A DNA stretch of 64,000 bases from positions 124,001 to 188,000 of the forward strand of contig NZ_SJXD01000025.1 of assembly GCF_004336745.1 (NCBI RefSeq), read 5' to 3'. Of this stretch, positions 1 through 64,000 are shown piece by piece; the stretch's first letter is position 1; each line of letters opens with the position of its first letter. Source of the stretch: Roseococcus sp. SYP-B2431 (GTDB lineage: Bacteria; Pseudomonadota; Alphaproteobacteria; Acetobacterales; Acetobacteraceae). Below the pieces are notes generated by a model. The model was not told where the DNA came from. It did no database searches and worked only from the letters and a program-made list of their open reading frames with translations. The position numbers and the translations under genes are program-made.

Positions 1-162
1 TACGCCCGCGCCCTGACGGTGAAGAGCGGCCTGGTGACCTGCGAGGGCAAGGTGGTGCATCGCGGCGGCCGCATCGCGATCTCCGAGGCGCGGCTGACGG
101 GCGATGGCGGGAAGACGCTCTATGCCTATGCGTCTTCCACGCTGATGATCGTGAAGCTGTAG
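1..162 (+). CDS. PaaI-like hotdog thioesterase, C-terminal part (5' truncated by window)
   Basis: An open frame enters at base 1 and stops at TAG 160-162, giving the last 53 residues of a protein. The segment reads like the end of a PaaI/YdiI-type hotdog acyl-CoA thioesterase: a strand ending in CEGKVVHRGGRIAISEARL, then a TLYAYASSTLMI strand. This family hydrolyses acyl-CoA thioesters in the cytoplasm. The catalytic part is outside the window, so the exact substrate cannot be judged. The gene ends about 80 bases before the glycine riboswitch and is probably not co-transcribed with gcvTHP. Confidence 0.6.
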   Translation, partial: YARALTVKSGLVTCEGKVVHRGGRIAISEARLTGDGGKTLYAYASSTLMIVKL

Positions 163-242
163 CGCGAGCCCGCGAATCAGGCCCGAAGTCCCTTGCATCG
201 GCGCAACGGCGCGGGCATGTAGGCCCTGCCTGTGCATCCCGC

Positions 243-465
243 GCGGGAGAGAACCCGGTCCTCGGATCGGGTCGCCGAAGGCGCAACCGGCCCCCGGAAA
301 CGCTCAGGCAAAAGGGCCGCGTGGGATTGGGCGCTCTGGAAAGATCGGACCCCGCAAGGGGCCCGGCGCCGACGGAGTAAGGAGGCCGCGCTTGCGTCCC
401 GTCCCGAACGGGCCGCGCAGCAAATCCTCTGAATCTCTCAGGTTCCATGGACAGAGGGGGGTCAC
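243..465 (+). promoter_or_regulatory. Tandem glycine riboswitch (two gcvT-type aptamers)
   Basis: Two successive copies of the gcvT aptamer core are visible. Aptamer 1 runs from GGGAGA (245-250) through GCCGAAGGCGCAA (273-285) and CGCTCAGGCAAAAGG (301-315) to GCTCTGG near 333. Aptamer 2 has GCGCCGACGGAGTAA (366-380) and AATCTCTCAGG (432-442), followed by GGACAGAGGGGG (449-460). These are the conserved signatures of the glycine riboswitch, which usually switches on glycine cleavage genes when glycine is abundant. The next gene is gcvT. A hairpin GCCGC-GCGAT-GCGGC (476-490) sits directly before the gcvT ribosome binding site AGGGGG (491-496) and may belong to the expression platform (inference). 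Confidence 0.93.
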
Positions 466-500
466 AAACTCAACCGCCGCGCGATGCGGCAGGGGGATGC

Positions 501-1586
501 GTGACCGACTCCGAAGTTCTGCTCGAAACACCTCTGGCATCCCTGCACAAGGAGCTGGGCGGCCGCATGGTCCCCTTCGCGGGCTATTCCATGCCCGTGC
601 AGTACCCCGCCGGCATCATGGCCGAGCACCTGCATTGCCGCGCCCAGGCCGGCCTCTTCGACGTGAGCCACATGGGCCAGGCCGAGCTGATCGGTGAAGG
701 CGCTGCGGCGGCCCTCGAAAAGCTCACCCCCGCCGATGTCCAGGCGCTCAAGCCCGGCCGCCAGCGCTACGGCCTGCTGCTGAACGAGGCCGGCGGCATC
801 GTGGACGACTTCATGGTCGCCAATCTCGGCGACCGGCTGTTCCTGGTGGTCAATGCCAGCCGCAAGCATATCGATCTTCCATTGATCGAGAGCGTGCTGC
901 CCTCCGGCGTCACGCTGAAGCCGCTGCCCGACCGCGCGCTGATCGCCATCCAGGGCCCCGCCGTCGCCGCCCTGATCCCGACCAACCTGACCTTCATGGG
1001 GATCGGCGAGATCGAGATCGCCGGCATCAAGGTCCTCGCCAGCCGCAGCGGCTATACGGGCGAGGACGGCCTCGAAATCTCCGTGCCGGCTGACAAGGCC
1101 GAGGCGCTGGCGCGCGCGCTGCTCGCCATGCCGGGCGTCATGCCCACCGGCCTCGGTGCGCGCGACAGCCTGCGCCTCGAAGCCGGCCTCTGCCTCTATG
1201 GCAATGACCTGGACGAGACGACGAGCCCGGTCGAGGCCGCGCTCACCTGGTCCATGGGCAAGCGCCGCCGCACGGAGTGGAATTTCGTCGGCGCCGATGT
1301 GGTGCGCGACCATCTCGACAATGGCGTGAAGCGCCTGCGCGTCGGCATCCGGCCCGAGGGGCGCCAGCCCGCCCGCGGCCATACCGTCATCCAGAAGGAC
1401 GGCGCCGCGATCGGCGAGATCACCTCGGGCGGCTTCGGCCCCTCGGTCGGCGCGCCCGTGGCCATGGGCTACGTGGCGCGCGACGCCGCCGCCGATGATG
1501 CCGCGATCGACCTCATGGTCCGGGGCAAGGCTCTGCCGGCCAAGGTCTCGCCCATGCCTTTCCACCCCCATCGTTACGCCCGCTGA
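501..1586 (+). CDS. gcvT: Glycine cleavage system T protein (aminomethyltransferase)
   Basis: 361 aa. GcvT transfers the methylene group from aminomethylated H protein to tetrahydrofolate and releases ammonia. The N-terminal run PLASLHKELGGRMVPFAGYS and the following VSHMGQAEL are classic GcvT; the folate-binding barrel and the C-terminal GcvT_C domain (SGGFGPSVGAPVAMGYV) are complete. The start is set at GTG 501, preceded by AGGGGG at 491-496; an in-frame ATG at 447 lies inside the second riboswitch aptamer and is unlikely. First gene of a gcvT-gcvH-gcvP operon controlled by the glycine riboswitch. Confidence 0.95.
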   Translation: MTDSEVLLETPLASLHKELGGRMVPFAGYSMPVQYPAGIMAEHLHCRAQAGLFDVSHMGQAELIGEGAAAALEKLTPADVQALKPGRQRYGLLLNEAGGIVDDFMVANLGDRLFLVVNASRKHIDLPLIESVLPSGVTLKPLPDRALIAIQGPAVAALIPTNLTFMGIGEIEIAGIKVLASRSGYTGEDGLEISVPADKAEALARALLAMPGVMPTGLGARDSLRLEAGLCLYGNDLDETTSPVEAALTWSMGKRRRTEWNFVGADVVRDHLDNGVKRLRVGIRPEGRQPARGHTVIQKDGAAIGEITSGGFGPSVGAPVAMGYVARDAAADDAAIDLMVRGKALPAKVSPMPFHPHRYAR

Positions 1587-1596
1587 GGAAACCGCC

Positions 1597-1967
1597 ATGT
1601 CCGAGATGAAATTCTCCAAGGACCACGAATGGATCCGGATGGAGGGCGGCGTCGCCACCATCGGCATCACCGACCATGCGCAGAACGCGCTGGGCGACGT
1701 GGTCTTCGTCGACCTGCCCGAGACCGGCCGCGTCGTGACCTCGGGTGAGGCCGTGGCCGTGGTGGAGAGCGTGAAGGCCGCCTCCGACGTCTATGCGCCG
1801 ATCAACGGCAAGATCGTCGAGGTGAATGCCGCCCTGGTGGACGACCCCGCGAAGATCAATGTCGAGCCGACCGGTGAGGGCTGGTTCTTCAAGATCGAGC
1901 TCGACGGCGAGCTGCCGGACGACCTGATGGACGCCGATGGTTACGCCGCCTACGTGGACACCCTCGG

Positions 1968-1971
<4 letters not shown>
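1597..1971 (+). CDS. gcvH: Glycine cleavage system H protein
   Basis: 124 aa, normal length for the lipoyl carrier that shuttles the aminomethyl intermediate between GcvP, GcvT and the lipoamide dehydrogenase. The lipoylation region is clear: [20 protein letters not shown], with the Lys of ESVKAAS as the lipoyl site, and the N-terminal [18 protein letters not shown] is typical. ATG 1597 follows the gcvT stop by 10 bases with a GAGGAA element before it. The stop overlaps the gcvP start by 3 bases, so translation is likely coupled. Confidence 0.96.
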
Positions 1972-4916
<2,945 letters not shown>

Positions 4917-4924
4917 ACACCATC

Positions 4925-4953
4925 GGAATGGGAGGGTCGGACCCTCCCATTCC
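4925..4953 (+). terminator. Stem-loop terminator after gcvP
   Basis: Perfect 12-bp stem: GGAATGGGAGGG (4925-4936) pairs with CCCTCCCATTCC (4942-4953) around a TCGGA loop, 9 bases after the gcvP stop. No clear T-run follows, so it may act as a weak intrinsic terminator or 3'-end stabiliser. Confidence 0.6.
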
Positions 4954-5076
4954 ACGAGATTTGACGGCCGTCGCGCCTTCGCCTTGTTCATCCGGGCTTT
5001 CGCGCGATAGGCTTCCCGCGCCGAGGACGGACCGCTGCCATCAGAGCATGGGTCCAAGGCGAAGGGGAAACGAAGC

Positions 5077-6309
5077 ATGGCGATCAGCCGCCGGAACTGG
5101 CTTGGGGCCACAGCGGCCCTCGCACCCTTGTTAGGCGCGCCGTTCGGCCGCGCGAGAGCCCAGGGCAGTGCCATCCGCCTCGGCGTGATGAGCGACATGG
5201 CGGGGCCCTTCCAGGACCTCAGCGGCCCCGGCTCCATCGCGGCCGTGCGCATGGCGGTGCAGGAAATCGCGGGTGGCGACCTGCGCGTCGAGGTCGTCAC
5301 CGCGGACCATCAGAACCGCCCCGACATCGCGACCAACATCGCGCGGCAATGGTTCGACCGTGACGGCGTGGATGTCATCATCGACGTGCCGGGGAGCGCG
5401 GCCGGCCTCGCGGTGTCGTCCATCGCGCAGGAGAAGAACAAGGTCTTCCTCGCCTCCAGCGCCGGCACGGCCGAGCTGACGGGCGCGCGCTGCTCGCCCA
5501 ACACCGTGCAATGGACCTACGACACCTACATGCTGGCCAATGCCACCGGGGCGGCCACCGTGCGCACGGGCGGCGACAGCTGGTTCTTCCTCGTGGCCGA
5601 CTACGCCTTCGGCCATTCGCTGGAGGCCGAGACCTCGCGCTTCGTGCAATCGGCCGGCGGGCGCGTACTGGGTTCGGCCCGCTTTCCCTTCCCCGGCACG
5701 ACGGACTTCTCGTCCTTCCTGCTGCGCGCCCAGGCCAGCCGGGCAAAGGTGGTGGGGCTGGCCGCCGGCGGCAGCGACCTCATCAACATGGTGAAGCAGG
5801 CGGCCGAATTCGGCCTCGCGCGGCGCGGCACGCGCATGTGCTCGCTGATGATGTTCATCACCGAGGTGCATGCGCTGGGGCTGCCTTCCGCCCAGGGGCT
5901 GATCTGCGCCGAGACCTTCTACTGGGACCTCAACGACCGCACGCGCGCCTTTACCGAGCGCTTCCGCGCGGCCTCGCGCCTCGGCGCGCCCACGATGATC
6001 CATGCGGGCTGCTATTCGGGCGTGGTGCACTACCTCAAGGCGGCGCGCGACATGGGGGTGGCGGCCATCCGCGCCTCGGGGGCCGAGGCTGTCGCGCGGA
6101 TGAAGGCCATGCCGACGGATGACGACTGCTTCGGCGCCGGCACCCTGCGCGCGGATGGCCGCAAGCTGCACCCGGCCTATCTCTTCGAGGTCAAGGCGCC
6201 CGGCGAATCCCGTGGCGCCTGGGACTACTACAAGGTGCTTCAGACATTATCGGGCGAGCAGGCCTTTCGCCCGCTGGCCGAGGGCGGATGCCGCCTGATC
6301 CGAAGCTGA
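5077..6309 (+). CDS. Orphan ABC-type substrate-binding protein (branched-chain amino acid family, Peripla_BP_6)
   Basis: 410 aa periplasmic binding protein. The N-terminus has a Tat-like signal (SRRNWLGATAAL, then a hydrophobic Ala-rich stretch and cleavage near ARAQG). The mature part begins IRLGVMSDMAGPFQDLSG, the standard opening of LivJ-like proteins, and includes WFFLVADYAFGHSLEAE. No permease or ATPase genes lie nearby, so the partner transporter is elsewhere or the protein has another role, such as feeding a sensor. It closely resembles the protein at 14675-15934. Start ATG 5077 follows a GGGGAAACGAAGC leader. A cupin gene follows after 42 bases. Confidence 0.88.
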   Translation: MAISRRNWLGATAALAPLLGAPFGRARAQGSAIRLGVMSDMAGPFQDLSGPGSIAAVRMAVQEIAGGDLRVEVVTADHQNRPDIATNIARQWFDRDGVDVIIDVPGSAAGLAVSSIAQEKNKVFLASSAGTAELTGARCSPNTVQWTYDTYMLANATGAATVRTGGDSWFFLVADYAFGHSLEAETSRFVQSAGGRVLGSARFPFPGTTDFSSFLLRAQASRAKVVGLAAGGSDLINMVKQAAEFGLARRGTRMCSLMMFITEVHALGLPSAQGLICAETFYWDLNDRTRAFTERFRAASRLGAPTMIHAGCYSGVVHYLKAARDMGVAAIRASGAEAVARMKAMPTDDDCFGAGTLRADGRKLHPAYLFEVKAPGESRGAWDYYKVLQTLSGEQAFRPLAEGGCRLIRS

Positions 6310-6351
6310 TGCCGCTGCGTGCGGCCCCATAAATCCACCCAGGAGGTCACG

Positions 6352-6789
6352 ATGAGCAGTCAAACCATGGAAGCGCCGACCGAGGCCCAGGCGGAAGCCG
6401 TCAGCTTCGTCGCGGCGACGGCCGAGAACAGCCGGTTCGTTCCCGGCCGCCGGCCCTTCTTCAAATATCGCGACCTCGGCGTCGCGGCGGCGACGGGCGG
6501 GCGGTTGCGTGCGCAGGTGATGTCGGCGATTTCGGGCATGACGGAGCCCACGGGCTGGCATGTCCATGTCTGCGATGCCCAGTTCATCTACGTGCTGCGC
6601 GGCTGGGTCGAGCTCGGCTTCGAGAACGGCGTGCGCGAGCGCTATGTGACAGGCGACGCGGTGCTCATCCCGGGCGGAATGAAGCACAACGAATACGCCA
6701 CCTCCGACGATGTCGAGATCCTCGAATTGTCGATACCTGGCCCCATGGACACGCGGCCTTGCGATGCCCCACCGGGGGCGGCCGCCTGA
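6352..6789 (+). CDS. Cupin domain protein
   Basis: 145 aa. A single small beta-barrel cupin is evident: GWHVHVCDAQFIYVLRGW matches cupin motif 1 (histidines, then an aromatic/Gly ending) and VLIPGGMKHNEYAT matches motif 2 with the metal-binding His. Proteins of this kind bind a metal or small ligand; the substrate cannot be read from sequence. ATG 6352 has an excellent AGGAGG at 6341-6346. It follows the binding protein by 42 bases and is probably co-transcribed with it, which may tie it to the same ligand (inference). Confidence 0.8.
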   Translation: MSSQTMEAPTEAQAEAVSFVAATAENSRFVPGRRPFFKYRDLGVAAATGGRLRAQVMSAISGMTEPTGWHVHVCDAQFIYVLRGWVELGFENGVRERYVTGDAVLIPGGMKHNEYATSDDVEILELSIPGPMDTRPCDAPPGAAA

Positions 6790-6795
6790 GGCGAA

Positions 6796-6824
6796 GTGGA
6801 CCGCGGGACAGTGCCGCGGTCCAC
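6796..6824. terminator. Bidirectional stem-loop between convergent genes
   Basis: GTGGACCGCGG (6796-6806) pairs perfectly with CCGCGGTCCAC (6814-6824) across a 7-base loop. It lies 6 bases after the cupin stop and 8 bases from the stop of the convergent gene at 6832, so it can serve both strands. No T-run. Confidence 0.6.
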
Positions 6825-6831
6825 AGCCTGA

Positions 6832-7284
6832 TCAGGCCGCCGGCCGCACGAAGGCCTGCCGCGCGAAGAGCCGCCAGTTCGTCCCCTGCTTCTTCCACAC
6901 CTGCAGGATGCCGATCCGCACCGGCGTCACGCGGCCGCCGCCGGTCGTGTTGCCGGTGAAGTTGTGGCGCACGATCGCGTCGTCGCCCACCACGGCGATG
7001 GTCTGCTCGCTGATGTTGATCTCGCCGAAGGGGTTGCCGCGCCCGACCAGGTTGCCGACGAACTCCGCCTTGTTCTCGATGCGCCCGGCGGAGTGGCCGT
7101 AGCTCAGCGCGTCATGGGCCAGCGCCTCCAGCGCGGCACGGTCCGGGTTGAGCATGGCGCGGGTCAGCGCCTCGACGGCCTGGGCGACGGCGCGGTCGTC
7201 AGCTGTCTGTGCGGCGGCGGGGAAAGCGGCGGTCACGGCCGCGGCCGCGCCGAGCGCGGCCATATGGCGACGGTTCATCTTCAT
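6832..7284 (-). CDS. Secreted SnoaL/NTF2-like (DUF4440/SgcJ-type) protein
   Basis: 150 aa. An N-terminal signal peptide (MKMNRRHMAALGAAAAVTAAFPAAAQ) is followed by an NTF2-like fold: an opening helix AVAQAVEALTRAML, DALSYGHSAGRIENKAEFV, then paired strands ending GILQVWKKQGTNWRLFARQAF. These proteins form small cone-shaped barrels; most are uncharacterised. Start at 7284 is backed by GGGAGGA just upstream. It lies 65 bases downstream of aqpZ on the same strand, so the two may share a transcript. Confidence 0.75.
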   Translation of the reverse strand: MKMNRRHMAALGAAAAVTAAFPAAAQTADDRAVAQAVEALTRAMLNPDRAALEALAHDALSYGHSAGRIENKAEFVGNLVGRGNPFGEINISEQTIAVVGDDAIVRHNFTGNTTGGGRVTPVRIGILQVWKKQGTNWRLFARQAFVRPAA

Positions 7285-7349
7285 TTCGTCCTCCCTGGCC
7301 GGAGGTTCCCGGCCGCCGCGAGGCTACGCGCCCGATCATTCCGCGTCCA

Positions 7350-8096
7350 TCATTCCGCCGGGATCTGCCGCTCCTCCACGACCACGGTCTCCACGCTCGC
7401 GCTCGGCTCGTAGAGCATGCGGCCCACCACCCCGGCGAGCACCGCCCCGGCAACCGGCGCCAGCCAGAACAGCCAGAGCTGCCCGAGATATTCGCCGCCG
7501 GCGAAGAGCGCTGGCGCGGTGCTGCGGGCCGGATTCACCGAGGTGTTGGTGATGGGGATGGAGATCAGGTGGATCAGCGTCAGCGCCAGGCCGATCGGGA
7601 TGCCGGCGAAGCCGATGGCCGCGCCCTTCGAGGTCGTGCCGATGATGATGACCAGGAAGACGAAGGTGAGGATGAGCTCCGCCAGGAAGCAGGCCTCCAT
7701 GCTGTATCGCCCGGGGCTCAGCGGGCCATAGCCGTTCGACGCGAAGCCGCCCGGCACCCAGTCGGGCTGGCCCGAGGCGATCACCCAAAGGATGGCCGCG
7801 GCGACGATGGCGCCGGCGAGCTGCACGAGGACGTAGGGAAGCACATGGCCGTTGGCGCAGCGACCGGCGGCCCAGAGCCCGAGCGTCACGGCCGGGTTGA
7901 AGTGCCCGCCAGAGATATGGCCGACGGCATAAGCCATGGTCAGGACGGTCAGGCCGAAGGCGAAGGCCACGCCCGTGAAGCCGATCCCGAGGCCGGGGAA
8001 GCTGGCGGCGAAGACGGCGGCGCCACAGCCGCCGAAGACGAGCCAGAATGTTCCGATGAATTCCGCCGTCAGGCGACAGGGAAGATCGCTTCGCAT
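7350..8096 (-). CDS. aqpZ: Aquaporin Z-like water channel
   Basis: 248 aa inner-membrane channel with six hydrophobic segments. Both pore-lining NPA loops are present: HFNPAVTLG (NPA at residues 67-69) and the second copy [12 protein letters not shown] near residue 190, with the selectivity Arg immediately after NPA. The pattern matches water-selective AqpZ rather than glycerol facilitators. Start at 8096 is preceded by GGGAGAG. Divergent from thrC, with a 183-base shared upstream region. Confidence 0.93.
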
Positions 8097-8279
8097 GTTT
8101 GTTCTCTCCCGTTTGCGGTGAGGTCAAATCCGCGTAAATCCGCTGTTACTTCGCGATTTCTTAAACCGTACATCGCCGCAAGCCTGATTGGAAGGAAGAT
8201 GAAGCCGGGTTGCCAAAGGCCGGGCTGCCAAGCGGCTCGAGCCCTACCGCCGGGCGGCGCCAGGGCCTAAACATCCGGC

Positions 8280-9689
8280 ATGCGCTATGTCTCCACCCGC
8301 GGAGAGGCCGCCCCGCGCGGCTTCGAGGATGTCCTACTCGCCGGCCTCGCCGAGGATGGCGGTCTTTTCCTTCCGGAATCCTGGCCCACACTGACGCCCG
8401 ACGAGTGGCGGTCGCTGCGCGGCCTGCCCTATGCGGAGCTCTCGGCCCGGCTGATCCACCGCTTCGCCGGCGAGGCGCTGACGCTGGAGGAACTGCGCGG
8501 GCTGACCGCCGAAGCCTATGCCGGCTTCCGCCATCCGGCCGTGGTGCCGCTGGTGCAGCTGGGGCCGAACGAATTCGCGCTGGAGCTGTTCCACGGCCCG
8601 ACCCTGGCCTTCAAGGACGTGGCGCTGCAGCTGCTCGGCCGGCTCTTCGACCATGTGCTGAAGAAGCGCGGCGAGCGCATCACCATCGTCGGCGCCACCA
8701 GCGGCGACACGGGCAGCGCCGCCATCGAGGCGTGCCGCGACCGTGAGGCCGTGGACATCGTGATCCTCCATCCCGAGGGCCGCACCAGCGACGTGCAGCG
8801 CCGGCAGATGACGACGGTGCCCTCGCCGAATGTGATGAACCTGGCCATCCAGGGCAGCTTCGACGACTGCCAGGACCTGGTGAAATCCATGTTCGTCGAC
8901 GCGCCCTTCCGCCGCGAGATGCGGCTGGCGGCGGTGAACTCGATCAACTGGGCGCGCATCGCGGCGCAGATTCCCTACTACGCCTATGCCGCGCTGAGCC
9001 TGGGCGCGCCGGACCGCGAGGTGGCGGTCTCCGTTCCCACCGGCAATTTCGGCAACGTGCTGGCGGGCTGGGCGGCGAAGCGCATGGGACTGCCGATCGG
9101 GAAGTTCCTGATCGGCTCCAACCGCAACGACATCCTGGCGCGCTTCCTCGCCTCCAACGACATGAGCGCCAAGCCGGTGGAGCCCTCGCTCTCGCCGTCG
9201 ATGGACATCCAGGTCAGCAGCAATTTCGAGCGGCTGCTCTTCGAGCTGCTGGGCCGCGATGCCGGGGCCACCGCGCGGCAGATGAAGGACTTCCGGGCCT
9301 CCGGCCGCATGCCGGTGCCCGACGCCGCCTGGCGGGAGGCGGCGAAGCACTTCACCGGCTTCACGCTCGACGACGCCGGCACGCTCGCCGAGATCCAGCG
9401 GCTGCACCGCGAGACGGGTTATCTGGCCGATCCGCACACCGCCGTCGCCACCGCCGCCGCGCGCGCGCTGATGCCGGAGAGCCGCATTCCCGTGATCATC
9501 GCGGCGACGGCGCATCCGGCGAAGTTCCCGGACGCCGTGCAGCGGGCGACGGGCATCCGGCCGCCCTTGCCGCCGGCGCTGGCCGATCTCCACGAACGGC
9601 CGGAGCGCTTCACGGTGCTGCCGAACGATCTCGGCGAGGTCGAGGCCCAGGTGCGGGCCCATGCGCGGCGGAACACGGCCGACGCCTGA
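8280..9689 (+). CDS. thrC: Threonine synthase
   Basis: 469 aa, the usual size of the long proteobacterial ThrC. It converts O-phosphohomoserine to threonine with PLP. The N-terminus MRYVSTRGEAAPRGFEDVLL and the PLP-lysine segment GPTLAFKDVALQLLG are diagnostic, as are GATSGDTGSAAIEA and SVPTGNFGNVLAGW (phosphate/PLP binding). Next on the strand is an M16 peptidase, the common alphaproteobacterial thrC-mpp neighbourhood. Confidence 0.95.
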   Translation: MRYVSTRGEAAPRGFEDVLLAGLAEDGGLFLPESWPTLTPDEWRSLRGLPYAELSARLIHRFAGEALTLEELRGLTAEAYAGFRHPAVVPLVQLGPNEFALELFHGPTLAFKDVALQLLGRLFDHVLKKRGERITIVGATSGDTGSAAIEACRDREAVDIVILHPEGRTSDVQRRQMTTVPSPNVMNLAIQGSFDDCQDLVKSMFVDAPFRREMRLAAVNSINWARIAAQIPYYAYAALSLGAPDREVAVSVPTGNFGNVLAGWAAKRMGLPIGKFLIGSNRNDILARFLASNDMSAKPVEPSLSPSMDIQVSSNFERLLFELLGRDAGATARQMKDFRASGRMPVPDAAWREAAKHFTGFTLDDAGTLAEIQRLHRETGYLADPHTAVATAAARALMPESRIPVIIAATAHPAKFPDAVQRATGIRPPLPPALADLHERPERFTVLPNDLGEVEAQVRAHARRNTADA

Positions 9690-9847
9690 GGCGCTCTGCC
9701 GACAGGGTACAGGTTGAAAGCGCCGGGAGGGACACCCGATATCAGGGGGGCAGAATTCTCCCCTCCCAGGCGCAAATGTTTCGTCCTGGCCCGAAGCGGG
9801 TTAGGAAGAACCTCAGCCTGACCAGCCCTGAAAGTCCCCCCGTCGAA

Positions 9848-11113
9848 ATGACCGATACCGTCCGCGTCACGCGCCTGCCCAGCGGCCTCCTCGTCGCCAG
9901 CGAGACCATGCCGCGGGTGGAGACCGTCTCCATCGGCGCCTATGTCCATGCCGGCACGCGCAACGAGACGGCGTCCGAGAACGGCGCCTCCCACTTCCTC
10001 GAGCACATGGCCTTCAAGGGCACGGCACGGCGCGACGCCGCCTCCATCGCGCGCGAGATCGAGAATGTCGGCGGCCATATCAACGCCTACACGGCGCGCG
10101 AGCAGACGGCCTATTACTGCAAGGTTCTCAAGGAGGACACGGCGCTGGCGGCCGACATCATCGGCGACATCCTCTGCCATTCCACGCTGATCCCGGAGGA
10201 GCTGGAGCGCGAGCGCGGCGTCATCCTGCAGGAGATCGGCCAGGCGAACGACACGCCGGACGACATCGTCTTCGATCACTTCCAGCTCGCCTGCTACCCG
10301 GACCAGGCGATGGGCCGCCCGACGCTGGGCACGGAGGAGATCATCGAGAAGATGCCGCGGGACGTGCTGTCCAGCTACATGGCGCGGCACTACGGACCTT
10401 CGCGCATGGTGGTGGCCGCCGCCGGCGCGGTGGAGCACGAGCAGCTGCTGTCCCTGGTGAACCAGCACTTCGCCGACCTGCCGGCGGTGACCCCGCACGA
10501 GCCGGAGGCGGCGCGCTATTCCGGCAGCGAGTTCCGCGAGGAGCGCGACCTCGACCAGGTGCATATCGTGCTGGGCTTCCCGTCCGCGACCTATTCCGAT
10601 CCGGACCACTACCCTGTGCAGCTGCTTTCCACGCTGCTGGGCGGCGGCATGTCCTCGCGGCTCTTCCAGGAGATCCGCGAGAAGCGCGGGCTGGTCTATT
10701 CGATCTACTCCTTCGCGAGCCCCTATCACGACACGGGCGTCTTCGCGCTCTATGCCGGCACGGGCGAGGAGCAGGTGGCCGAGCTCGTTCCCGTCGCCGT
10801 CGAGGAGCTGCGCCGCGTGCAGCTGGACGTGACGATGGAGGAGCTGAATCGCGCCAAGGCGCAGCTGCGCGCCTCGCTGCTGATGTCGCTGGAAAGCACC
10901 GGCAGCCGCTGCGAGCAGATCGCGCGGCAGCTCCAGGTGCATGGCCGCGTAATCCCGACCGAGGAGACCAAGGCGCGCATCGCGGCGGTGACGGTGGAGG
11001 ACATCCAGCGCGCGGCGGCGCGGCTCTTCCGCGGGCGGCCGACGCTGGCGGCGCTGGGGCCGATCGCGAAGGTGCCGGCACTCGGCGACATCGCGGACAA
11101 GCTCGCGGCATGA
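9848..11113 (+). CDS. M16 family zinc peptidase (mitochondrial processing peptidase-like)
   Basis: 421 aa. The inverted zinc motif HFLEHMAFKGT (HxxEH) and the downstream third ligand in RERGVILQEIGQANDTPDD identify an active M16B peptidase, the family of the beta subunit of mitochondrial processing peptidase and bacterial PqqF/YmxG-like enzymes. Two M16 halves are present; the second contains GGGMSSRLFQEIREKRGLVY. The start is placed at ATG 9848 (MTDTVRVTRLPSGLLV), where the family similarity begins; an in-frame ATG at 9776 would add 24 unconserved residues. Stop overlaps the next start by 4 bases. Confidence 0.9.
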   Translation: MTDTVRVTRLPSGLLVASETMPRVETVSIGAYVHAGTRNETASENGASHFLEHMAFKGTARRDAASIAREIENVGGHINAYTAREQTAYYCKVLKEDTALAADIIGDILCHSTLIPEELERERGVILQEIGQANDTPDDIVFDHFQLACYPDQAMGRPTLGTEEIIEKMPRDVLSSYMARHYGPSRMVVAAAGAVEHEQLLSLVNQHFADLPAVTPHEPEAARYSGSEFREERDLDQVHIVLGFPSATYSDPDHYPVQLLSTLLGGGMSSRLFQEIREKRGLVYSIYSFASPYHDTGVFALYAGTGEEQVAELVPVAVEELRRVQLDVTMEELNRAKAQLRASLLMSLESTGSRCEQIARQLQVHGRVIPTEETKARIAAVTVEDIQRAAARLFRGRPTLAALGPIAKVPALGDIADKLAA

Positions 11114-12438
11114 GCGATGCGGATCTCCTGGGCGCGCTGCTCGACGCGGCGCGCAACGCCGGGGCGGAGCAGGCCGATGCGCTGCTGGTCCATTCGGCCT
11201 CGCTGGCCGTGCAGCGCCGCCTCGGCGCCATCGAGCAGCTGGAGCGCTCGGAGAGCGCCGACATCGGCCTGCGCGTCTTCCTCGGCAACCGGATGGCGAT
11301 CGTGAGCGGCACGGATGCCTCGCCTTCCCGCTTCGCGGCTCTCGCCGAGCGCGCCGTCGCCATGGCGCAGGTCGTGCCGGAGGACGGCTATGCCACGCTG
11401 CTCGACGCGCCGGCGCCGATCGAGGCCGGGCCGCTCGACCTCTGCGACGATGCGGAGCCCGATGCCGAAGCCCTGCTCGCCCGCGCGGCCCTCGCCGAGG
11501 AGGCCGCGCTCTCCGTGAAGGGCGTGACCAACAGCGAGGGCGGTTCGGCCGGCTGGTCGCGCGGCTCGCGCGCGCTGGCGACCTCGCGCGGCTTCTTCGG
11601 GACCTACACGCGCTCCTCCCATTCCGTCTCCGCCACGGCTTTGGCCGGCGAGGGCACGGGCATGCAGCGCGACTACGACTATACCAGCGCGACCTTCCTC
11701 TCCGACCTCGAGGACGCGGCCTCCATCGGCCGTCGCGCGGGCGAGCAGGCCGTAGCCCGCCTCAACCCCACGCGGCCGAAGAGCACGATGCTCAGCGTGG
11801 TCTATCATCCGCGCGTCGCGAACTCGCTACTGGGCCATCTGGTGAGCGCGATCAACGGCGCCTCCATCGCGCGCGGCACTTCCTTCCTCAAGGAGGCGCT
11901 GGGCACGGCGATCCTGCCGGCGACGATGTCGGTGATGGACGACCCGCTGCGCCCGCGCGGCATGCGCTCGCGGCCCTTCGACGGCGAGGGCCAGCGCGGC
12001 CAGCGCCGGGCGCTGGTCGAGAACGGGGTGCTCACCACCTGGCTGCTCGACGGCCGCAGCGCGAAGCAGCTCGGGCTGGCCACGACGGGCCACGCCGCGC
12101 GCGGCACCGGCGGCCCGCCGGGCCCCGCGCCGACCAACCTCTGGCTGCAACCGGGGCCGCTCTCGCCCGCGGCGCTGATGGCCGATATCCGCGAGGGACT
12201 CTACGTCACCGAGCTCATCGGCATGGGCGTCAACGGCATCACCGGCGACTATTCCCGCGGCGCGGCCGGCTTCATGATCCGCGACGGCCAGCTGGCCGAG
12301 CCGGTCAGCGAGATCACCATCGCCGGCAAGCTGCCCGAGATGTTCCTGGCCATGACCGCGGCGGACGACCTCGTCTACAAGCGCGGCACCGACGTGCCGA
12401 CGCTGCGCATCGACGGGATGACGCTCGCCGGGGCATGA
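11110..12438 (+). CDS. pmbA: TldD/PmbA family metalloprotease subunit (TldE/PmbA)
   Basis: 442 aa, usual size of PmbA (TldE). With TldD it forms a heteromeric protease that degrades unfolded or modified peptides, as in microcin B17 and CcdA processing. Family features include the N-terminal helix with ADALLVHSASLAVQRRLG and the C-terminal half with LGHLVSAINGASIARGTSFL and GMGVNGITGDYSRGAAGF. TldE itself lacks the zinc HExxxH motif, as here; no tldD is in the window. ATG 11110 overlaps the M16 gene stop (ATGA), indicating translational coupling. Confidence 0.88.
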   Translation: MSDADLLGALLDAARNAGAEQADALLVHSASLAVQRRLGAIEQLERSESADIGLRVFLGNRMAIVSGTDASPSRFAALAERAVAMAQVVPEDGYATLLDAPAPIEAGPLDLCDDAEPDAEALLARAALAEEAALSVKGVTNSEGGSAGWSRGSRALATSRGFFGTYTRSSHSVSATALAGEGTGMQRDYDYTSATFLSDLEDAASIGRRAGEQAVARLNPTRPKSTMLSVVYHPRVANSLLGHLVSAINGASIARGTSFLKEALGTAILPATMSVMDDPLRPRGMRSRPFDGEGQRGQRRALVENGVLTTWLLDGRSAKQLGLATTGHAARGTGGPPGPAPTNLWLQPGPLSPAALMADIREGLYVTELIGMGVNGITGDYSRGAAGFMIRDGQLAEPVSEITIAGKLPEMFLAMTAADDLVYKRGTDVPTLRIDGMTLAGA

Positions 12439-12445
12439 TCCCCGC

Positions 12446-13501
12446 ATGGAGAACACGCGCGTTACGCTGATCGTCGGCGCCACGGGCGCGGCTGCGAGCC
12501 GCGTCCTGGAGCGGGGCAGGGCCCAGCCGGGCGAGACGGTCATCGGCCTCTCACGGAACCGGCCGCCCGGGGACGACCTCTGGCTTGCCGCCGACCTCGG
12601 CGACCGGGTGGGCCTGACGGCGGCGCTGGCCACGCGGCCGGACATCTCCCGCATCGTCTACGCCTCGCGCGCGCCGCATGGCGAGACGGGCGTCGAGGAC
12701 GTGCCGGCCAATCTCCGCATGCTGCGCAATCTCGTGGATGCCGCCGAGGCCGGCCTGCCGCGCCTCGCGCATATCCATCTCATCCAGGGCGCCAAGTGGT
12801 ACGGGATGCATCTCGGCCCCTACCGCACGCCCGCGCGCGAGGACGATCCGCGCCATCCGCCGCCGAACTTCTACTACGACCAGCAGGATTTCATCGCCGG
12901 GCGCCAGCGCGGCAAGGATTGGGTCTGGTCCACCAGCCGCCCGAACTTCGTGCTCGACGTGGCGCCTGGGCGCGCCCGCAACATGGTCTCGACGCTGGGC
13001 GCCTATGCCGCGATCTGCCGCGAGCTGGACGAGCCCTTCGATTTCCCGGGCTGGCCCAGCACCTGGAACGCCCTGCACGAGGTGACGGACGCGAAGTTTC
13101 TGGCCGAAGGCGTGCTCTGGATGCTCGGCGAGCCGCGCTGCGCCAACCGGGCCTTCAACATGACCAATGGCGACGCCTTTCGCTGGTCGGATCTCTGGCC
13201 CTTCCTGGCGGAGCAGTTCGGCTGCCGGCCGGGCGGCGTGGCCAGCCGCTACATGACCTTCTGGAGCGAAGGCAAGGAGGAGGTCTGGGAGCGGATACGC
13301 GCCCGCCATGGCCTCGCCCTGCCGCTGGACCAGGTGGCGAACTGGGCCTTCTTCGATTTCTTCATGGGCATGGATTACGACGTGCTCTGCTCCATGACGG
13401 CCGCGCGCGAGGCCGGCTTCACCGGCTTCGTGGATAGCTGGCGGATGTTCTCCGACCAGATCGCCGCCTATCGGGAGCTGCGCATCCTGCCGCCCGCCTG
13501 A
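12446..13501 (+). CDS. PRISE-like SDR (progesterone 5-beta-reductase / iridoid synthase-like enone reductase)
   Basis: 351 aa short-chain dehydrogenase/reductase. A Rossmann nucleotide loop is visible at the N-terminus (VTLIVGATGAAASRVLE). Signature stretches of the PRISE group are recognisable: HIHLIQGAKWYGMHLGP, then DDPRHPPPNFYYDQQDF with its catalytic Tyr in NFYYDQ, and VWSTSRPNFVLDVAPG. PRISE enzymes reduce 1,4-enones with NADPH; plant members make iridoids and cardenolides and bacterial members have been reported. The natural substrate here is unknown. It begins 7 bases after pmbA. Confidence 0.78.
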   Translation: MENTRVTLIVGATGAAASRVLERGRAQPGETVIGLSRNRPPGDDLWLAADLGDRVGLTAALATRPDISRIVYASRAPHGETGVEDVPANLRMLRNLVDAAEAGLPRLAHIHLIQGAKWYGMHLGPYRTPAREDDPRHPPPNFYYDQQDFIAGRQRGKDWVWSTSRPNFVLDVAPGRARNMVSTLGAYAAICRELDEPFDFPGWPSTWNALHEVTDAKFLAEGVLWMLGEPRCANRAFNMTNGDAFRWSDLWPFLAEQFGCRPGGVASRYMTFWSEGKEEVWERIRARHGLALPLDQVANWAFFDFFMGMDYDVLCSMTAAREAGFTGFVDSWRMFSDQIAAYRELRILPPA

Positions 13502-13514
13502 CCCCGGGGCGCCG

Positions 13515-13531
13515 GAAGCCACCCCGGCTTC
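13515..13531 (+). terminator. Short stem-loop after the SDR gene
   Basis: GAAGCC (13515-13520) pairs with GGCTTC (13526-13531) over a 5-base ACCCC loop, 14 bases after the stop. The stem can be extended only with mismatches and there is no T-run, so termination is only possible. Confidence 0.35.
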
Positions 13532-13632
13532 TGCGCGATGGCTGGAACTCGCTGCCGGAGATGGACGCGTCCGCCCCGCCCATCTAGGCACGGGCGCGCG
13601 ACGCCTTCCGCTCACTTCACATCGGATCGACC

Positions 13633-14583
13633 ATGACTCCCGACCAGCCGCTCCCCATCCTCGCGACCCATGGCGGCAAGTTCCATTGCGACGAGGTCTT
13701 CGCCTATGCGGTGCTCCGCCTGGCCCTCGGCCTGCGCGAGGCGGGCCAGGACCATGTCCTGCGGCGCACGCGCAAGCCGGAGCTGCTGGAGACGGCCGAT
13801 ATCGTCTGGGATGTGGGCTTCGTCTTCGACGAGGCGGCGAACCGCTTCGACCACCATCAGCGCGGCGCGCCGCTGCGCCCCGATGGCACGCCCTATTCCT
13901 CGGCCGGGCTGGTCTGGCGCGGGCATGGCGAGCGCGCGGTGGCGTCGCTGCTGAAGATGAGCGGCTCGGAGCGCTTCGCGCCCGCCATCGCCGCCGAGCT
14001 CGATGAGAGCCTGGTGCGGTGGATCGACGAGAACGACAACGGCGTGGCCGCCGCCGGGCCGGTTCGGCGCGACCATCTGGACCTTGCCTCCCTGGTCGGC
14101 GATTTCAATCCGAGCTGGGACGACCCGGCCGGGCAGGGTTCCCCCGGCAGCGATGTCGCCTTCCTCGAGGCGGCCGAGCTGGTGGCCGGCGTGCTCTGCC
14201 GCCGTGTCGATGGCCTGCGGGCGCGGCTGGCGGCCGAGGCCGACGTGCTCGCCGCCTATCGGGCCGCCGAGGATCCGCGCATCCTGGTGCTGGAGCGCGG
14301 CATGCCCTGGAAGAACGTCGTCTTCTCCCATGACCTGCCGGTGCTCTTCACCGTCTCGCCCGCCTCGAACGGCCAATGGATGCTCGACGCCGTGCCGCCG
14401 GAGCCGGGCTCCTTCGCGCAGAGGCTGCCGCTGCCGGAGGCCTGGGCGGGGCTGGAGTCCGCCGCGCTCGCGGAGACGACGGGCGTCGCCGACGCCGTCT
14501 TCGTGCATCTGCGCCGCTTCGTCGCCGCGGCGAAATCGCGCGACGGCGCGGTGGAGATGGCGCGAAGGGCCATGGCCGCCTGA
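13633..14583 (+). CDS. MYG1 family protein (DHH-like exonuclease/hydrolase)
   Basis: 316 aa, full-length MYG1 homologue. The N-terminal ATHGGKFHCDEVFAYAVLRL and DVGFVFDEAANRFDHHQRG carry the conserved His/Asp metal-binding motifs of this DHH-related family, and RWIDENDNG follows. Eukaryotic MYG1 is a 3'-5' RNA exonuclease acting in nucleus and mitochondria; bacterial members are uncharacterised, so a cytoplasmic nuclease or phosphoesterase role is inference. Stands alone, 131 bases after the SDR gene. Confidence 0.87.
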   Translation: MTPDQPLPILATHGGKFHCDEVFAYAVLRLALGLREAGQDHVLRRTRKPELLETADIVWDVGFVFDEAANRFDHHQRGAPLRPDGTPYSSAGLVWRGHGERAVASLLKMSGSERFAPAIAAELDESLVRWIDENDNGVAAAGPVRRDHLDLASLVGDFNPSWDDPAGQGSPGSDVAFLEAAELVAGVLCRRVDGLRARLAAEADVLAAYRAAEDPRILVLERGMPWKNVVFSHDLPVLFTVSPASNGQWMLDAVPPEPGSFAQRLPLPEAWAGLESAALAETTGVADAVFVHLRRFVAAAKSRDGAVEMARRAMAA

Positions 14584-14674
14584 AATCCCTTGCGGCCCTC
14601 CGCACGATGTTCATGATCCTTCCCGCAAAGGACGGGCCCCCTCGACGAGGGCCCGCCGGGAGAGGAACGACCAC

Positions 14675-15934
14675 ATGGACCGCGACACCGCGCCGAAGAC
14701 ATATTCCCTGACGCCACGCCGCTCGCTCATGCTGGGCGGCACCGGACTGGCCACGGCGGCCATCTGGCCGGCCGGGCGCGCCTTGGCCCAGGCCTCCGAC
14801 AATGTCGTGAAGATCGGCGTCCTCGACGACATGTCCGGCGTCTTCGCCGACCAGCAGGGCATGGGCGATGTCGTCGCGGCCCGCATGGCCGTCGAGGATT
14901 TCGGCGGCCGCGTGCTGAATGCGCCCATCGAGCTGGTCCACGGGGACCTGCAGAACCGGCCGGATATCGGCATGGGCATCGCCCGGCGCTGGTACGACCA
15001 GGAGCGGGTGGACGCCATCTTCGGCCTGGGCAATTCGGCGGTCGCGCTGGCCGTGCAGCAGCTCACGCGCGAGAAGAACAAGATCAACGTGACCGTCGCG
15101 GCCGGCACGACCGACCTTACCGGCACCGGCTGCACGCCGAACGGCCTGCACTGGACCTATGACAACTACGCGCTCGCGCGCGGCACCGTCACGGCCATGA
15201 TGGCCGAGGGCAAGCGGAAGTGGTTCTTCCTCACCTCGGACTACGCCTTCGGCCATTCGCTTGAAGCCAATGGCGCGGCGGTGGTGCGCGCGCTGGGCGG
15301 CGAGGTGGTGGGCTCCACCCGCGCGCCGCTGAACGAGAGCGATTTCTCCGCGCATCTGCTGCGGGCGGCTCAGTCGGGCGCGCAGGTGCTGGGCCTGGCG
15401 GTCGCGGGCACCGACCTCATCAACGCGGTGAAGCAGATGGGCGAGTTCGGGCTGATGCGGCGCGGGATGCAGCCGGCCGCGCTGCTCTGCGTGCTGACCA
15501 ATGTGCGCGCGATCGGCCTGGAGACGGCGCAGGGCCTCGTCTTCACCGAGGCCTATTACTGGGACCAGAACGACGGGACGCGCGCCTTCTCCACCCGCTT
15601 CGCCCGCATCCACGGCCGGCCGCCGACGATGTTCCAGGCCAGCATGTGGGGCGCCGTCACGCATTACCTCAACGCGGTGAAGGCCGCCGGCACCGACGCG
15701 GCGCAGCCGGTGATGGAGAAGATGCGCGCCACGCCGATCAACGACTTCATGACGAGGAACGGCCGCATCCGCGAGGATGGCCGCATCATCCGCGACATGT
15801 ACCTGATGAGGGCGAAGCGGCCGAACCAGTCGCGCGGCGAGTGGGACCTGCTGGATGTGGTGCAGACCATCCCGGGCGACCAGGCCTATCGCCCGGCGGC
15901 CGAGAGCGAGTGCCCGCTCTTGCGGCGGGGGTAG
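14675..15934 (+). CDS. Orphan ABC-type substrate-binding protein (branched-chain amino acid family), paralogue of 5077-6309
   Basis: 419 aa. A Tat-like leader (TPRRSLMLGGTGLATAA) precedes a LivJ-like mature chain starting VVKIGVLDDMSGVFADQQG. It shares long stretches with the protein at 5077-6309, for example WFFLTSDYAFGHSLEAN against WFFLVADYAFGHSLEAE, and the DLIN-VKQ-EFGL block. Start ATG 14675 follows GAGAGGAACGACC; the frame is open far upstream but that part is antisense-style noise over MYG1. No permease or ATPase genes adjoin it. Confidence 0.88.
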   Translation: MDRDTAPKTYSLTPRRSLMLGGTGLATAAIWPAGRALAQASDNVVKIGVLDDMSGVFADQQGMGDVVAARMAVEDFGGRVLNAPIELVHGDLQNRPDIGMGIARRWYDQERVDAIFGLGNSAVALAVQQLTREKNKINVTVAAGTTDLTGTGCTPNGLHWTYDNYALARGTVTAMMAEGKRKWFFLTSDYAFGHSLEANGAAVVRALGGEVVGSTRAPLNESDFSAHLLRAAQSGAQVLGLAVAGTDLINAVKQMGEFGLMRRGMQPAALLCVLTNVRAIGLETAQGLVFTEAYYWDQNDGTRAFSTRFARIHGRPPTMFQASMWGAVTHYLNAVKAAGTDAAQPVMEKMRATPINDFMTRNGRIREDGRIIRDMYLMRAKRPNQSRGEWDLLDVVQTIPGDQAYRPAAESECPLLRRG

Positions 15935-15936
15935 CC

Positions 15937-15980
15937 TTCCTCATTTGGTGCTTGAAGGTTCCTCATTTGGATCCTATGTA
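15937..15980 (+). promoter_or_regulatory. Promoter and paired operator repeats of the ParS-RES operon
   Basis: The 12-mer TTCCTCATTTGG occurs twice, at 15937-15948 and 15959-15970, start-to-start distance 22 bases (about two helical turns). Between and after them lies a sigma70-like promoter: TTGAAG (15952-15957), 17-base spacer, TATGTA (15975-15980). The repeats therefore flank the -35 box, as expected for an autorepressing antitoxin. The repeats and boxes are seen directly; repressor binding is inferred. Confidence 0.6.
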
Positions 15981-15998
15981 GCGGGTGGAGGTTGCCCT

Positions 15999-16439
15999 AT
16001 GCCCGCTTCCGTCACCCCTTTGCTGCAGGCCGCGCCGCCGCCCTTGCCGCCGCAGACCTTCGCGCTGGACGAGGACAGGGCCCGGCTCACCCCAGCGGCC
16101 ATCACGGCCCTTCGCGGCCTGGCGCGCGCCTGGAAGCTGACCGGCGCCGAGGCCGCGGCACTGGTCGGCGTCTCGGAAACCACCTGGGACCGGATCAAGG
16201 CCGGCGCCTGGCGGCAGTCCTTCTCGCAGGACCAGATGATGCGCGCCTCGGCCATGATCGGCGTCTTCAAGGGCCTGCACCTGCTCTTCGCCGACGGGAT
16301 GGCGGATCGCTGGGTGCGGCTGCGCAATGCCGGGCCGCTCTTCGGAAACCTCAGCCCCGTCGAGGCGATGATCGCGCGCGGCATCCCGGGCATGATCGAG
16401 ATCCGCCAGCACGTGGACGCGCTGCGCGGCGGGCTCTGA
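15999..16439 (+). CDS. Antitoxin, Xre/MbcA/ParS-type (DUF2384)
   Basis: 146 aa. An Xre-like N-terminal helix-turn-helix region (LTGAEAAALVGVSETTWDRIK, in two helices) is followed by the ParS/MbcA toxin-binding domain, ending with NLSPVEAMIARGIPGMIEI, the conserved LGG/NG-type closing segment of the family. Such proteins neutralise RES-domain toxins and repress their own operon. ATG 15999 has GGAGG at 15987-15991. The RES toxin gene starts 3 bases after its stop. Confidence 0.88.
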   Translation: MPASVTPLLQAAPPPLPPQTFALDEDRARLTPAAITALRGLARAWKLTGAEAAALVGVSETTWDRIKAGAWRQSFSQDQMMRASAMIGVFKGLHLLFADGMADRWVRLRNAGPLFGNLSPVEAMIARGIPGMIEIRQHVDALRGGL

Positions 16440-16442
16440 GGC

Positions 16443-17171
16443 TTGGAGTTTCCCGTCACGCTCCTCGCCGAGCCGCGCGCCGTGCGGCTCGTCGCTTCCG
16501 CGCGCCTGCGCGATCCCGTGCTGCACCTGCTGCTGGACGATCCTTCGCTGGCCGGCCGGCCCCGTGCCGAGCTGGAGCAGCTGGCCCGCGACCTCGCCGA
16601 GATCGAGGGCGGCACCAGCGCCCGGCTGACCTCCGAGGCCATGCTGGCCGCGAGCTTTCCGGACGGCCGGCCGCACGCCAACTTCGTCAACGCGGCCTTC
16701 GCCTATTGGCGGCCACGCGAATCCAACCGCTTCAACGATGCGGGATTCGGCGCCTGGTACGCCGCGCTGGAGGAGGAGACCTCGCTGGCCGAGGTCGTCT
16801 TCCACATCACGCGCGAGCTCGACCGCGTCCGGGACTGGAACGCCGTCATCGACTGGGCGGAGATGTGGGCCAGCTTCGCCGGCGCCTTCGTCGACCTGCG
16901 GGAGCTGACGCCGCGGCCCGTCTGCCTGGATCCCGACCCGGGCACCGGCTATCCGGCCGGCAATCGCCTCGGCCATGAGGCGCGGAGCGAGGGTCTCAAC
17001 GGCATCGTCTATCCCTCCCTGCGGCGGGCCGGCGGCACCTGCCTGGTCGCGCTCTGGCCGCATGCGGTGCAGTCGGTGGCGCAGGGGGCGATCCTGCGGA
17101 CGGTCTGGGCGGGCGCGCGCGAGCCGCGGGTGGAGCGGCCATCGCCGGCCCGGTTGGCAAGCGACGGTTGA
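16443..17171 (+). CDS. RES-domain toxin (NAD+ phosphorylase type)
   Basis: 242 aa. The RES core is clear: AYWRPRESNRFNDAGFGAWY followed by ALEEETSLAEVVFHI, the Arg, Tyr and Glu positions that give the family its active site. Characterised members (Res of Pseudomonas putida, MbcT of Mycobacterium tuberculosis) destroy NAD+. The start is TTG 16443, 3 bases after the antitoxin stop; a rare start codon would keep toxin below antitoxin (inference). At 242 aa it is longer than minimal RES domains because of an N-terminal helical extension. Confidence 0.88.
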   Translation: MEFPVTLLAEPRAVRLVASARLRDPVLHLLLDDPSLAGRPRAELEQLARDLAEIEGGTSARLTSEAMLAASFPDGRPHANFVNAAFAYWRPRESNRFNDAGFGAWYAALEEETSLAEVVFHITRELDRVRDWNAVIDWAEMWASFAGAFVDLRELTPRPVCLDPDPGTGYPAGNRLGHEARSEGLNGIVYPSLRRAGGTCLVALWPHAVQSVAQGAILRTVWAGAREPRVERPSPARLASDG

Positions 17172-17216
17172 TGTCCACATGCGTGGCAGGCGCAACGAAT
17201 GGGAGCCTCCAGGACG

Positions 17217-18092
17217 ATGAGCAGCAGCACCGAATACACCCCGCCCAAGGTCTGGACCTGGAACAAGGCCAGCGGCGGCCGCTTCGCCAATATCAACCGG
17301 CCGATCGCGGGCCCCACGCACGAGAAGGAGCTGCCCATCGGCGAGCACCCGCTGCAGCTCTACTCGCAGGGCACGCCGAACGGGGTGAAGGTCACGGTGC
17401 TGCTCGAGGAGCTGCTGGCCCTGGGCCACAAGGGCGCGGAATACGACGCCTGGCTGATCCGCATCGGCGAGGGCGACCAGTTCGGCAGCGGCTTCGTCGC
17501 GGCCAATCCCAATTCGAAGATCCCCGCGCTGGTGGACCGCAGCGGGCCCGAGCCGATCCGCGTCTTCGAATCCGGCGCGATCCTGGTCCATCTCGCGGAG
17601 AAGTTCGGTGCCTTCCTGCCCACCGCGCCGGCCGCGCGCGCGGAGACGCTCTCCTGGCTGTTCTGGCAAATGGGCAGCACGCCCTATATCGGCGGCGGCT
17701 TCGGCCACTTCTACGCCTATGCGCCGACCAGGCAGGGATATCCGATCGACCGCTTCACGATGGAGACGAAGCGGCTGCTCGACGTGCTCGACCGCCGGCT
17801 GGCCGAGAGCGAGTACGTGGCCGGGCCCGACTACACCATCGCCGACATGGCCATCTGGCCCTGGTATGGCGGGCTGGTGAAGTTCGACAGCTATGGCGGA
17901 TCGGAGTTCCTCGCCGCCCACGAGTACAGGAACGTGCTGCGCTGGACGGAGCAGCTCTGGGCGCGCCCGGCGGTGAAGCGCGGGCGGATGGTGAACCGCC
18001 TCGCCGGCGAGCCCGCGACGCAGCTTCATGAGCGCCACGACGCCAGCGACTTCGAGACCAAGACGCAGGACAGGCTGGCGCCGGCCGGCTGA
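17217..18092 (+). CDS. yghU: Glutathione S-transferase, YghU-like (disulfide-bond oxidoreductase)
   Basis: 291 aa, typical of YghU/Nu-class GSTs that reduce disulfides with two glutathiones. The N-terminal extension WTWNKASGGRFANINRPIAG and the thioredoxin-fold segment LQLYSQGTPNGVKVTVLLEE are diagnostic; ANPNSKIPALVD carries the cis-Pro and FESGAILVHLAEKFG the glutathione Glu-Ser pair. ATG 17217 is chosen over ATG 17199 because CCAGGACG precedes it and similarity begins there. Convergent with the hydrolase gene at 18098. Confidence 0.9.
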   Translation: MSSSTEYTPPKVWTWNKASGGRFANINRPIAGPTHEKELPIGEHPLQLYSQGTPNGVKVTVLLEELLALGHKGAEYDAWLIRIGEGDQFGSGFVAANPNSKIPALVDRSGPEPIRVFESGAILVHLAEKFGAFLPTAPAARAETLSWLFWQMGSTPYIGGGFGHFYAYAPTRQGYPIDRFTMETKRLLDVLDRRLAESEYVAGPDYTIADMAIWPWYGGLVKFDSYGGSEFLAAHEYRNVLRWTEQLWARPAVKRGRMVNRLAGEPATQLHERHDASDFETKTQDRLAPAG

Positions 18093-18097
18093 CCGCC

Positions 18098-19213
18098 CTA
18101 CTGGGCGAGGAAGAATTGCCTCGCCCGGAAAGTATCCACCTGCTGGGAGAGTTGCAGCTTCTTCCGCTTGGCCGCCGGCTTTCCCGCCATGGCCAAGGCG
18201 AGATCGGCGCGCGCCCTGATGTCGTTGCGGTACCACTGATGGCCGATGACGTCCCATTCGGTGCCGCCGCCCTCGACGGTCGGCAGCACCCGCTCCTTCG
18301 TGCCGTAGTCCAGGCCCGGGTAGAAATCGACCACCTCCACGTTCTTCGGGAGGACCGACAGATCGTCCGGTCCGGAATGGCCGAGGCGACGGACGCCGTT
18401 CGCTTTCTCGCTGGCGACCGAGAGCATGTTGTCGTAGCTCGTGCCGACGGTGACCTGCCTGGCCAGCTCGGCGATCCTGCGCATCGACCGCCCCGCCGAA
18501 AAGACGTCGGTGGAGACATCCGCCGCGACCAGCGCGGCGTGGTCGAACAGGTTCAGCATGGCCGTCGTCATCAGGCCGTTGTCGAGCTCGCGAAGGCCGG
18601 TGGCGAGGGCGAGATTTCCCATGGAATGAGCCAGCAGGCAGAGGCGCGTCGCGCGGGCGCCGCCGCTCTGCCGCGCGCGGGCGTGCTGGATGGCCACGAG
18701 GAGGCGCGCGATCGCGGGGCCGGAGGCTCTCGCATCCGCCTGGTCGGCCTTGTATTGCGCGATGGCGCCCCCGGTGAAGTTGAGGCCTGATTTCTCCACG
18801 ATCACGCGGCCGTCCGAAGGCCAGGAAAACACCAGCGGAACGAGCTTCAGATCGGCGCCGCCATAGAACTCCGTCAGCTGCGCCCCGCGGCGGATGGCGG
18901 TGCCGAAGGTGTTGGAAAAGCCGTGCAGGAAGACCACGGCGACCCCGGCCAGGTCGGCCGCCGCCGCCAGCCAGTCGTCGAGGAGCCGCGCGCAGCCGCC
19001 GGTGGCGAGGTCGGCGAAATCGTCGTTGCCGCTGTTGTCGGGCGGCGCGAGGAGGTGGCGGCCCTCCTCGGTCTTCAGCGCGTTGCCGAGCCGCTGGACC
19101 GTAGTGCGCCCGAGCGTCAGCCTCCGGGGATCCGCCGGCGAGGCGGTCGCGAAAGCGTCGTCGAGCGCGCTCCGATTGGTCGCATAGTAGACGACCGTGG
19201 ATCTGTCCGGCAT
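18098..19213 (-). CDS. Alpha/beta hydrolase of the DUF900 family
   Basis: 371 aa. DUF900 hydrolase core: VAVVFLHGFSNTFGTAIRRG (oxyanion region), VPLVFSWPSDGRV and the nucleophile elbow LLAHSMGN near residue 215; an acid and a C-terminal His region (DVIGHQWYRND) follow. No signal peptide. Substrate unknown. Start at 19213 is preceded by GGGAGAGGGCC. The region upstream is unusually AT-rich for this genome, which hints at a transferred segment or a strong promoter. Confidence 0.75.
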   Translation of the reverse strand: MPDRSTVVYYATNRSALDDAFATASPADPRRLTLGRTTVQRLGNALKTEEGRHLLAPPDNSGNDDFADLATGGCARLLDDWLAAAADLAGVAVVFLHGFSNTFGTAIRRGAQLTEFYGGADLKLVPLVFSWPSDGRVIVEKSGLNFTGGAIAQYKADQADARASGPAIARLLVAIQHARARQSGGARATRLCLLAHSMGNLALATGLRELDNGLMTTAMLNLFDHAALVAADVSTDVFSAGRSMRRIAELARQVTVGTSYDNMLSVASEKANGVRRLGHSGPDDLSVLPKNVEVVDFYPGLDYGTKERVLPTVEGGGTEWDVIGHQWYRNDIRARADLALAMAGKPAAKRKKLQLSQQVDTFRARQFFLAQ

Positions 19214-19522
19214 GGCCCTCTCCCGTTTGGTATTTTCCGGGATGATGGAGCAAACAGTCCTTCTGTCGAGGAATATTTAATAGATTCCCCGATGCGCTGA
19301 ATATATTTGAATGTAGGGATTAAATTTAAGGTAAGGGCCAGCCTGGATATTGTCCCGCGCCAAACCGGCGTATCGACGAGCGTCCCTCGGCAAGGGCCTT
19401 GTCCAGCAGGATGGTCGAGAGCCGCCGCGGCGCCTCGGGCCGCATGCCCTGATCCGCGGCCGAGCGGTGCGAAACTGCTGGAACTGGGTGGCGGCGCTGC
19501 GGAAGATCGCCGCGATCCCCGG
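19214..19522. other. Intergenic region with an AT-rich patch
   Basis: No convincing gene. Bases about 19270-19335 are markedly AT-rich (AATATTTAATAG, GAATATATTTGAA, TTAAATTTAAGG) in a ~70% GC window and lie upstream of the minus-strand DUF900 gene, so they probably contain its promoter. The GC-rich remainder up to the MFS stop shows only short open frames that I cannot assign. Confidence 0.4.
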
Positions 19523-20734
19523 CTACTCCGCCGGCGCCAGCGCGATCCGCCTGCCGCGCCGCGCCTCCTGCACGAGCGACATCAGCACGGCGCCGGCCAG
19601 CAGGCCCGCGGCGATCAGGAAGATGGCATGCGGCTGGCCATGGTCGAGCAACCAGCCGAAGCCCACCGGCCCGACGATGCCGCCGATGCTAAAGCCCGTG
19701 CTCACCAGCCCGAAGGCCGCGCCCGCCTGGCCCGGCGGCGCCGCGGCGCGCACCATCATGTCGCGCGAGGGCATGATGAGGCCGGAGAGCAGGCCGGAGA
19801 CGGTCATCACCGCCGTCAGCGGCCCGGCCGCCAGGTCGCCCAGCCCCGCGATCAGGATCAGCACGGCCGCGGCGCCGAGCCCCAGCGCGGCGACGAGGCC
19901 GTGGCGCCTGGTCCGGTCCGCCACATAGCCGCCCACGAGCACGCCGACGGCGCTCGCGGCCAGCCAGGCGGTGAGCGCGACATTCGCCGCGGTCAGCGAG
20001 ACGCCGCTCGCGGCCTCCCAGGCGGAGACGGCGAAGCCCTGGATTGCGGTGTTGCTGAAGGCGATCAGCGTGAAGAAGACCAGCAGCGAGAGCACCGCGG
20101 AATTGAGCAGCCGCGGCCCGCTCGTCTCTCCCTTGGCCGCGCCTCGGGCGCGGCGGAGCGCCGGCCGCTCGTCCATCGCGCCCCGCAGCAGCGGGATCGC
20201 GGCCAGCGGCCCGAGCAGCGCGGCCAGCAGCAGCGCCCCCGTGACGCCGCCGAAGCTCGCCACGCCCAGCATCAGGAAGGGAGCGACCGCGCCGCCGGCA
20301 TAGCCGGCGAAAGTGTGCAGCGAAAAGGCGCGGCCGACATGCGCGTCGTCGATCGCGCTGCCCAGGATGGCGTAGTCGGCCGGGTGATAGACGCTGTTCG
20401 CCAGCCCGGCGAGGACGGCGCCGGCCAGCAGCCAGGCGTAGCTGCCGCCCAGCCCCGCCACGAGGAAGCCGACGCCGCCGAGCAGCAGCCCCGCGACCAG
20501 CATGCGCCGCGCCCCCACCCGGTCCACCAGCAGGCCCATGGGCGCCTGGGTGAAGAAGGTGACGATGTTCAGGAGGGTGAGCGCGAAGCCCAGCTCGAGG
20601 AAGCCGACGCCCATATTGTCGCGCAGCAGCGGGAAGAGGGGCGGCAGGACCAGCAGGTGCAGGTGGCTGACGAAATGCGCGCCGGAGACGGAGAGGAGGG
20701 TTCTCCGCTCCTCCGGCGAGAAGCTGGACGACAT
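19523..20734 (-). CDS. Major facilitator superfamily transporter
   Basis: 403 aa with about 12 hydrophobic segments. The cytoplasmic loop 2-3 motif is present as [16 protein letters not shown] and the mid-protein repeat as [29 protein letters not shown] resembles the fosmidomycin-resistance/Fsr-like and YfcJ-like exporters. Substrate cannot be assigned. It follows polA by only 4 bases on the same strand, so it is likely read from the polA transcript. Confidence 0.82.
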
Positions 20735-20738
20735 GGCC

Positions 20739-23567
20739 TCAATGCGCCTCCGCCCAGGAGGCGCCGTGACCCACTTCGACCAGCAGCGGAACCCGCAGCT
20801 CGGCGACGCCTTCCATGACTTTTCTTATCGTTGCTCCGGCGGCCTCGGTCTCGGCCTCCGGCACCTCGAAGACCAGCTCGTCATGCACCTGGAGGAGCAT
20901 GCGGGTCCTGAGCCCGGCCTCGCGCAGGGCGCGGGGCGTGCGCACCATGGCGCGCTTGATGATCTCGGCGGCGCCGCCCTGGAAGGGGGCGTTGATCGCC
21001 TGTCGCTCGGCCCCCGCGCGGCGCACGGGATCCTTGGCGCCGATGTCCTGGATCCAGAGGCGGCGGCCGAAGGGGGACAGCACATACCCCTTCATCCGCG
21101 CCTCGTCCTTCAGGCGCTCCATCTCGTTCCGGATGCCGGGATACTGGGCGAAATAGGCATCGATGATGCCGCGTGCCTCGCCGGCGGGGATGCCCAGCCG
21201 GGCGCCGAGGCCGAAGGCGCTCATGCCGTAGATGATGCCGAAATTGATCGTCTTGGCGCGGCGGCGCGCCTCCTTGTCGACCTTCCCCGGGTCGAGGTGG
21301 AAGATCTCGGCCGCCGTGCGGGAGTGGATGTCCTCGCCCTGCTCGAAGGCCTCGCGCAGCGTCGGCACCTCGGCCAGATGCGCGAGGAGCCTGAGCTCGA
21401 TCTGCGAATAGTCGGCGCTCATGAGCACATGGCCGGGCTCCGCCACGAAGGCGCGGCGGATCTTCATCCCCTCCTCGTTGCGGATGGGGATGTTCTGCAG
21501 GTTCGGCTCGGTGGAAGCTAGGCGGCCCGTGCTCGTCGAAGCCAGCGAGTAGTCCGTGTGGACGCGCCCGTCGGCGGCGATCTGCGCGGTCAGCCCCTCG
21601 ACATAGGTCGACTTCAGCTTGGCGAGCTGGCGGTGCTGCAGCACCACGCGCGGCAGCTCGTTGCCCTGGGCCGCCAGATCCTCCAGCACGGAGGCATCGG
21701 TGGAATAGGCGCCGGTCTTGCCCTTCTTGCCGCCCTTCAGCCCCATCTCGTCGAACAGGACCTCGCCGAGCTGCTTGGGGCTGCCGACGTTGAAGGCGCG
21801 GCCGGCCAGGCGATGGCACTCGGCCTCCAGCACCACGAGCCGCTCGCCGAAATCCGCGCCGATGCGGGCCAGCTCGGCGCCGTCCACCTTCACGCCGGCC
21901 TGCTCCATGGCGGCGAGGACGGGAATCATCCGCCGCTCCACCTGCTCGTAGAGCGAGAGCGCCTTCACCTCGCGCAGGCGCGGCTTCAGCGTGTGCCAGA
22001 GGCGCAGCGTGACGTCGGCATCCTCGGCGGCGTAGCAGGTCGCGCGGTCGAGCGCGACGTGATGGAAGGAGATGCGGGCCCGGCCGGTGCCGGTCACCTC
22101 GTCGTAGCCCATCGGCTTGTGGCGCAGATGGAGCTGCGAGAGCTCGTCCATGCCGTGCCCATGCGCGCCGGCCTCCAGCGCATAGGAGATCATCATCGTA
22201 TCGTCGAAGGGCGAGACCTGGATGCCGCCGTTCTTGGGGTTGGCGAGAACCTCCAGGTCGTATTTGGCGTTGTGCAGGACCTTCAGGACGGAGGGATCTT
22301 CCAGCAGCGGCCGCAGCGCCTCGATCACCTGGTCGTGCGGAAGCTGGACCGGCGTCTCGGCGAGCAGGTCCTGGCTGGCATGGCGCAGCGGCACGTAGCA
22401 GGCGCGGCCCGGGGCGACGGCAAGGCAGATGCCGACGAGCTCGGCCGCGAGCGCGTCCAGGCTGTCGGTCTCCGTGTCGAGGCCGACGACGCCGGCGGCC
22501 CTGCCCTCGGCGACCCAGGCCGCGAGGTCGGCCATGTCGGTGATGCAGTGATAGACGCCGAAGGGAATCTCGAGCGGATCGCCCGGCTCGTCGGTATGCG
22601 GCTGCACCACGGGGCGGGGCCGGTTCGGCGGGCCGCCGTCGCCCAGGCCGAGCCGCGCGAGAAGTGAGCGAAAATTGTTCTCGGCCAGAAAGCTGCCGAG
22701 GCGCACCGGCTCGGGCGAGCGGGCGACCAGCGTCTCGAAGGGCAATGGCAGGGGGCAGTCGCAATCCAGCGTGACCAGCTTGAGCGAGATGCGCGCCTGC
22801 TCGGCATGGGTCTGCAGCAGCTCGCGCCGCTTGGGCTGCTTGATCTCGCCCGCGCGGGCCAGCAGCGTCTCCAGGTCGCCGTATTCGGTGAGGAGCTGGG
22901 CGGCGGTCTTGATGCCGATGCCGGGCACGCCGGGCACGTTGTCCGTCGCGTCGCCGGCCAGCGCCTGGACCTGCGCGACCATGCCGGGCGCCACGCCGAA
23001 CTTCTCGAAGACCTCGGGCTCGCGGATGGGCTTCTGCTTGATCGGGTCCAGCATGCAGACGCGCTCCCGCACGAGCTGCATGAGGTCCTTGTCGGAGGAG
23101 ACGATGGTGACGCGGCCGCCCTCGGCCTCGAAGGCCTTCGCGTAGCAGGCGATCAGGTCGTCCGCCTCATAGCCGGGCAGCTCCAGCTGGGCGACGCCGA
23201 AGGCCTCCGTCGCCTCGCGGATGAGCGCGAATTGCGGGATCAGGTCTTCCGGCGGCTCGGGGCGATGGGCCTTGTAGGCGGGGTAGATGTCGTTGCGGAA
23301 GGTCTGCCGCGCGCTGTCGTGGACGACCGCGATGTGGCTGGAGCTGTTCTGGTTGAGGAACTTCTCCAGCATCTGCGCGAAGCCAAAGACGGCGTTCACC
23401 GGGGTGCCGTCCGGCCGGGTCATGGGCGGCAGCGCGTGATAGGCGCGGAAGATGTAGCCGCTGCCGTCGATCAGGATCAGATGCGGGTCGCCAGGCGGCG
23501 GGGTCCTCGGCTCGGCCGAGGGGATCACCGAACCGTCGATTGTGTCCGCCTCAATGGTGGCCGTCAT
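20739..23567 (-). CDS. polA: DNA polymerase I
   Basis: 942 aa with all three domains. Residues 1-~320: 5'-3' flap exonuclease (ILIDGSGYIFRAYHAL, SSDKDLMQLV, GVPGIGIKTAAQLL). Residues ~350-520: 3'-5' proofreading exonuclease with its DxE motif intact (VVGLDTETDSLDALA). Residues ~560-942: family A polymerase with motif A MSADYSQIELRLLAHL and motif C VHDELVFEVP. It fills Okazaki and repair gaps. The start overlaps the upstream zf-CHCC gene by 17 bases. Confidence 0.97.
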   Translation of the reverse strand: MTATIEADTIDGSVIPSAEPRTPPPGDPHLILIDGSGYIFRAYHALPPMTRPDGTPVNAVFGFAQMLEKFLNQNSSSHIAVVHDSARQTFRNDIYPAYKAHRPEPPEDLIPQFALIREATEAFGVAQLELPGYEADDLIACYAKAFEAEGGRVTIVSSDKDLMQLVRERVCMLDPIKQKPIREPEVFEKFGVAPGMVAQVQALAGDATDNVPGVPGIGIKTAAQLLTEYGDLETLLARAGEIKQPKRRELLQTHAEQARISLKLVTLDCDCPLPLPFETLVARSPEPVRLGSFLAENNFRSLLARLGLGDGGPPNRPRPVVQPHTDEPGDPLEIPFGVYHCITDMADLAAWVAEGRAAGVVGLDTETDSLDALAAELVGICLAVAPGRACYVPLRHASQDLLAETPVQLPHDQVIEALRPLLEDPSVLKVLHNAKYDLEVLANPKNGGIQVSPFDDTMMISYALEAGAHGHGMDELSQLHLRHKPMGYDEVTGTGRARISFHHVALDRATCYAAEDADVTLRLWHTLKPRLREVKALSLYEQVERRMIPVLAAMEQAGVKVDGAELARIGADFGERLVVLEAECHRLAGRAFNVGSPKQLGEVLFDEMGLKGGKKGKTGAYSTDASVLEDLAAQGNELPRVVLQHRQLAKLKSTYVEGLTAQIAADGRVHTDYSLASTSTGRLASTEPNLQNIPIRNEEGMKIRRAFVAEPGHVLMSADYSQIELRLLAHLAEVPTLREAFEQGEDIHSRTAAEIFHLDPGKVDKEARRRAKTINFGIIYGMSAFGLGARLGIPAGEARGIIDAYFAQYPGIRNEMERLKDEARMKGYVLSPFGRRLWIQDIGAKDPVRRAGAERQAINAPFQGGAAEIIKRAMVRTPRALREAGLRTRMLLQVHDELVFEVPEAETEAAGATIRKVMEGVAELRVPLLVEVGHGASWAEAH

Positions 23568-23775
23568 CGCCGAAGCCTTCCTTCAGCCGGTAGGTCCTGG
23601 AGCAATAGGGACAGGTGACCTGATGCTCCTCCATGCGGAGCCAGACCCGCGGATGGCCCAGCGCGCCGGCGCCGCCGTCGCAGGGAATCTTGCGGGATTC
23701 GACCGGGATCACATCCTCCGGCGTGACGCCGGGGGTGAGGTTCGGGGTATAGCCGGTCATCTGCGGATCGCGCAT
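23551..23775 (-). CDS. zf-CHCC zinc-finger domain protein
   Basis: 74 aa. Ligand pattern Cys32, His41, Cys55, Cys58 (CDGGAGALGHPRVWL then CPYCSRTY) matches PF10276, the bacterial relatives of mitochondrial complex I subunit NDUFS6. Function in bacteria is not established. Overlaps polA by 17 bases, so the pair is probably translated from one mRNA. An alternative start at Met6 is possible. Confidence 0.85.
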   Translation of the reverse strand: MRDPQMTGYTPNLTPGVTPEDVIPVESRKIPCDGGAGALGHPRVWLRMEEHQVTCPYCSRTYRLKEGFGDDGHH

Positions 23776-23865
23776 GCGAAGCCTTCATCCTTGCCGCGTG
23801 TTTGCCGCAACATAGGCCCTCCCCCCTGGATGGACCAGCCGCATGCGCGCCCATATGCCCTTGGC

Positions 23866-24933
23866 ATGAAGCTGCTCACCGCCCTCTTCCTGGCCCTGCT
23901 GTCCCTGAGCGCCTGCGCCCCCGTGGTGATCCCGGCCGGCCCGCCGACCCGCCAGGCGGGAATCGAGCCCTTTGTGGCTCCGCCGATGCCCTGGTACCCC
24001 TGGCCTTCCTACGCCCTCGCGCCCTCGCCCCCGCGGCCCCAACCCTCGGGACCGATGCCGGAGGCGACCCTGGTGATGACGGACGGGACGCATCTCCCGC
24101 TGCGGGTCTGGCGGCCGGAGGGGCCGCCGCGCTTCGTCGTTCTGGCCCTGCACGGGCTTACCGACCATGGCGGTAATTTCCTGCTGGAGGGCGGGCCGCT
24201 GCTCACGGCCGGCGGCGCCACCGTCTATGCCTACGACCAGCGCGGCTTCGGCTGGAACCGGGCGCGCGGCTACTGGCCGGGCGCCGACACGCTGATCGCC
24301 GATGCGCGCGACGCGCTGCGGCTGATCCGCGCCCGGCATCCGGGCGTACCCATCTTCCTGCTGGGCGAGAGCATGGGCGGCGCGGTCGCCCTGGCGGCAC
24401 GGCCGACCGATGTGGACGGCGTGATCCTTTCCTCTCCGGGAGTCTGGGGCGGGCCTTACCTGTCTGGCTTCCTGCGGACCCTGCTCTGGGGGGCCTCGCA
24501 TGCGATCGGGCCGCTGGCTGTGCCGGCCAGCGCGGCGGGCATCACGGCCAGCGACAACATGGAGGCGCTGCGCCGCTTCTCGAGCGATCCGCTGATCCTG
24601 CGCAACGTCCGCATGGACATGGTGGCCGGCGTCGTCGAGCTGATGGACCGCGCCGTGGCCGCGCTGCCGCATTGCTGCGCCGAGGTGCCGGTGCTGCTGA
24701 TGGTGGGCGGCAAGGACCAGGTGGTGCCCGTCAGCATCGCGCGCCGGGCGCTGCGGGACGCGCATGTCCCGCGCGTGGCCTACTATCCGGATGGCTGGCA
24801 CCTGCTGCTGCGGGACTCGATCCGCGCCGATATCGCCCGCGACATCCTGGCCTTCATGGAGCGGCCGCGGCAGCCGCTGCCGGCCGAGGAGCGCGGGCGG
24901 GCATGGCTCGCCGCGACGCCGCCGGACCCCTGA
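23866..24933 (+). CDS. Lipoprotein alpha/beta hydrolase (monoacylglycerol lipase-like)
   Basis: 355 aa. A lipoprotein signal peptide ends in the lipobox LSAC with Cys17 as the lipidated residue, followed by a Pro-rich linker to about residue 65. The hydrolase domain has the oxyanion segment VVLALHGLTDHGGNF, VYAYDQRGFG, the nucleophile elbow GESMGGAVAL, and candidate Asp and His in LMVGGKDQVVP and YPDGWHLLLRD. It resembles serine aminopeptidase S33 / monoglyceride lipases anchored in the envelope. Substrate unknown. Start ATG 23866 is chosen because the signal peptide begins there. Confidence 0.85.
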   Translation: MKLLTALFLALLSLSACAPVVIPAGPPTRQAGIEPFVAPPMPWYPWPSYALAPSPPRPQPSGPMPEATLVMTDGTHLPLRVWRPEGPPRFVVLALHGLTDHGGNFLLEGGPLLTAGGATVYAYDQRGFGWNRARGYWPGADTLIADARDALRLIRARHPGVPIFLLGESMGGAVALAARPTDVDGVILSSPGVWGGPYLSGFLRTLLWGASHAIGPLAVPASAAGITASDNMEALRRFSSDPLILRNVRMDMVAGVVELMDRAVAALPHCCAEVPVLLMVGGKDQVVPVSIARRALRDAHVPRVAYYPDGWHLLLRDSIRADIARDILAFMERPRQPLPAEERGRAWLAATPPDP

Positions 24934-25016
24934 GGCGCTTGTTCTGGACGGCGCCGCCGCGCGCGTGAGACGATGAAGGGAACGACGCGTACGAAACAAC
25001 GCGTAGGGGGAAACGA

Positions 25017-26000
25017 ATGCTAAGACGCCATGCGCTCGGCCTGGGCGCGTCCACGATCCTGGCCACTCCCGGCCTTGCGCGCGCCCAGGGCGCCGCCGGA
25101 TATCCCGATCGCCCCATCCGCTTCATCGTGCCCTTCCCGGCGGGGGGCGGCACAGACACCTGGGCCCGCATTGCGGCAGAGCCGATGCAGGCCGAGCTGG
25201 GCCAGCCCATCATCATCGACAACAGAGGCGGTGCCGGCGGCATGGTCGGCACGGAATACGCGTCCAAGGTTCCGCCGGACGGCTACCAGCTGCTCTTCAC
25301 CATCACCACGCATATCCAGAGCCCCGTCGTGATGAACCGCTTCCCCTATGATCCGGTGGCGGATTTCGCGCCGATCGGGCGGCTCGGCACCACGGCGGTC
25401 AATTTCGTGGTAGGGCCGAAGGTACCGGCCTCGGTGACGACGCTGGCCGAGTTCGTCGCCTGGTCGCAAGGGCGGGAGGTCTCCATCGCCAATTACGCGC
25501 CCGGCTCCACCGGCCATGCCTTCGGCCTCATCCTGGCGCGGGAGTTGCGGCTGAACGCCACCCAGGTCGCCTATCGCGGCGAGGCGCCGATGCTGCAGGA
25601 CATCCTGGCCGGTACCGTCGATGGCGGTTTCCACAGCATGGCGGCGGCCGGCGAGATGGTGCGCGCGCGCCGCGTCCGACCGCTGGCATGCAGCGGGGCG
25701 CAGCGCTCGCCCTCCTTGCCGGAGGTTCCGACGCTGGTGGAGCTCGGCTATTCGCGGCGCTTCATCTTCGACGGCTTCTCCGGCCTGATGGCCCCGGCGC
25801 GCACGCCGAGGCCCATCGTCGAGCGGCTGGCCGCCGCCTTCCGCAAGGCGGCGGAAGCGCCGGTGACGCATGAGCGCCTGCTGCGCATCGACACCGTGCC
25901 CTCCTATCTGGGGCCGGACGAATTCGGCAGCTTCGTCACGGCCAAGCTGCGCGAGTGGACGGAGATCGCCCAGGAACTCAACCTCCGCGTCGAGAGCTGA
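25017..26000 (+). CDS. Bug/TctC family periplasmic solute-binding protein
   Basis: 327 aa tripartite tricarboxylate transporter receptor. A short Tat-like or Sec signal (MLRRHALGLGASTILATPGLARAQ) precedes YPDRPIRFIVPFPAGGGTDT, the Bug-family hallmark, and IIDNRGGAGGMVGTEYASK. These proteins bind carboxylates or other anions. No tctA/tctB membrane genes are near, the usual orphan state of Bug proteins in species that have many. ATG 25017 has GGGGGAAACGA before it. Confidence 0.9.
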   Translation: MLRRHALGLGASTILATPGLARAQGAAGYPDRPIRFIVPFPAGGGTDTWARIAAEPMQAELGQPIIIDNRGGAGGMVGTEYASKVPPDGYQLLFTITTHIQSPVVMNRFPYDPVADFAPIGRLGTTAVNFVVGPKVPASVTTLAEFVAWSQGREVSIANYAPGSTGHAFGLILARELRLNATQVAYRGEAPMLQDILAGTVDGGFHSMAAAGEMVRARRVRPLACSGAQRSPSLPEVPTLVELGYSRRFIFDGFSGLMAPARTPRPIVERLAAAFRKAAEAPVTHERLLRIDTVPSYLGPDEFGSFVTAKLREWTEIAQELNLRVES

Positions 26001-26006
26001 GCAGCC

Positions 26007-28460
26007 TTACCGGGCCGGGCCCTCATCCGGCCTCTCCGGCCAGTCATGCTTGGGGTAGCGGCCGCGCATGTCCTTGCGGACATCGGCCCAGCCCGCCTTC
26101 CAGAACCCGGCGAGATCGGCCGTGATGGCGACCGGCCGGCCGGCAGGCGAGAGTAGCGCCACCTGCAGCCGGATGCGCCCGTCCGCGAGCGGCGGCATGG
26201 CGCGCATGCCGTAGAGGTGCTGCGCGCGTGCCTCCAGAGTGGGGATCTCGCCGGTATAGTCGACCGCGGCGCTGCGGCCCTGGGGCAGGTCGATGCGGGC
26301 GGGCAGGGCCGCGTCGAGCTTCCGGCGCAGGTCGTGCGGCAGCAGCATCTGGCCGGCATTCAGGGATTTCAATTCCGAAAGCTTCGTCATCCCGGAGCAA
26401 TAGGGCGCCAGCCAGTCCCTGGCCGTCGCGGCCAGCGCCGCGTCGGACACATCCGGCCAGGGCGCGCCCTCCAGCGCGTGCATGCGGGCGATGCGGGCGC
26501 GGAGCTGCTTCGCGGCTTCGCTCCAGTCGAGGTCGCGGAAGGCGCGTCCGGCGGCGGCCTCGGCCAGCGCCTCGGCCATCAGCGAGGGATCGACGCCGGC
26601 CAACGGCGATTCCTCCAGGACCAGGGGGCCGAACATCACGCGGCGGCGCGCCAGCACGGCCCCGGCGCGGGCGTCGAAACTCGCGCCCTCGACCGTGTGG
26701 AAGCGCTCGGGGAAGCGCGCCTCCAGCACGGCGCGCGAGAGGGGCGCGGCCATGCGGATACGCGCCTCGGTGCCCTTCAGCTCCAGGTCGGCCACGGCGA
26801 GCAGAATCTGCTTGGCCAGCGGATCGGCCACCGAGATGCGCGCGCCCTGGCCCGAGGCCATGCGGAAGGCGCCGTCCATCGTGCCGCGCTTGAGCGCGAT
26901 GCGGTCCGGGAAGCCCGCGGCCAGCAGCGCGCCGGCATCGCCCTCCGGCCGCTCGTTGCCATGCACGCCGAGGCGGCGGCGATGCAGCGCGGCGGCCCGG
27001 CGGATGGCGCGGATGGCGACGGCGTCGCTCTCCGAATGCGCATGGCCGTGCAGCACGTCGAGGCGGAGCGTGATGTCGGCCGGCGGTTCCCGGCCGCGCA
27101 AGGGGTCGCGCTCCTCCAGCAGGGCGGCGAGGTCGGCGGCGAGCGCGGCTTCGCCCTCGTTCTCCACGGCGCACATCATGCGGGCGAGGCGCGGATGCGT
27201 GCCCATGCGCGCCATGCACTTGCCCATGGTGGTGATGCGGCCCTGCTCGTCCAGCGCGTCGAGGTTCTTCAGCAGGGCGCGGGCGGCGGCGAGCTGCCCC
27301 TCGGGCGGCGGATCGAGGAAGGCGAGGGCGCCCGGATCGGCGCCCCAGGAAGCGCAGTCGAGCACCAGGCCGGAAAGCTCGGCCTCCAGCATCTCGGGGC
27401 GGTCCTGCAAGGGCATGCCGCGATGGACGGCCTCGCTCCAGAGGCGCACGGCGACGCCGGGTTCGGTGCGGCCCGCGCGGCCGGCGCGCTGCTCGGCGGC
27501 AGCGCGGCTGATGCGGACGGTGACGAGGCGCGTGAGGCCGGTGGCGCCGTCGAGGCGCGGCGTGCGACGGAAGCCGCCATCCACCACGATCCGCACGCCG
27601 GGGACGGTCAGCGAGGTCTCGGCAATGCTGGTCGCCAGCACCACGCGGCGGCGCGCCCCGATGCTGAGCGCCTTGTCCTGCTCGGTGGGCGAGAGCTCGC
27701 CATGCAGGGGCAGCACGTCGGCATCGAGGCCGGAGAGGCGCTCGGCGGTCCGGCGGATCTCGCCCCAGCCGGGGAGGAAGGCCAGCACGTCGCCCTCCTC
27801 GCGCGCCATGACGCCGCGGATGGCGGTGGCCATGGCCTCGGGCAGGTCGCGCAGCTCGGTCACGTCGCGCTTCGTGTGCTCGATGCGGACGGGATGGGCA
27901 CGGCCCAGGCTCTCGATCAGCGTCGCGTCGAGCAGCTTGGTGAAGAGGCCGCCATCCAGCGTGGCGGACATGGCGAGCAGCCGCAGCTCGGGCCGCAGCC
28001 CGCGCTGGAGGTCGAGGCAGAGAGCGAGGCCGAGATCCGTGTCGAGATGCCGCTCATGCGCCTCGTCGAAGAGCACGGCGGCCACGCCCTCCAGCCCCGG
28101 ATCGGACTGGAGGCGCCGCACCAGCAGCCCCTCCGTGATGACCTCCACGCGCGTGTCCTTCGACACCGCGCGATCGAGCCGCGTGGACAGGCCGATGGTG
28201 CCGCCCGGCTGCTCGCCCAGCAGCGAGGCCATCCGCCGCGCGGCCGCGCGGGCCGCGACGCGCCGTGGTTCCAGCACCAGCAGCTTCCCGCCCGCGGCCC
28301 AGGGCTCGTCGCGCAGCGTCAGGGGAACGAGCGTCGTCTTGCCGGCGCCGGGCGGCGCGACGAGCACGGCATTGCTGCCGGCCCGCAACGCCTCGCGCAG
28401 GGCGGGCAGGGCCTCCCGGACGGGAAGGTCGATCAGGGCTCGTTCGAGGGCGTCGGTCAC
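26007..28460 (-). CDS. hrpB: ATP-dependent helicase HrpB
   Basis: 817 aa DEAH-box helicase of the bacterial HrpB type. Walker A VLVAPPGAGKTTLVPLTL, the DEAH box LFDEAHERHLDTDL, motif III MSATLD, and motif VI EQRAGRAGRTEPG are all present. The C-terminal HrpB-specific domain ends with LLSPAGRPVAITADLAGFW and the typical ARYPKHDWPE-like tail (here RYPKHDWPERPDEGPAR). Likely an RNA helicase; its cellular task is poorly defined. Convergent with the Bug gene, 6 bases apart. Confidence 0.95.
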   Translation of the reverse strand: MTDALERALIDLPVREALPALREALRAGSNAVLVAPPGAGKTTLVPLTLRDEPWAAGGKLLVLEPRRVAARAAARRMASLLGEQPGGTIGLSTRLDRAVSKDTRVEVITEGLLVRRLQSDPGLEGVAAVLFDEAHERHLDTDLGLALCLDLQRGLRPELRLLAMSATLDGGLFTKLLDATLIESLGRAHPVRIEHTKRDVTELRDLPEAMATAIRGVMAREEGDVLAFLPGWGEIRRTAERLSGLDADVLPLHGELSPTEQDKALSIGARRRVVLATSIAETSLTVPGVRIVVDGGFRRTPRLDGATGLTRLVTVRISRAAAEQRAGRAGRTEPGVAVRLWSEAVHRGMPLQDRPEMLEAELSGLVLDCASWGADPGALAFLDPPPEGQLAAARALLKNLDALDEQGRITTMGKCMARMGTHPRLARMMCAVENEGEAALAADLAALLEERDPLRGREPPADITLRLDVLHGHAHSESDAVAIRAIRRAAALHRRRLGVHGNERPEGDAGALLAAGFPDRIALKRGTMDGAFRMASGQGARISVADPLAKQILLAVADLELKGTEARIRMAAPLSRAVLEARFPERFHTVEGASFDARAGAVLARRRVMFGPLVLEESPLAGVDPSLMAEALAEAAAGRAFRDLDWSEAAKQLRARIARMHALEGAPWPDVSDAALAATARDWLAPYCSGMTKLSELKSLNAGQMLLPHDLRRKLDAALPARIDLPQGRSAAVDYTGEIPTLEARAQHLYGMRAMPPLADGRIRLQVALLSPAGRPVAITADLAGFWKAGWADVRKDMRGRYPKHDWPERPDEGPAR

Positions 28461-28491
28461 GCCCCCCGATACCGCCTCCGACAGCGATACC

Positions 28492-29499
28492 CTAGTCCCA
28501 GCCTTCCGCGACGGCCTTGCCGATCATCGCCCCGCTCTCGACCAGCGCATGGCCTTCCAGCAGGTTCGCCGCAACGATCCGGCCGAGATGCCTCTTCATC
28601 GCATGACGGATGGTGCCGGCATCCACCAGGTCCGCCAGCTCGTTCAGCAGATGGTGCTGCGCGATCAGGTCGGGCGTTCCGTAGATGGCGCGGGCGAACA
28701 TGGCCTCCCAATGGAAGCTCGCCGCCTTCGACTTCAGCCGGCCGATATCGATGCTCATGAAGTCGTCGATCGCGCAGACCGCGCCCTGCGGCGCCACCAT
28801 CTCGCAGATCGCGCGCCAGTGCTTCACCGTCTGCGTGGCCGAGAAGATCCAGGGAAAGCCGAGGCCGAGCGACTTGGCCTGCGCGGCCAGATCCCCCGAA
28901 TGGTCGAGCACGTGATGCGCGCCGAGCTCCTCGCACCAGGCGCGGGTCTCGGGCCGCGAGGCGGTGGTCACCACGGTCAGCTTCGTCAGCCGCCGCGCGA
29001 GCTGGATCGCCATGGACCCCACGCCGCCCGCCCCGCCGATGACGAGCAGGGCCCCGCCGGCTGCCCCGCGCGCGATGCGCAGCCGGTCGAACAGCGCCTC
29101 CCAGGCGGTGATGGCGGTGAGGGGCATGGAGGCGGCCTCGGCGAAGCCCAGCGTCCTCGGCTTGCGGCCGACGATGCGCTCGTCCACCAGCTGGAACTGC
29201 GCGTTGCTGCCCGGCCGGTTGATGGCGCCTGCGTAGAAGACCTCCTCGCCATTGCCGAAGATATGCGCGTCGGGGCCCCGGGCGACGATCACACCCGCAG
29301 CGTCGAAGCCCAGGATGCGCGGCTCGCCGGCCGGGTCGGCGCCGGCGCGCTGCTTGGCGTCCACCGGGTTCACCGAGACGGCGCGGACCTCGACGAGCAG
29401 GTCGTGCCCCCGGGGCTCCGACGGGTCGCGGACGACGATGTCCTCCAGCGCGTCCTCATGGGTCACGGGATGGCAGTGGGTATAGGCGACGGCCTTCAT
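28492..29499 (-). CDS. Zinc-type alcohol dehydrogenase-like protein (quinone oxidoreductase, MDR superfamily)
   Basis: 335 aa MDR reductase. The N-terminal catalytic domain has VRAVSVNPVDAKQR and ILGFDAAGVIVARG; the Rossmann domain has LLVIGGAGGVGSMAIQLAR. No structural zinc Cys cluster is visible, which fits the NADPH:quinone reductase branch (adh_fam_1 type). Start at ATG 29499 (MKAVAYTHCHP), where similarity begins. Diverges from the metallo-hydrolase gene at 29597. Confidence 0.85.
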   Translation of the reverse strand: MKAVAYTHCHPVTHEDALEDIVVRDPSEPRGHDLLVEVRAVSVNPVDAKQRAGADPAGEPRILGFDAAGVIVARGPDAHIFGNGEEVFYAGAINRPGSNAQFQLVDERIVGRKPRTLGFAEAASMPLTAITAWEALFDRLRIARGAAGGALLVIGGAGGVGSMAIQLARRLTKLTVVTTASRPETRAWCEELGAHHVLDHSGDLAAQAKSLGLGFPWIFSATQTVKHWRAICEMVAPQGAVCAIDDFMSIDIGRLKSKAASFHWEAMFARAIYGTPDLIAQHHLLNELADLVDAGTIRHAMKRHLGRIVAANLLEGHALVESGAMIGKAVAEGWD

Positions 29500-29596
29500 G
29501 TTGGGCTCCCCGGGTTGGACGGTCTGCACCAATGGATATGGCTGACAGCGCCCGGCGCAATCCCTAGTGTGAACCTGCCGCAACGGGAGGTTCACC

Positions 29597-30604
29597 ATGT
29601 CCGGGAATACGCCGTCCTTCGCCCGCCGTGCCACCTTGCTGGCCGCCTCGACCTTAGCCGCTGTGCCCGCATCTGTCCCCCTCCCTGCCCAGGCCGACGC
29701 GCCGCGGGCCGTGCCGCCGCAGCGAGGCGGCAACCCGCCGCGCTTCCACCGCATCAAGGTCGGCGACGTCGAGGTCACCACGCTGCTCGACGGCGGCATG
29801 GGCGGCACCAACGAGGGCATCCGCGGATTCTTCCCGGATGCGAGGCCGGAGGAGATCGCCCCGTTGCGGGAGAAGGCCTTCGCGATCCCGCAGGGGCTGC
29901 ACCAGCCGGTCGGCGCCTATGTGCTGAACACGGGGCGCAACCTGGCCATGATCGATTGCGGCGGGCATTCCAGCTTCATCCCCACCACCGGCGGCGCGCT
30001 GGATGCGCTGCGAGCCAGCGGCTATTCGCCCGAGCAGGTGGACACGGTCCTCCTGACCCACATCCACCCGGAGCACGCGCTGGGCCTCAGCTACGACGGC
30101 ACCACGCGCAATTTCCCGAATGCCGAGATCGTGCTGACGCAGATTGACCACCAGTTCTGGACCGACCCGGGCATGGAGAGCCGCGTGCCGCAGGGCCAGC
30201 GCTTCATCGAGGCCGCCCGCCGCGCCATTCGCCCCTATGGCGACCGCATCCGCACCACCGAAATGCGCGAGGGGCTGGAGGTCATCCCCGGCGTCTTCAT
30301 GGATCCGGCGCCCGGCCATACCCCCGGCCATGTCAGCTATCGCGTGACCAGCCAGAACGAGAGCATCCTGATCTGGGGCGACATCGCGCACCAGATGCTG
30401 ATCCAGCTCGCGCGGCCGCGCTGGCGCGTCGGCGTGGACGTGGACGGCGCGATGGGCGTGCAGAGCCGGCTGCGCACGCTGGACATGGTCTCGACCGAGC
30501 GGCTGCTGATCGGCGGGGTGCATGTCCCCTGGCCGGGGTTCGGGCGCGTCGTGAAGGACGGCGAAGGCTATCTCTACGCGCCGCGGCCGGCGCAGTTCTC
30601 GTAG
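29597..30604 (+). CDS. Secreted metallo-beta-lactamase-fold hydrolase with a variant metal motif
   Basis: 335 aa. Signal-like N-terminus with twin arginines (FARRATLLAASTLAAV, cleavage near PAQA). MBL fold: LLDGGMGGTNEG, MIDCGGHS, then THIHPEHALG at residues 154-163, later PGHTPGHVSY and ILIWGDIAH. The usual HxHxDH motif is HIHPEH here, Glu replacing Asp at position 159. Related to secreted MBL hydrolases of the lactonase/quorum-quenching type, but the substrate is unknown. Start ATG 29597 begins the signal peptide. Confidence 0.83.
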   Translation: MSGNTPSFARRATLLAASTLAAVPASVPLPAQADAPRAVPPQRGGNPPRFHRIKVGDVEVTTLLDGGMGGTNEGIRGFFPDARPEEIAPLREKAFAIPQGLHQPVGAYVLNTGRNLAMIDCGGHSSFIPTTGGALDALRASGYSPEQVDTVLLTHIHPEHALGLSYDGTTRNFPNAEIVLTQIDHQFWTDPGMESRVPQGQRFIEAARRAIRPYGDRIRTTEMREGLEVIPGVFMDPAPGHTPGHVSYRVTSQNESILIWGDIAHQMLIQLARPRWRVGVDVDGAMGVQSRLRTLDMVSTERLLIGGVHVPWPGFGRVVKDGEGYLYAPRPAQFS

Positions 30605-30670
30605 GGGCGGTCAACCGGAAGCGGTCCGGCCGCGTTCCACCGCTCATCATGAGGGGAAATCCGCTGCACC

Positions 30671-31723
30671 ATGTCTGAACAGGCCGCCGCGCCGCCCGTC
30701 GCCGGTCACGGCGCCGCCACGCTCACCAGCGTCACCGTCGATGCCTACAATGCCGAGCTGCGCGACAAGGACGGCTTCCTGGGCGACCGCGCCAGCAAGC
30801 GCGCCTTCTGGGCCATCCTCGACGAGTGGCGAGACCGCCTGCGCGACCTCGGCGACGACGATCCGCTGGGCGAGGGGGCCACCGAGGATATCTCGAAGCG
30901 CAAGCTGGAGAAGCTGCTGCAGGACGAGCGTCCGGAGGCCGCCGCGCTGGTCCATGGCGTGATCGAGGAGTTCGCGCAGGAGCTGGCCGGCGTCACACGG
31001 CGCTTCCTCAAGCTCAAGGGCTGGAAGGACACCCAGCGCATCACCGTCGGCGGCGGGATGAGCGGCAGCCGGGTGGGGCAGCTCGCCATCGCCCGCGCCT
31101 CACTGCTGCTCAAGGCGGAAGCCCTGGGCGTGGAGCTGCTGCCGATCACCCACGCGCCCGATGAGGCGGCGCTGATCGGCGCGGCGCATCTGGCGCCGAG
31201 CTGGATCTTCGCCGGGCACGACAGCCTGCTGGCGGTGGATATCGGCGGCACGAACATCCGCGTGGGGCTGGTCGAGCTGAACATGAAGAAGAAGGACCTT
31301 TCCGCGGCCAGGGTCGCCGGGCTCGAGGTCTGGACCCATGCCGACGAGGAGCCGAGCCGGGAGGCGGCGGTCAAGCGGATGGCCGGGATGCTGACGAAGA
31401 TGGTCGCGCTGGCGAAGTCGGAGAAGCGCGCGCTGGCGCCCTTCATCGGCATCGCCTGCCCGGGGATCATCGAGGAGGACGGCTCCATCGACCGCGGCGG
31501 GCAGAACCTGCCGGGCAACTGGGAAAGCAGCCGCTTCAACCTGCCGCGGGCGCTGGCGGAGCACCTGCCCGAGATCGACGGCCACGCGACGGCGGTGCTG
31601 ATGCATAACGACGCGGTGGTGCAGGGGCTGAGCGAGATACCGAACATGCAGGACGTCGAGCGCTGGGGCGTGCTGACGATCGGGACGGGGCTGGGGAATG
31701 CGCGGTTCACGAACCGGGGGTGA
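30671..31723 (+). CDS. ROK family kinase-like protein with circularly permuted domain order
   Basis: 350 aa. Elements of a ROK sugar-kinase/regulator fold occur in rotated order. Residues ~35-175 look like the C-terminal half of a ROK protein (FAQELAG helix, ITVGGGMSG at 124-132, DEAALIGAAHL at 164-174). The N-terminal half follows: ATP-binding LAVDIGGTNIRVGLVE (from 187), the catalytic-base region LMHNDAVVQGLSE, and terminal LTIGTGLGNARF. The Cys-rich zinc motif of ROK proteins is absent. Likely phosphorylates a sugar or similar substrate (inference). The stop is 3 residues after GTGLGNARF. Confidence 0.78.
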   Translation: MSEQAAAPPVAGHGAATLTSVTVDAYNAELRDKDGFLGDRASKRAFWAILDEWRDRLRDLGDDDPLGEGATEDISKRKLEKLLQDERPEAAALVHGVIEEFAQELAGVTRRFLKLKGWKDTQRITVGGGMSGSRVGQLAIARASLLLKAEALGVELLPITHAPDEAALIGAAHLAPSWIFAGHDSLLAVDIGGTNIRVGLVELNMKKKDLSAARVAGLEVWTHADEEPSREAAVKRMAGMLTKMVALAKSEKRALAPFIGIACPGIIEEDGSIDRGGQNLPGNWESSRFNLPRALAEHLPEIDGHATAVLMHNDAVVQGLSEIPNMQDVERWGVLTIGTGLGNARFTNRG

Positions 31724-31862
31724 GGGCCGCGTGAGGCATTCCGGCGCGCGGCGGCGGAGGCTCAAGGCGTTGCCTCCGTCCTGGCCATCGAAGACCTGGC
31801 GGCGCCTTCGGGCGCGGCGTCACCTGGAGCCGGCTGGCCCTCCGCCAGGCCGGGTCAGCCCC

Positions 31863-33053
31863 TCAGTTCGGCCGGTTCGGCCGCACCATGTCGCCGCTGC
31901 GGATGGCGTCGGACGGGCCGTTGATCACCCATTCGCTCCGCTCCAGGCCCGAGCTGATGTCGAGCTCCGAGCCGAGGTCGCGCGCGATGCTGATGGGCTT
32001 CACCTCGACCTTCCCCTGGTCGTCCACCACGGCGACGGAGGTGCCGGTGGCGCGGAAGATCAGCGCGCTGGCCGGGATGCGGACCTGAGCCGTCCCGGCG
32101 ACCGCCGGCAGCTCGAGACGCACCTGCGCATAGGCGCCGGGCGTCAGCAGGTCCTCGGCGTTGTCCACGGTGAGCTGCACCAGCATCGAGCCTGATGGCA
32201 CGTCCACCGAATCCGCGCTGCGCGTCAGCTCGGCCGTGAAGCTCCGGTCGCCATGCTCGGGCACGGTGAAGCGCGCCGTGACGCCGGGCCCGATGGCGGC
32301 GGCATAGGCCTGCGGCACGCGGACATAGAGGCGCAGCCGCCGGCTATCGGTGACGGTGAACAGCGCCACCGAGCTCGTGGCGCCGGCGTTGATCAGCGCG
32401 CCGACATCCGTGCCGCGGCTGGTGATCGTGCCGTCGAAGGGCGCCACCACCTGGGTGAAGCCCGTGAGCGCGCGCAGCCGGTTCACCTCGGCCTCCGCCT
32501 GGTTCAGCTGGGCCGAGCGCGCGGCGAGGTCGCCGCGGCGCTCGTCGGTCGCCTGCTGCGAGACGACGCTGCGCGCCCCCAGCTCGGTCCAGCGCTGCGC
32601 CGTGCGGGCGGAGAGGTCACGCTGGGCGCGCACGGTGGCCAGCGCGGCCGTCGCGGCGACCAGCTGCTGCTCGACCTCCGGCGCATCGATCACGGCCAGG
32701 AGCTGCCCCGCCGTGACCACGTCGCCGATATCGACGAGCCGGCGCTGGAGAAAGCCGCTGGTGCGCGCATGGACGGGCGCCTCGGCCCAGGCGACCAGCC
32801 GGCCGGGCAGGGTGAGCGGGCGGGTGCCGACCTCGGTCGGCCGCACCACGCTCACGCTCGGGACCGTGGCGGCCGCCGTGACCTCGCGCAGCTTCTCCTG
32901 CGCCTCCAGCCGGGAGGAGAGGGTGGCCCAGAGAACCCCACCCAGCCCGGCCGCGCCGAGCAGGAGATAGAGCCCGACCCGGCGTGGGCTCGCCATGCCT
33001 GAAGAGGCCGCGGCACCCTGGGTGGTCGCTTCGGGAACGGGGGCTTCAGGCAT
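31863..33053 (-). CDS. RND efflux pump periplasmic adaptor (membrane fusion protein)
   Basis: 396 aa. One N-terminal membrane helix (VGLYLLLGAAGLGGVLWATL) is followed by a split lipoyl/biotinyl hairpin domain (VHARTSGFLQRRLVDIGDVV, then VAPFDGTITSRGTDVGALI) flanking an alpha-helical hairpin, then beta-barrel and membrane-proximal domains. It joins the RND pump to an outer-membrane channel; no TolC-like gene is nearby. ATG 33053 is preferred over an ATG 27 bases upstream because GGAAGG precedes it by 8 bases. It overlaps the RND gene stop by 8 bases. Confidence 0.9.
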   Translation of the reverse strand: MPEAPVPEATTQGAAASSGMASPRRVGLYLLLGAAGLGGVLWATLSSRLEAQEKLREVTAAATVPSVSVVRPTEVGTRPLTLPGRLVAWAEAPVHARTSGFLQRRLVDIGDVVTAGQLLAVIDAPEVEQQLVAATAALATVRAQRDLSARTAQRWTELGARSVVSQQATDERRGDLAARSAQLNQAEAEVNRLRALTGFTQVVAPFDGTITSRGTDVGALINAGATSSVALFTVTDSRRLRLYVRVPQAYAAAIGPGVTARFTVPEHGDRSFTAELTRSADSVDVPSGSMLVQLTVDNAEDLLTPGAYAQVRLELPAVAGTAQVRIPASALIFRATGTSVAVVDDQGKVEVKPISIARDLGSELDISSGLERSEWVINGPSDAIRSGDMVRPNRPN

Positions 33054-36000
33054 GGGCGACACCTTCCGGGCGGGCGACACGGGGCACCGTGCGGCGGCCG
33101 TGGATCATGGCGAAGACGGTGGGAACGAAGACGAGCGAGGCGCAGGTGGCGACGATGAGGCCGCCGATCACGGCGCGGCCGAGCGGCGCGTTCTGCTCGC
33201 CGCCCTCGCCGAGGGCGAAGGCCATGGGCGCCATGCCGATGATCATCGCCAGCGCGGTCATCAGCACCGGGCGGAAGCGCGTGATCCCGGCCTCGAAGGC
33301 GGCCTCCCGCGCATCGCCCAGTTCGGCGAGCTTCTCGCGGGCGAAGCTGATCACCAGGATGGAATTCGCGGTGGCGACGCCCATGCACATGATCGCGCCC
33401 GTCAGCGCCGGCACGGAAAGGGGCGTGCCCGTCACGAAGAGCATCCAGGCGATGCCCGCCAGGGCCGAGGGCAGGGCGGACACGACCACGAAGGGATCCG
33501 ACCAGGACTGGAAGTTGATGACGACGATCAGATAGATGAGCACGACCGCGCCCAGCAGGCCGAAGCCCATGCCCCTGAAGGCCACGTTCATGGTCTGGTA
33601 CTGGCCGCGCAGCGTGACCTGCACGGTGGGAGGTTTCTCGGCATCGAGGGCCTGGATCACGCGCTCCACGTCGCGCGCCACGGCGCCGAGGTCGCGCCCC
33701 TGCGTCGCGGCGTAGACGTTCACCATCGGGCGGATGTTGTATTGCGAGACGACGGCTTGGGCGTTCACGCGCACCAGCTCGCCCAGGGCGCCAAGGCTTT
33801 GCGGCTCGGGCGAGCGGGGGCCGGTGACGGGGAGGGCTTCCAGCTCCTCCATCGTGTCCACCAGATATTCCGGGGTCTGGGCGACGACCGGATAGGTGAC
33901 GCCGTTATTGGGGTTCAGCCAATAGACGGGCGCCGTTTGCAGCGAGCCCGCGACCGAGCCCGCGAGCGAGGTGGTCACGTCGCGCGTGTCGAGCCCCATG
34001 GCGTTGATGCGCGTGCGGTCGGCCATGAAGCGCATGGAGGGGCTGCTGGCGGGCTGCTGGATGCGCGCATCCACCAGCCCGTCGATGCCGCGGATGGCGC
34101 GCAGGATGCGCTGCGCATGGGCCTGGTTCTCGGCGATGCTCGAGCCGGTCACCTGCACGTCGATCGGCGAGGGCGCGCCGAAGTTCAGGATCTGGCTGGT
34201 GATGTCCGCCGGCAGGACCGAGAAGGTCATGGTCGGGAAGAGCCGCGGCAGTTCGAGGCGCAGGCGGCGCACATGCTCCGCCGTCGGCGTGCCGCCCTTG
34301 CGGAGGCTGATGATGATGTCGCCGTCCATCGGGCCGATGGTGCCCGTGGCGTTGTAGATCATGTTGATGCCGCTGGCCGAGGCGCCGATGTTGTCGACGA
34401 TGGTGCGGATCTCCTCGGGCGGGATCAGCTGGCGGATCTCCGCCTGGACGCGGTCGAAGAGAGCCGAGGTCTCCTCGATGCGGGTGCCGGAGGGCGCGCG
34501 GGCGTGCAGCGCGATAACGCCGCTGTCCACCTCGGGGAAGAAGTTCCGGCCTAGGACCGGCACCAGCGCCATGCTGCCCAGCGAGAAGATGAGAAAGACC
34601 GCGACGGTCGCGCGCCGCGCCGTGAGAGCGAGGCGCAGCAGGCGTCCATAGGCCATCCGCACCCCCTCGAACCAACGCTCGAAGGCGCGCTGGAGACGCC
34701 CGGGCAGATGCGTGGGCGCCGGCGCGTGGCCATGCCCGCCGGCATGCGGCCGCAGCAGATACATCGCCATGGTCGGCACCAGGGTGCGCGACAGGATGAA
34801 GGAGGCGAACATCGCGAAGATGACCGAGAGCGCCATCGGCACGAAGAGGAAGCCCGAGACGCCCGGCAGGAAGAACATCGGCACGAAGACGATGCAGATG
34901 CACAGCAGGGAGACGAAGGCCGGCACCACGATCTGCCGCGCGCCGTCCATGATGGCGGTGCGGACGTCCTTGCCCTGCTCCAGGTGCCAGTTGATGTTCT
35001 CGATGGTGACGGTCGCGTCGTCCACCAGGATGCCGATGGCGAGCGCGAGCCCGCCCAGCGTCATGACGTTGAGCGTCTGTCCGAAGGCGGCCAGCAGGAA
35101 GACCGCGGCCAGCACGGCCAGCGGGATCGAGGTCGCGATGATGACCGTCGAGCGCCAGGAGCCGAGGAAGAGCAGGATCATCAGCGAGGTCAGCCCGGCC
35201 GCCAGAGCGCCCTCGACCACCACGGCCGAGACGGCGGCCTTCACGAAGAGCGACTGGTCGTTGAGCGGCGTGACGCTGAGTTGGGCCGGCAGGCTCGGCC
35301 GCAGCGTCGGCAGGATCGCCAGGATGCCGTCGACGATGTCGATGGTGGAGGCCACGCCGTTCTTCAGCACGGTCAGCAGCACGGAGCGCTGCCCGTCCAC
35401 ATGCACCACGTTCTGCTGCGGGGCCGCGCCGTCGCGCACATTGGCCACGTCGCCCACGGTGATGGTCGCGCCGTTGACCGTGCGGATCGGTAGGGCCGAG
35501 AGCTCGCTCACCGTGCCGGGCGCGTTGTTGAGGGTGAGGCTGAACTGGTATTCGCCGATCTTGACGAAGCCGCCCGGCGTCAGCTGGGTTTGCGCCGCGA
35601 TGGCATTGGCGAGGTCCTGGGCCGAGAGCCCCTTCGAGCGCAGCGCCGTGGGGTCGATGTCGATCTGGATCTGCCGCGTCCGCCCGCCGAAGGGGAAGGG
35701 CATCGCGGCCCCCGGCACCGTCACCAGCTGCGGACGGATGAAATTGACGCCGAGGTCGAAGAGCTGCTGCTCGCTCAGCCCCTGGCCGGCAAGCGCGATC
35801 TGCAGGATCGGCACGGTGGAAGCATTGTAGTTGATGATGAGCGGCGGCGTGCTGCCCGGCGGCAGCTGCCGCAGCAGCGTCTGCGAGATGGCGGTGATCT
35901 GGGCATTGGCCAGCCGGACGTCGGCGCCCGGCTGGAAGAAGACCTTCACGATGCCCATGCCCGGCAGCGCATGCGCCTCGATATGCTCGATGTCGTTGAC

Positions 36001-36225
36001 CGTCGTCGTCAGCGAGCGCTGGTAGGGGGTGAGGATGCGCCCCGACATGTCCTCGGCGGAGAGGCCGTTGAAGGTCCAGGAGACGGCGACAACGGGGACC
36101 GGGATGTTCGGGAAGATGTCGGCCGGGGTGCGGATGGCGGCGAGAACGCCGCCGATCACGATCATCACCGCCATCACGACGAAGGTATAGGGCCGCGAGA
36201 GCGCGATGCGGACGAGGGCGATCAT
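33046..36225 (-). CDS. RND efflux transporter permease (AcrB/MexF-like superfamily)
   Basis: 1059 aa inner-membrane proton-driven exporter with 12 expected helices and two large periplasmic loops. Family landmarks: MIALVRIALSRPYTFVVMAV start, LTTTVNDIEHIEA, GGLALAIGILVDDATVTIEN (TM4 with the paired Asp residues for proton relay), and the second-half GAIMCMGVATANSILVI. The drug or metal substrate cannot be assigned; the double Asp favours the hydrophobe/amphiphile type. Operon order is permease then adaptor, the reverse of acrAB. Confidence 0.93.
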   Translation of the reverse strand: MIALVRIALSRPYTFVVMAVMIVIGGVLAAIRTPADIFPNIPVPVVAVSWTFNGLSAEDMSGRILTPYQRSLTTTVNDIEHIEAHALPGMGIVKVFFQPGADVRLANAQITAISQTLLRQLPPGSTPPLIINYNASTVPILQIALAGQGLSEQQLFDLGVNFIRPQLVTVPGAAMPFPFGGRTRQIQIDIDPTALRSKGLSAQDLANAIAAQTQLTPGGFVKIGEYQFSLTLNNAPGTVSELSALPIRTVNGATITVGDVANVRDGAAPQQNVVHVDGQRSVLLTVLKNGVASTIDIVDGILAILPTLRPSLPAQLSVTPLNDQSLFVKAAVSAVVVEGALAAGLTSLMILLFLGSWRSTVIIATSIPLAVLAAVFLLAAFGQTLNVMTLGGLALAIGILVDDATVTIENINWHLEQGKDVRTAIMDGARQIVVPAFVSLLCICIVFVPMFFLPGVSGFLFVPMALSVIFAMFASFILSRTLVPTMAMYLLRPHAGGHGHAPAPTHLPGRLQRAFERWFEGVRMAYGRLLRLALTARRATVAVFLIFSLGSMALVPVLGRNFFPEVDSGVIALHARAPSGTRIEETSALFDRVQAEIRQLIPPEEIRTIVDNIGASASGINMIYNATGTIGPMDGDIIISLRKGGTPTAEHVRRLRLELPRLFPTMTFSVLPADITSQILNFGAPSPIDVQVTGSSIAENQAHAQRILRAIRGIDGLVDARIQQPASSPSMRFMADRTRINAMGLDTRDVTTSLAGSVAGSLQTAPVYWLNPNNGVTYPVVAQTPEYLVDTMEELEALPVTGPRSPEPQSLGALGELVRVNAQAVVSQYNIRPMVNVYAATQGRDLGAVARDVERVIQALDAEKPPTVQVTLRGQYQTMNVAFRGMGFGLLGAVVLIYLIVVINFQSWSDPFVVVSALPSALAGIAWMLFVTGTPLSVPALTGAIMCMGVATANSILVISFAREKLAELGDAREAAFEAGITRFRPVLMTALAMIIGMAPMAFALGEGGEQNAPLGRAVIGGLIVATCASLVFVPTVFAMIHGRRTVPRVARPEGVAHA

Positions 36226-36559
36226 GCGGGCGCGGGCACGCGCCGCTGCGGCCCGATGCCGGCCGCTCCCGAGAGATCGGTGGCAGTGAGCGACCGGTCA
36301 GTCATTGGGGGCAAGCAGATCCGAGCCCGGCGTTTCACCCTCCATTGACCTCCGACAGTCGTCGCTGCAGCTGCCTCGGGCAGCCGGCGAAACCCTATCA
36401 AGATCGCCAGCGTCCGTAAAATGGCGATGCGGCCCGGCGGCTTCCGTCCGTCCCTTCGGTGCGGAAGGAAGCGGCGGGATTCTTCCGCTGTGCCTGAAGG
36501 ATGTTCAGCCCGGCGTGCGATGGCCTGGATTGTTGTTCAGGCAGCCGGCCCCGCCTGTC
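36226..36559. other. Intergenic region upstream of the RND operon
   Basis: No clear gene. A possible 27-codon minus-strand reading frame (36222-36305, ATG at 36305) ends in TGA overlapping the permease ATG, but it lacks a good ribosome binding site. The rest shows no strong repeats or hairpins and probably holds the promoter for the pump genes. Confidence 0.35.
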
Positions 36560-37168
36560 CTAAATGACGGGCGCGACGCCGTCCTTGCTGACCGTCACCC
36601 GGTTCGCCGAGAGACGGCCATCCTCGCCGCGCGTGGCGTTGATGAAGACGGTGGCGTTGGGCACGAGGTCCGTCCGCGCGGCCGGGATGGGCATGAGCAA
36701 CGGCGTCTCCGCCGGCACGCGGACCAGCACGCGGCGGCCCAGGATGCTCAGCGTCAGGTCGCGGCCCGAGCCGCTGTCGACGGCGGCCTCGACCGGGCCG
36801 TTGTTCATGGAGGCGTTGGCCCCGGTGTCCCAGGCGTTCTGCAGCTCGGTGATGCGCATGCCGGGCGGGAGGACGGTGATGGCGGTGGCGCGGAGCTCGC
36901 CGTCCGGGCCGGGCTCGGCGACGATGCCGACCGCGGTGCCGGGCGTGATCTCGGCCAGGGCCACGCGGCGCAGGGCCGCGACGGTGGCGTCGGCGGCGAG
37001 GTTGACGATGACGCGCTCCCCGCCGCGCGTCGTGACGCCCAGCGCATTCCCCTCCAGCTCGAGGATGGTGCCGCGGATGCGGACCGGGCGGGACTGCGCG
37101 AAGGCGGGCGCGGCGGCCATGGCGGCCAGGCCAAGGCCCAGCGTGACGCGGCGGGATGGGTTCGACAA
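36560..37168 (-). CDS. Secreted DUF5666-like protein
   Basis: 202 aa. A cleavable signal peptide (RRVTLGLGLAAMAAAPAFAQ) is followed by small beta-strand repeats: IRGTILELEGNALGVTTRGG then VIVNLAADATVAALR, and a second set with LTLSILGRRVLVRVPAETPL. This looks like OB-fold/DUF5666 domains found in extracytoplasmic proteins of unknown role, possibly metal- or polymer-binding. Separated from its neighbours by intergenic gaps. Confidence 0.65.
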   Translation of the reverse strand: MSNPSRRVTLGLGLAAMAAAPAFAQSRPVRIRGTILELEGNALGVTTRGGERVIVNLAADATVAALRRVALAEITPGTAVGIVAEPGPDGELRATAITVLPPGMRITELQNAWDTGANASMNNGPVEAAVDSGSGRDLTLSILGRRVLVRVPAETPLLMPIPAARTDLVPNATVFINATRGEDGRLSANRVTVSKDGVAPVI

Positions 37169-37279
37169 GGCGAGCCTCCTATGCGCGGATGGGTTTCCGC
37201 GTCGTTCACTTGGGACGGCCGAAGGCTATCGTCAGGGAGGGGGGCTCGCCAGTTGGAAAATCGTCATCCGGCGGGAAGT

Positions 37280-38233
37280 TCAGTCCGCCGGCATGGGCAC
37301 CGGCGTCTTCACGGGCTCGCCGGCGAAATGGGCGGTCAGGTTGGCGGCCACGAGGCTGGCGGTGGCCATCATCGCCTCGGGCGAGCGTCCGCCGATATGC
37401 GGCGTGATGATGATGTTGCGCAGGGCCGCCAGCGCCGGAGGCACCTCGGGTTCGCCGTCCACAACGTCGATCGCGGCGCCGGCGATGCGGTCCTCCGCAA
37501 GCGCCGCGATCAGCGCCTCCGTGTCCACGACGCTGCCCCGGCCGATGTTGATGAGGAAGCCCTTCGGCCCGAGCGCATCGAGGATTGCGGCATTCACCAG
37601 ATGGCGCGTCCCGGCTCCGCCGGGGGCCGCGATCACCAGGAAGTCCGACCATTCGGCCAGCGCCTTCAGGCTCGGCATATAGGCATAGGGACTCTCCGGC
37701 TTCGGCGCGCGGTTGTGGTAGGCGACCTGCATGCCGAAGCCGCGCTCGCCGCGCTCGGCGATCTGCCGGCCGATATTGCCCAGGCCGAGGATGCCCAGCC
37801 GCTTGCCGGAAACCAGCGGCCGCGGCCCGCGCGACTGCATCCATTCGCCCCGGCGCGCGGCGGCGTCCGCCGCAGGGATGTTGCGGGCGACGGAGAGGAT
37901 GAGCGCCCAGGTGTGGTCGGCGACCGTCACGTCGTTGGTGGCGGGCCCGTTCGTGACCTTGATGCCGCGGGCCTTGGCGGCACGCAGGTCCACGTTCTCG
38001 TGGCCGACGCCGACGCAGCAGATGATCTCGAGCTTGGGCAGGGCGGCGATGGCCTCGGCGGTCAGGCCGGTGGCGCCATTGGTCAGCACGGCCCGCAGGA
38101 CCGGGGCGAGCTTCGGGATCATCTCGGCCCGTTCCTCCGGGGTGGGGGCGAGGTGGATCTCGAAGCCGGCCTCGGTGATGCGGGCAAGCCGGATGGGGTC
38201 CAGGGGGATCTGGACGAGGAGGGGAATGGACAT
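37280..38233 (-). CDS. D-2-hydroxyacid dehydrogenase (NAD(P)-dependent)
   Basis: 317 aa. The D-isomer-specific dehydrogenase fold is complete: NAD-binding GLGNIGRQIAERGERGFGMQ, substrate-binding CVGVGHENVDL, LINIGRGSVVDTEALI with the catalytic Arg region, and the Glu/His pair in DGEPEVP and ITPHIGGRS. It likely reduces glyoxylate, hydroxypyruvate or a similar 2-keto acid. The start is set at ATG 38233 (MSIPLLVQIPLD), where similarity begins. Divergent from the phosphoesterase at 38377. Confidence 0.92.
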   Translation of the reverse strand: MSIPLLVQIPLDPIRLARITEAGFEIHLAPTPEERAEMIPKLAPVLRAVLTNGATGLTAEAIAALPKLEIICCVGVGHENVDLRAAKARGIKVTNGPATNDVTVADHTWALILSVARNIPAADAAARRGEWMQSRGPRPLVSGKRLGILGLGNIGRQIAERGERGFGMQVAYHNRAPKPESPYAYMPSLKALAEWSDFLVIAAPGGAGTRHLVNAAILDALGPKGFLINIGRGSVVDTEALIAALAEDRIAGAAIDVVDGEPEVPPALAALRNIIITPHIGGRSPEAMMATASLVAANLTAHFAGEPVKTPVPMPAD

Positions 38234-38376
38234 GAATCGGGTTCCAGCGCGGGCGGAACAATTTTGCGGCACCGCGGGAAGGGTGTCGAGGCGGGCCAGG
38301 CGTCCGCGGGGGTGCACGGCAGGGCGGCTTGGCGCATCATCGCCCGGCTACGCGGCAAGCAGGTGAGCAACGACCC

Positions 38377-39117
38377 ATGCGGATCGCCCTTCTGGCGGAT
38401 ATCCATGCCAATCTCGAAGCCCTGGACGCTTGCCTGGCCCATGCGGCCGCGCAGGGGGCCGGGCGCCTGGTCTTCCTGGGCGACCTGGTGGGCTATGGCG
38501 CCAATCCCGTCGAGGTGACGGCGCGCGTGCGGGAGCTGGCGGCCGGCGGCGCCATCGTGCTGCGGGGCAATCATGACGAGGCCGCGCTGACGGGGCCGCA
38601 CAACTTCTCCAAGCTGGCGGCGGCGGCCATCCGCTGGACCTCGACGCAGCTGACGCCCGATGCGCGCGACTTCCTGGCAGGCCTGCCCATCAGCCATGAG
38701 GAGGAGGATCGGCTCTACGTCCATTCCGAGGGCTCCGACCCGGAACGCTGGATCTACGTGACCGATGCCACGGCCGCGCGCGTCAGCCTGGAGGCGACGG
38801 AGGCGCGCCTCACCTTCTGCGGCCACACGCACAGCCCGGCGCTGTTCGGGCTGACCGCGACGGAGAAGCTGGTCGCGCACCGGCCGGCCCCGGACCTCAT
38901 GCTGCCGCTGCTGCAGCCGCGGCGCTGGCTCGCGGTGATGGGCGCCGTGGGTCAGCCGCGCGATGGCAATCCCGCCGCCTGCTACGGCTTGCTCGACACC
39001 GGCGCCAGCGAATGCGCCTGGATGCGCGTTCCCTACGACATCGCCACGGCCGCCCAGAAGATTCGCGCGGCCGGGCTGCCGGAATTCCTAGCCGAGAGGC
39101 TCTTCACCGGGACATGA
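38377..39117 (+). CDS. Metallophosphoesterase (calcineurin-like)
   Basis: 246 aa with the dimetal motifs in order: DIH (residues 8-10), GDLVGYG (~35-41), GNHDEA (~64-69) and GHTHSP (~150). This YfcE/PrpE-like subfamily hydrolyses phosphomono- or diesters in the cytoplasm. Its stop overlaps the start of the kinase gene by 4 bases (ATGA at 39114-39117), so the two are translationally coupled and may act on one pathway, perhaps as opposing phosphatase and kinase (inference). Confidence 0.9.
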   Translation: MRIALLADIHANLEALDACLAHAAAQGAGRLVFLGDLVGYGANPVEVTARVRELAAGGAIVLRGNHDEAALTGPHNFSKLAAAAIRWTSTQLTPDARDFLAGLPISHEEEDRLYVHSEGSDPERWIYVTDATAARVSLEATEARLTFCGHTHSPALFGLTATEKLVAHRPAPDLMLPLLQPRRWLAVMGAVGQPRDGNPAACYGLLDTGASECAWMRVPYDIATAAQKIRAAGLPEFLAERLFTGT

Positions 39118-40499
39118 ACGCGCCGGTGCTCATTGCCGGGTTCACGCTGGGGCCCGTGGTGCATCGCGGCGGCATGGCGGTGCTGCGCGAGGTCACGCAT
39201 CCGGACCATCCCGGCCCGCTGCTGATGAAGATGCCCAAGCTCGCCGAGGGCGAGGACCCGGCGGCCATCGTCAGCTTCGAGATGGAGCAGATGATCCTGC
39301 CCCGCCTCACCGGCCCGCATGTCCCGAAGTGCTACGGCACCGGGCATGAGCCGACGCCCTGGATCGTCATGGAGCGCATCGGCGGCGGTTCGCTGCTGCC
39401 CATGCTGAAACGCCTGCCCCGGGGGGCGGACGAGGTCGCGGCGCTGGCCGCCGCGACGGCCGATGCGCTGGACGGGCTGCACCGCCAGGGCGTGGTCCAT
39501 TTGGACGTGAAGCCCTCGAACATCCTTCGCCGCGGGACCGAGGACGGGCCGATGGTGCTGGTGGATTTCGGCCTCTCCCGCGCCGCAATGCTGCCGGACC
39601 TGATGGAGGAGGAGTTCCGGCTGCCCTACGGGACCGCGCCCTATATGGCGCCCGAGCAGATCATGGGCATCCGCGGCGACCCGGCCTCGGATCTCTTCGC
39701 GCTGGGCGTGCTGATGTACTTCTTCGTCACCGGGCGGCGGCCCTTCGGCGACCCGCAGCGCATGGCGGAGCTGAAGGAGCGCATCTGGTCGGACCCGGTG
39801 CCGCCCCGCGCGCTCGCGCCGGAATGCCCGCCCTGGCTGCAGGAGGTGATCCTGCGCTGCCTGGAGCCCGCGCCGGAGCGCCGCCCCGCCAGCGCCGCCC
39901 AGCTCGCCTTCGACCTGCGGAACCCGGAGGCGGTGGCGCTCGGGCCCCGGGCGGAGAAGCTGCGACGCGATCCCTGGTCGAAGCGCATCCAGCGACGCTT
40001 CCACCCGGATTTCCAGCCGCAGCTCCGCCGCAAGGCGGCCGCCCTGCCGCAGCGCGACGCCCCCATCGTCGCCGTGGCGCTGGACCTCGACGACATGTCG
40101 AAGGAGATGTCCGCGGCGCTGCTGGACATGGTGGCGCGCCTGCTGGCCATCCGGCCGAATGCGCGGGTGGCCTGCCTCAACGTGCTGCGCACCAACCTGC
40201 TGCGGCCCGACAACACCCTCGACCGCGAGGGCCGCAACAAGCACGTGCAGCGGCTGCTGGAGCTGCGTCACTGGTCCGCGCCGCTGGCCCTGCCGGAATA
40301 CCGCCTGACGCATCACGTGCTGGAGGCGGTGAGCGCGGGCGGCGCCATCCTGGAATACGCCTCGCAGAACCGGGTAGACCATCTGATCCTGGGCGCCAAG
40401 GCGGGCGGGATCACGCAGCGCGTGCTGGGCAGCATCCCGGCCGAGGTGGCGCGGGATGCGCCCTGCTCGGTGACGATCGTGCGGGTTCGCGAGTTCTGA
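39114..40499 (+). CDS. Serine/threonine protein kinase fused to a UspA domain
   Basis: 461 aa, two domains. Residues ~1-290 form a Hanks-type kinase: Lys39 in LLMKMP, catalytic loop HLDVKPSN (129-136), DFG (151-153), APEQ (179-182) and PASDLFALGVLMYFFVTG. The glycine loop (VHRGGM) is abbreviated. Residues ~320-461 form a universal stress protein domain with the ATP-binding ending GAKAGGITQRVLGSIPAEVA. No transmembrane segment, so cytoplasmic. The UspA domain may sense ATP or stress and control kinase output (inference). Start ATG 39114 overlaps the phosphoesterase stop. Confidence 0.9.
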   Translation: MNAPVLIAGFTLGPVVHRGGMAVLREVTHPDHPGPLLMKMPKLAEGEDPAAIVSFEMEQMILPRLTGPHVPKCYGTGHEPTPWIVMERIGGGSLLPMLKRLPRGADEVAALAAATADALDGLHRQGVVHLDVKPSNILRRGTEDGPMVLVDFGLSRAAMLPDLMEEEFRLPYGTAPYMAPEQIMGIRGDPASDLFALGVLMYFFVTGRRPFGDPQRMAELKERIWSDPVPPRALAPECPPWLQEVILRCLEPAPERRPASAAQLAFDLRNPEAVALGPRAEKLRRDPWSKRIQRRFHPDFQPQLRRKAAALPQRDAPIVAVALDLDDMSKEMSAALLDMVARLLAIRPNARVACLNVLRTNLLRPDNTLDREGRNKHVQRLLELRHWSAPLALPEYRLTHHVLEAVSAGGAILEYASQNRVDHLILGAKAGGITQRVLGSIPAEVARDAPCSVTIVRVREF

Positions 40500-40524
40500 G
40501 GCGCCGGCGCGCGCCCTCCACGTC

Positions 40525-41244
40525 TCAGGCCCTGGAGGGGGGGCGCAGCACCTTGTCACGGTAGTTGCAATACGGCTCGGCCTGGCAGCGCCAGCATTCA
40601 GGCAGGCGCGCCTTGCAGATGTAGCGCCCGTGCAGGATCAGCCAGTGGTGGGAGTCGCGCAGCAGCTCGGGCGGGATGCGCCTGACGAGGCCGTCCTCCA
40701 CCTCGCGCACGTTCTTGCCCGGCGCCAGGCCGGTGCGGTTGCCGAGGCGGAAGATATGCGTGTCCACCGCCATGGTGGGCTCGCCGAACATCACGTTCAG
40801 CACGACATTGGCCGTCTTGCGGCCGACGCCCGGCAGGGCCTCCAGGGAGGCGCGGTCGCGCGGGACCTCGCCGCCATGCCGCTCCACCAGCATCTGCGAG
40901 AGCGCCGCGACATTCCTCGCCTTCCCCTGCCAGAGCCCGATCCGCCGGATGAGCTGGCCGATCCCCTCGGCGCCGAGCGCGGCCATGGCGGCCGGGGTGG
41001 GGGCCGCGGCGAAAAGGCCGGGCGTCACCTTGTTCACCATGGCGTCGGTCGCCTGGGCCGACATCACCACGGCGACCAGTAGCGAGAAGGCGTCGGTGTA
41101 GAGAAGCTCGGTCTCCGGCTCCGGATTCGCCTGCGCGATAGCGCGGATGAAGAGGGCGACCTGCTCGCGCGACATCAGCCGGGCGCGGCGCGGCTCGGTG
41201 GCCGAACCATGAAGAGGTCTTGGGGTTTTCACGTCGGGAATCAT
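40525..41244 (-). CDS. nth: Endonuclease III (DNA glycosylase/AP lyase)
   Basis: 239 aa. Base-excision repair enzyme removing oxidised pyrimidines. The helix-hairpin-helix LPGVGRKTANVVL contains the catalytic Lys, VDTHIFRLGNR the catalytic Asp, and the 4Fe-4S ligands follow the C-x6-C-x2-C-x5-C spacing (CKARLPECWRCQAEPYC). Start at ATG 41244 is provisional; Met at 41175 would give 216 aa, closer to E. coli. The gene diverges from the DUF2244 gene 17 bases away. Confidence 0.94.
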   Translation of the reverse strand: MIPDVKTPRPLHGSATEPRRARLMSREQVALFIRAIAQANPEPETELLYTDAFSLLVAVVMSAQATDAMVNKVTPGLFAAAPTPAAMAALGAEGIGQLIRRIGLWQGKARNVAALSQMLVERHGGEVPRDRASLEALPGVGRKTANVVLNVMFGEPTMAVDTHIFRLGNRTGLAPGKNVREVEDGLVRRIPPELLRDSHHWLILHGRYICKARLPECWRCQAEPYCNYRDKVLRPPSRA

Positions 41245-41260
41245 CCTATCTGATGCATCG

Positions 41261-41743
41261 ATGCCCGAAAGCCCCACCCTCTTCGAGGCCCGCTCGGCGC
41301 CGCTCGCCAGCCTGGACGCGCGCGGCTTCCGCATGCTGGCGGGGTTGCTGCTGCTGGGCTTCACCTTCAGCGGAACGGTCGTGATGCTCATGGGCGCCTG
41401 GCCCGTGACGGCCTTCGCCGGGGCGGAGACGGCGCTCGTCATCGGCCTGCTGGCCCTCTACCGCGCCTGGGCGCGCGGCAGCGGCGAGACGGTGACCCTG
41501 ACGGAAGGGCGACTGACCGTCCGCCGGTGCGAGGGGCGCCGGCGGGAGGAGGCGAGCTTCGATCCCTTCTGGGCGCGGCTGCGCTGGCAGGGGGCACGGC
41601 TCTTCATCCGGCAGCGGCGCGACGTCATCGAGATCGGCCGCTTCCTGGCGCCGGAGGAGCGGGAGGATCTTGCCCGCGTGCTGGAGGCGGTGCTTCGGCG
41701 CTACCGGGAGCCGGTCTTCGACAATCCGCAGCTCCGGGGCTAA
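41261..41743 (+). CDS. DUF2244 membrane protein
   Basis: 160 aa. Two close hydrophobic segments (residues ~26-45 and ~47-66) are followed by a soluble beta-rich part: [38 protein letters not shown]. This matches the alphaproteobacterial DUF2244 family of unknown function. No marked ribosome binding site. gpmI starts 34 bases downstream on the same strand. Confidence 0.82.
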
Positions 41744-41777
41744 ACCGGCGCCTTCCTTCGTTGCGTCCAGGATCGCC

Positions 41778-44297
41778 ATGCCCGTTCCCAAACCCGTCAT
41801 GCTTGTCATTCTGGATGGCTGGGGTTGGCGGGAGGAGGTGACGGACAACGCCGTCCTTCAGGCGAGGACGCCGAATTTCGACCGGCTCTGGGCGGAATGC
41901 CCGCATGCCTTCCTGAAGCCCTCGGGCCATGACGTGGGCCTGCCGGACGGGCAGATGGGCAATAGCGAGGTCGGGCACCTGAACATCGGCGCGGGGCGCG
42001 TGGTGATGCAGGACCTGCCGCGCATCGACACGTCGATCCAGGACGGTTCGATGGCGCGGATGGCGCCGCTGACCGACTTCATCGCGAAGATGAAGGCGAG
42101 CGGCGGCACGGTGCATCTGGCCGGCCTCGTCTCGGGCGGCGGCGTGCACAGCCACCAGCGGCACGCGGTGGCCCTGGCGAGGATCCTGGCCGGGGCCGGC
42201 ATCAAGGTCGCCATCCATGCGCTCACCGACGGGCGCGACACGGCGCCGCGCTCAGCGCCGGACTTCGTCGCCGAGCTCGAGGCCGGCCTGCCCGAAGGCG
42301 CGCGGATCGCCACCGTGATCGGCCGCTACTTCGCCATGGACCGCGACAACCGCTGGGAGCGCGTCTCCAAGGCCTGGTCGGCGATCGCGCTGGGGCAGGG
42401 CGAGGCGGCGGCGCCCGATGCCCGGGCCGCCATCAAGGCCGCCCACGACAAGGATGTGACCGACGAGTTCATCCCGGCCACCGTCATCGGCGACTACGCC
42501 GGCATGAAGGACGGCGACGGCCTCCTGTCCTTCAACTTCCGCGCCGACCGCGTGCGCGAGATCCTGGCCGCCCTCCTCGACCCGGCGTTCCAGGGCTTCG
42601 AGCGGCCGAAGCGGGTGAAGCTCGCCGCCGCGCTGGGCATGACCCAGTATTCGACCGAGCTGAACCATCTGCTGGGCACGCTCTTCCCGCCGCAATCCAT
42701 GGAGGACATCCTGGGCGCGGCGGTCAGCAAGGCGGGCCGCAGGCAACTCCGCATGGCCGAGACCGAGAAATATCCGCACGTCACCTATTTCCTGAACGGC
42801 GGCGAGGAGACGCCCTATCCGGGCGAGTCGCGCATCATGGTCGCCTCGCCCAAGGTCGCGACCTACGACCTGCAGCCTGAGATGAGCGCGCCGGAGCTGA
42901 CGGAGAAGGCGGTCGCCGCCATCCGCGCGGGCGAGCAGGATCTAATCGTCCTGAACTTCGCCAATGCCGACATGGTGGGCCATTCCGGTGTCCTGACCGC
43001 GGCCATCCGGGCCTGCGAAGCGGTGGATACCGGGCTTGGCGCCATCGCCGACGCGGTCCGCGAGGCCGGCGGCGCGCTGCTCTTCACGGCCGACCACGGC
43101 AATGCCGAGCTCATGAAGGATCCTGCGACCGGCGGCCCGCACACGGCGCACACCACCAATCCCGTGCCGGTCGTGCTCATGGGCGGGCCGGCCGGCGCGA
43201 AGCTCCATGACGGCCGGCTCGCCGACCTCGCGCCGACGCTGCTTCAGCTCATGGGCCTGCCGCAGCCCGCCGCCATGACCGGGGCCAGCCTGTTGGCCCG
43301 ATGCGCGGCCCATGCCACATCTTCCGCCAGGATTTCGAGGGGTGAGGGCATGGCGTTGCGCGTGGCGGTCCAGATGGACCCGATGGAGAGCATCGGCATC
43401 GATGGCGACAGCACCTTCGCCCTGATGCTGGAGGCCCAGGCGCGCGGCCATGCGCTCTGGCACTACCATGTGAAGCATCTCTCGATGGAGGCCGGGCGTG
43501 TCGTCGCCCATGGCCATCCGGTCGAGGTGCGGCGCGAGCGCGGCAACCACTTCACCTTCGGTGCGCCGGTAGAGCTCGATCTCGCGAGGGACGTGGACGT
43601 GGTGCTGATGCGGCAGGACCCGCCCTTCGACATGGCCTATATCACGGCCACGCACCTGCTGGAGCACATCCACCCGAAGACGCTGGTGGTGAACGACCCC
43701 GCCAGCGTGCGCAACGCGCCGGAAAAGCTCTTCGTCCTGAAGTTCCCCGAACTGATGCCGGAAACGCTGGTGTCCTCGGACGTGCGGGAGATCCGCAAAT
43801 TCCGGGAAAAGCATGGCGACATCATCCTCAAGCCGCTCTTCGGCAATGGCGGCGCGGGCGTCTTCCACCTGCGGCCCGACGATTCCAACCTGAACTCGCT
43901 GCTGGAGATGTTCACCGAGCGCTCGCGCGAGCCGCTGATGGTGCAGAAATATTTGCCCTCCGTGCGGCAGGGCGACAAGCGCGTGATCCTGGTGGACGGC
44001 GTAGCCATGGGCGGCATCAACCGCGTGCCGGCCGAGGGCGAGGCGCGCAGCAACATGCATGTCGGCGGGCGGCCGGAGAAGACGGTGCTGACCGACCGCG
44101 AGAGGGAAATCTGCGAGCGCATCGGGCCGGAGCTGAAGGCGCGCGGGCTGATCTTCGTGGGCATCGACGTGATCGGCGGGCACCTGACCGAGATCAACGT
44201 GACCTCGCCGACGGGGCTGCAGGAGCTGGCGCGCTTCGACGGGGTGCATCTGGAAAAGGCGATCTGGGACGCGATCGAGGAGAAGAAGCGGGGGTGA
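41778..44297 (+). CDS. gpmI: Cofactor-independent phosphoglycerate mutase in one open frame with glutathione synthetase
   Basis: 839 codons uninterrupted. Residues 1-~505: iPGM, interconverting 3- and 2-phosphoglycerate, with VILDGWGW, phosphoserine Ser63 in [25 protein letters not shown] and metal site [10 protein letters not shown]. This part ends near MTGASLL. A ~19-residue linker (about 506-524) leads into residues 525-839, a full glutathione synthetase. gshB has its own ATG at 43350 with a GAGG-rich leader, so two proteins may be made as well as, or instead of, a fusion. The start ATG 41778 begins [14 protein letters not shown]. Confidence 0.85.
43350..44297 (+). CDS. gshB: Glutathione synthetase (internal start within the gpmI frame)
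   Basis: 315 aa if begun at ATG 43350 ([15 protein letters not shown]), the normal GshB length; E. coli has 316. It ligates glycine to gamma-glutamylcysteine using ATP. ATP-grasp features include [34 protein letters not shown] and [16 protein letters not shown]. Upstream is GAGGGGTGAGGGC, a fair ribosome binding site, supporting independent translation. In the same frame as gpmI with no stop between. The neighbour gene linking to gcvTHP and GSTs suits glutathione demand, though not by operon. Confidence 0.85.
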
Positions 44298-44510
44298 GGC
44301 GAGGGCACGGGCGGCCGCTCCGCGCCCGGCCGTTCCTCTGGTCCGCCGCCTGGGAAGCCCCGCCCGTTCAGTCAGATGTTGGGCGAACGCACACCGGAGG
44401 GCAGATCGGTGCTGGACGAGACGCTGCCCATTCCCCCTCGATCGCAGGACTTCCGCCTGCCCTAACGCGGCGACGCCCGGCGCGGGCCGAGGCAGCCAGG
44501 CGAAGCCTGA

Positions 44511-45398
44511 TCAGAGGGTAACGCTACCCTCGAACATCCAGACGCAGCCGCCGCCGACGGTGGCGCGGATCCCCTTGGGCGTGCGGCGTGCGGCCGCGCG
44601 GAGCAGGCTCGGCCGCCCCATTTCGACGCCCTGCGCGATATCCCAGGCGCCGCTCTCGGCGCCGCTGAGATGCAGCAGGAAGCCGGCCAGCGGCGTGGCC
44701 GCGCTGCCGGTGGCGGGATCTTCCCAGGTGCCGGCGAGCGGCGAGAACATGCGCGTGCGCAGCCCGGTGCCCTCCGGCCGGTAGAGATAGACGGACAGCT
44801 TGCCGCCGAGCTCCGGATGCGCGGCCACGGCGCGGCGGAAGGCGCCGAGGTCGGGCGAGGCGGCCGCCATCGCCTCCGGCGTCACCTCGAAGAGCAGGCG
44901 GGCATTGCCCCCGTCGCTGGCCAGCGTCGGCTGATGGCGCGCGGTGACGATGCCTTGGGGCGCGATGCCGGCGCAGGCGGCGGCCAGCGCGACCGGCAGC
45001 TCCCCGCCCAGCTTCAGCGCCTGCGGCGCGGCCACGATGGCGCTGGTCAAGGCGCCGGCGGCGTCGCGCTCCAACCGGATCGTGACCAGCCCGCCCAGCT
45101 CCTCGAAGCGCAGCATGTTGTCCTTCGCGCGATCCGCCAGCACATAGGCGGTGCCGACGTTGGGATGGCCTGCGAAGGGCATCTCCGCCGTGCGGTGGAA
45201 AATGCGCACGCGCGCGGTGTTCACCGGGTCGGCCGGCGGCAGGACGAAGGTCGTCTCGCTGTAGTTCATCTCGGCCGCGAGCGACTGCATCTCACCATCC
45301 GTCATCCCGCGCGCGTCCGGAAAGACGGCGAGCTGGTTGCCGCCGAAGCGGCGGTCGGTGAAGACGTCGAGGGTGACGTAGCGGAAGTGGCGGCTCAT
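44511..45398 (-). CDS. PhzF family isomerase/epimerase-like protein
   Basis: 295 aa. PhzF fold: an opening FRYVTLDVFTDRRFGGNQLAVF, catalytic-Glu segment AAEMNYSETTFVLPP, MPFAGHPNVGTAYVLAD, and the second-half EDPATGSAATPLAGFLL. PhzF of phenazine synthesis isomerises a dihydro-anthranilate; most bacterial relatives (YddE-like) have unknown substrates. No phenazine genes are nearby, so phenazine production is not implied. Confidence 0.9.
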   Translation of the reverse strand: MSRHFRYVTLDVFTDRRFGGNQLAVFPDARGMTDGEMQSLAAEMNYSETTFVLPPADPVNTARVRIFHRTAEMPFAGHPNVGTAYVLADRAKDNMLRFEELGGLVTIRLERDAAGALTSAIVAAPQALKLGGELPVALAAACAGIAPQGIVTARHQPTLASDGGNARLLFEVTPEAMAAASPDLGAFRRAVAAHPELGGKLSVYLYRPEGTGLRTRMFSPLAGTWEDPATGSAATPLAGFLLHLSGAESGAWDIAQGVEMGRPSLLRAAARRTPKGIRATVGGGCVWMFEGSVTL

Positions 45399-45451
45399 GG
45401 CGGCGAGGCTAGGGCGTTTCAGGCCCCGTGTCTGCCTGCCACCGCGGCGTC

Positions 45452-46264
45452 TCAGAGCGCAAGTTCGACCAGCACCGGCACGTGGTCGCTGGCGCGCTCC
45501 CAGCCACGGGCGGATTTGAGGATCTGATGACGCGCCAGGCTCCCCTCAAGGTCGGGGCTGACCCAGACGTGGTCCAGGCGCCGGCCGCGATCGGCCGCCT
45601 CCCAGTCCTTCGCGCGGTAGGACCACCACGTGTAGAGCTTCTGGTCCGCGGGCACGAAGTGGCGCAGCGCGTCGACCCAGTTGGCGGCCTGCTGCCACCT
45701 GGTCAGCGCCTCGACCTCGACGGGCGTGTGCGAGACGATCTTCAGCAACTGCTTGTGCGACCACACGTCGTGCTCAAGCGGCGCGATGTTGAGGTCGCCC
45801 ACGAGGATGGAGCGCTTCGCCTCGCCATGGCTCCGGAACCAGGCGGTGGCCTCGGCGACGAAGTCGAGCTTGTGGCCGAACTTCACGTTGAGCTCGCGGT
45901 CGGGGATGTCCCCGCCGGCGGGGACATAGAAGTCGTGCAGGTCGATGGGGCCGCCCGGCGCGTCGAGCGTGACGCCGACATGGCGGCAGTCGCCCTTCAT
46001 GCACCAGTCGGGATCGCTGCCGCGATGGGTGAACGGGATGCGCGAGAGGATCGCGACGCCGTTGTAGCCCTTCATCCCCTTGGCGGCGACGTGCTCGAAG
46101 CCGAGCGCCTTGATGTCCTCATGCGGGAAGTGCTCGTCCGGGCACTTGGTCTCCTGCAGGCAGAGGACATCGGGCCGCAGCTGCGCGTCCAGCTCCCTGA
46201 GAAGGGGGAGCCGGAGGCGGACGGAGTTGATGTTCCAGGTCGCGACCCGGAGGGAACGGCTCAA
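45452..46264 (-). CDS. xth: Exodeoxyribonuclease III (AP endonuclease)
   Basis: 270 aa, ExoA/XthA-like endonuclease/exonuclease/phosphatase fold. Motifs in order: WNINSVRLRLPLL, LCLQETKCPDE (Glu metal ligand), VGDLNIAPLEHDVW (catalytic Asp/Asn), RLDHVWVSPDL and SDHVPVLVEL (catalytic Asp-His). It cuts DNA at abasic sites. It is 3 bases downstream of the FAH-family gene on the same strand, probably co-transcribed. Confidence 0.93.
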   Translation of the reverse strand: MSRSLRVATWNINSVRLRLPLLRELDAQLRPDVLCLQETKCPDEHFPHEDIKALGFEHVAAKGMKGYNGVAILSRIPFTHRGSDPDWCMKGDCRHVGVTLDAPGGPIDLHDFYVPAGGDIPDRELNVKFGHKLDFVAEATAWFRSHGEAKRSILVGDLNIAPLEHDVWSHKQLLKIVSHTPVEVEALTRWQQAANWVDALRHFVPADQKLYTWWSYRAKDWEAADRGRRLDHVWVSPDLEGSLARHQILKSARGWERASDHVPVLVELAL

Positions 46265-46267
46265 GAC

Positions 46268-46954
46268 TCAGACGATCCTGGTCTTCACCTCGCCGACGCC
46301 CTCGACGAAGCCTTCCAGCACGTCGCCCTTCACCACGGCGGCCACACCCTCGGGCGTGCCGGTCATGATGAGGTCGCCGGGCTGCAGCTCCACCAGCTCG
46401 GAGAGGTTGGCGATCACCTCGGGCACCGACCAGATCAGCTTGGAGAGGTCGGAGGTCTGCGTGACCTTGCCGTTCACCTTGAGCTCGATCTTGCCCTTGG
46501 AGGGGTCGACGCCGGCCGCGGGGATCAGGTCGCCCATGGGCGCGGAAAGGTCGAAGCCCTTGCCCATGTCCCAGGGGCGGCCGGTCTTCTTGGCCTCGTT
46601 CTGGATGTCGCGGCGGGTCATGTCGAGGCCGGCGCAATAGCCCCAGACATGGCTCAGCGCATCGGCGATGGCGATGTTCTTGCCGCCCTTCCCGATGGCG
46701 ACGACCAGTTCCATCTCGTGATGCAGTGACTTCGTGACGCTCGGATAGGGCATGTCGGCCCCGCCGGTCACGATCGCGTCGAAGGGCTTGGTGAAGTAGA
46801 AGGGCGGCTCGCGGGTCGGATCGCTGCCCATCTCGATCGCGTGCTCGGCGTAGTTGCGGCCGACGCAGAAGATCCGGCGCACGGGAAAGAGATCGTTGCC
46901 GCCCTTCACGGGCACAGCGGAGGTAGCGGGCGGGGTGATCACGTAGTTGGGCAC
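46268..46954 (-). CDS. Fumarylacetoacetate hydrolase family protein
   Basis: 228 aa, the short FAH form (YcgM/FAHD1-like), which acts on acylpyruvates or oxaloacetate. [41 protein letters not shown] (metal-binding Glu residues) and [15 protein letters not shown] are clear. The start is GTG 46954, with AGGAG 8 bases before it; the frame stays open ~190 bases further upstream but that part is compositionally unconserved. Confidence 0.9.
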
Positions 46955-47278
46955 GAGACGCTCCTGGACAGGTCCGGCGTCGCGTCTAAAGCAGAATGGC
47001 CCGGAGGGAAATCGGGGCTGGATTTGGCTATTGACCCGGCTTCGGACGGGATGACAGTTTCGCGGTCGCCGATGGGAACCGGCCGGGCTCCGGAAACGGA
47101 GTCTGGAACGCAAAGCGCCCGACCAGGGGGGTGGCCGGGCGCCCAACAGTTCACTTGCGATCGCAATGGTCGGGCGAGCCGATTAGGGGGAACCGGCGCG
47201 TCCTGCCGGTGGTTGAACCGCCACCGGCTTGGGAAGCATAGCCCAGCCTTAATCTCGACGCAAAGTCTATTCGCGCGC
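46955..47278. other. Intergenic region with hairpins
   Basis: No gene seen. It holds two inverted repeats: the terminator described separately (47114-47141) and GCCGGTGG (47205-47212) pairing with CCACCGGC (47221-47228) over 8 bases. The remainder is likely the promoter region for the FAH-family gene. Confidence 0.45.
47114..47141 (-). terminator. Intrinsic terminator, minus strand, after the PuuD-like gene
   Basis: On the minus strand GCGCCCGGCCA (11 bases) pairs with TGGTCGGGCGC (one G-T pair) over a CCCCCC loop and is followed by TTTGCG. The position is ~140 bases beyond the PuuD-like stop. Confidence 0.5.
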
Positions 47279-48052
47279 CTATTCGGCGGCCTGCCGCGCA
47301 TACCTCGTCTGCGACCAGGCCATGCAGGCCTCGCCGAACCGCTCGAAGATGCGGCGGCTGAATGCGTCGCTCTCCCAATCGTATTCGGGATGCCACTGCA
47401 CGCCCCAGGCATAGCCCCGGGCGTCGCGGACCTTCACGGCCTCCACGGTGCCGTCGGGCGCCCAGCCCATGGCCTCAAGCCTCGGCGCCAGCCGCTGCAC
47501 GCCCTGATTGTGCAGGGAATTGACGGGCACGATGGCCGCGCCGGCCAGCTCGTGCAGCATACCCTCGGGCGCGAGCCGGACGCCGTGGGCCTTGCCGGTG
47601 CGGACCGCCGGGATCGGCTGGTCGGAAGGGGTGGAATGGTCCATCCGGCTCGGCAGGTCCTGGATGCGCTGATCGAGGCTGCCGCCGAGCGCGACGTTCA
47701 GCTCCTGCATGCCCCGGCAGATCGCCAGCAACGGCACGCCCAGCTGAATCGCGGCGCGGATGAGCGGCAATGTCGTCGAATCGCGCCGCGGATCCTCGGG
47801 CGTGCCCTCGGCATGATCCGGGCCGTCGTAATGGCCGGGCCAGACGTTGCTGCGACTGCCGGTCAGGATCAGCCCGTCGAGCCGCGGCAGGATCTCGGGA
47901 GCCAGGGCCTCGCCGGCGGCGGGCAGGAGCACCGGAATCCCGCCGACCGGGCCCAGGACGACACGGACATAGCTGTCCGAGGCGGCATGGTTGGGCGTGT
48001 TGAAGACCCCGAAGGCCTTCACGCAGCAGGAGATGCCGATCAACGGTCTCAT
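47279..48052 (-). CDS. PuuD-like class I glutamine amidotransferase (gamma-glutamyl-GABA hydrolase family)
   Basis: 257 aa. The peptidase C26 fold begins RPLIGISCCVKAFGV. The nucleophile elbow is LLAICRGMQELNVALGG with the catalytic Cys, and GVQWHPEYD carries the His-x-Glu pair. Relatives hydrolyse gamma-glutamyl-GABA in putrescine breakdown or related gamma-glutamyl amides. No other Puu genes are present, so the substrate is open. Confidence 0.9.
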   Translation of the reverse strand: MRPLIGISCCVKAFGVFNTPNHAASDSYVRVVLGPVGGIPVLLPAAGEALAPEILPRLDGLILTGSRSNVWPGHYDGPDHAEGTPEDPRRDSTTLPLIRAAIQLGVPLLAICRGMQELNVALGGSLDQRIQDLPSRMDHSTPSDQPIPAVRTGKAHGVRLAPEGMLHELAGAAIVPVNSLHNQGVQRLAPRLEAMGWAPDGTVEAVKVRDARGYAWGVQWHPEYDWESDAFSRRIFERFGEACMAWSQTRYARQAAE

Positions 48053-48119
48053 AGGTGCAACAAACCAAGCGGCTGCGGCGGATTCAAGGCGGAATCAACG
48101 GCATGTGGAGGTTTTTTCA

Positions 48120-48743
48120 TCACCTCTGGTCAAGCTGCTCGCGAAAGCGTGGGTCGTTGAAGGCAAAGAGGAAGGGATCGAAGCGCTGTCCGGTCTCGAT
48201 CTGGGTCAGGGTGACGCGCGTGCTGCGGCCCTGCGCGTCCAGCACCACCCATTGCCGCAGAACCATCGGGTTCTCCTCTAGGATGAGGGTGATCCGGCCT
48301 TCGGCGGGCGCCGCCGTCCGGTAGACGGTGACGGCCAGCAGCCCGCGCGCCTGCTCCACGCCGGCCACCGTGACATCGCCGCTCAGGCGCAGGGGCGACC
48401 GCAGCAGCACGCTCAGCGGTGTGGAGGAGAGCGGCACCACGGTCGGCTGCCGCAGCTCGCGGTCGTAATGGAAGAACTGGTTGTCGGCCGCGATGAGCAG
48501 GGTGGGCTCCGGCGGGTCGTATTCGAAGCGCATGCGCGACGGGCGCCAGATCCAGGCCGTCCCCTCGGCCGAGCCGCCCCCCTGGGCCACTTGGAGGAAG
48601 CGGGCGCGGAAGGTGGTCAGCGTATTGAAATAGGCCTCGACGCGGCGGATCGCCTCGGCCTGGCCCTGCGGCGGCTGGCTTTGGGCCGAGGCCGAAATGG
48701 GAGCGAGGAGGGCGGGGGCGGCGAGAAGCTTGCGGCGGTTCAT
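48120..48743 (-). CDS. lolA: Outer-membrane lipoprotein carrier protein LolA
   Basis: 207 aa. A signal peptide (MNRRKLLAAPALLAPISASA) precedes an incomplete beta-barrel typical of LolA: VEAYFNTLTTFRARFLQVAQ, GTAWIWRPSRMRFEYDPPEP, LLIAADNQFFHYDRELRQ, with a C-terminal FDPFLFAFNDP. It ferries lipoproteins across the periplasm. Start ATG 48743. No LolB gene nearby, as in most alphaproteobacteria. Confidence 0.88.
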   Translation of the reverse strand: MNRRKLLAAPALLAPISASAQSQPPQGQAEAIRRVEAYFNTLTTFRARFLQVAQGGGSAEGTAWIWRPSRMRFEYDPPEPTLLIAADNQFFHYDRELRQPTVVPLSSTPLSVLLRSPLRLSGDVTVAGVEQARGLLAVTVYRTAAPAEGRITLILEENPMVLRQWVVLDAQGRSTRVTLTQIETGQRFDPFLFAFNDPRFREQLDQR

Positions 48744-48805
48744 CCCCTGTTTGTGGGGCCGCGCCAGGGCCAAAGAAAGGCCCGGACGTCGATTCGCGCT
48801 GCGAT

Positions 48806-49447
48806 TCAGCGCCCGGGGGGCGTCATTCCCGGCGGCGGCAGGGCTGTCCCGCGCGGCATGCCGCCGCCGGTTGCGCCCGGGATGCCGGCGGGCAGCTGAA
48901 AGGTCTGGTAGCCGCTGGGGCGCTGGAAGCGGGCGGGATCCTGCGGACCGTAGGTGACGGAGGTGGCCTCGACCTGGCCCTGGCGGTTGTCGCCCTCGGC
49001 GCGGAGCATCACGCCGTCGGCGGTGAGGCAGGCGCGGCCGGACTGGCCCTGATCCTCCATGCGCCAGATGGTGCAGCTCGTATTGGCGACGCGCGCCGTG
49101 CCCTCGCGGGTGAAGCGGGCATTGGGGCCGGGCTGCATGCTGGCGACGGGGGGGAGCTGGTTGCGCGGAACGTCCATGATCATGCGCTGGGCCTCCATGA
49201 CCATGAAGCCCGGCCCGCCGCCGCGCAGATCGGCCACCATGAAGCCCTGGCCGCCCGGCATGTCCACACGCATCAGCCCGCTGGCGGCGAGCCACGAGAT
49301 GCGCATCTCGGTCCCGTTGCCCGGGCCCTGGGTGGTGACGCGATAGGCCACCGAGACGTCGCGGGTGGGGGTGACGGCAGGGCGGTCCTGGGCGAAGGCC
49401 GGAGCCGCGACCAGGGCACAGGCGAGCGCGAGGGGGAAGCAACGCAT
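48806..49447 (-). CDS. Secreted protein of unknown function (DUF4412-like)
   Basis: 213 aa. A Sec signal (MRCFPLALACALVAAPAFAQ) precedes a beta-strand-rich body: VSVAYRVTTQGPGNGTEMRI, GLMRVDMPGGQGFMVADLRG, one Cys pair (SCTIWRM ... RACLTADGV) that may form a disulfide, and a Gly/Pro-rich tail. The pattern recalls DUF4412 outer proteins; not firmly recognised. It lies upstream of lolA by 62 bases and may share its transcript. Confidence 0.62.
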   Translation of the reverse strand: MRCFPLALACALVAAPAFAQDRPAVTPTRDVSVAYRVTTQGPGNGTEMRISWLAASGLMRVDMPGGQGFMVADLRGGGPGFMVMEAQRMIMDVPRNQLPPVASMQPGPNARFTREGTARVANTSCTIWRMEDQGQSGRACLTADGVMLRAEGDNRQGQVEATSVTYGPQDPARFQRPSGYQTFQLPAGIPGATGGGMPRGTALPPPGMTPPGR

Positions 49448-49519
49448 GATTCGGCATCCTCTATGCTGGCGCCAAACCTCGGCCCGAACAGGCGACGCGG
49501 TCAATGGCCGACACGAAAA

Positions 49520-49548
49520 CGGCGCCCGGGCGGGGAGCCCGGGCGCCG
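49520..49548 (-). terminator. Intrinsic terminator after the TorF-like porin gene
   Basis: GGCGCCCGGGC pairs with GCCCGGGCGCC over a short GGGGA-type loop, and on the minus strand the stem is followed by GTTTTCG. A second hairpin, GGCCCGC (49561-49567) with GCGGGCC (49574-49580), lies between it and the porin stop. Good terminator for the minus-strand porin transcript. Confidence 0.7.
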
Positions 49549-49590
49549 TTCATGAGGGCCGGCCCGCGTCGCCGCGGGCCGGGGATGCCG

Positions 49591-49631
49591 ATCAGAACTT
49601 GCCCATCAGAACTTGCCCATCAGAACTTGAA
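49591..49631. repeat. 14-bp tandem repeat covering the porin stop codon
   Basis: ATCAGAACTTGCCC occurs at 49591-49604 and 49605-49618, and its first 11 bases recur at 49619-49629. On the minus strand the unit reads GGGCAAGTTCTGAT and contains the KF-stop end of the porin, so each copy carries a TGA. Looks like recent slippage duplication; only the first stop is used. Confidence 0.85.
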
Positions 49632-50387
49632 GGTCAGGTAACCCATGGCGCGGGCGCCGCAGATGTCCTGCCGGGTGCCGAAGATGCAGTCGCCGCGGCT
49701 GATATTGGTGTCGTAGTAGCCGACGCTCGCCGTCACCGTGTTGCCGAGGACGGGCAGGACGAAGTCGCGGCTCAGCATGATGCCCCACCAGGCATAGTCC
49801 GGCGTGCCCCAGCGCGCGTTGCGCTCGATCCACTGGTAGCCGACGCGGCCGCCGAGTGTGACGTCCCAGACGCCCGTCTTCCAGTCGGCGCCGCCCTCAA
49901 GATACACGCCCGTGCCCGAGCGGCCGTAGTAGTTCGGGGAGACGTTGATCGAGGCAAGCAGGTTCACGGGGCCGAGCTCATAGGTCCCCTTCAGGTAACC
50001 CTCGAAGAAATCCATCTCCTGCATGCCGGGGGCGCGGGTGAAGCCCGGGTAGAAATAGCCCTGCGCGCCGATGTCCAGGTTCACCGGCCCGAGCGCGAAG
50101 CGGTAGCCGCCAAAGGCATCGACCTCCTGCCGGGCGTCCGTTCCGGCGAAGCGCACATTGGAGATGAAGCCGCCGATATAGACGCCGCTGGTGTGCGTCA
50201 GCTCGAAGGCGCCCTGCCAGGCCAGCCGCGAACGGGTCTGGCTGATGCCGCGGAACAGGTAGTCGCTGGCGATCGTGGCGGTCGGCGCAAGGGTGAGGCC
50301 GGTCTCGCCAAGCGTGATCTGGGCGGAAGCGGGCGCGGCGGCCGCCAAGCCTGCGGCGGCGGTCAGGGCGAGCAGGAGCTTGCGCAT
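49620..50387 (-). CDS. TorF family putative porin (Gcw_chp)
   Basis: 255 aa outer-membrane beta-barrel. A signal peptide (MRKLLLALTAAAGLAAAAPASA) precedes alternating strands: LAPTATIASDYLFRGISQT (family hallmark), GAFELTHTSGVYIGGFIS, ... GYYDTNISRGDCIFG with two Cys, and the terminal aromatic TFKF, the usual barrel-assembly signal. The start is set at ATG 50387. Function is presumed channel or transport. Elsewhere such genes adjoin glnK-amtB; not here. Confidence 0.85.
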   Translation of the reverse strand: MRKLLLALTAAAGLAAAAPASAQITLGETGLTLAPTATIASDYLFRGISQTRSRLAWQGAFELTHTSGVYIGGFISNVRFAGTDARQEVDAFGGYRFALGPVNLDIGAQGYFYPGFTRAPGMQEMDFFEGYLKGTYELGPVNLLASINVSPNYYGRSGTGVYLEGGADWKTGVWDVTLGGRVGYQWIERNARWGTPDYAWWGIMLSRDFVLPVLGNTVTASVGYYDTNISRGDCIFGTRQDICGARAMGYLTFKF

Positions 50388-50997
50388 GTATTCGGAACCT
50401 TTCTCGGTCGGTCTTGTCGTGACCATAAAGGCTGCAAAATCCTATCAACGGCAAGCGAGTCGTCTATAAAGAAGGCATAATGTTGCATAATGGCAACACA
50501 TCCCGATGTTATGCCTATTTTCAGGGCGATTGCTGCTCCTTCGCTCAGGCGCGGAACCTGTCCCGGAGCTCTACACTCGCAGGTCCAGCAAGGAGCCGCG
50601 AGGGAGCGGCCGCGTCGGGGCCGGCGGCACCGCTTCGAGCTTGCGCTGCGCCACCTGCTCGGCCCCGGCCTCCACCCGCGCCGGATCGGCGCGGGCGCTA
50701 CGCTGAACCGGCGAAGGCTCGGCGCCGGGGCGGGTGCGCGTGACCTCCTGCGCGAAGGCGGCAAGGGAATTGGTGCTGATCATGCGCACCACCTTCCACC
50801 TCAGGGATGAAGGCTTCGTAAAGGCGCCCCGCTTTTGGGCCGGGTTTCCTGCCCAGGCGGCGAGAAGGTGGTTCATCTGCATGCCCACAACCATGCCGGG
50901 CCAGCCCGTTAAGATTCCAGCAACCTATGGATGTATCGTCCAAATCGCGCCGACGAATCGCTCGCGCATGTCCGGGGTCGCGGCTAAAGCAGGCGCC
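50388..50997. other. Intergenic region upstream of rnhB
   Basis: Contains an AT-rich stretch (50440-50530) with a dyad GTTGC-ATAATG-GCAAC (50483-50498) near the porin promoter, and one possible small minus-strand gene (50571-50783). The last 200 bases before rnhB show no further gene. Confidence 0.4.
50571..50783 (-). CDS. Small Pro/Ala-rich protein, unknown
   Basis: 70 aa from ATG 50783: [18 protein letters not shown], then a low-complexity Pro/Ala/Glu stretch ending [21 protein letters not shown]. The ordered C-terminal [10 protein letters not shown] and amphipathic N-terminus look like a conserved small protein rather than noise, but I do not know a function. Lies between the porin and rnhB on the opposite strand to rnhB. 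Confidence 0.45.
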
Positions 50998-51630
50998 ATG
51001 CCGGATTTCAGCCTGGAGGCCTCGCTGGGTGGTCTTGTCGCGGGGGTGGACGAGGCCGGGCGGGGCCCCCTGGCGGGGCCGGTGATGGCGGCGGCCGTCC
51101 TGTTCCTCCGGCCCTGTCCGCGCCGGCTCGCGAAGCTCCTCGACGATTCGAAGCGGCTGACCGAGCCGCAGCGCCTGGAGGCGGCGCTCGCGCTGCGCGA
51201 GGCGGCCGGGAAAGGCTGGCTCGTCATGGCCCTCGGCGCCGCCTCCACGGCGGAGATCGGCCGGATCAATATCCTGCAGGCCTCCCTCCTCGCCATGCGC
51301 CGGGCCGTGACACGGCTGGCCGTCGCGCCCGAGATCGTGCTGGTGGACGGCAACCGCCCGCCCGCCATGCCCTGCCGGGTGCAATGCGTGATCGGCGGCG
51401 ACGGGCTGAGCCTCTCGATCGCGGCGGCCTCGATCCTCGCCAAGACGGTGCGCGACGCCGGGATGAGGAAGCTCTGCCAGCGCTGGCCGGCCTACGGCTT
51501 CGGCCAGCATTTCGGCTATGCGACCGCGCGTCACCGGGCCGCGCTCCAGGAGCACGGCGCCTGCCCGCATCACCGCCGTGGCTTTGCGCCGGTCGAGGAG
51601 GCCATGCAGGGCGTTCTCCTCACGGCCTGA
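50998..51630 (+). CDS. rnhB: Ribonuclease HII
   Basis: 210 aa. Removes ribonucleotides from RNA-DNA hybrids. Active site motifs: [13 protein letters not shown] (Asp18, Glu19), LVDGNRPP with the third Asp, and the conserved [10 protein letters not shown] loop. [22 protein letters not shown] fits the family end. Start ATG 50998 ([12 protein letters not shown]) is preferred because the upstream in-frame ATGs belong to non-conserved sequence. The next gene, ccrM, is 117 bases on. Confidence 0.95.
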
Positions 51631-51747
51631 AGGGTGGCGCATCGGCCATGGCTCGCGCAAACCGGTCCTGGCTGCCGGCATCCCTGTTGACGACGCGACT
51701 CGGCCCCTCGCATTGTCGGCTCCCGATTCGCGAAGGAAAACCGTCCC

Positions 51748-52827
51748 TTGGGCGCTGGGCTGGACGTGCCGCTCGACAAGATTCTGGTGGGTGACTGCAT
51801 CGAGGAGCTACGCGCGCTGCCGCCGGCCTCCGTGCATGCGATCTTCGCCGATCCGCCGTACAATCTGCAGCTCCGTGGCACGCTGCACCGGCCGGACCAC
51901 AGCCTCGTCGACGCGGTGGACGACGAATGGGACCGCTTCGCGGACTACGCGACCTACGACTCCTTCACGAGGGAATGGCTCACGGAGTGCCGCCGGGTGC
52001 TGCGCAAGGACGGGACGCTCTGGCTCATCGGCAGCTATCACAACGTCTTCCGCCTTGGCACGGCGCTCCAGGATCTCGGCTTCTGGATCCTGAACGACGT
52101 CATCTGGCGCAAGGCCAACCCGATGCCGAACTTCCGGGGACGGCGCTTCACCAATGCGCATGAGACCCTGATCTGGGCGGCGCGCGGGCAGGAGGCGAAG
52201 TACCGCTTCAACTATGCCGCCATGAAGGCGCTCAACGACGACCTGCAGATGCGCAGCGACTGGTTCATTCCGCTCTGCACGGGCCATGAGCGCCTGCGTG
52301 ACAAGGCCGGCGGCAAGGTGCATCCGACCCAGAAGCCGGAAGCGCTGCTGCATCGGGTCATCCTGTCCTGCACGCAGCGCGGCGACGTGATCCTGGATCC
52401 CTTCCTCGGCTCGGGGACGACGGCAGCGGTCGCGAAGCGGCTGGGGCGCCATTTCGTCGGCATCGAGCGGGATCCGACCTATGCCGCCGCCGCCCGGGAG
52501 CGCGTCGATGCCATCCAGCCCCTCGCCGAGGAGGCGATGATGGCGACGCCCACGCGTCGCGAGCAGCCACGGATTCCCTTCGGCAACCTCGTGGAGCGCG
52601 GCCTGGTCGCGGCCGGGGAGGCACTGACCGACCGGCACCGGCGCTGGACGGCGACGGTGCTCGCCGACGGCACGGTGAGCTGCGGCACGGCGCGCGGCTC
52701 GATCCATGCAGTGGGGGCGGCGGTGCAGGAGGCGCCATCCTGCAACGGGTGGACCTTCTGGCACCTCGTCCAGCGCGACGGGACGCTGAAGCTGCTGGAC
52801 GTGTTCCGGAGCGAATTGGCGGCCTGA
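51748..52827 (+). CDS. ccrM: CcrM-type DNA adenine methyltransferase (GANTC)
   Basis: 359 aa, beta-class N6-adenine methyltransferase with catalytic DPPY (residues 35-38) N-terminal and SAM-binding DPFLGSGTTAAVAKRL near residue 220, plus the C-terminal CcrM domain (VLADGTVSCGTARGSIHAVGA). Family members methylate GANTC and time gene expression in the alphaproteobacterial cell cycle. Start TTG 51748, with AAGGAAA upstream at 51733-51739; GATTC (51725-51729), a GANTC site, lies just before it. Follows rnhB. Confidence 0.93.
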   Translation: MGAGLDVPLDKILVGDCIEELRALPPASVHAIFADPPYNLQLRGTLHRPDHSLVDAVDDEWDRFADYATYDSFTREWLTECRRVLRKDGTLWLIGSYHNVFRLGTALQDLGFWILNDVIWRKANPMPNFRGRRFTNAHETLIWAARGQEAKYRFNYAAMKALNDDLQMRSDWFIPLCTGHERLRDKAGGKVHPTQKPEALLHRVILSCTQRGDVILDPFLGSGTTAAVAKRLGRHFVGIERDPTYAAAARERVDAIQPLAEEAMMATPTRREQPRIPFGNLVERGLVAAGEALTDRHRRWTATVLADGTVSCGTARGSIHAVGAAVQEAPSCNGWTFWHLVQRDGTLKLLDVFRSELAA

Positions 52828-52968
52828 TCCGAAACGCGGAATGTCGTAATTTGGAGACAAAATCCAAAAAATAAACAAAATGCGAATTCGCTGCAATTCC
52901 TGGTTTCAGTTCGCGCGCCGACTTGATAAAGCGGGAAGGATAAACCCGTTGATGCAAGGAATTTGAGA

Positions 52969-53112
52969 ATGTCTCAACATGCTGAGATTCACCGCGGTCA
53001 GATCCAGCGCGGCGAGATCGTCCTCGCGGCCCTTCGCTTCATTTTGCTGGCTGCCACCGCGGCCCTGGTCGGTGTCCTGGGTCATGTCGCCTGGAAGATC
53101 ATCGCCGCCTGA
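52969..53112 (+). CDS. Small single-helix membrane protein, unknown
   Basis: 47 aa from ATG 52969: MSQHAEIHRGQIQRGEIV, then one hydrophobic helix (VLAALRFILLAATAALVGVLG) and a short basic/hydrophobic tail HVAWKIIAA. AAGGA precedes the start by about 8 bases. Codon use fits the genome. Possible regulator or partner of opgH, which begins 52 bases on; this is inference only. The upstream 140 bases are AT-rich and probably hold the promoter. Confidence 0.5.
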   Translation: MSQHAEIHRGQIQRGEIVLAALRFILLAATAALVGVLGHVAWKIIAA

Positions 53113-53164
53113 TCCCAGGGGAGGGCGCCGTGCTTCCGGCGCGAATCCCCGGTATCCAGGGCCG

Positions 53165-54841
53165 ATGCCAGCCCGACGCATCGCCCTTCTTCTCCTCGGC
53201 GCCCTGTTCTGCGGCACCATGGGCCTGGCGGCCTTCCGCCTCCTGGCCTCGGACGGTCTCCGGCCGCTTGACGCCGCCTTCCTGGCGGCGCTCCTCCTCT
53301 TGAGTCCCTGGATCGCGCTGGCCTCCGCCAATGCGCTGATCGGGCTCTCGATTCTCCTCTTCACGGACGACCCGCCGGCCCATGTGGTGCCGGCGTTGCG
53401 CAGGCTCGAGCCCGCTTCGCCGCGCGGGCGAACCGCCATCGCCCTTTGCCTCCGCAACGAAGAGATGGCGCCGTTGCTCCAGCCGCTCGGCCCGCTGCTC
53501 GACGGACTGCCGGCCGACCGGTTCCACCTTTGGTTTCTCTCCGACACGCAGGGCGCCGCCTTCCAGGAGGCGGAGGACGCGGCGGTCGCCGGTTTCCGCG
53601 CGTCGCGGCCCGGCGATGCCGGGCGCATCCATCTCCGCCGCCGCGACGAGAACACCGGCTTCAAGGCCGGAAACGTCATGGAGTTCCTTGACGCCGAAGG
53701 CGCCGGCTACGACTACCTCCTCTGTCTCGACGCGGATTCCGTGATGACGCCTGCGGCGGTGCTGCGGCTGGCCGCGGCGCTCGACGCCGATCCGAGGATG
53801 GCCATCCTCCAGCAGCTCATCGTCGGCCGCCCGGTGGCGGCGCCCTTTCCCCGCCTGTTCCAGTTCGGCATGCGGGCCGGCATGCGCGCCTGGGCCACGG
53901 GGCAGGGCTGGTGGCAAGGACCGAAGGGCCCTTACTGGGGGCACAACGCCCTGATCCGCATCGCGCCCTTCCGCGAGCACGGCCGGCTGGAGCGGCTGCC
54001 CGACGGCTCGACGATCCTGAGCCACGACCAGGTGGAGGCCGTGCGCCTCCATGGCGCCGGCTGGGGCGTCTGGTGCCTGCCGGACGAGGAAGGGAGCCTC
54101 GAGGGCAATCCTCCGGCCCTGCCCGAATTCCTGGCCCGCGACCTGCGCTGGGCGGCGGGCAACATGCAGTATCTGGCGCTCCTGCGGCGGCCGGGCCTGG
54201 ACGCGATGGCGCGCTTCCAGCTGCTCCAGGCGATCCTGCTCTTTCTCTGCGCGCCGCTGTGGGTGCTGGCCTTCGCCCTGGCCGTGGCGATCGCGGCGAC
54301 TGGCGGCTTCAGCGCGGTGCCGGCGTCATCGCTGGTCTTGGCGATGCTGCTCCTCTGGCTCGCCCAGCATGCACCGAAGCTGGCGGGCTACCTGCAACTC
54401 CTCGCCCAGCCGGCGCAGGCGGGGCGCTATGGAGGGCACGGGGCCGTGCTGGCGGGGGCGGGAGCGGAAATCCTGTTCACGACCCTTCTCTCGCCGATCA
54501 GCAACCTCAACAAAGCGCGCTTCCTCCTGGCGCTGCCCTTCGGCGCGCGGATGGGCTGGAGCCCGCAGAACCGGGCCGATCGCGGCGTTTCCTGGGGGGA
54601 CGCGGCGCGGTTGCTTTGGCCGCACACCCTGGCCGGGGGCGCGGCCTTCGGCGTGCTGGCGGCGTGGGCCCCCTGGGCCATCTGGTTCGCGCTGCCCTGG
54701 GCGGGCGGTCTGCTGGTGGCGATCCCCTTCTGCGTCTGGACCTCGTCCCCGCGGCTTGCGCGCTGGCTGGTGCAACGGGGCGTGGCGGCGACGCCGGAGG
54801 AGGTTCAGGCGGCGAGCCGGCCCGGCTCCAGCGTCGCATAG
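53165..54841 (+). CDS. opgH: Glucans biosynthesis glucosyltransferase OpgH-like
   Basis: 558 aa inner-membrane GT2 enzyme that polymerises UDP-glucose into osmoregulated periplasmic glucans. N-terminal membrane helices precede the GT domain with RDENTGFKAGNVMEFLD, LLCLDADSVMTP (DxD), and DLRWAAGNMQYL (Q/RxxRW-like motif), then four or more helices. Shorter than E. coli OpgH (847 aa), as in many alphaproteobacteria. opgG, the usual partner, is not adjacent. Stop overlaps the convergent FkbM gene by 37 bases. Confidence 0.88.
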   Translation: MPARRIALLLLGALFCGTMGLAAFRLLASDGLRPLDAAFLAALLLLSPWIALASANALIGLSILLFTDDPPAHVVPALRRLEPASPRGRTAIALCLRNEEMAPLLQPLGPLLDGLPADRFHLWFLSDTQGAAFQEAEDAAVAGFRASRPGDAGRIHLRRRDENTGFKAGNVMEFLDAEGAGYDYLLCLDADSVMTPAAVLRLAAALDADPRMAILQQLIVGRPVAAPFPRLFQFGMRAGMRAWATGQGWWQGPKGPYWGHNALIRIAPFREHGRLERLPDGSTILSHDQVEAVRLHGAGWGVWCLPDEEGSLEGNPPALPEFLARDLRWAAGNMQYLALLRRPGLDAMARFQLLQAILLFLCAPLWVLAFALAVAIAATGGFSAVPASSLVLAMLLLWLAQHAPKLAGYLQLLAQPAQAGRYGGHGAVLAGAGAEILFTTLLSPISNLNKARFLLALPFGARMGWSPQNRADRGVSWGDAARLLWPHTLAGGAAFGVLAAWAPWAIWFALPWAGGLLVAIPFCVWTSSPRLARWLVQRGVAATPEEVQAASRPGSSVA

Positions 54842-55545
54842 ATGTCCCCGCTGTTCGCTTCCGCCGGAAGCGCGACGAGCCATTCGGCCATGGCGCCGGC
54901 GGCGACGGGCGCGGCGAATTCCCAGCGCATGCTCTCGCCGAGGCAGGCGTTGAAGGCGCGGTAGCCGAGCGCGGTCAGCCGCTCCAGGCCGGCCAGGGCC
55001 ACCTCGCGCTGGATGGTGGTGAATTCCAGGGATAGCGCGCGCGGCGCCTCGGAGAGGCCGGCCAGAACCTCCGCCTCCCAGCCTTCCACGTCGATCTTCA
55101 CGAAGTCGGGCCCGCCGTATCGCGCGACGAGCGCATCCAGCGTGGTGCGGGGCAGGGCGATCTCGGCATCCCAGACTTGGCCCTCCCAGCCCGGCGCGCC
55201 GGCGGCCGCCGCGACGAAGGCGTCGCTGGCGGTGGCGACGGTCGGGTTGGCGCTGTTGAGGCGAAGCACGGACTCGCCCTCGCTCGCGCCCAGGAGGGAC
55301 GGGACCAGGGTGAAATCCGGATCGCCGCGGAAGATCAGCCGCAGTGCCCGCGCCAGCCGCGGCTGGGGCTCCACCGCCACGACGCGCGCGCCGAGCCGCC
55401 GGAAGCTCGCCGCGCGGTCCCCGACATGGCAGCCGATGTCGAAGGCCAGTTCGCCCGGCGCGAGGAAGCGCCGATGAAAGGCGTCCAGCGCCGGCCGCCG
55501 CTCCTTCGCATGGTAGATGCGCAGGCTGCGGCCGATGGCGCTCAA
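54805..55545 (-). CDS. FkbM family SAM-dependent methyltransferase
   Basis: 246 aa. Class I methyltransferase: SAM loop LAFDIGCHVGDRAASF, VVAVEPQPRLARALR, then the FkbM-specific DFVKIDVEGWEAEVLAGL and SLEFTT. Such enzymes O-methylate polysaccharide or polyketide hydroxyls; a glycan target is suggested only by opgH being next door. It ends inside the last 37 bases of opgH. The VOC gene stop overlaps its start (4 bases). Confidence 0.87.
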   Translation of the reverse strand: MSAIGRSLRIYHAKERRPALDAFHRRFLAPGELAFDIGCHVGDRAASFRRLGARVVAVEPQPRLARALRLIFRGDPDFTLVPSLLGASEGESVLRLNSANPTVATASDAFVAAAAGAPGWEGQVWDAEIALPRTTLDALVARYGGPDFVKIDVEGWEAEVLAGLSEAPRALSLEFTTIQREVALAGLERLTALGYRAFNACLGESMRWEFAAPVAAGAMAEWLVALPAEANSGDIYATLEPGRLAA

Positions 55546-56435
55546 GGATGGAAGACCAGGGCGGCTCCGGCCGCGAGCGCCGGCGGCACCAGCAGCGCGC
55601 CGCCCGGCAGATCCGTCGCGCGCTTGCCGGCGAGCAGCTTCCGCACCGCCGCGTTCCCGTCCGAGGTCTTCACGAAAATTCCCGCCATGAAGGGCAGGGC
55701 GGGGATGACCACGCCGGGCAGCGTCGCTTCCAGATCCTCGGGCGCGAGGATGGAGACGCGCGTCTCGATCACGGGCGCCTCCGGTCCGGCCACGCGCGCG
55801 CCGCCCGGCAGACGCAGCAGAAAGCCGCCCGCCAGCCGCGGCTCGATCACGATGCCCGTGAGCTTCGACAGCCGCGCCGCCGTCACCGCCGGCTCGGCGC
55901 TGACCAGGACCAGCTCGGTCAGCGCCTCGGCCTTGTTGGCATGATCCATCCAGCGCTTCTGCCAGACGAGCTCGGGCGTGAGGTGCCGGATAAGCTGGAT
56001 CCGCCCCTCGGGCGCGTCCGGATAGGGCAGGCGGGAGAATTTCGCGATCGGGCCGCCCGCCTCCACCGGCCGCTGCAGATGCGCGACCCCGGCGATCGGA
56101 ATCCCCGCGCGCCGCATGCGGGCGAGGTTCGCCTCCGCATCGTCCATGCCCAGCGCCAGGATGTGCACGCCGCCGTAGCGCCCGGTGAAGCGGGCGAGGT
56201 CGTTGTCGAAACGTGTCGGATCCAGCACCGCCAGCAGTTCGATATAGCCGTGCGTCAGGAAGGCGCAGCGGTTACCCGAGCCGTAGAGCTCCACCTCGGA
56301 CTCCGGCGTGCGGCGGCCGGATTGCTGCGCGACGGGCGAGAGCGAGAAGCCCAGCGCCTCATAGGCCGCCGTCATCGGCCCCAGCTCCATGTTGCAGACG
56401 CCGACATGGTCGAGCGCGAGCGCGGTCTCCGCCAT
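55542..56435 (-). CDS. VOC/glyoxalase-like protein (glyoxalase_3 type)
   Basis: 297 aa. A VOC fold is indicated by ALDHVGVCNMELGPMTAAYE, then NRCAFLTHGYIELLAV (metal-binding His/Glu), and a second half starting LTELVLVSAEP. Comparable to the PF13468 glyoxalase-like family, enzymatic role unknown. Overlaps the FkbM start and the GST stop by 4 and 1 bases, so a three-gene translationally coupled operon GST-VOC-FkbM. Confidence 0.82.
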   Translation of the reverse strand: MAETALALDHVGVCNMELGPMTAAYEALGFSLSPVAQQSGRRTPESEVELYGSGNRCAFLTHGYIELLAVLDPTRFDNDLARFTGRYGGVHILALGMDDAEANLARMRRAGIPIAGVAHLQRPVEAGGPIAKFSRLPYPDAPEGRIQLIRHLTPELVWQKRWMDHANKAEALTELVLVSAEPAVTAARLSKLTGIVIEPRLAGGFLLRLPGGARVAGPEAPVIETRVSILAPEDLEATLPGVVIPALPFMAGIFVKTSDGNAAVRKLLAGKRATDLPGGALLVPPALAAGAALVFHP

Positions 56436-57103
56436 CAGGCGATCTCCTCATATTTCGGCAGTTGCCATTCGGCCGGCTCGGCCGCGGCGTCGCGGTACCA
56501 TCGGTCCACCAGCGGGTGCGCGCGCACGGCCTCCACATAGGCGCGGCTCCTTGCCGAGAGCTCCGGCCGCCAGGTGAGGAAGCGCGCGCAGATGGGCGCG
56601 AACATGACATCGGCGATGGTGAAGGCGGCACCGAAGAGGAAGGGGCCGCGATGGGCGTCCAGGCATTCGGACCAGAGCGCCTCGATCCGCGCGATATCGG
56701 CCAGCGCGCCCTCGGTCCGGCGCAGGCCGGGGAAGGTGCGGCCGATGTTGAAGGGCATGGCGATGCGCAGCTCGCGAAAGCCGGCATGCATCTCGGAGGC
56801 CACGCTGCGGGCCTGCGCGCGCGCGACGCGGTCGGAGGGCCAAAGACCCGGCATGGTCTCGGCGCAGTATTCGCCGATGGCGAGGCTCTCCCAGATGTGC
56901 GCCCCGCCATGCTCCAGATAGGGCACGAGGCCGGCCGGCGTGGCGGCTCTGATCGCGGGCGTGGAACCGCCGGCGAGCGGGATGACCTGCACCTCCACCT
57001 CGAGCCCGGCGAGCATCACCGGCAGCCAGCCGCGCAGCGACCAGGAGGAGTAGCGGCGGTTGCCGATCACGAGGCGGCCCCCCCTGAGATGATTCTCGGC
57101 CAT
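56435..57103 (-). CDS. Glutathione S-transferase family protein
   Basis: 222 aa. N-terminal thioredoxin fold with RLVIGNRRYSSWSLRGWLPV (Ser-rich active-site loop), AGLVPYLEHGGAHIWESLAIGEYC (Glu-Ser glutathione site) and an all-helical C-domain ending FTIADVMFAPICARFL. Substrate unknown. Start ATG 57103 (MAENHLRGGR). First gene of GST-VOC-FkbM. Confidence 0.87.
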   Translation of the reverse strand: MAENHLRGGRLVIGNRRYSSWSLRGWLPVMLAGLEVEVQVIPLAGGSTPAIRAATPAGLVPYLEHGGAHIWESLAIGEYCAETMPGLWPSDRVARAQARSVASEMHAGFRELRIAMPFNIGRTFPGLRRTEGALADIARIEALWSECLDAHRGPFLFGAAFTIADVMFAPICARFLTWRPELSARSRAYVEAVRAHPLVDRWYRDAAAEPAEWQLPKYEEIA

Positions 57104-57190
57104 GACGTCCGTTCCCTGAAGCGGTGGGTGCGATTCTCGCACGGCAAATCGGCTCTGGCGACACGCCCCCCGCTGCGCTTACCTCGTCCC

Positions 57191-58381
57191 GTGTTGAGAG
57201 CCCTTGCCCTGCTGCTGGTCCTGACCGGGCCCGTCGCGGCCCCTCCGGCTGCAGCCCAGGATGCGGCATCGGCCCGCCGCGCAGCGGAAGCGGAGCGGGC
57301 GGCCGCCGCCCAGGCCGCCCACAGCGCGCGGGAGGCCGCGGCGCAGGAGGCGCGGCTGGCGGCCGAGCGCATCGCCGGGGCGTCGCGCGTGCAGGCGGCG
57401 GAGCGCGAAGCGCAGGCGGCGGCGGGCCGCGCCGAGACCGCGCGGCGGGCCGGCGCTGCGGCGCTGGCCGAGCAGGCGCGCCTGGCGGCCGAGATCGCGC
57501 CCATGGTGCCGCTGCTCATGCGTCTGGCGACGCAGCCCGGGCCGCTGCTGCTCGCGGCCCCGATGCCGCCCGCGGATGTCGCGATCGGGCTCGCGGGCCT
57601 GCGGGTCATGCTGCGGGATGCCGAGGTCAAGGCGCGGCTGCTGCGCGAGATGGGCGAGCGCGCGGCGATGGAGGCGGCCAGCCTGGCGCGCGAGCAGGGG
57701 CGGCTCGCCGCCGCGGAGGAGGCGGCGCGGCAGGCCTCGGCGGCGCTGGACCGGCAGCTCGATCACGCGCGGCGGTTGTTCGCGGAGCGCAGCGCCGCCG
57801 AACGCGGCGCGACCGCGCGCGCTGAACAGGCGGTGCAGCGTGCGCGCTCCCTCGAGGAGGCGCTCGCGCGGCTGGAGCGCCAGCGGGCGGAACAGGCGCG
57901 GCGCGAGGCCGAGCGCGAGCGCCGCGAGGAGGAGCGGGATCGCCGCGAGGCGGCGCGTCCGCGATCCAGCGGGCGTGTGCCCGTGCCCGCCCCGCTGCGC
58001 ACGGCGCCCGATGCCGCGGGTGCCCTGCCGGTGGCCGGCGCGCTGGTCCGCGACTTCAACGCGCCGGGCGAGGGCGGCCCCTCGCGCGGCCTCACCTTCG
58101 CGGCCCAGCCGGGCGCGCGCGTGACGGCGCCCTGCAGCGGCAGCGTCGCCTTCGCCGCGCCCTTCCGCAGCTACGGGCGCATGGTGATCCTGGATTGCGG
58201 CGGCGGGCAGCACCTGGTGCTGGCGGGGATGGAGCGACTCGATGTCGCGGGCGGCCAGCGCGTGCGCTCGGGCGAGCCGGTGGGCGTGCTCCCGGCCGCG
58301 CCGCGCCCCACTCTTTATATGGAGCTGCGGCGACGCGGCGAGGCGGTCGATCCGCGCCCCTGGCTGCGGGCGGGGGCCTGA
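57191..58381 (+). CDS. EnvC-like murein hydrolase activator with degenerate M23 domain
   Basis: 396 aa. A signal peptide (from GTG 57191, alternatively TTG 57194) is followed by ~230 residues of Ala/Arg/Glu-rich coiled coil and an M23-type domain. The domain shows PGARVTAPCSGSVAFA, GRMVILDCGGGQHLVLAGM and LYMELRRRG, but the HxxxD and HxH zinc ligands are missing, as in EnvC. EnvC switches on amidases at division. Opposite-strand neighbour is the GST. HbpS-like gene follows 64 bases downstream. Confidence 0.83.
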   Translation: MLRALALLLVLTGPVAAPPAAAQDAASARRAAEAERAAAAQAAHSAREAAAQEARLAAERIAGASRVQAAEREAQAAAGRAETARRAGAAALAEQARLAAEIAPMVPLLMRLATQPGPLLLAAPMPPADVAIGLAGLRVMLRDAEVKARLLREMGERAAMEAASLAREQGRLAAAEEAARQASAALDRQLDHARRLFAERSAAERGATARAEQAVQRARSLEEALARLERQRAEQARREAERERREEERDRREAARPRSSGRVPVPAPLRTAPDAAGALPVAGALVRDFNAPGEGGPSRGLTFAAQPGARVTAPCSGSVAFAAPFRSYGRMVILDCGGGQHLVLAGMERLDVAGGQRVRSGEPVGVLPAAPRPTLYMELRRRGEAVDPRPWLRAGA

Positions 58382-58445
58382 GGGCTCGCTTGACGGAACG
58401 CGCCGGGCGGGCCTTCTTCGATGGAGATCTTCCGGAGAGAACACC

Positions 58446-58913
58446 ATGCCGCAGCCCGCCTATCCCGCCGCCGTGAACGGCCTGACCCTCAAGCAGGCGG
58501 AGGTCATCGCCGATGCGGCGCTGGCCAAGGGGCGGGAGCTTGGGCTGCTGCCGCTCTGCGTGCAGGTGCTCGACGCCGGCGGCCATGTGAAGGTGACCAA
58601 GCGCGAGGACGGCGCGAGCCTGGGCCGGCCCGAGGTCGCGATGGGCAAGGCCTATGGCGCGCTGGCGATGGGCTTTGGCACGCGCGAGCTGGCGCGGCGC
58701 GCGCAGGCCATGCCGGGCTTCACCAACGCGCTGTCCGACCTCATGGGCGGCAAGGCCGTGCCGGTGCAGGGCGGCGTGTTGGTGCGCGATAAGAACAACG
58801 TGCTGCTGGGCTCGGTCGGGATCTCGGGCGATGCCTCCGCGAAGGACGAGGAGTGCTGCATCGCGGGGATCGAGGCGGCAGGGCTGGCGCCGGACACGGG
58901 TGATCCGGCGTGA
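58446..58913 (+). CDS. GlcG/HbpS family heme-binding-like protein (DUF336)
   Basis: 155 aa. The family core is clear: LTLKQAEVIADAALAKGREL, LCVQVLDAGGHVKVTKREDG, and GGVLVRDKNNVLLGSVGISG followed by a Cys pair EECCIAG. HbpS binds heme; GlcG occurs with glycolate genes. No signal peptide, so cytoplasmic. ATG 58446 follows GGAGAGAACACC. Confidence 0.87.
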   Translation: MPQPAYPAAVNGLTLKQAEVIADAALAKGRELGLLPLCVQVLDAGGHVKVTKREDGASLGRPEVAMGKAYGALAMGFGTRELARRAQAMPGFTNALSDLMGGKAVPVQGGVLVRDKNNVLLGSVGISGDASAKDEECCIAGIEAAGLAPDTGDPA

Positions 58914-59167
58914 TTTTTCGGCCTCAGGCGCCGGGCGCGCGCTCCGCGCGCTTGGCTACGCCGGGCAACTGGAGCGCCGGCCGGTAAGTCAGCTGGGCGG
59001 CGCCGGCCGCTGTGCGGCCGGAAGCTGGCCTGGTGCCGATGAACTTATGCGGGAGGATTGGCGCCCGCAATCGACGATCCGGCCACGGCGGCCGGTGCCG
59101 CCCGACCGCCCTCACCTTGAGCGCGACAAGCGCACGGGCGCGCGCCCGGCGTTTGAGGGCCACAAGC
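58914..59167. other. Structured intergenic segment rich in inverted repeats
   Basis: Several perfect dyads in 254 bases: GCGCGCG/CGCGCGC near 58932-58950, CCGGCCGC (59003-59010) with GCGGCCGG (59014-59021), and CCGGCC (59079-59084) with GGCCGG (59090-59095). Open frames exist on the minus strand but are low complexity. Could be a palindromic intergenic element or the boundary of the phage-like module. Confidence 0.45.
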
Positions 59168-59818
59168 TTATTGGCTGGCCCACAGAATCCGGTGCATCCA
59201 CGCCACATCCGGCAGCTCGAAGCTGTAGTCGGGATGTGCGGGATTGAGGCTCGCCAGCTCGATCCGCTTCGCGCTCTGGCGCTTCAGCTCCTTCGCCATC
59301 ACCTCGCCGAGCCGTGTGCGCACCACCACGCGATCGCCCCGCCGGATGGGGGCTGCGGGCGAGACGATCACCGCGTCGCCGTCGCGGAAGACCGGCTCCA
59401 TGGAATCGCCGGAAATCTCCAGCGCATAGGCATTGGGGTCGCTGATTTCGGGCAGGCTGATCTCGTCCCAGCTCCCGCCGACGGGAAAGCCGCCATCGTC
59501 GAAGAAGCCCTCGCTGCCGGCCTGGGCGAGTCCGATCAGGGGGATGCGGCGCGAGGGGCGGGGCCCGCGCGAGAGGCTCGGCAGGGCCGCCTGGCCCGAG
59601 ACCAGCGCGGCAAAGGCCTCGATTCCCGCGCCGGTGGCCGCGAGCACCTTCGCGACGCTCTCCGTGGAGGGCCAGCGCGCGCGCCCGTCCGGCCCGATCC
59701 GTTTCGAGGGATTGAAGGCCGTCGGATCCAGCCCGGCTCGCTTGGCGAGGCCGGAGGCGGAGAGCCCGTTCTCTGCGGCCAGCGAATCGATCGCGCGCCA
59801 GATGTCATCGTGTCGCAT
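59168..59818 (-). CDS. Phage-type repressor, HTH plus S24 (LexA/CI) autopeptidase domain
   Basis: 216 aa. An N-terminal helix-turn-helix (NGLSASGLAKRAGLDPTAFN) joins a LexA/CI C-domain: cleavage Ala-Gly at 100-101 (LAQAGSEG), nucleophile Ser139 in GDSMEP and Lys176 in VMAKELKR. This arrangement is a self-cleaving repressor triggered by RecA filaments. It is not LexA itself, whose HTH is winged and different. It faces the rightward phage-like genes across a 136-base divergent region with an SOS-box match. Confidence 0.88.
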   Translation of the reverse strand: MRHDDIWRAIDSLAAENGLSASGLAKRAGLDPTAFNPSKRIGPDGRARWPSTESVAKVLAATGAGIEAFAALVSGQAALPSLSRGPRPSRRIPLIGLAQAGSEGFFDDGGFPVGGSWDEISLPEISDPNAYALEISGDSMEPVFRDGDAVIVSPAAPIRRGDRVVVRTRLGEVMAKELKRQSAKRIELASLNPAHPDYSFELPDVAWMHRILWASQ

Positions 59819-59905
59819 GGGATAGGACCATCATAGGTGTTGGTTCACGGTGCAATAGGAAAATGTTGCTTGTAGCGCTTGCAAGTCTCTCAACCGGGGG
59901 TTTAT

Positions 59906-59930
59906 GTTCGCTAAATGTTCTCATTCGTTC
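59906..59930. promoter_or_regulatory. Alphaproteobacterial SOS-box-like repeats between the repressor and the first phage gene
   Basis: GTTC (59906-59909), 7 bases, GTTC (59917-59920) fits the alphaproteobacterial LexA box GTTC-N7-GTTC exactly. A third GTTC (59927-59930) follows with 6 bases between. It lies 24 bases before the ATG at 59955. Binding by LexA or the S24 repressor is inferred. Confidence 0.6.
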
Positions 59931-59954
59931 TCGCCTGAAAGGAACCGAGCGTCC

Positions 59955-60389
59955 ATGTCCTCCTCCCCCCGTCCCAACCACCCCCGCATCCTCTCCAGCC
60001 TGGCAAAGACCGAGCCCTTCACCTCCGCTGAGGAGGCCTGGTTCTGGACCATGTCGGCCCTCGTCGCCCGGCGCGAGGGCGCGCGCATCGCCGCGGGCAA
60101 GGGTCTCGCCCAGCGCCCCTGCGAGCCCGACGACGTGATCAAGTGCCTCGACCGGCTGTACCGCCAGCGCCGTATCGAGCTGGCCCATGCGCGCATCCTG
60201 CGGATCTGGGGCGAGCGTGGCACTGCGCCCAGCGCGCACCACGCCCAGGAGCGCGGCGACTTCCGCCTCTGGCGCGAGGCGATGAACCGGCTGGAATGGC
60301 CGCTGCGGGTGAAGGGCATCGTCGCCGGCGCGCCGCGCATGGAGCAGGAGACGGCGGAGATCCTGCCTTTTCGGGGCAGCCGCGCGTGA
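59955..60389 (+). CDS. Small unknown protein, phage-module early gene
   Basis: 144 aa from ATG 59955 (MSSSPRPNHPRILSSLAKTE). Helical: EAWFWTMSALVARREGARIA, DDVIKCLDRLYRQRRIELAHARIL, RLWREAMNRLEWPL. The DVIKCLDRLYRQ helix plus basic surface is compatible with a DNA-binding role, but I do not recognise the family. First rightward gene, right after the SOS-like repeats; its stop overlaps the next start by 3 bases. Confidence 0.7.
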   Translation: MSSSPRPNHPRILSSLAKTEPFTSAEEAWFWTMSALVARREGARIAAGKGLAQRPCEPDDVIKCLDRLYRQRRIELAHARILRIWGERGTAPSAHHAQERGDFRLWREAMNRLEWPLRVKGIVAGAPRMEQETAEILPFRGSRA

Positions 60390-60847
60390 CGGCGGTCGCG
60401 CCGGCCGCGCGGCCGGCCCATCGCCGGCACCTCGGTGGGCAGCGCGCCTGGATCGTCTTCGGCGGGCGCGCGGATCACCTCTGGCAGCGCCTGCTCCGGC
60501 GCGGGTTCCGGCACTGCTTTGCCGCGCTGGAGGATCCGCACGGCTGGACCGTTCTGGACCCGCTCACCGGCCGCCTGCTGGTCGCGCGGCTCGAGGTTCC
60601 GGCGGGCTTCGACCTGCCGGGCTTCTACCGCCGCGCCGGGTTGCTGCCGGTTGGCCCCTTTCCCCTGGAGGAACCGGTGCTGGGCCGCGGGCTGCGGGGC
60701 GCGCCGTTCAGCTGCGTGGCCGTCTGCCGGGCCGTGCTCGGTCCGCACGCGCCCTTTGCCATGACGCCGCATGGGCTTTTCCACGCCCTCGTCCAGTCTC
60801 ATGAATCTAGGAAAAAATACTTGACTTCTTTCTCCGTTCCAACCTAG
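60386..60847 (+). CDS. Small unknown protein, phage-module
   Basis: 153 aa from GTG 60386, overlapping the preceding stop as GTGA. Arg-rich N-terminus (AARPAHRRHLGGQRAWIVF), then FGGRADHLWQRLLRRGFRHC and DPLTGRLLVARLEVP, and a central CVAVCRAVLG with two Cys. Resembles small phage-associated proteins with a cysteine near an active-site-like VAVC; function unknown. Its last 30 bases overlap a promoter-like sequence. Confidence 0.65.
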   Translation: MTAVAPAARPAHRRHLGGQRAWIVFGGRADHLWQRLLRRGFRHCFAALEDPHGWTVLDPLTGRLLVARLEVPAGFDLPGFYRRAGLLPVGPFPLEEPVLGRGLRGAPFSCVAVCRAVLGPHAPFAMTPHGLFHALVQSHESRKKYLTSFSVPT

Positions 60848-60944
60848 AACACTCAGGCCAAGGGGCGAATTGCGTCCCGAGGCTCTCCTCTCCCGACCGA
60901 CTGGCTTCCAGAAGGCCCGGCTCCCCTAGGAGCCGGGCCTTTTG
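60821..60944 (+). ncRNA. Candidate short transcript: sigma70-like promoter followed by an intrinsic terminator
   Basis: TTGACT (60821-60826), 18-base spacer, TAGAAC (60845-60850), then about 60 bases and a strong intrinsic terminator: AGGCCCGGCTCC (60913-60924), CCTA loop, GGAGCCGGGCCT (60929-60940), followed by TTT. A transcript of roughly 85 bases would result. It might be a small RNA or an attenuating leader for the portal-capsid genes downstream. Promoter and terminator are seen; the RNA itself is inferred. Confidence 0.5.
60913..60943 (+). terminator. Strong intrinsic terminator upstream of the structural genes
   Basis: 12-bp perfect stem AGGCCCGGCTCC / GGAGCCGGGCCT with a CCTA loop and TTT tail. 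It stops rightward transcription from the two small genes before the phage structural block. Confidence 0.85.
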
Positions 60945-61055
60945 CGTCTGTGCCGCCGCGCTCCCGCCGGATTGATTTCCGGCGGCCGCGCTTTTGTTCG
61001 GCATGCCGGAAGGGACGGGAGGCCAATCCCAGGATTCCCGAAGGAGTTGCCGCGC

Positions 61056-61289
61056 ATGGCAGGCCTGTTCCGCGTCCCGAAGCCGGTAGTCGTCCCACCG
61101 CCCGCACCGCCGCCGACGCCGACGGAGACCGCCACCGCCGCCAGCCGTGATGCCGAAGCCGAGGCGGCCCGGACCGAAAGCCGTGCCCGCGCAGGGGGCG
61201 GCATCGCGGGAACGGTCGCGACCTCGGCCCGCGGCGTGCTGACGGCGGCGCCCTTCCCCGCCGCGCGCAAGTCGCTGCTCGGGGAGTGA
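61056..61289 (+). CDS. Short phage protein, gp7.3-like
   Basis: 77 aa from ATG 61056, with AAGGAG at 61041-61046. Pro-rich start (LFRVPKPVVVPPPAPPPTPT), then ARTESRARAGG and a closing RGVLTAAPFPAARKSLLGE. The TESxRARAGG element and terminal ARKSLLG recall the small protein encoded just before the portal in podoviruses (T7 gp7.3-like) and in many prophages. Its stop overlaps a possible portal start. Confidence 0.68.
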   Translation: MAGLFRVPKPVVVPPPAPPPTPTETATAASRDAEAEAARTESRARAGGGIAGTVATSARGVLTAAPFPAARKSLLGE

Positions 61290-61294
61290 CGCAC

Positions 61295-62725
61295 ATGACC
61301 CCGCAGCAGATCCTCACGCGCCATGACCGCGCCGTCGCGCGCCGCCGCCCGCATGAAATCAGCTGGGCCGACGCCTATTCCCATGTCCTGCCCTCGCCGG
61401 GCGAAGCGCCGGCCCTCTACGACGCCACCGCCGCCGATGCCGCCGAGCAGCTGGCCGCCTCGCTGCTCGCCGAGCTGACGCCGCCCTGGTCGCGCTGGTT
61501 CGGCCTGGCACCCGCCTGCGCCATCGCCGATACCGAGGAGGGTCAGGCCGCCGCCTTCGCGCTGGAGGGCGCGGCCGACATCCTGCAGTCGCAGCTCGAC
61601 CGGTCCAACTTCGCGGTCGAGATGCACCAGGCCTTCCTCGACCTCGTCATCACCGGCACGGGCATCATGCTCGTCGAGGAGGCGCCGCCCGGCGAGGCCT
61701 CCGCGCTGCGCTTCTCCGCGGTGCCGGTCCGCACCGCCATCCTGGAGGAGGGGACGACGGGCCGGCTCGACACCGTCTTCCGCGAGGCGCGCATGACCAC
61801 CGCCGAGGTGCTGCGCCGCTTCCCCTTCGCCGAACTGCCCCAGGCCATGATCCGCGAGGGGGAAGCCGAAGAAGCCGATCCGCCGAAGCACCGCCTGATC
61901 GAGGCCATCTGGCCCGACGGCACCGGTCATCGCTACGCCGCCGTGCTCGACGCCGCCGCGCTGAAGGCGCCGCTCCTCGTCGCACAGGGCCGCTTCGCCG
62001 ATGGTCCCTTCATCGCCTTCCGCTGGCTGAAGGCTCCCGGCGAGGTCTATGGCCGCGGCCCGGTCGTCAAGGCACTCCCGGACATTCGCACGGCCAACCG
62101 CGTCGTCGAGCTGGTGCTGAAGAACGCCTCCATCGCGGCGACCGGCATCTGGCAGGCGGAGGACGACGGCGTGCTGAACCCCGCCACCGTGCAGCTCGTG
62201 CCGGGCGCGATCATTCCGAAGGCCCCGGGCAGCGCGGGCCTGACCCCGCTCGCCGCGCCCGGCAATTTCGACGTCTCGCAGCTCGTGCTGAACGACCTGC
62301 GCGCGCGCATCCGCTCGGCCCTGCTGGTCGACCGGCTCGGCACGCCGAAGGATGCGCGGATGACCGCGACCGAGGTGCTGGAGCGCAGCGCGGAGACGGC
62401 GCGGCTGCTCGGCGCCACCTATGGACGATTGCAGTCGGAGCTGCTGACCCCGCTGGTCGCGCGCAGCCTTGCGATCCTCGCGCGGCGCGGCGAGATCCCG
62501 CCGGTGCTGCTTGACCAGGGGCGCGTGGCGCTGCGCTACGAGAGCCCGCTGGCCCGCGTGCAGGGCCGCGCCGACGCGGCCAATACGCTGCTCTTCCTCG
62601 AGGCCGTCGCGAAGATGGGCGAGGCTGCCGCGTCCCAGGTCGACGCGCCGGCGGCCGCGCGCTGGCTCGCCCGCACGCTCGGCGCGCCCGCCGAAATCCT
62701 CGTCCCCGTTCCCAGCCCGGAGTGA
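61295..62725 (+). CDS. Phage portal (head-to-tail connector) protein, podovirus type
   Basis: 476 aa. PF12236-like head-tail connector: TPQQILTRHDRAVARRRPHE, YDATAADAAEQLAASLLAEL, FLDLVITGTGIMLVEEA, and YGRGPVVKALPDIRTANRVVEL, all hallmarks of T7-like portal proteins. It forms the dodecameric DNA gate in the capsid. Start ATG 61295 has GGGGAG 8 bases before; GTG 61286, overlapping the preceding stop, is the alternative. The scaffold gene follows immediately. Confidence 0.88.
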   Translation: MTPQQILTRHDRAVARRRPHEISWADAYSHVLPSPGEAPALYDATAADAAEQLAASLLAELTPPWSRWFGLAPACAIADTEEGQAAAFALEGAADILQSQLDRSNFAVEMHQAFLDLVITGTGIMLVEEAPPGEASALRFSAVPVRTAILEEGTTGRLDTVFREARMTTAEVLRRFPFAELPQAMIREGEAEEADPPKHRLIEAIWPDGTGHRYAAVLDAAALKAPLLVAQGRFADGPFIAFRWLKAPGEVYGRGPVVKALPDIRTANRVVELVLKNASIAATGIWQAEDDGVLNPATVQLVPGAIIPKAPGSAGLTPLAAPGNFDVSQLVLNDLRARIRSALLVDRLGTPKDARMTATEVLERSAETARLLGATYGRLQSELLTPLVARSLAILARRGEIPPVLLDQGRVALRYESPLARVQGRADAANTLLFLEAVAKMGEAAASQVDAPAAARWLARTLGAPAEILVPVPSPE

Positions 62726-62733
62726 TGCCCCAC

Positions 62734-63450
62734 ATGTCCGACAACCTGCTGCAGGCCGCGCCCGAACCCACCCGCCCGTCCGACATCCCGGAAAAATTCT
62801 GGGACAGCGAGAACGGCGCGATGCGCGTGGACGCGCTGCTGAAAAGCTACCGAGAGCTGGAGCGGCGCATGTCGCATCGCCTGGCGCCGCCGACCGACGC
62901 CTCGGACGACGAGGAGCGCCGCCGCTGGCGCGAGATGATGAACATCCCCGACAGCCCCGAAGGCTATCACGTCGAGGCAAAGCACGAGCTCTGCGGCCCA
63001 GATCCGGCGATCAATGCGCGGCTGCACGCGGCCGGCTTCTCCTGCGATCAGGTGCAGCTCGTCTATGATCTCGCCTCCGAGCGGCTGCTGCCGCTGATCG
63101 CCGAGGCGGCGCAGCAGTTCGAGGCCGACCGCCAGGCGGAGAAGCTGCGCGAGCATTTCGGCGGCGACGAGCGCTTCCGCCGCGTGGCCGCACAGCTCTC
63201 CGCCTGGGGCCGCGCCAATCTGCCGCCCGCCGTCTTCGAGGCGCTGGCCACGACTTCGGAGGGCGTGCTGGCGCTGGAACGCATGATGCAGGGCAACGAG
63301 CCCGGACTGGCGCGCGACGCTGCGCCGCCGGCCACGATGGACGAGGGCGAGCTGCGCCGGATGATGCGCGACCCGCGCTACTGGCGTCAGCGCGAGCCGG
63401 AATTCGTGAAGCGCGTGACCGAGGGCTTCCGCAAGCTCGTGAACGGCTGA
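62734..63450 (+). CDS. Phage capsid scaffold/assembly protein
   Basis: 238 aa, mostly helical and charged. SDIPEKFWDSENGAMRVDAL, SYRELERRMSHRL and MNIPDSPEGYHVEAKH match the T7-like scaffold opening, where a conserved PEKFWD occurs; the C-terminus ends with REPEFVKRVTEGFRKLVNG. Scaffold guides capsid folding and leaves the head. Start ATG 62734 (ATG 62725 is possible but too near the GGAG). Lies between portal and capsid as in T7. Confidence 0.85.
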   Translation: MSDNLLQAAPEPTRPSDIPEKFWDSENGAMRVDALLKSYRELERRMSHRLAPPTDASDDEERRRWREMMNIPDSPEGYHVEAKHELCGPDPAINARLHAAGFSCDQVQLVYDLASERLLPLIAEAAQQFEADRQAEKLREHFGGDERFRRVAAQLSAWGRANLPPAVFEALATTSEGVLALERMMQGNEPGLARDAAPPATMDEGELRRMMRDPRYWRQREPEFVKRVTEGFRKLVNG

Positions 63451-63721
63451 TGCCGGATTGATCCGGGGCGAGTGACGCGCTGCCGATCGCGCGCCCGCCC
63501 CGTGAGGCCGCCGGTTCTCCTCCTCCCCGGAACCGGCGGCCCGCGCCCGCCGCCGCAGCCTCGGCCATGCCCCCTCGGACAGGCCCTGGCGCGCGGCGGG
63601 CGCGCACCCTTTCGTCCGCGCAGAACCCGGCTTCCGGGCGCGTGGCGCCGGCACGATGCCGCGGCCCGTCCCGGTCAACCGCGCGCCGTGTCTTCCCGAC
63701 AATCCATCTGGAGAACGACAG
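63451..63721 (+). other. Leader between scaffold and capsid genes
   Basis: 271 bases without a gene. It has a strong hairpin, GCCGCCGGTTC (63507-63517) with GAACCGGCGGC (63530-63540), and a GGAGAACGACAG stretch before the capsid ATG. Possibly a regulated leader boosting capsid expression (inference). Confidence 0.45.
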
Positions 63722-64000
63722 ATGTCCGGTTCCATCGACCAGGCTTTCGTCAAGCAGTACCAGGCCGAGGTTCACCTCGCCTATCAGCGGCAGGGCTCCA
63801 AGCTGCGCCCCACCGTGCGCAGCAAGTCCGACATCAAGGGCGCCAGCACCGTCTTCCAGCGCGTCGGTCGCGGCACCGCGACCTCCAAGTCGCGCAACGG
63901 CGTGGTGCCGGTGATGAACCTCGAATACTCCGCGGTGGAATGCTTCCTCGCCGACCATTACGCCGGCGACTGGATCGACAAGCTCGACGAGCTGAAGACC
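63722..64000 (+). CDS. Phage major capsid protein, N-terminal part (3' truncated by window)
   Basis: 93 codons seen, starting MSGSIDQAFVKQYQAEVHLA, then AYQRQGSKLRPTVRSKSDIK and AVECFLADHYAGDWIDKLDEL. This matches the N-arm of T7-like major capsid proteins (HK97 fold family). The gene continues beyond the window. GAGAACGACAG precedes ATG 63722. Confidence 0.82.
   Translation, partial: MSGSIDQAFVKQYQAEVHLAYQRQGSKLRPTVRSKSDIKGASTVFQRVGRGTATSKSRNGVVPVMNLEYSAVECFLADHYAGDWIDKLDELKT

Follow-up and report, generated by a model that had tools for sequence, protein, structure and literature searches.

Gene transfer agents (GTAs) are known in few lineages. In Alphaproteobacteria, the RcGTA type is derived from a siphovirus and combines a compact head-tail cluster, co-descent with its hosts, genes dispersed over several loci and a lack of replication genes. 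George et al. 2022, on GTAs in endosymbionts, reportedly deals with genes of this type, and the particles in a study of Azospirillum are said to be siphovirus-like. RcGTA has been classified in the Rhodogtaviriformidae (PMC9662315), and Table 3 of Kogay 2019 counts 0 RcGTA-like clusters in 62 Acetobacterales genomes and lists none in Azospirillales or Rhodospirillales either (PMC6821227). The Azospirillum particles are induced by mitomycin C and package random host DNA of about 10 kb; as a candidate source of their genes, the authors proposed another region, with RcGTA-like gene order (PMC3899980). FpGTA of Faecalibacterium, from a host outside Proteobacteria, is described with two operons, which in one strain are separated by about 125 kb (PMC12946183). 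A search of a library of open-access papers returned no podovirus-derived GTA in Alphaproteobacteria.

The window analysed here is a stretch of 64,000 nucleotides, at the end of which a phage-like module is cut; it continues along the contig (C23; contig coordinate = window coordinate + 124000) to C23:197994, and its median span in relatives is 13.7 kb. Ancestors of many alphaproteobacteria seem to have tamed a short-tailed phage long ago and to have retained it as a particle factory under DNA-damage control, whose probable task is to ship host DNA in pieces; the genomes concerned are ones in which the classical GTA was not found. We assign a probability of about 0.75 to the reading that the element is a domesticated podovirus whose vertical inheritance predates the separation of several alphaproteobacterial families, and most likely a GTA. 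Put differently, the gene evidence is best read as an SOS-controlled podovirus-derived GTA or similar particle, for which packaging and transfer are predicted.

Table 1. Features of the module. Positions are those of the window, or of the contig where prefixed C23.
Feature	Position	Strand	Evidence or remark
S24-family self-cleaving repressor (rep)	59168..59818	-	PF00717 E 8.8e-22
Control region, rep to late genes	59819..59954	.	candidate operator motifs inside
LexA (SOS) box GTTCGCTAAATGTTC	59906..59920	+	motif search; also upstream of recA in same genome
u1, 144-aa helical protein	59955..60389	+	possibly late antiterminator (weak)
u2, 153-aa protein, conserved His43 and Cys110	60386..60847	+	possibly permuted papain/NlpC-like cysteine hydrolase (weak)
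u3, 77-aa protein, place of T7 gp7.3	61056..61289	+	phrog_831
Portal (head-to-tail connector)	61304..62725	+	PF12236 E 8.5e-123, 410.8 bits
Capsid scaffold	62734..63450	+	PF05396 E 9.9e-13, 49.3 bits
Major capsid protein	63722..64000 in window, on to C23:188555	+	PF19821 E 2.7e-77, phrog_3437
Tail A	C23:188737-189306		
Tail B	C23:189311-191191		
gp14-like	C23:191191-191631		
Tail spike	C23:191703-193982		
Small gene	C23:193979-194308		
TerL	C23:194286-195710		
NicO insert	C23:195785-196918		
Holin-like	C23:197210-197512		
SleB hydrolase	C23:197512-197994		

Head, tail, packaging and lysis genes of phage origin thus sit in the chromosome, in the order repressor, u1, u2, u3, portal, scaffold, capsid, tail A, tail B, gp14-like gene, tail spike, small gene, TerL, holin-like gene and SleB hydrolase. 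A preliminary description of the window had called portal, scaffold and capsid in the T7 gp8-gp9-gp10 order behind a divergent S24 repressor, naming PF12236 as the family to look for; profile matches for all four proteins bear this out, the order agrees with the T7 record, and the tail, terminase and lysis genes that it proposed to look for past position 64000 are all present in the contig. The portal profile also retrieves the solved portal 6r21 (E 2.4e-16), which we take to be that of T7.

The likeness to T7 and the Autographiviridae lies in the families PF12236 and PF05396 and in the order portal, scaffold, capsid and tail A; tail B presumably also holds its T7 position. As for differences, the annotated genes of the cluster include neither a replication gene nor the single-subunit RNA polymerase of Autographiviridae, whereas an S24 repressor and a LexA box are present, and the nearest capsid phrog is phrog_3437 in place of phrog_267 in T7. 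By capsid, the nearest named free phage is Pelagibacter phage EXVC031P Hodr (OQ414635; 47%, with the portal at 37% over 79%), an isolated phage with a 34 kb record, which the capsid tree does not place within the element clade; that clade separates from phages with support 0.66.

The label ‘gp7.3-like’ is not supported for u3, as its product and T7 gp7.3 match different phrogs (the latter phrog_1320) and the u3 profile scores T7 gp7.3 at 4.6 bits only, so the likeness is one of position and size. For the window u1 and u2, and for 21 u2 members, no Pfam match was found at E 0.1. The u2 members likewise gave zero PHROGs matches, and 25 u1 members gave only weak ones (phrog_15782 in 5, phrog_27202 in 3 and phrog_9083 in 1; best E 0.00062), to phrogs without known function. 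PDB sequences yielded no convincing match to u1 (best E 0.25), and Foldseek returned nothing at E 0.001 for either protein; the structural hints to their roles given in Table 1 are therefore weak.

The repressor residues Ala100-Gly101, Ser139 and Lys176, which we take to be those of self-cleavage and catalysis, are invariant in 66 of 66 homologous loci. The SOS box of the preliminary description is confirmed as GTTC-N7-GTTC, presumably the alphaproteobacterial LexA consensus, and the same motif lies 123 bases past the upstream end of this genome's RecA match, in opposite orientation relative to the gene. Such a box occurs in 52 of 66 Acetobacteraceae regions (100 plain base shuffles: mean 0.3, maximum 3; locus L068, whose repressor lies at a distance of 3.5 kb, was not counted); outside this family, only 4 of the 18 loci that begin with rep have one. 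Two further motifs recur in the 66 homologous control regions, CAATAGG in 46 (shuffled mean 1.2) and CCTAGG in 49 (shuffled mean 4.6); CAATAGG and the motifs related to it may be operators of the repressor. In the mechanism we propose, LexA and the S24 repressor would hold the late operon silent until DNA damage activates RecA and both repressors are inactivated. Transcription of the late operon, perhaps assisted by u1, would then lead to podovirus-type heads with short tails, into which TerL would load DNA; lysis of the cell would fall to the holin-like protein and the SleB hydrolase.

Within Acetobacteraceae, the element is present in 69 of the 78 loci fetched, the remaining 9 having been set aside as unrelated portals (23-34% identity); 10 fragmentary portal matches in 6 genomes were left out and two G248 rows were taken as one locus. 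All 13 core genes are present in 42 of the 55 long loci, and a comparison of gene order across relatives, as the preliminary description had proposed, showed a single order in 42/42. The chromosomal neighbourhood is conserved as well: DUF952, pyrD or HAD lies downstream in 45 of the 55 (the three families were confirmed), and pyrD recurs in 13 of 40 class loci, from 9 other families; in f105 and f62 it is inverted or sits on the opposite side. A genome of the same genus that lacks the portal still has the lysis pair next to DUF952-pyrD. In the wider class sample, 58 of 385 genomes from 35 families have a capsid at E<=1.3e-105, and the other 327 have no strong match. Among these 58 we examined our own genome and the loci of 40 others. 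Fourteen of the 40 have no portal in the fetched stretch; in all 13 of these genomes that were searched (all but G502) a portal match lies elsewhere, in two pieces in G651, partial in G359 and weaker in G493. Portal and capsid share one contig at distances of 11 kb to 1.25 Mb in six genomes (G596, G471, G337, G514, G673 and G348); the G348 portal is likewise in two pieces. Dispersal over several host loci, as in GTAs, is thus seen in relatives; the cluster of our own genome is unsplit.

Descent is largely vertical. Element distances correlate with those of RpoB (reading frames picked by BLAST) at r=0.911 over 52 genomes (maximum of 1000 permutations 0.389), and the host control pyrD gives r=0.852 over 24 genomes. 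G175, G266, G271 and G651 were kept out of the tree, one of four genes being missing after filtering. Element and RpoB trees share 21 of 49 splits, and 10 of 33 well-supported element splits conflict with well-supported RpoB splits, which implies some horizontal exchange or tree error. The capsid evolves at 1.07 times the rate of RpoB, and dN/dS is mostly <0.3 (0.00-0.48 in the 12 closest pairs; three gene-pair cells with a stop within the aligned stretch were omitted). Host co-evolution, slow evolution and purifying selection, as in a GTA, are therefore all seen alongside the conflicting splits. The long residence first suggested by GC content is supported far beyond it by vertical descent across families and by the split loci.

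One alternative is a PBSX-like domesticated particle for killing or colony control, which would package DNA and kill relatives and deliver no useful DNA. The tail spike, lysis genes and SOS control are compatible with it. However, the portal-tail-TerL set is retained in full, with its catalytic residues conserved, and the rate at which the tail tube proteins evolve does not exceed that of portal and scaffold; neither point is decisive, and we consider this reading unlikely.

We hold it quite improbable that the element is a live temperate podovirus lineage, mostly vertical by chance, with unlinked integrase or helper functions. It would account for the S24 repressor and for purifying selection on the virion, packaging and lysis genes, and podoviral structural modules may descend vertically without domestication, a case of which is on record in the cited report (PMC10386132). 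Yet no integrase (PF00589) was matched between the left end of the contig and 204 kb right of the cluster, the nearest match on the contig being at C23:401860. There are no tRNA genes from C23:124001 to 230000, and direct repeats shared by the 3 kb flanks reach at most 13 bases (shuffled median 13); the absence of a visible integrase or attachment site thus extends beyond the window. The lack of a replication gene among the annotated genes of the cluster, the conserved neighbours and the separation of portal from capsid in some relatives also speak against a live phage. So does IMG/VR, where the 80 best of 405 relatives are without exception on contigs <=16,225 bases, many of 12-14 kb. The capsid had zero matches in 72,556 plasmid records, on which ground a plasmid-borne element was rejected; an ordinary prophage was rejected for want of a linked integrase and because of the conserved neighbours and split loci. 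Of the three identities first proposed, cryptic prophage, temperate podovirus and GTA-like particle, the last is favoured: terminase, tail and lysis genes are present but no linked integrase.

A functionless cryptic remnant in slow decay is very improbable: the same-genus copies of G216 and G248, which carry internal deletions, the loss of the portal in G124 and the fragments seen elsewhere would suit it, and the deletions and the loss imply that the element is dispensable, but dN/dS speaks against simple decay in most lineages, the capsid is about as slow as RpoB and complete clusters prevail, so that only broken-copy lineages could fit.

The domesticated GTA reading agrees with RcGTA in its compact head-tail cluster, vertical alphaproteobacterial descent, purifying selection, genes over several loci and lack of replication genes. 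Given that integrase and replication genes are absent from our own locus and that parts lie far apart in some genomes, its particles would hardly multiply themselves and would carry mostly host DNA. The RcGTA tail marker GTA_TIM (PF13547) sets the two apart, as neither our own genome nor any of the 58 genomes with the element gave a match; it occurs in 36 of 385 class genomes, never together with the element. We see an even chance that Alphaproteobacteria hold two ancient, independently domesticated and mutually replacing GTAs, one siphovirus-derived (RcGTA) and one podovirus-derived, acquired before many families split. In that case the podovirus-derived type would be SOS-controlled at least in Acetobacteraceae. 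By description, FpGTA likewise has portal, scaffold, capsid, TerL and lysis genes, and its particles and their DNA have been observed, whereas the present element is known from genes alone (PMC12946183). The Azospirillum particles are GTA-like, induced by DNA damage and from an order without RcGTA-like clusters in the survey cited above; their link to the present element is only a lead.

If the GTA reading is correct, domestication would have taken place twice, independently, within one class, this time in an element spread over 35 sampled families and with particle release tied to DNA damage; the element would offer a natural comparison for why bacteria retain such machines. The idea can be tested at once, because relatives are found on short IMG/VR contigs and in named type strains. 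The element is present even in genomes of 0.9 Mb.

The preliminary description placed a T7-like structural module behind an S24 repressor, and this is borne out: the repressor, the divergent genes u1 and u2, the small gene u3, portal, scaffold and the start of capsid all lie inside the window. In sequence fetched past the window end to C23:240000 (contig C23; L003 is its downstream stretch), tail, terminase and lysis-type genes are present (see table), the holin-like gene owing its putative role to its position. The source genome is a 4.7 Mb draft, in which the window covers C23:124001-188000. The nearest named records to its portal come from the Acetobacteraceae genera Rubritepida and Roseococcus (86-94% identical), in a comparison from which records very close to its own genome may be absent. 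The missing integrase remarked on earlier holds for the surroundings: integrase-family matches on the contig come no closer than 401860, 204 kb rightward, and none lies leftward, no tRNA gene lies within C23:124001-230000, and no direct repeats beyond chance are common to both flanks. The NicO gene was found in 0 of 78 fetched family loci by tblastn.

Features of the element and its surroundings (C23 coordinate = window coordinate + 124000)
Feature	Location	Match
Open frame resembling DNA methyltransferase	window 51748-52827	impression from sequence only
CAATAGG and CCTAGG motifs	window 59819-59905, between repressor and LexA box	
Tail A	downstream of window	phrog_394
Tail B	downstream of window	phrog_376
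gp14-like internal virion protein	downstream of window	phrog_418, E 1.3e-4
Tail spike	downstream of window	T7-tail-like N-terminus, PF03906, below cut-off
Tail spike, pectate-lyase-like part		PF12708, below cut-off
Small gene in small-terminase place		phrog_31793 (unknown function)
Large terminase (TerL)		phrog_38, 7.9e-79
NicO metal (nickel/cobalt) transporter	L003:5785-6918 (C23:195785-196918), between terminase and holin-like gene	PF03824
73-aa open frame	L003:6943-7164, minus strand, between NicO and holin-like gene	no Pfam match
Holin-like gene		phrog_29007 (unknown function)
SleB-type cell wall hydrolase		PF07486, below cut-off
GST gene, then DUF952, pyrD, HAD-family gene	downstream neighbours of element	

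Of 299 Acetobacteraceae genomes searched for the portal, 81 gave a match, and 78 loci were fetched; 69 of these (69 genomes) hold the element and the other nine unrelated portals. Among the 55 element loci that reach 19 kb, 42 hold all 13 core genes, and these 42 agree in gene order without exception; DUF952, pyrD or HAD lies downstream in 45 of the 55. The span from repressor to SleB has a median of 13.7 kb (52 loci). Two same-genus copies (G216 and G248) carry internal deletions; a third genome of the genus, G124 (L421), has no portal, and since its holin-like and SleB genes still adjoin DUF952-pyrD, this loss looks secondary. The nine other PF12236 portals (L036, L037, L038, L039, L041, L044, L110, L111 and L112) are 23-34% identical, stand in other gene contexts and are probably true prophages or different podoviral elements.

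Across the Alphaproteobacteria sample, the capsid profile matched 87 of 385 genomes, 58 of them at E<=1.3e-105 (own genome included); these 58 span 35 families, and 57 have a single match. A phylum sample of 398 gave six capsid matches at E<1e-100, every one from within this class, and three weak ones from beyond it. Gene order is preserved in most of the 40 strong class genomes fetched as loci. pyrD is present in 13 of the 40 (families f51, f97, f40, f16, f93, f105, f128, f62 and f28); in f105 and f62 it is inverted or has changed sides. The portal is absent from the fetched stretch in 14 genomes; all 13 searched further have a portal match elsewhere (in two pieces in G348 and G651, partial in G359, lower-scoring in G493). 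Portal and capsid share one contig, 11 kb to 1.25 Mb apart, in G596, G471, G337, G514, G673 and G348. At the second locus of four checked genomes (G471, G402, G596, G337), repressor, u2 and u3 precede the portal, with u1 in three. Genomes of ~0.9 Mb (G484, G654, G365, G577; loci L322, L324, L325, L323) retain rearranged element genes, which are a costly load for them.

Combined distances for capsid, tail A, tail B and TerL follow those of RpoB (r=0.911, 52 genomes; maximum of 1000 permutations 0.389). The element and RpoB trees share 21 of 49 splits, and 10 of 33 strong element splits conflict with strong RpoB splits. In 24 genomes the host gene pyrD, used as a control, gave r=0.852 at 2.41 times the RpoB rate, and single element genes r=0.77-0.89 at rates of 1.17-2.90, portal and scaffold being compared in 16 of these genomes; judged in this way, the element resembles a housekeeping gene in its behaviour. 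The 12 closest pairs gave dN/dS values of 0.00-0.48, mostly <0.3. A capsid tree with 114 tips and a Vibrio phage as root places no phage inside the element clade (support 0.66), nor any of three other family copies. MT838907 (L419), a 5 kb human-faeces ‘Bacteriophage sp.’ contig, falls inside this clade by capsid and so may be bacterial chromosome. Of the named free phages, Pelagibacter phage Hodr has the nearest capsid (47%). Among 405 IMG/VR relatives, none of the best 80 (L209-L288) sits on a contig longer than 16,225 bases; the relatives there were apparently catalogued as viral.

Among the options first offered, namely cryptic prophage, temperate podovirus or GTA-like particle, domestication stands, and it is well supported together with largely vertical inheritance. 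Gene transfer is the most likely predicted function, because packaging, head, tail and lysis machinery is kept under selection without means to replicate; the main rival reading is that the element makes a killer particle. GTA_TIM, the RcGTA-type marker, occurs in 36 of 385 class genomes, none among the 58 element genomes (expected 5.4; hypergeometric P(0)=0.002, ignoring phylogeny), both counts being taken as the same sample from the genome handles. Both sets include members of one family, f93, whose GTA_TIM match is weak (E 9.5e-8). For 62 Acetobacterales genomes, Table 3 of Kogay et al. (PMC6821227) gives 0 RcGTA-like clusters, and mitomycin C-induced particles with ~10 kb of random host DNA are described in Azospirillum (PMC3899980).

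All 66 repressor proteins keep the cleavage site and catalytic pair unchanged. For TerL, nine of ten tested positions do not vary in any ungapped sequence (59 or 60), and the tenth, T56, is either T or S; the residue roles in both proteins are assigned from S24 and terminase biology. A LexA box occurs in 51 of 65 family loci (52 of 66 counting the own genome), against a mean of 0.81 and a maximum of 6 of 65 when random windows of equal length are drawn from those loci. Genome-wide, the motif occurs 55 times versus 25 for the reversed pattern, and one LexA-type motif lies 123 bases past the upstream end of the RecA match, oriented opposite to that gene. Outside the Acetobacteraceae, 4 of 18 repressor-first loci have the box. 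Where the element is split, LexA boxes precede the capsid unit in G596 and G673 and occur between rep and u1 in G337, with two more between u2 and portal in G596 and none in the portal-side stretch of G471 or G402. The CAATAGG and CCTAGG motifs are conserved in relatives and are likely repressor operators. Some loci lacking the LexA box carry ATAGGTGTTGACGCCTAT over a -35-like sequence.
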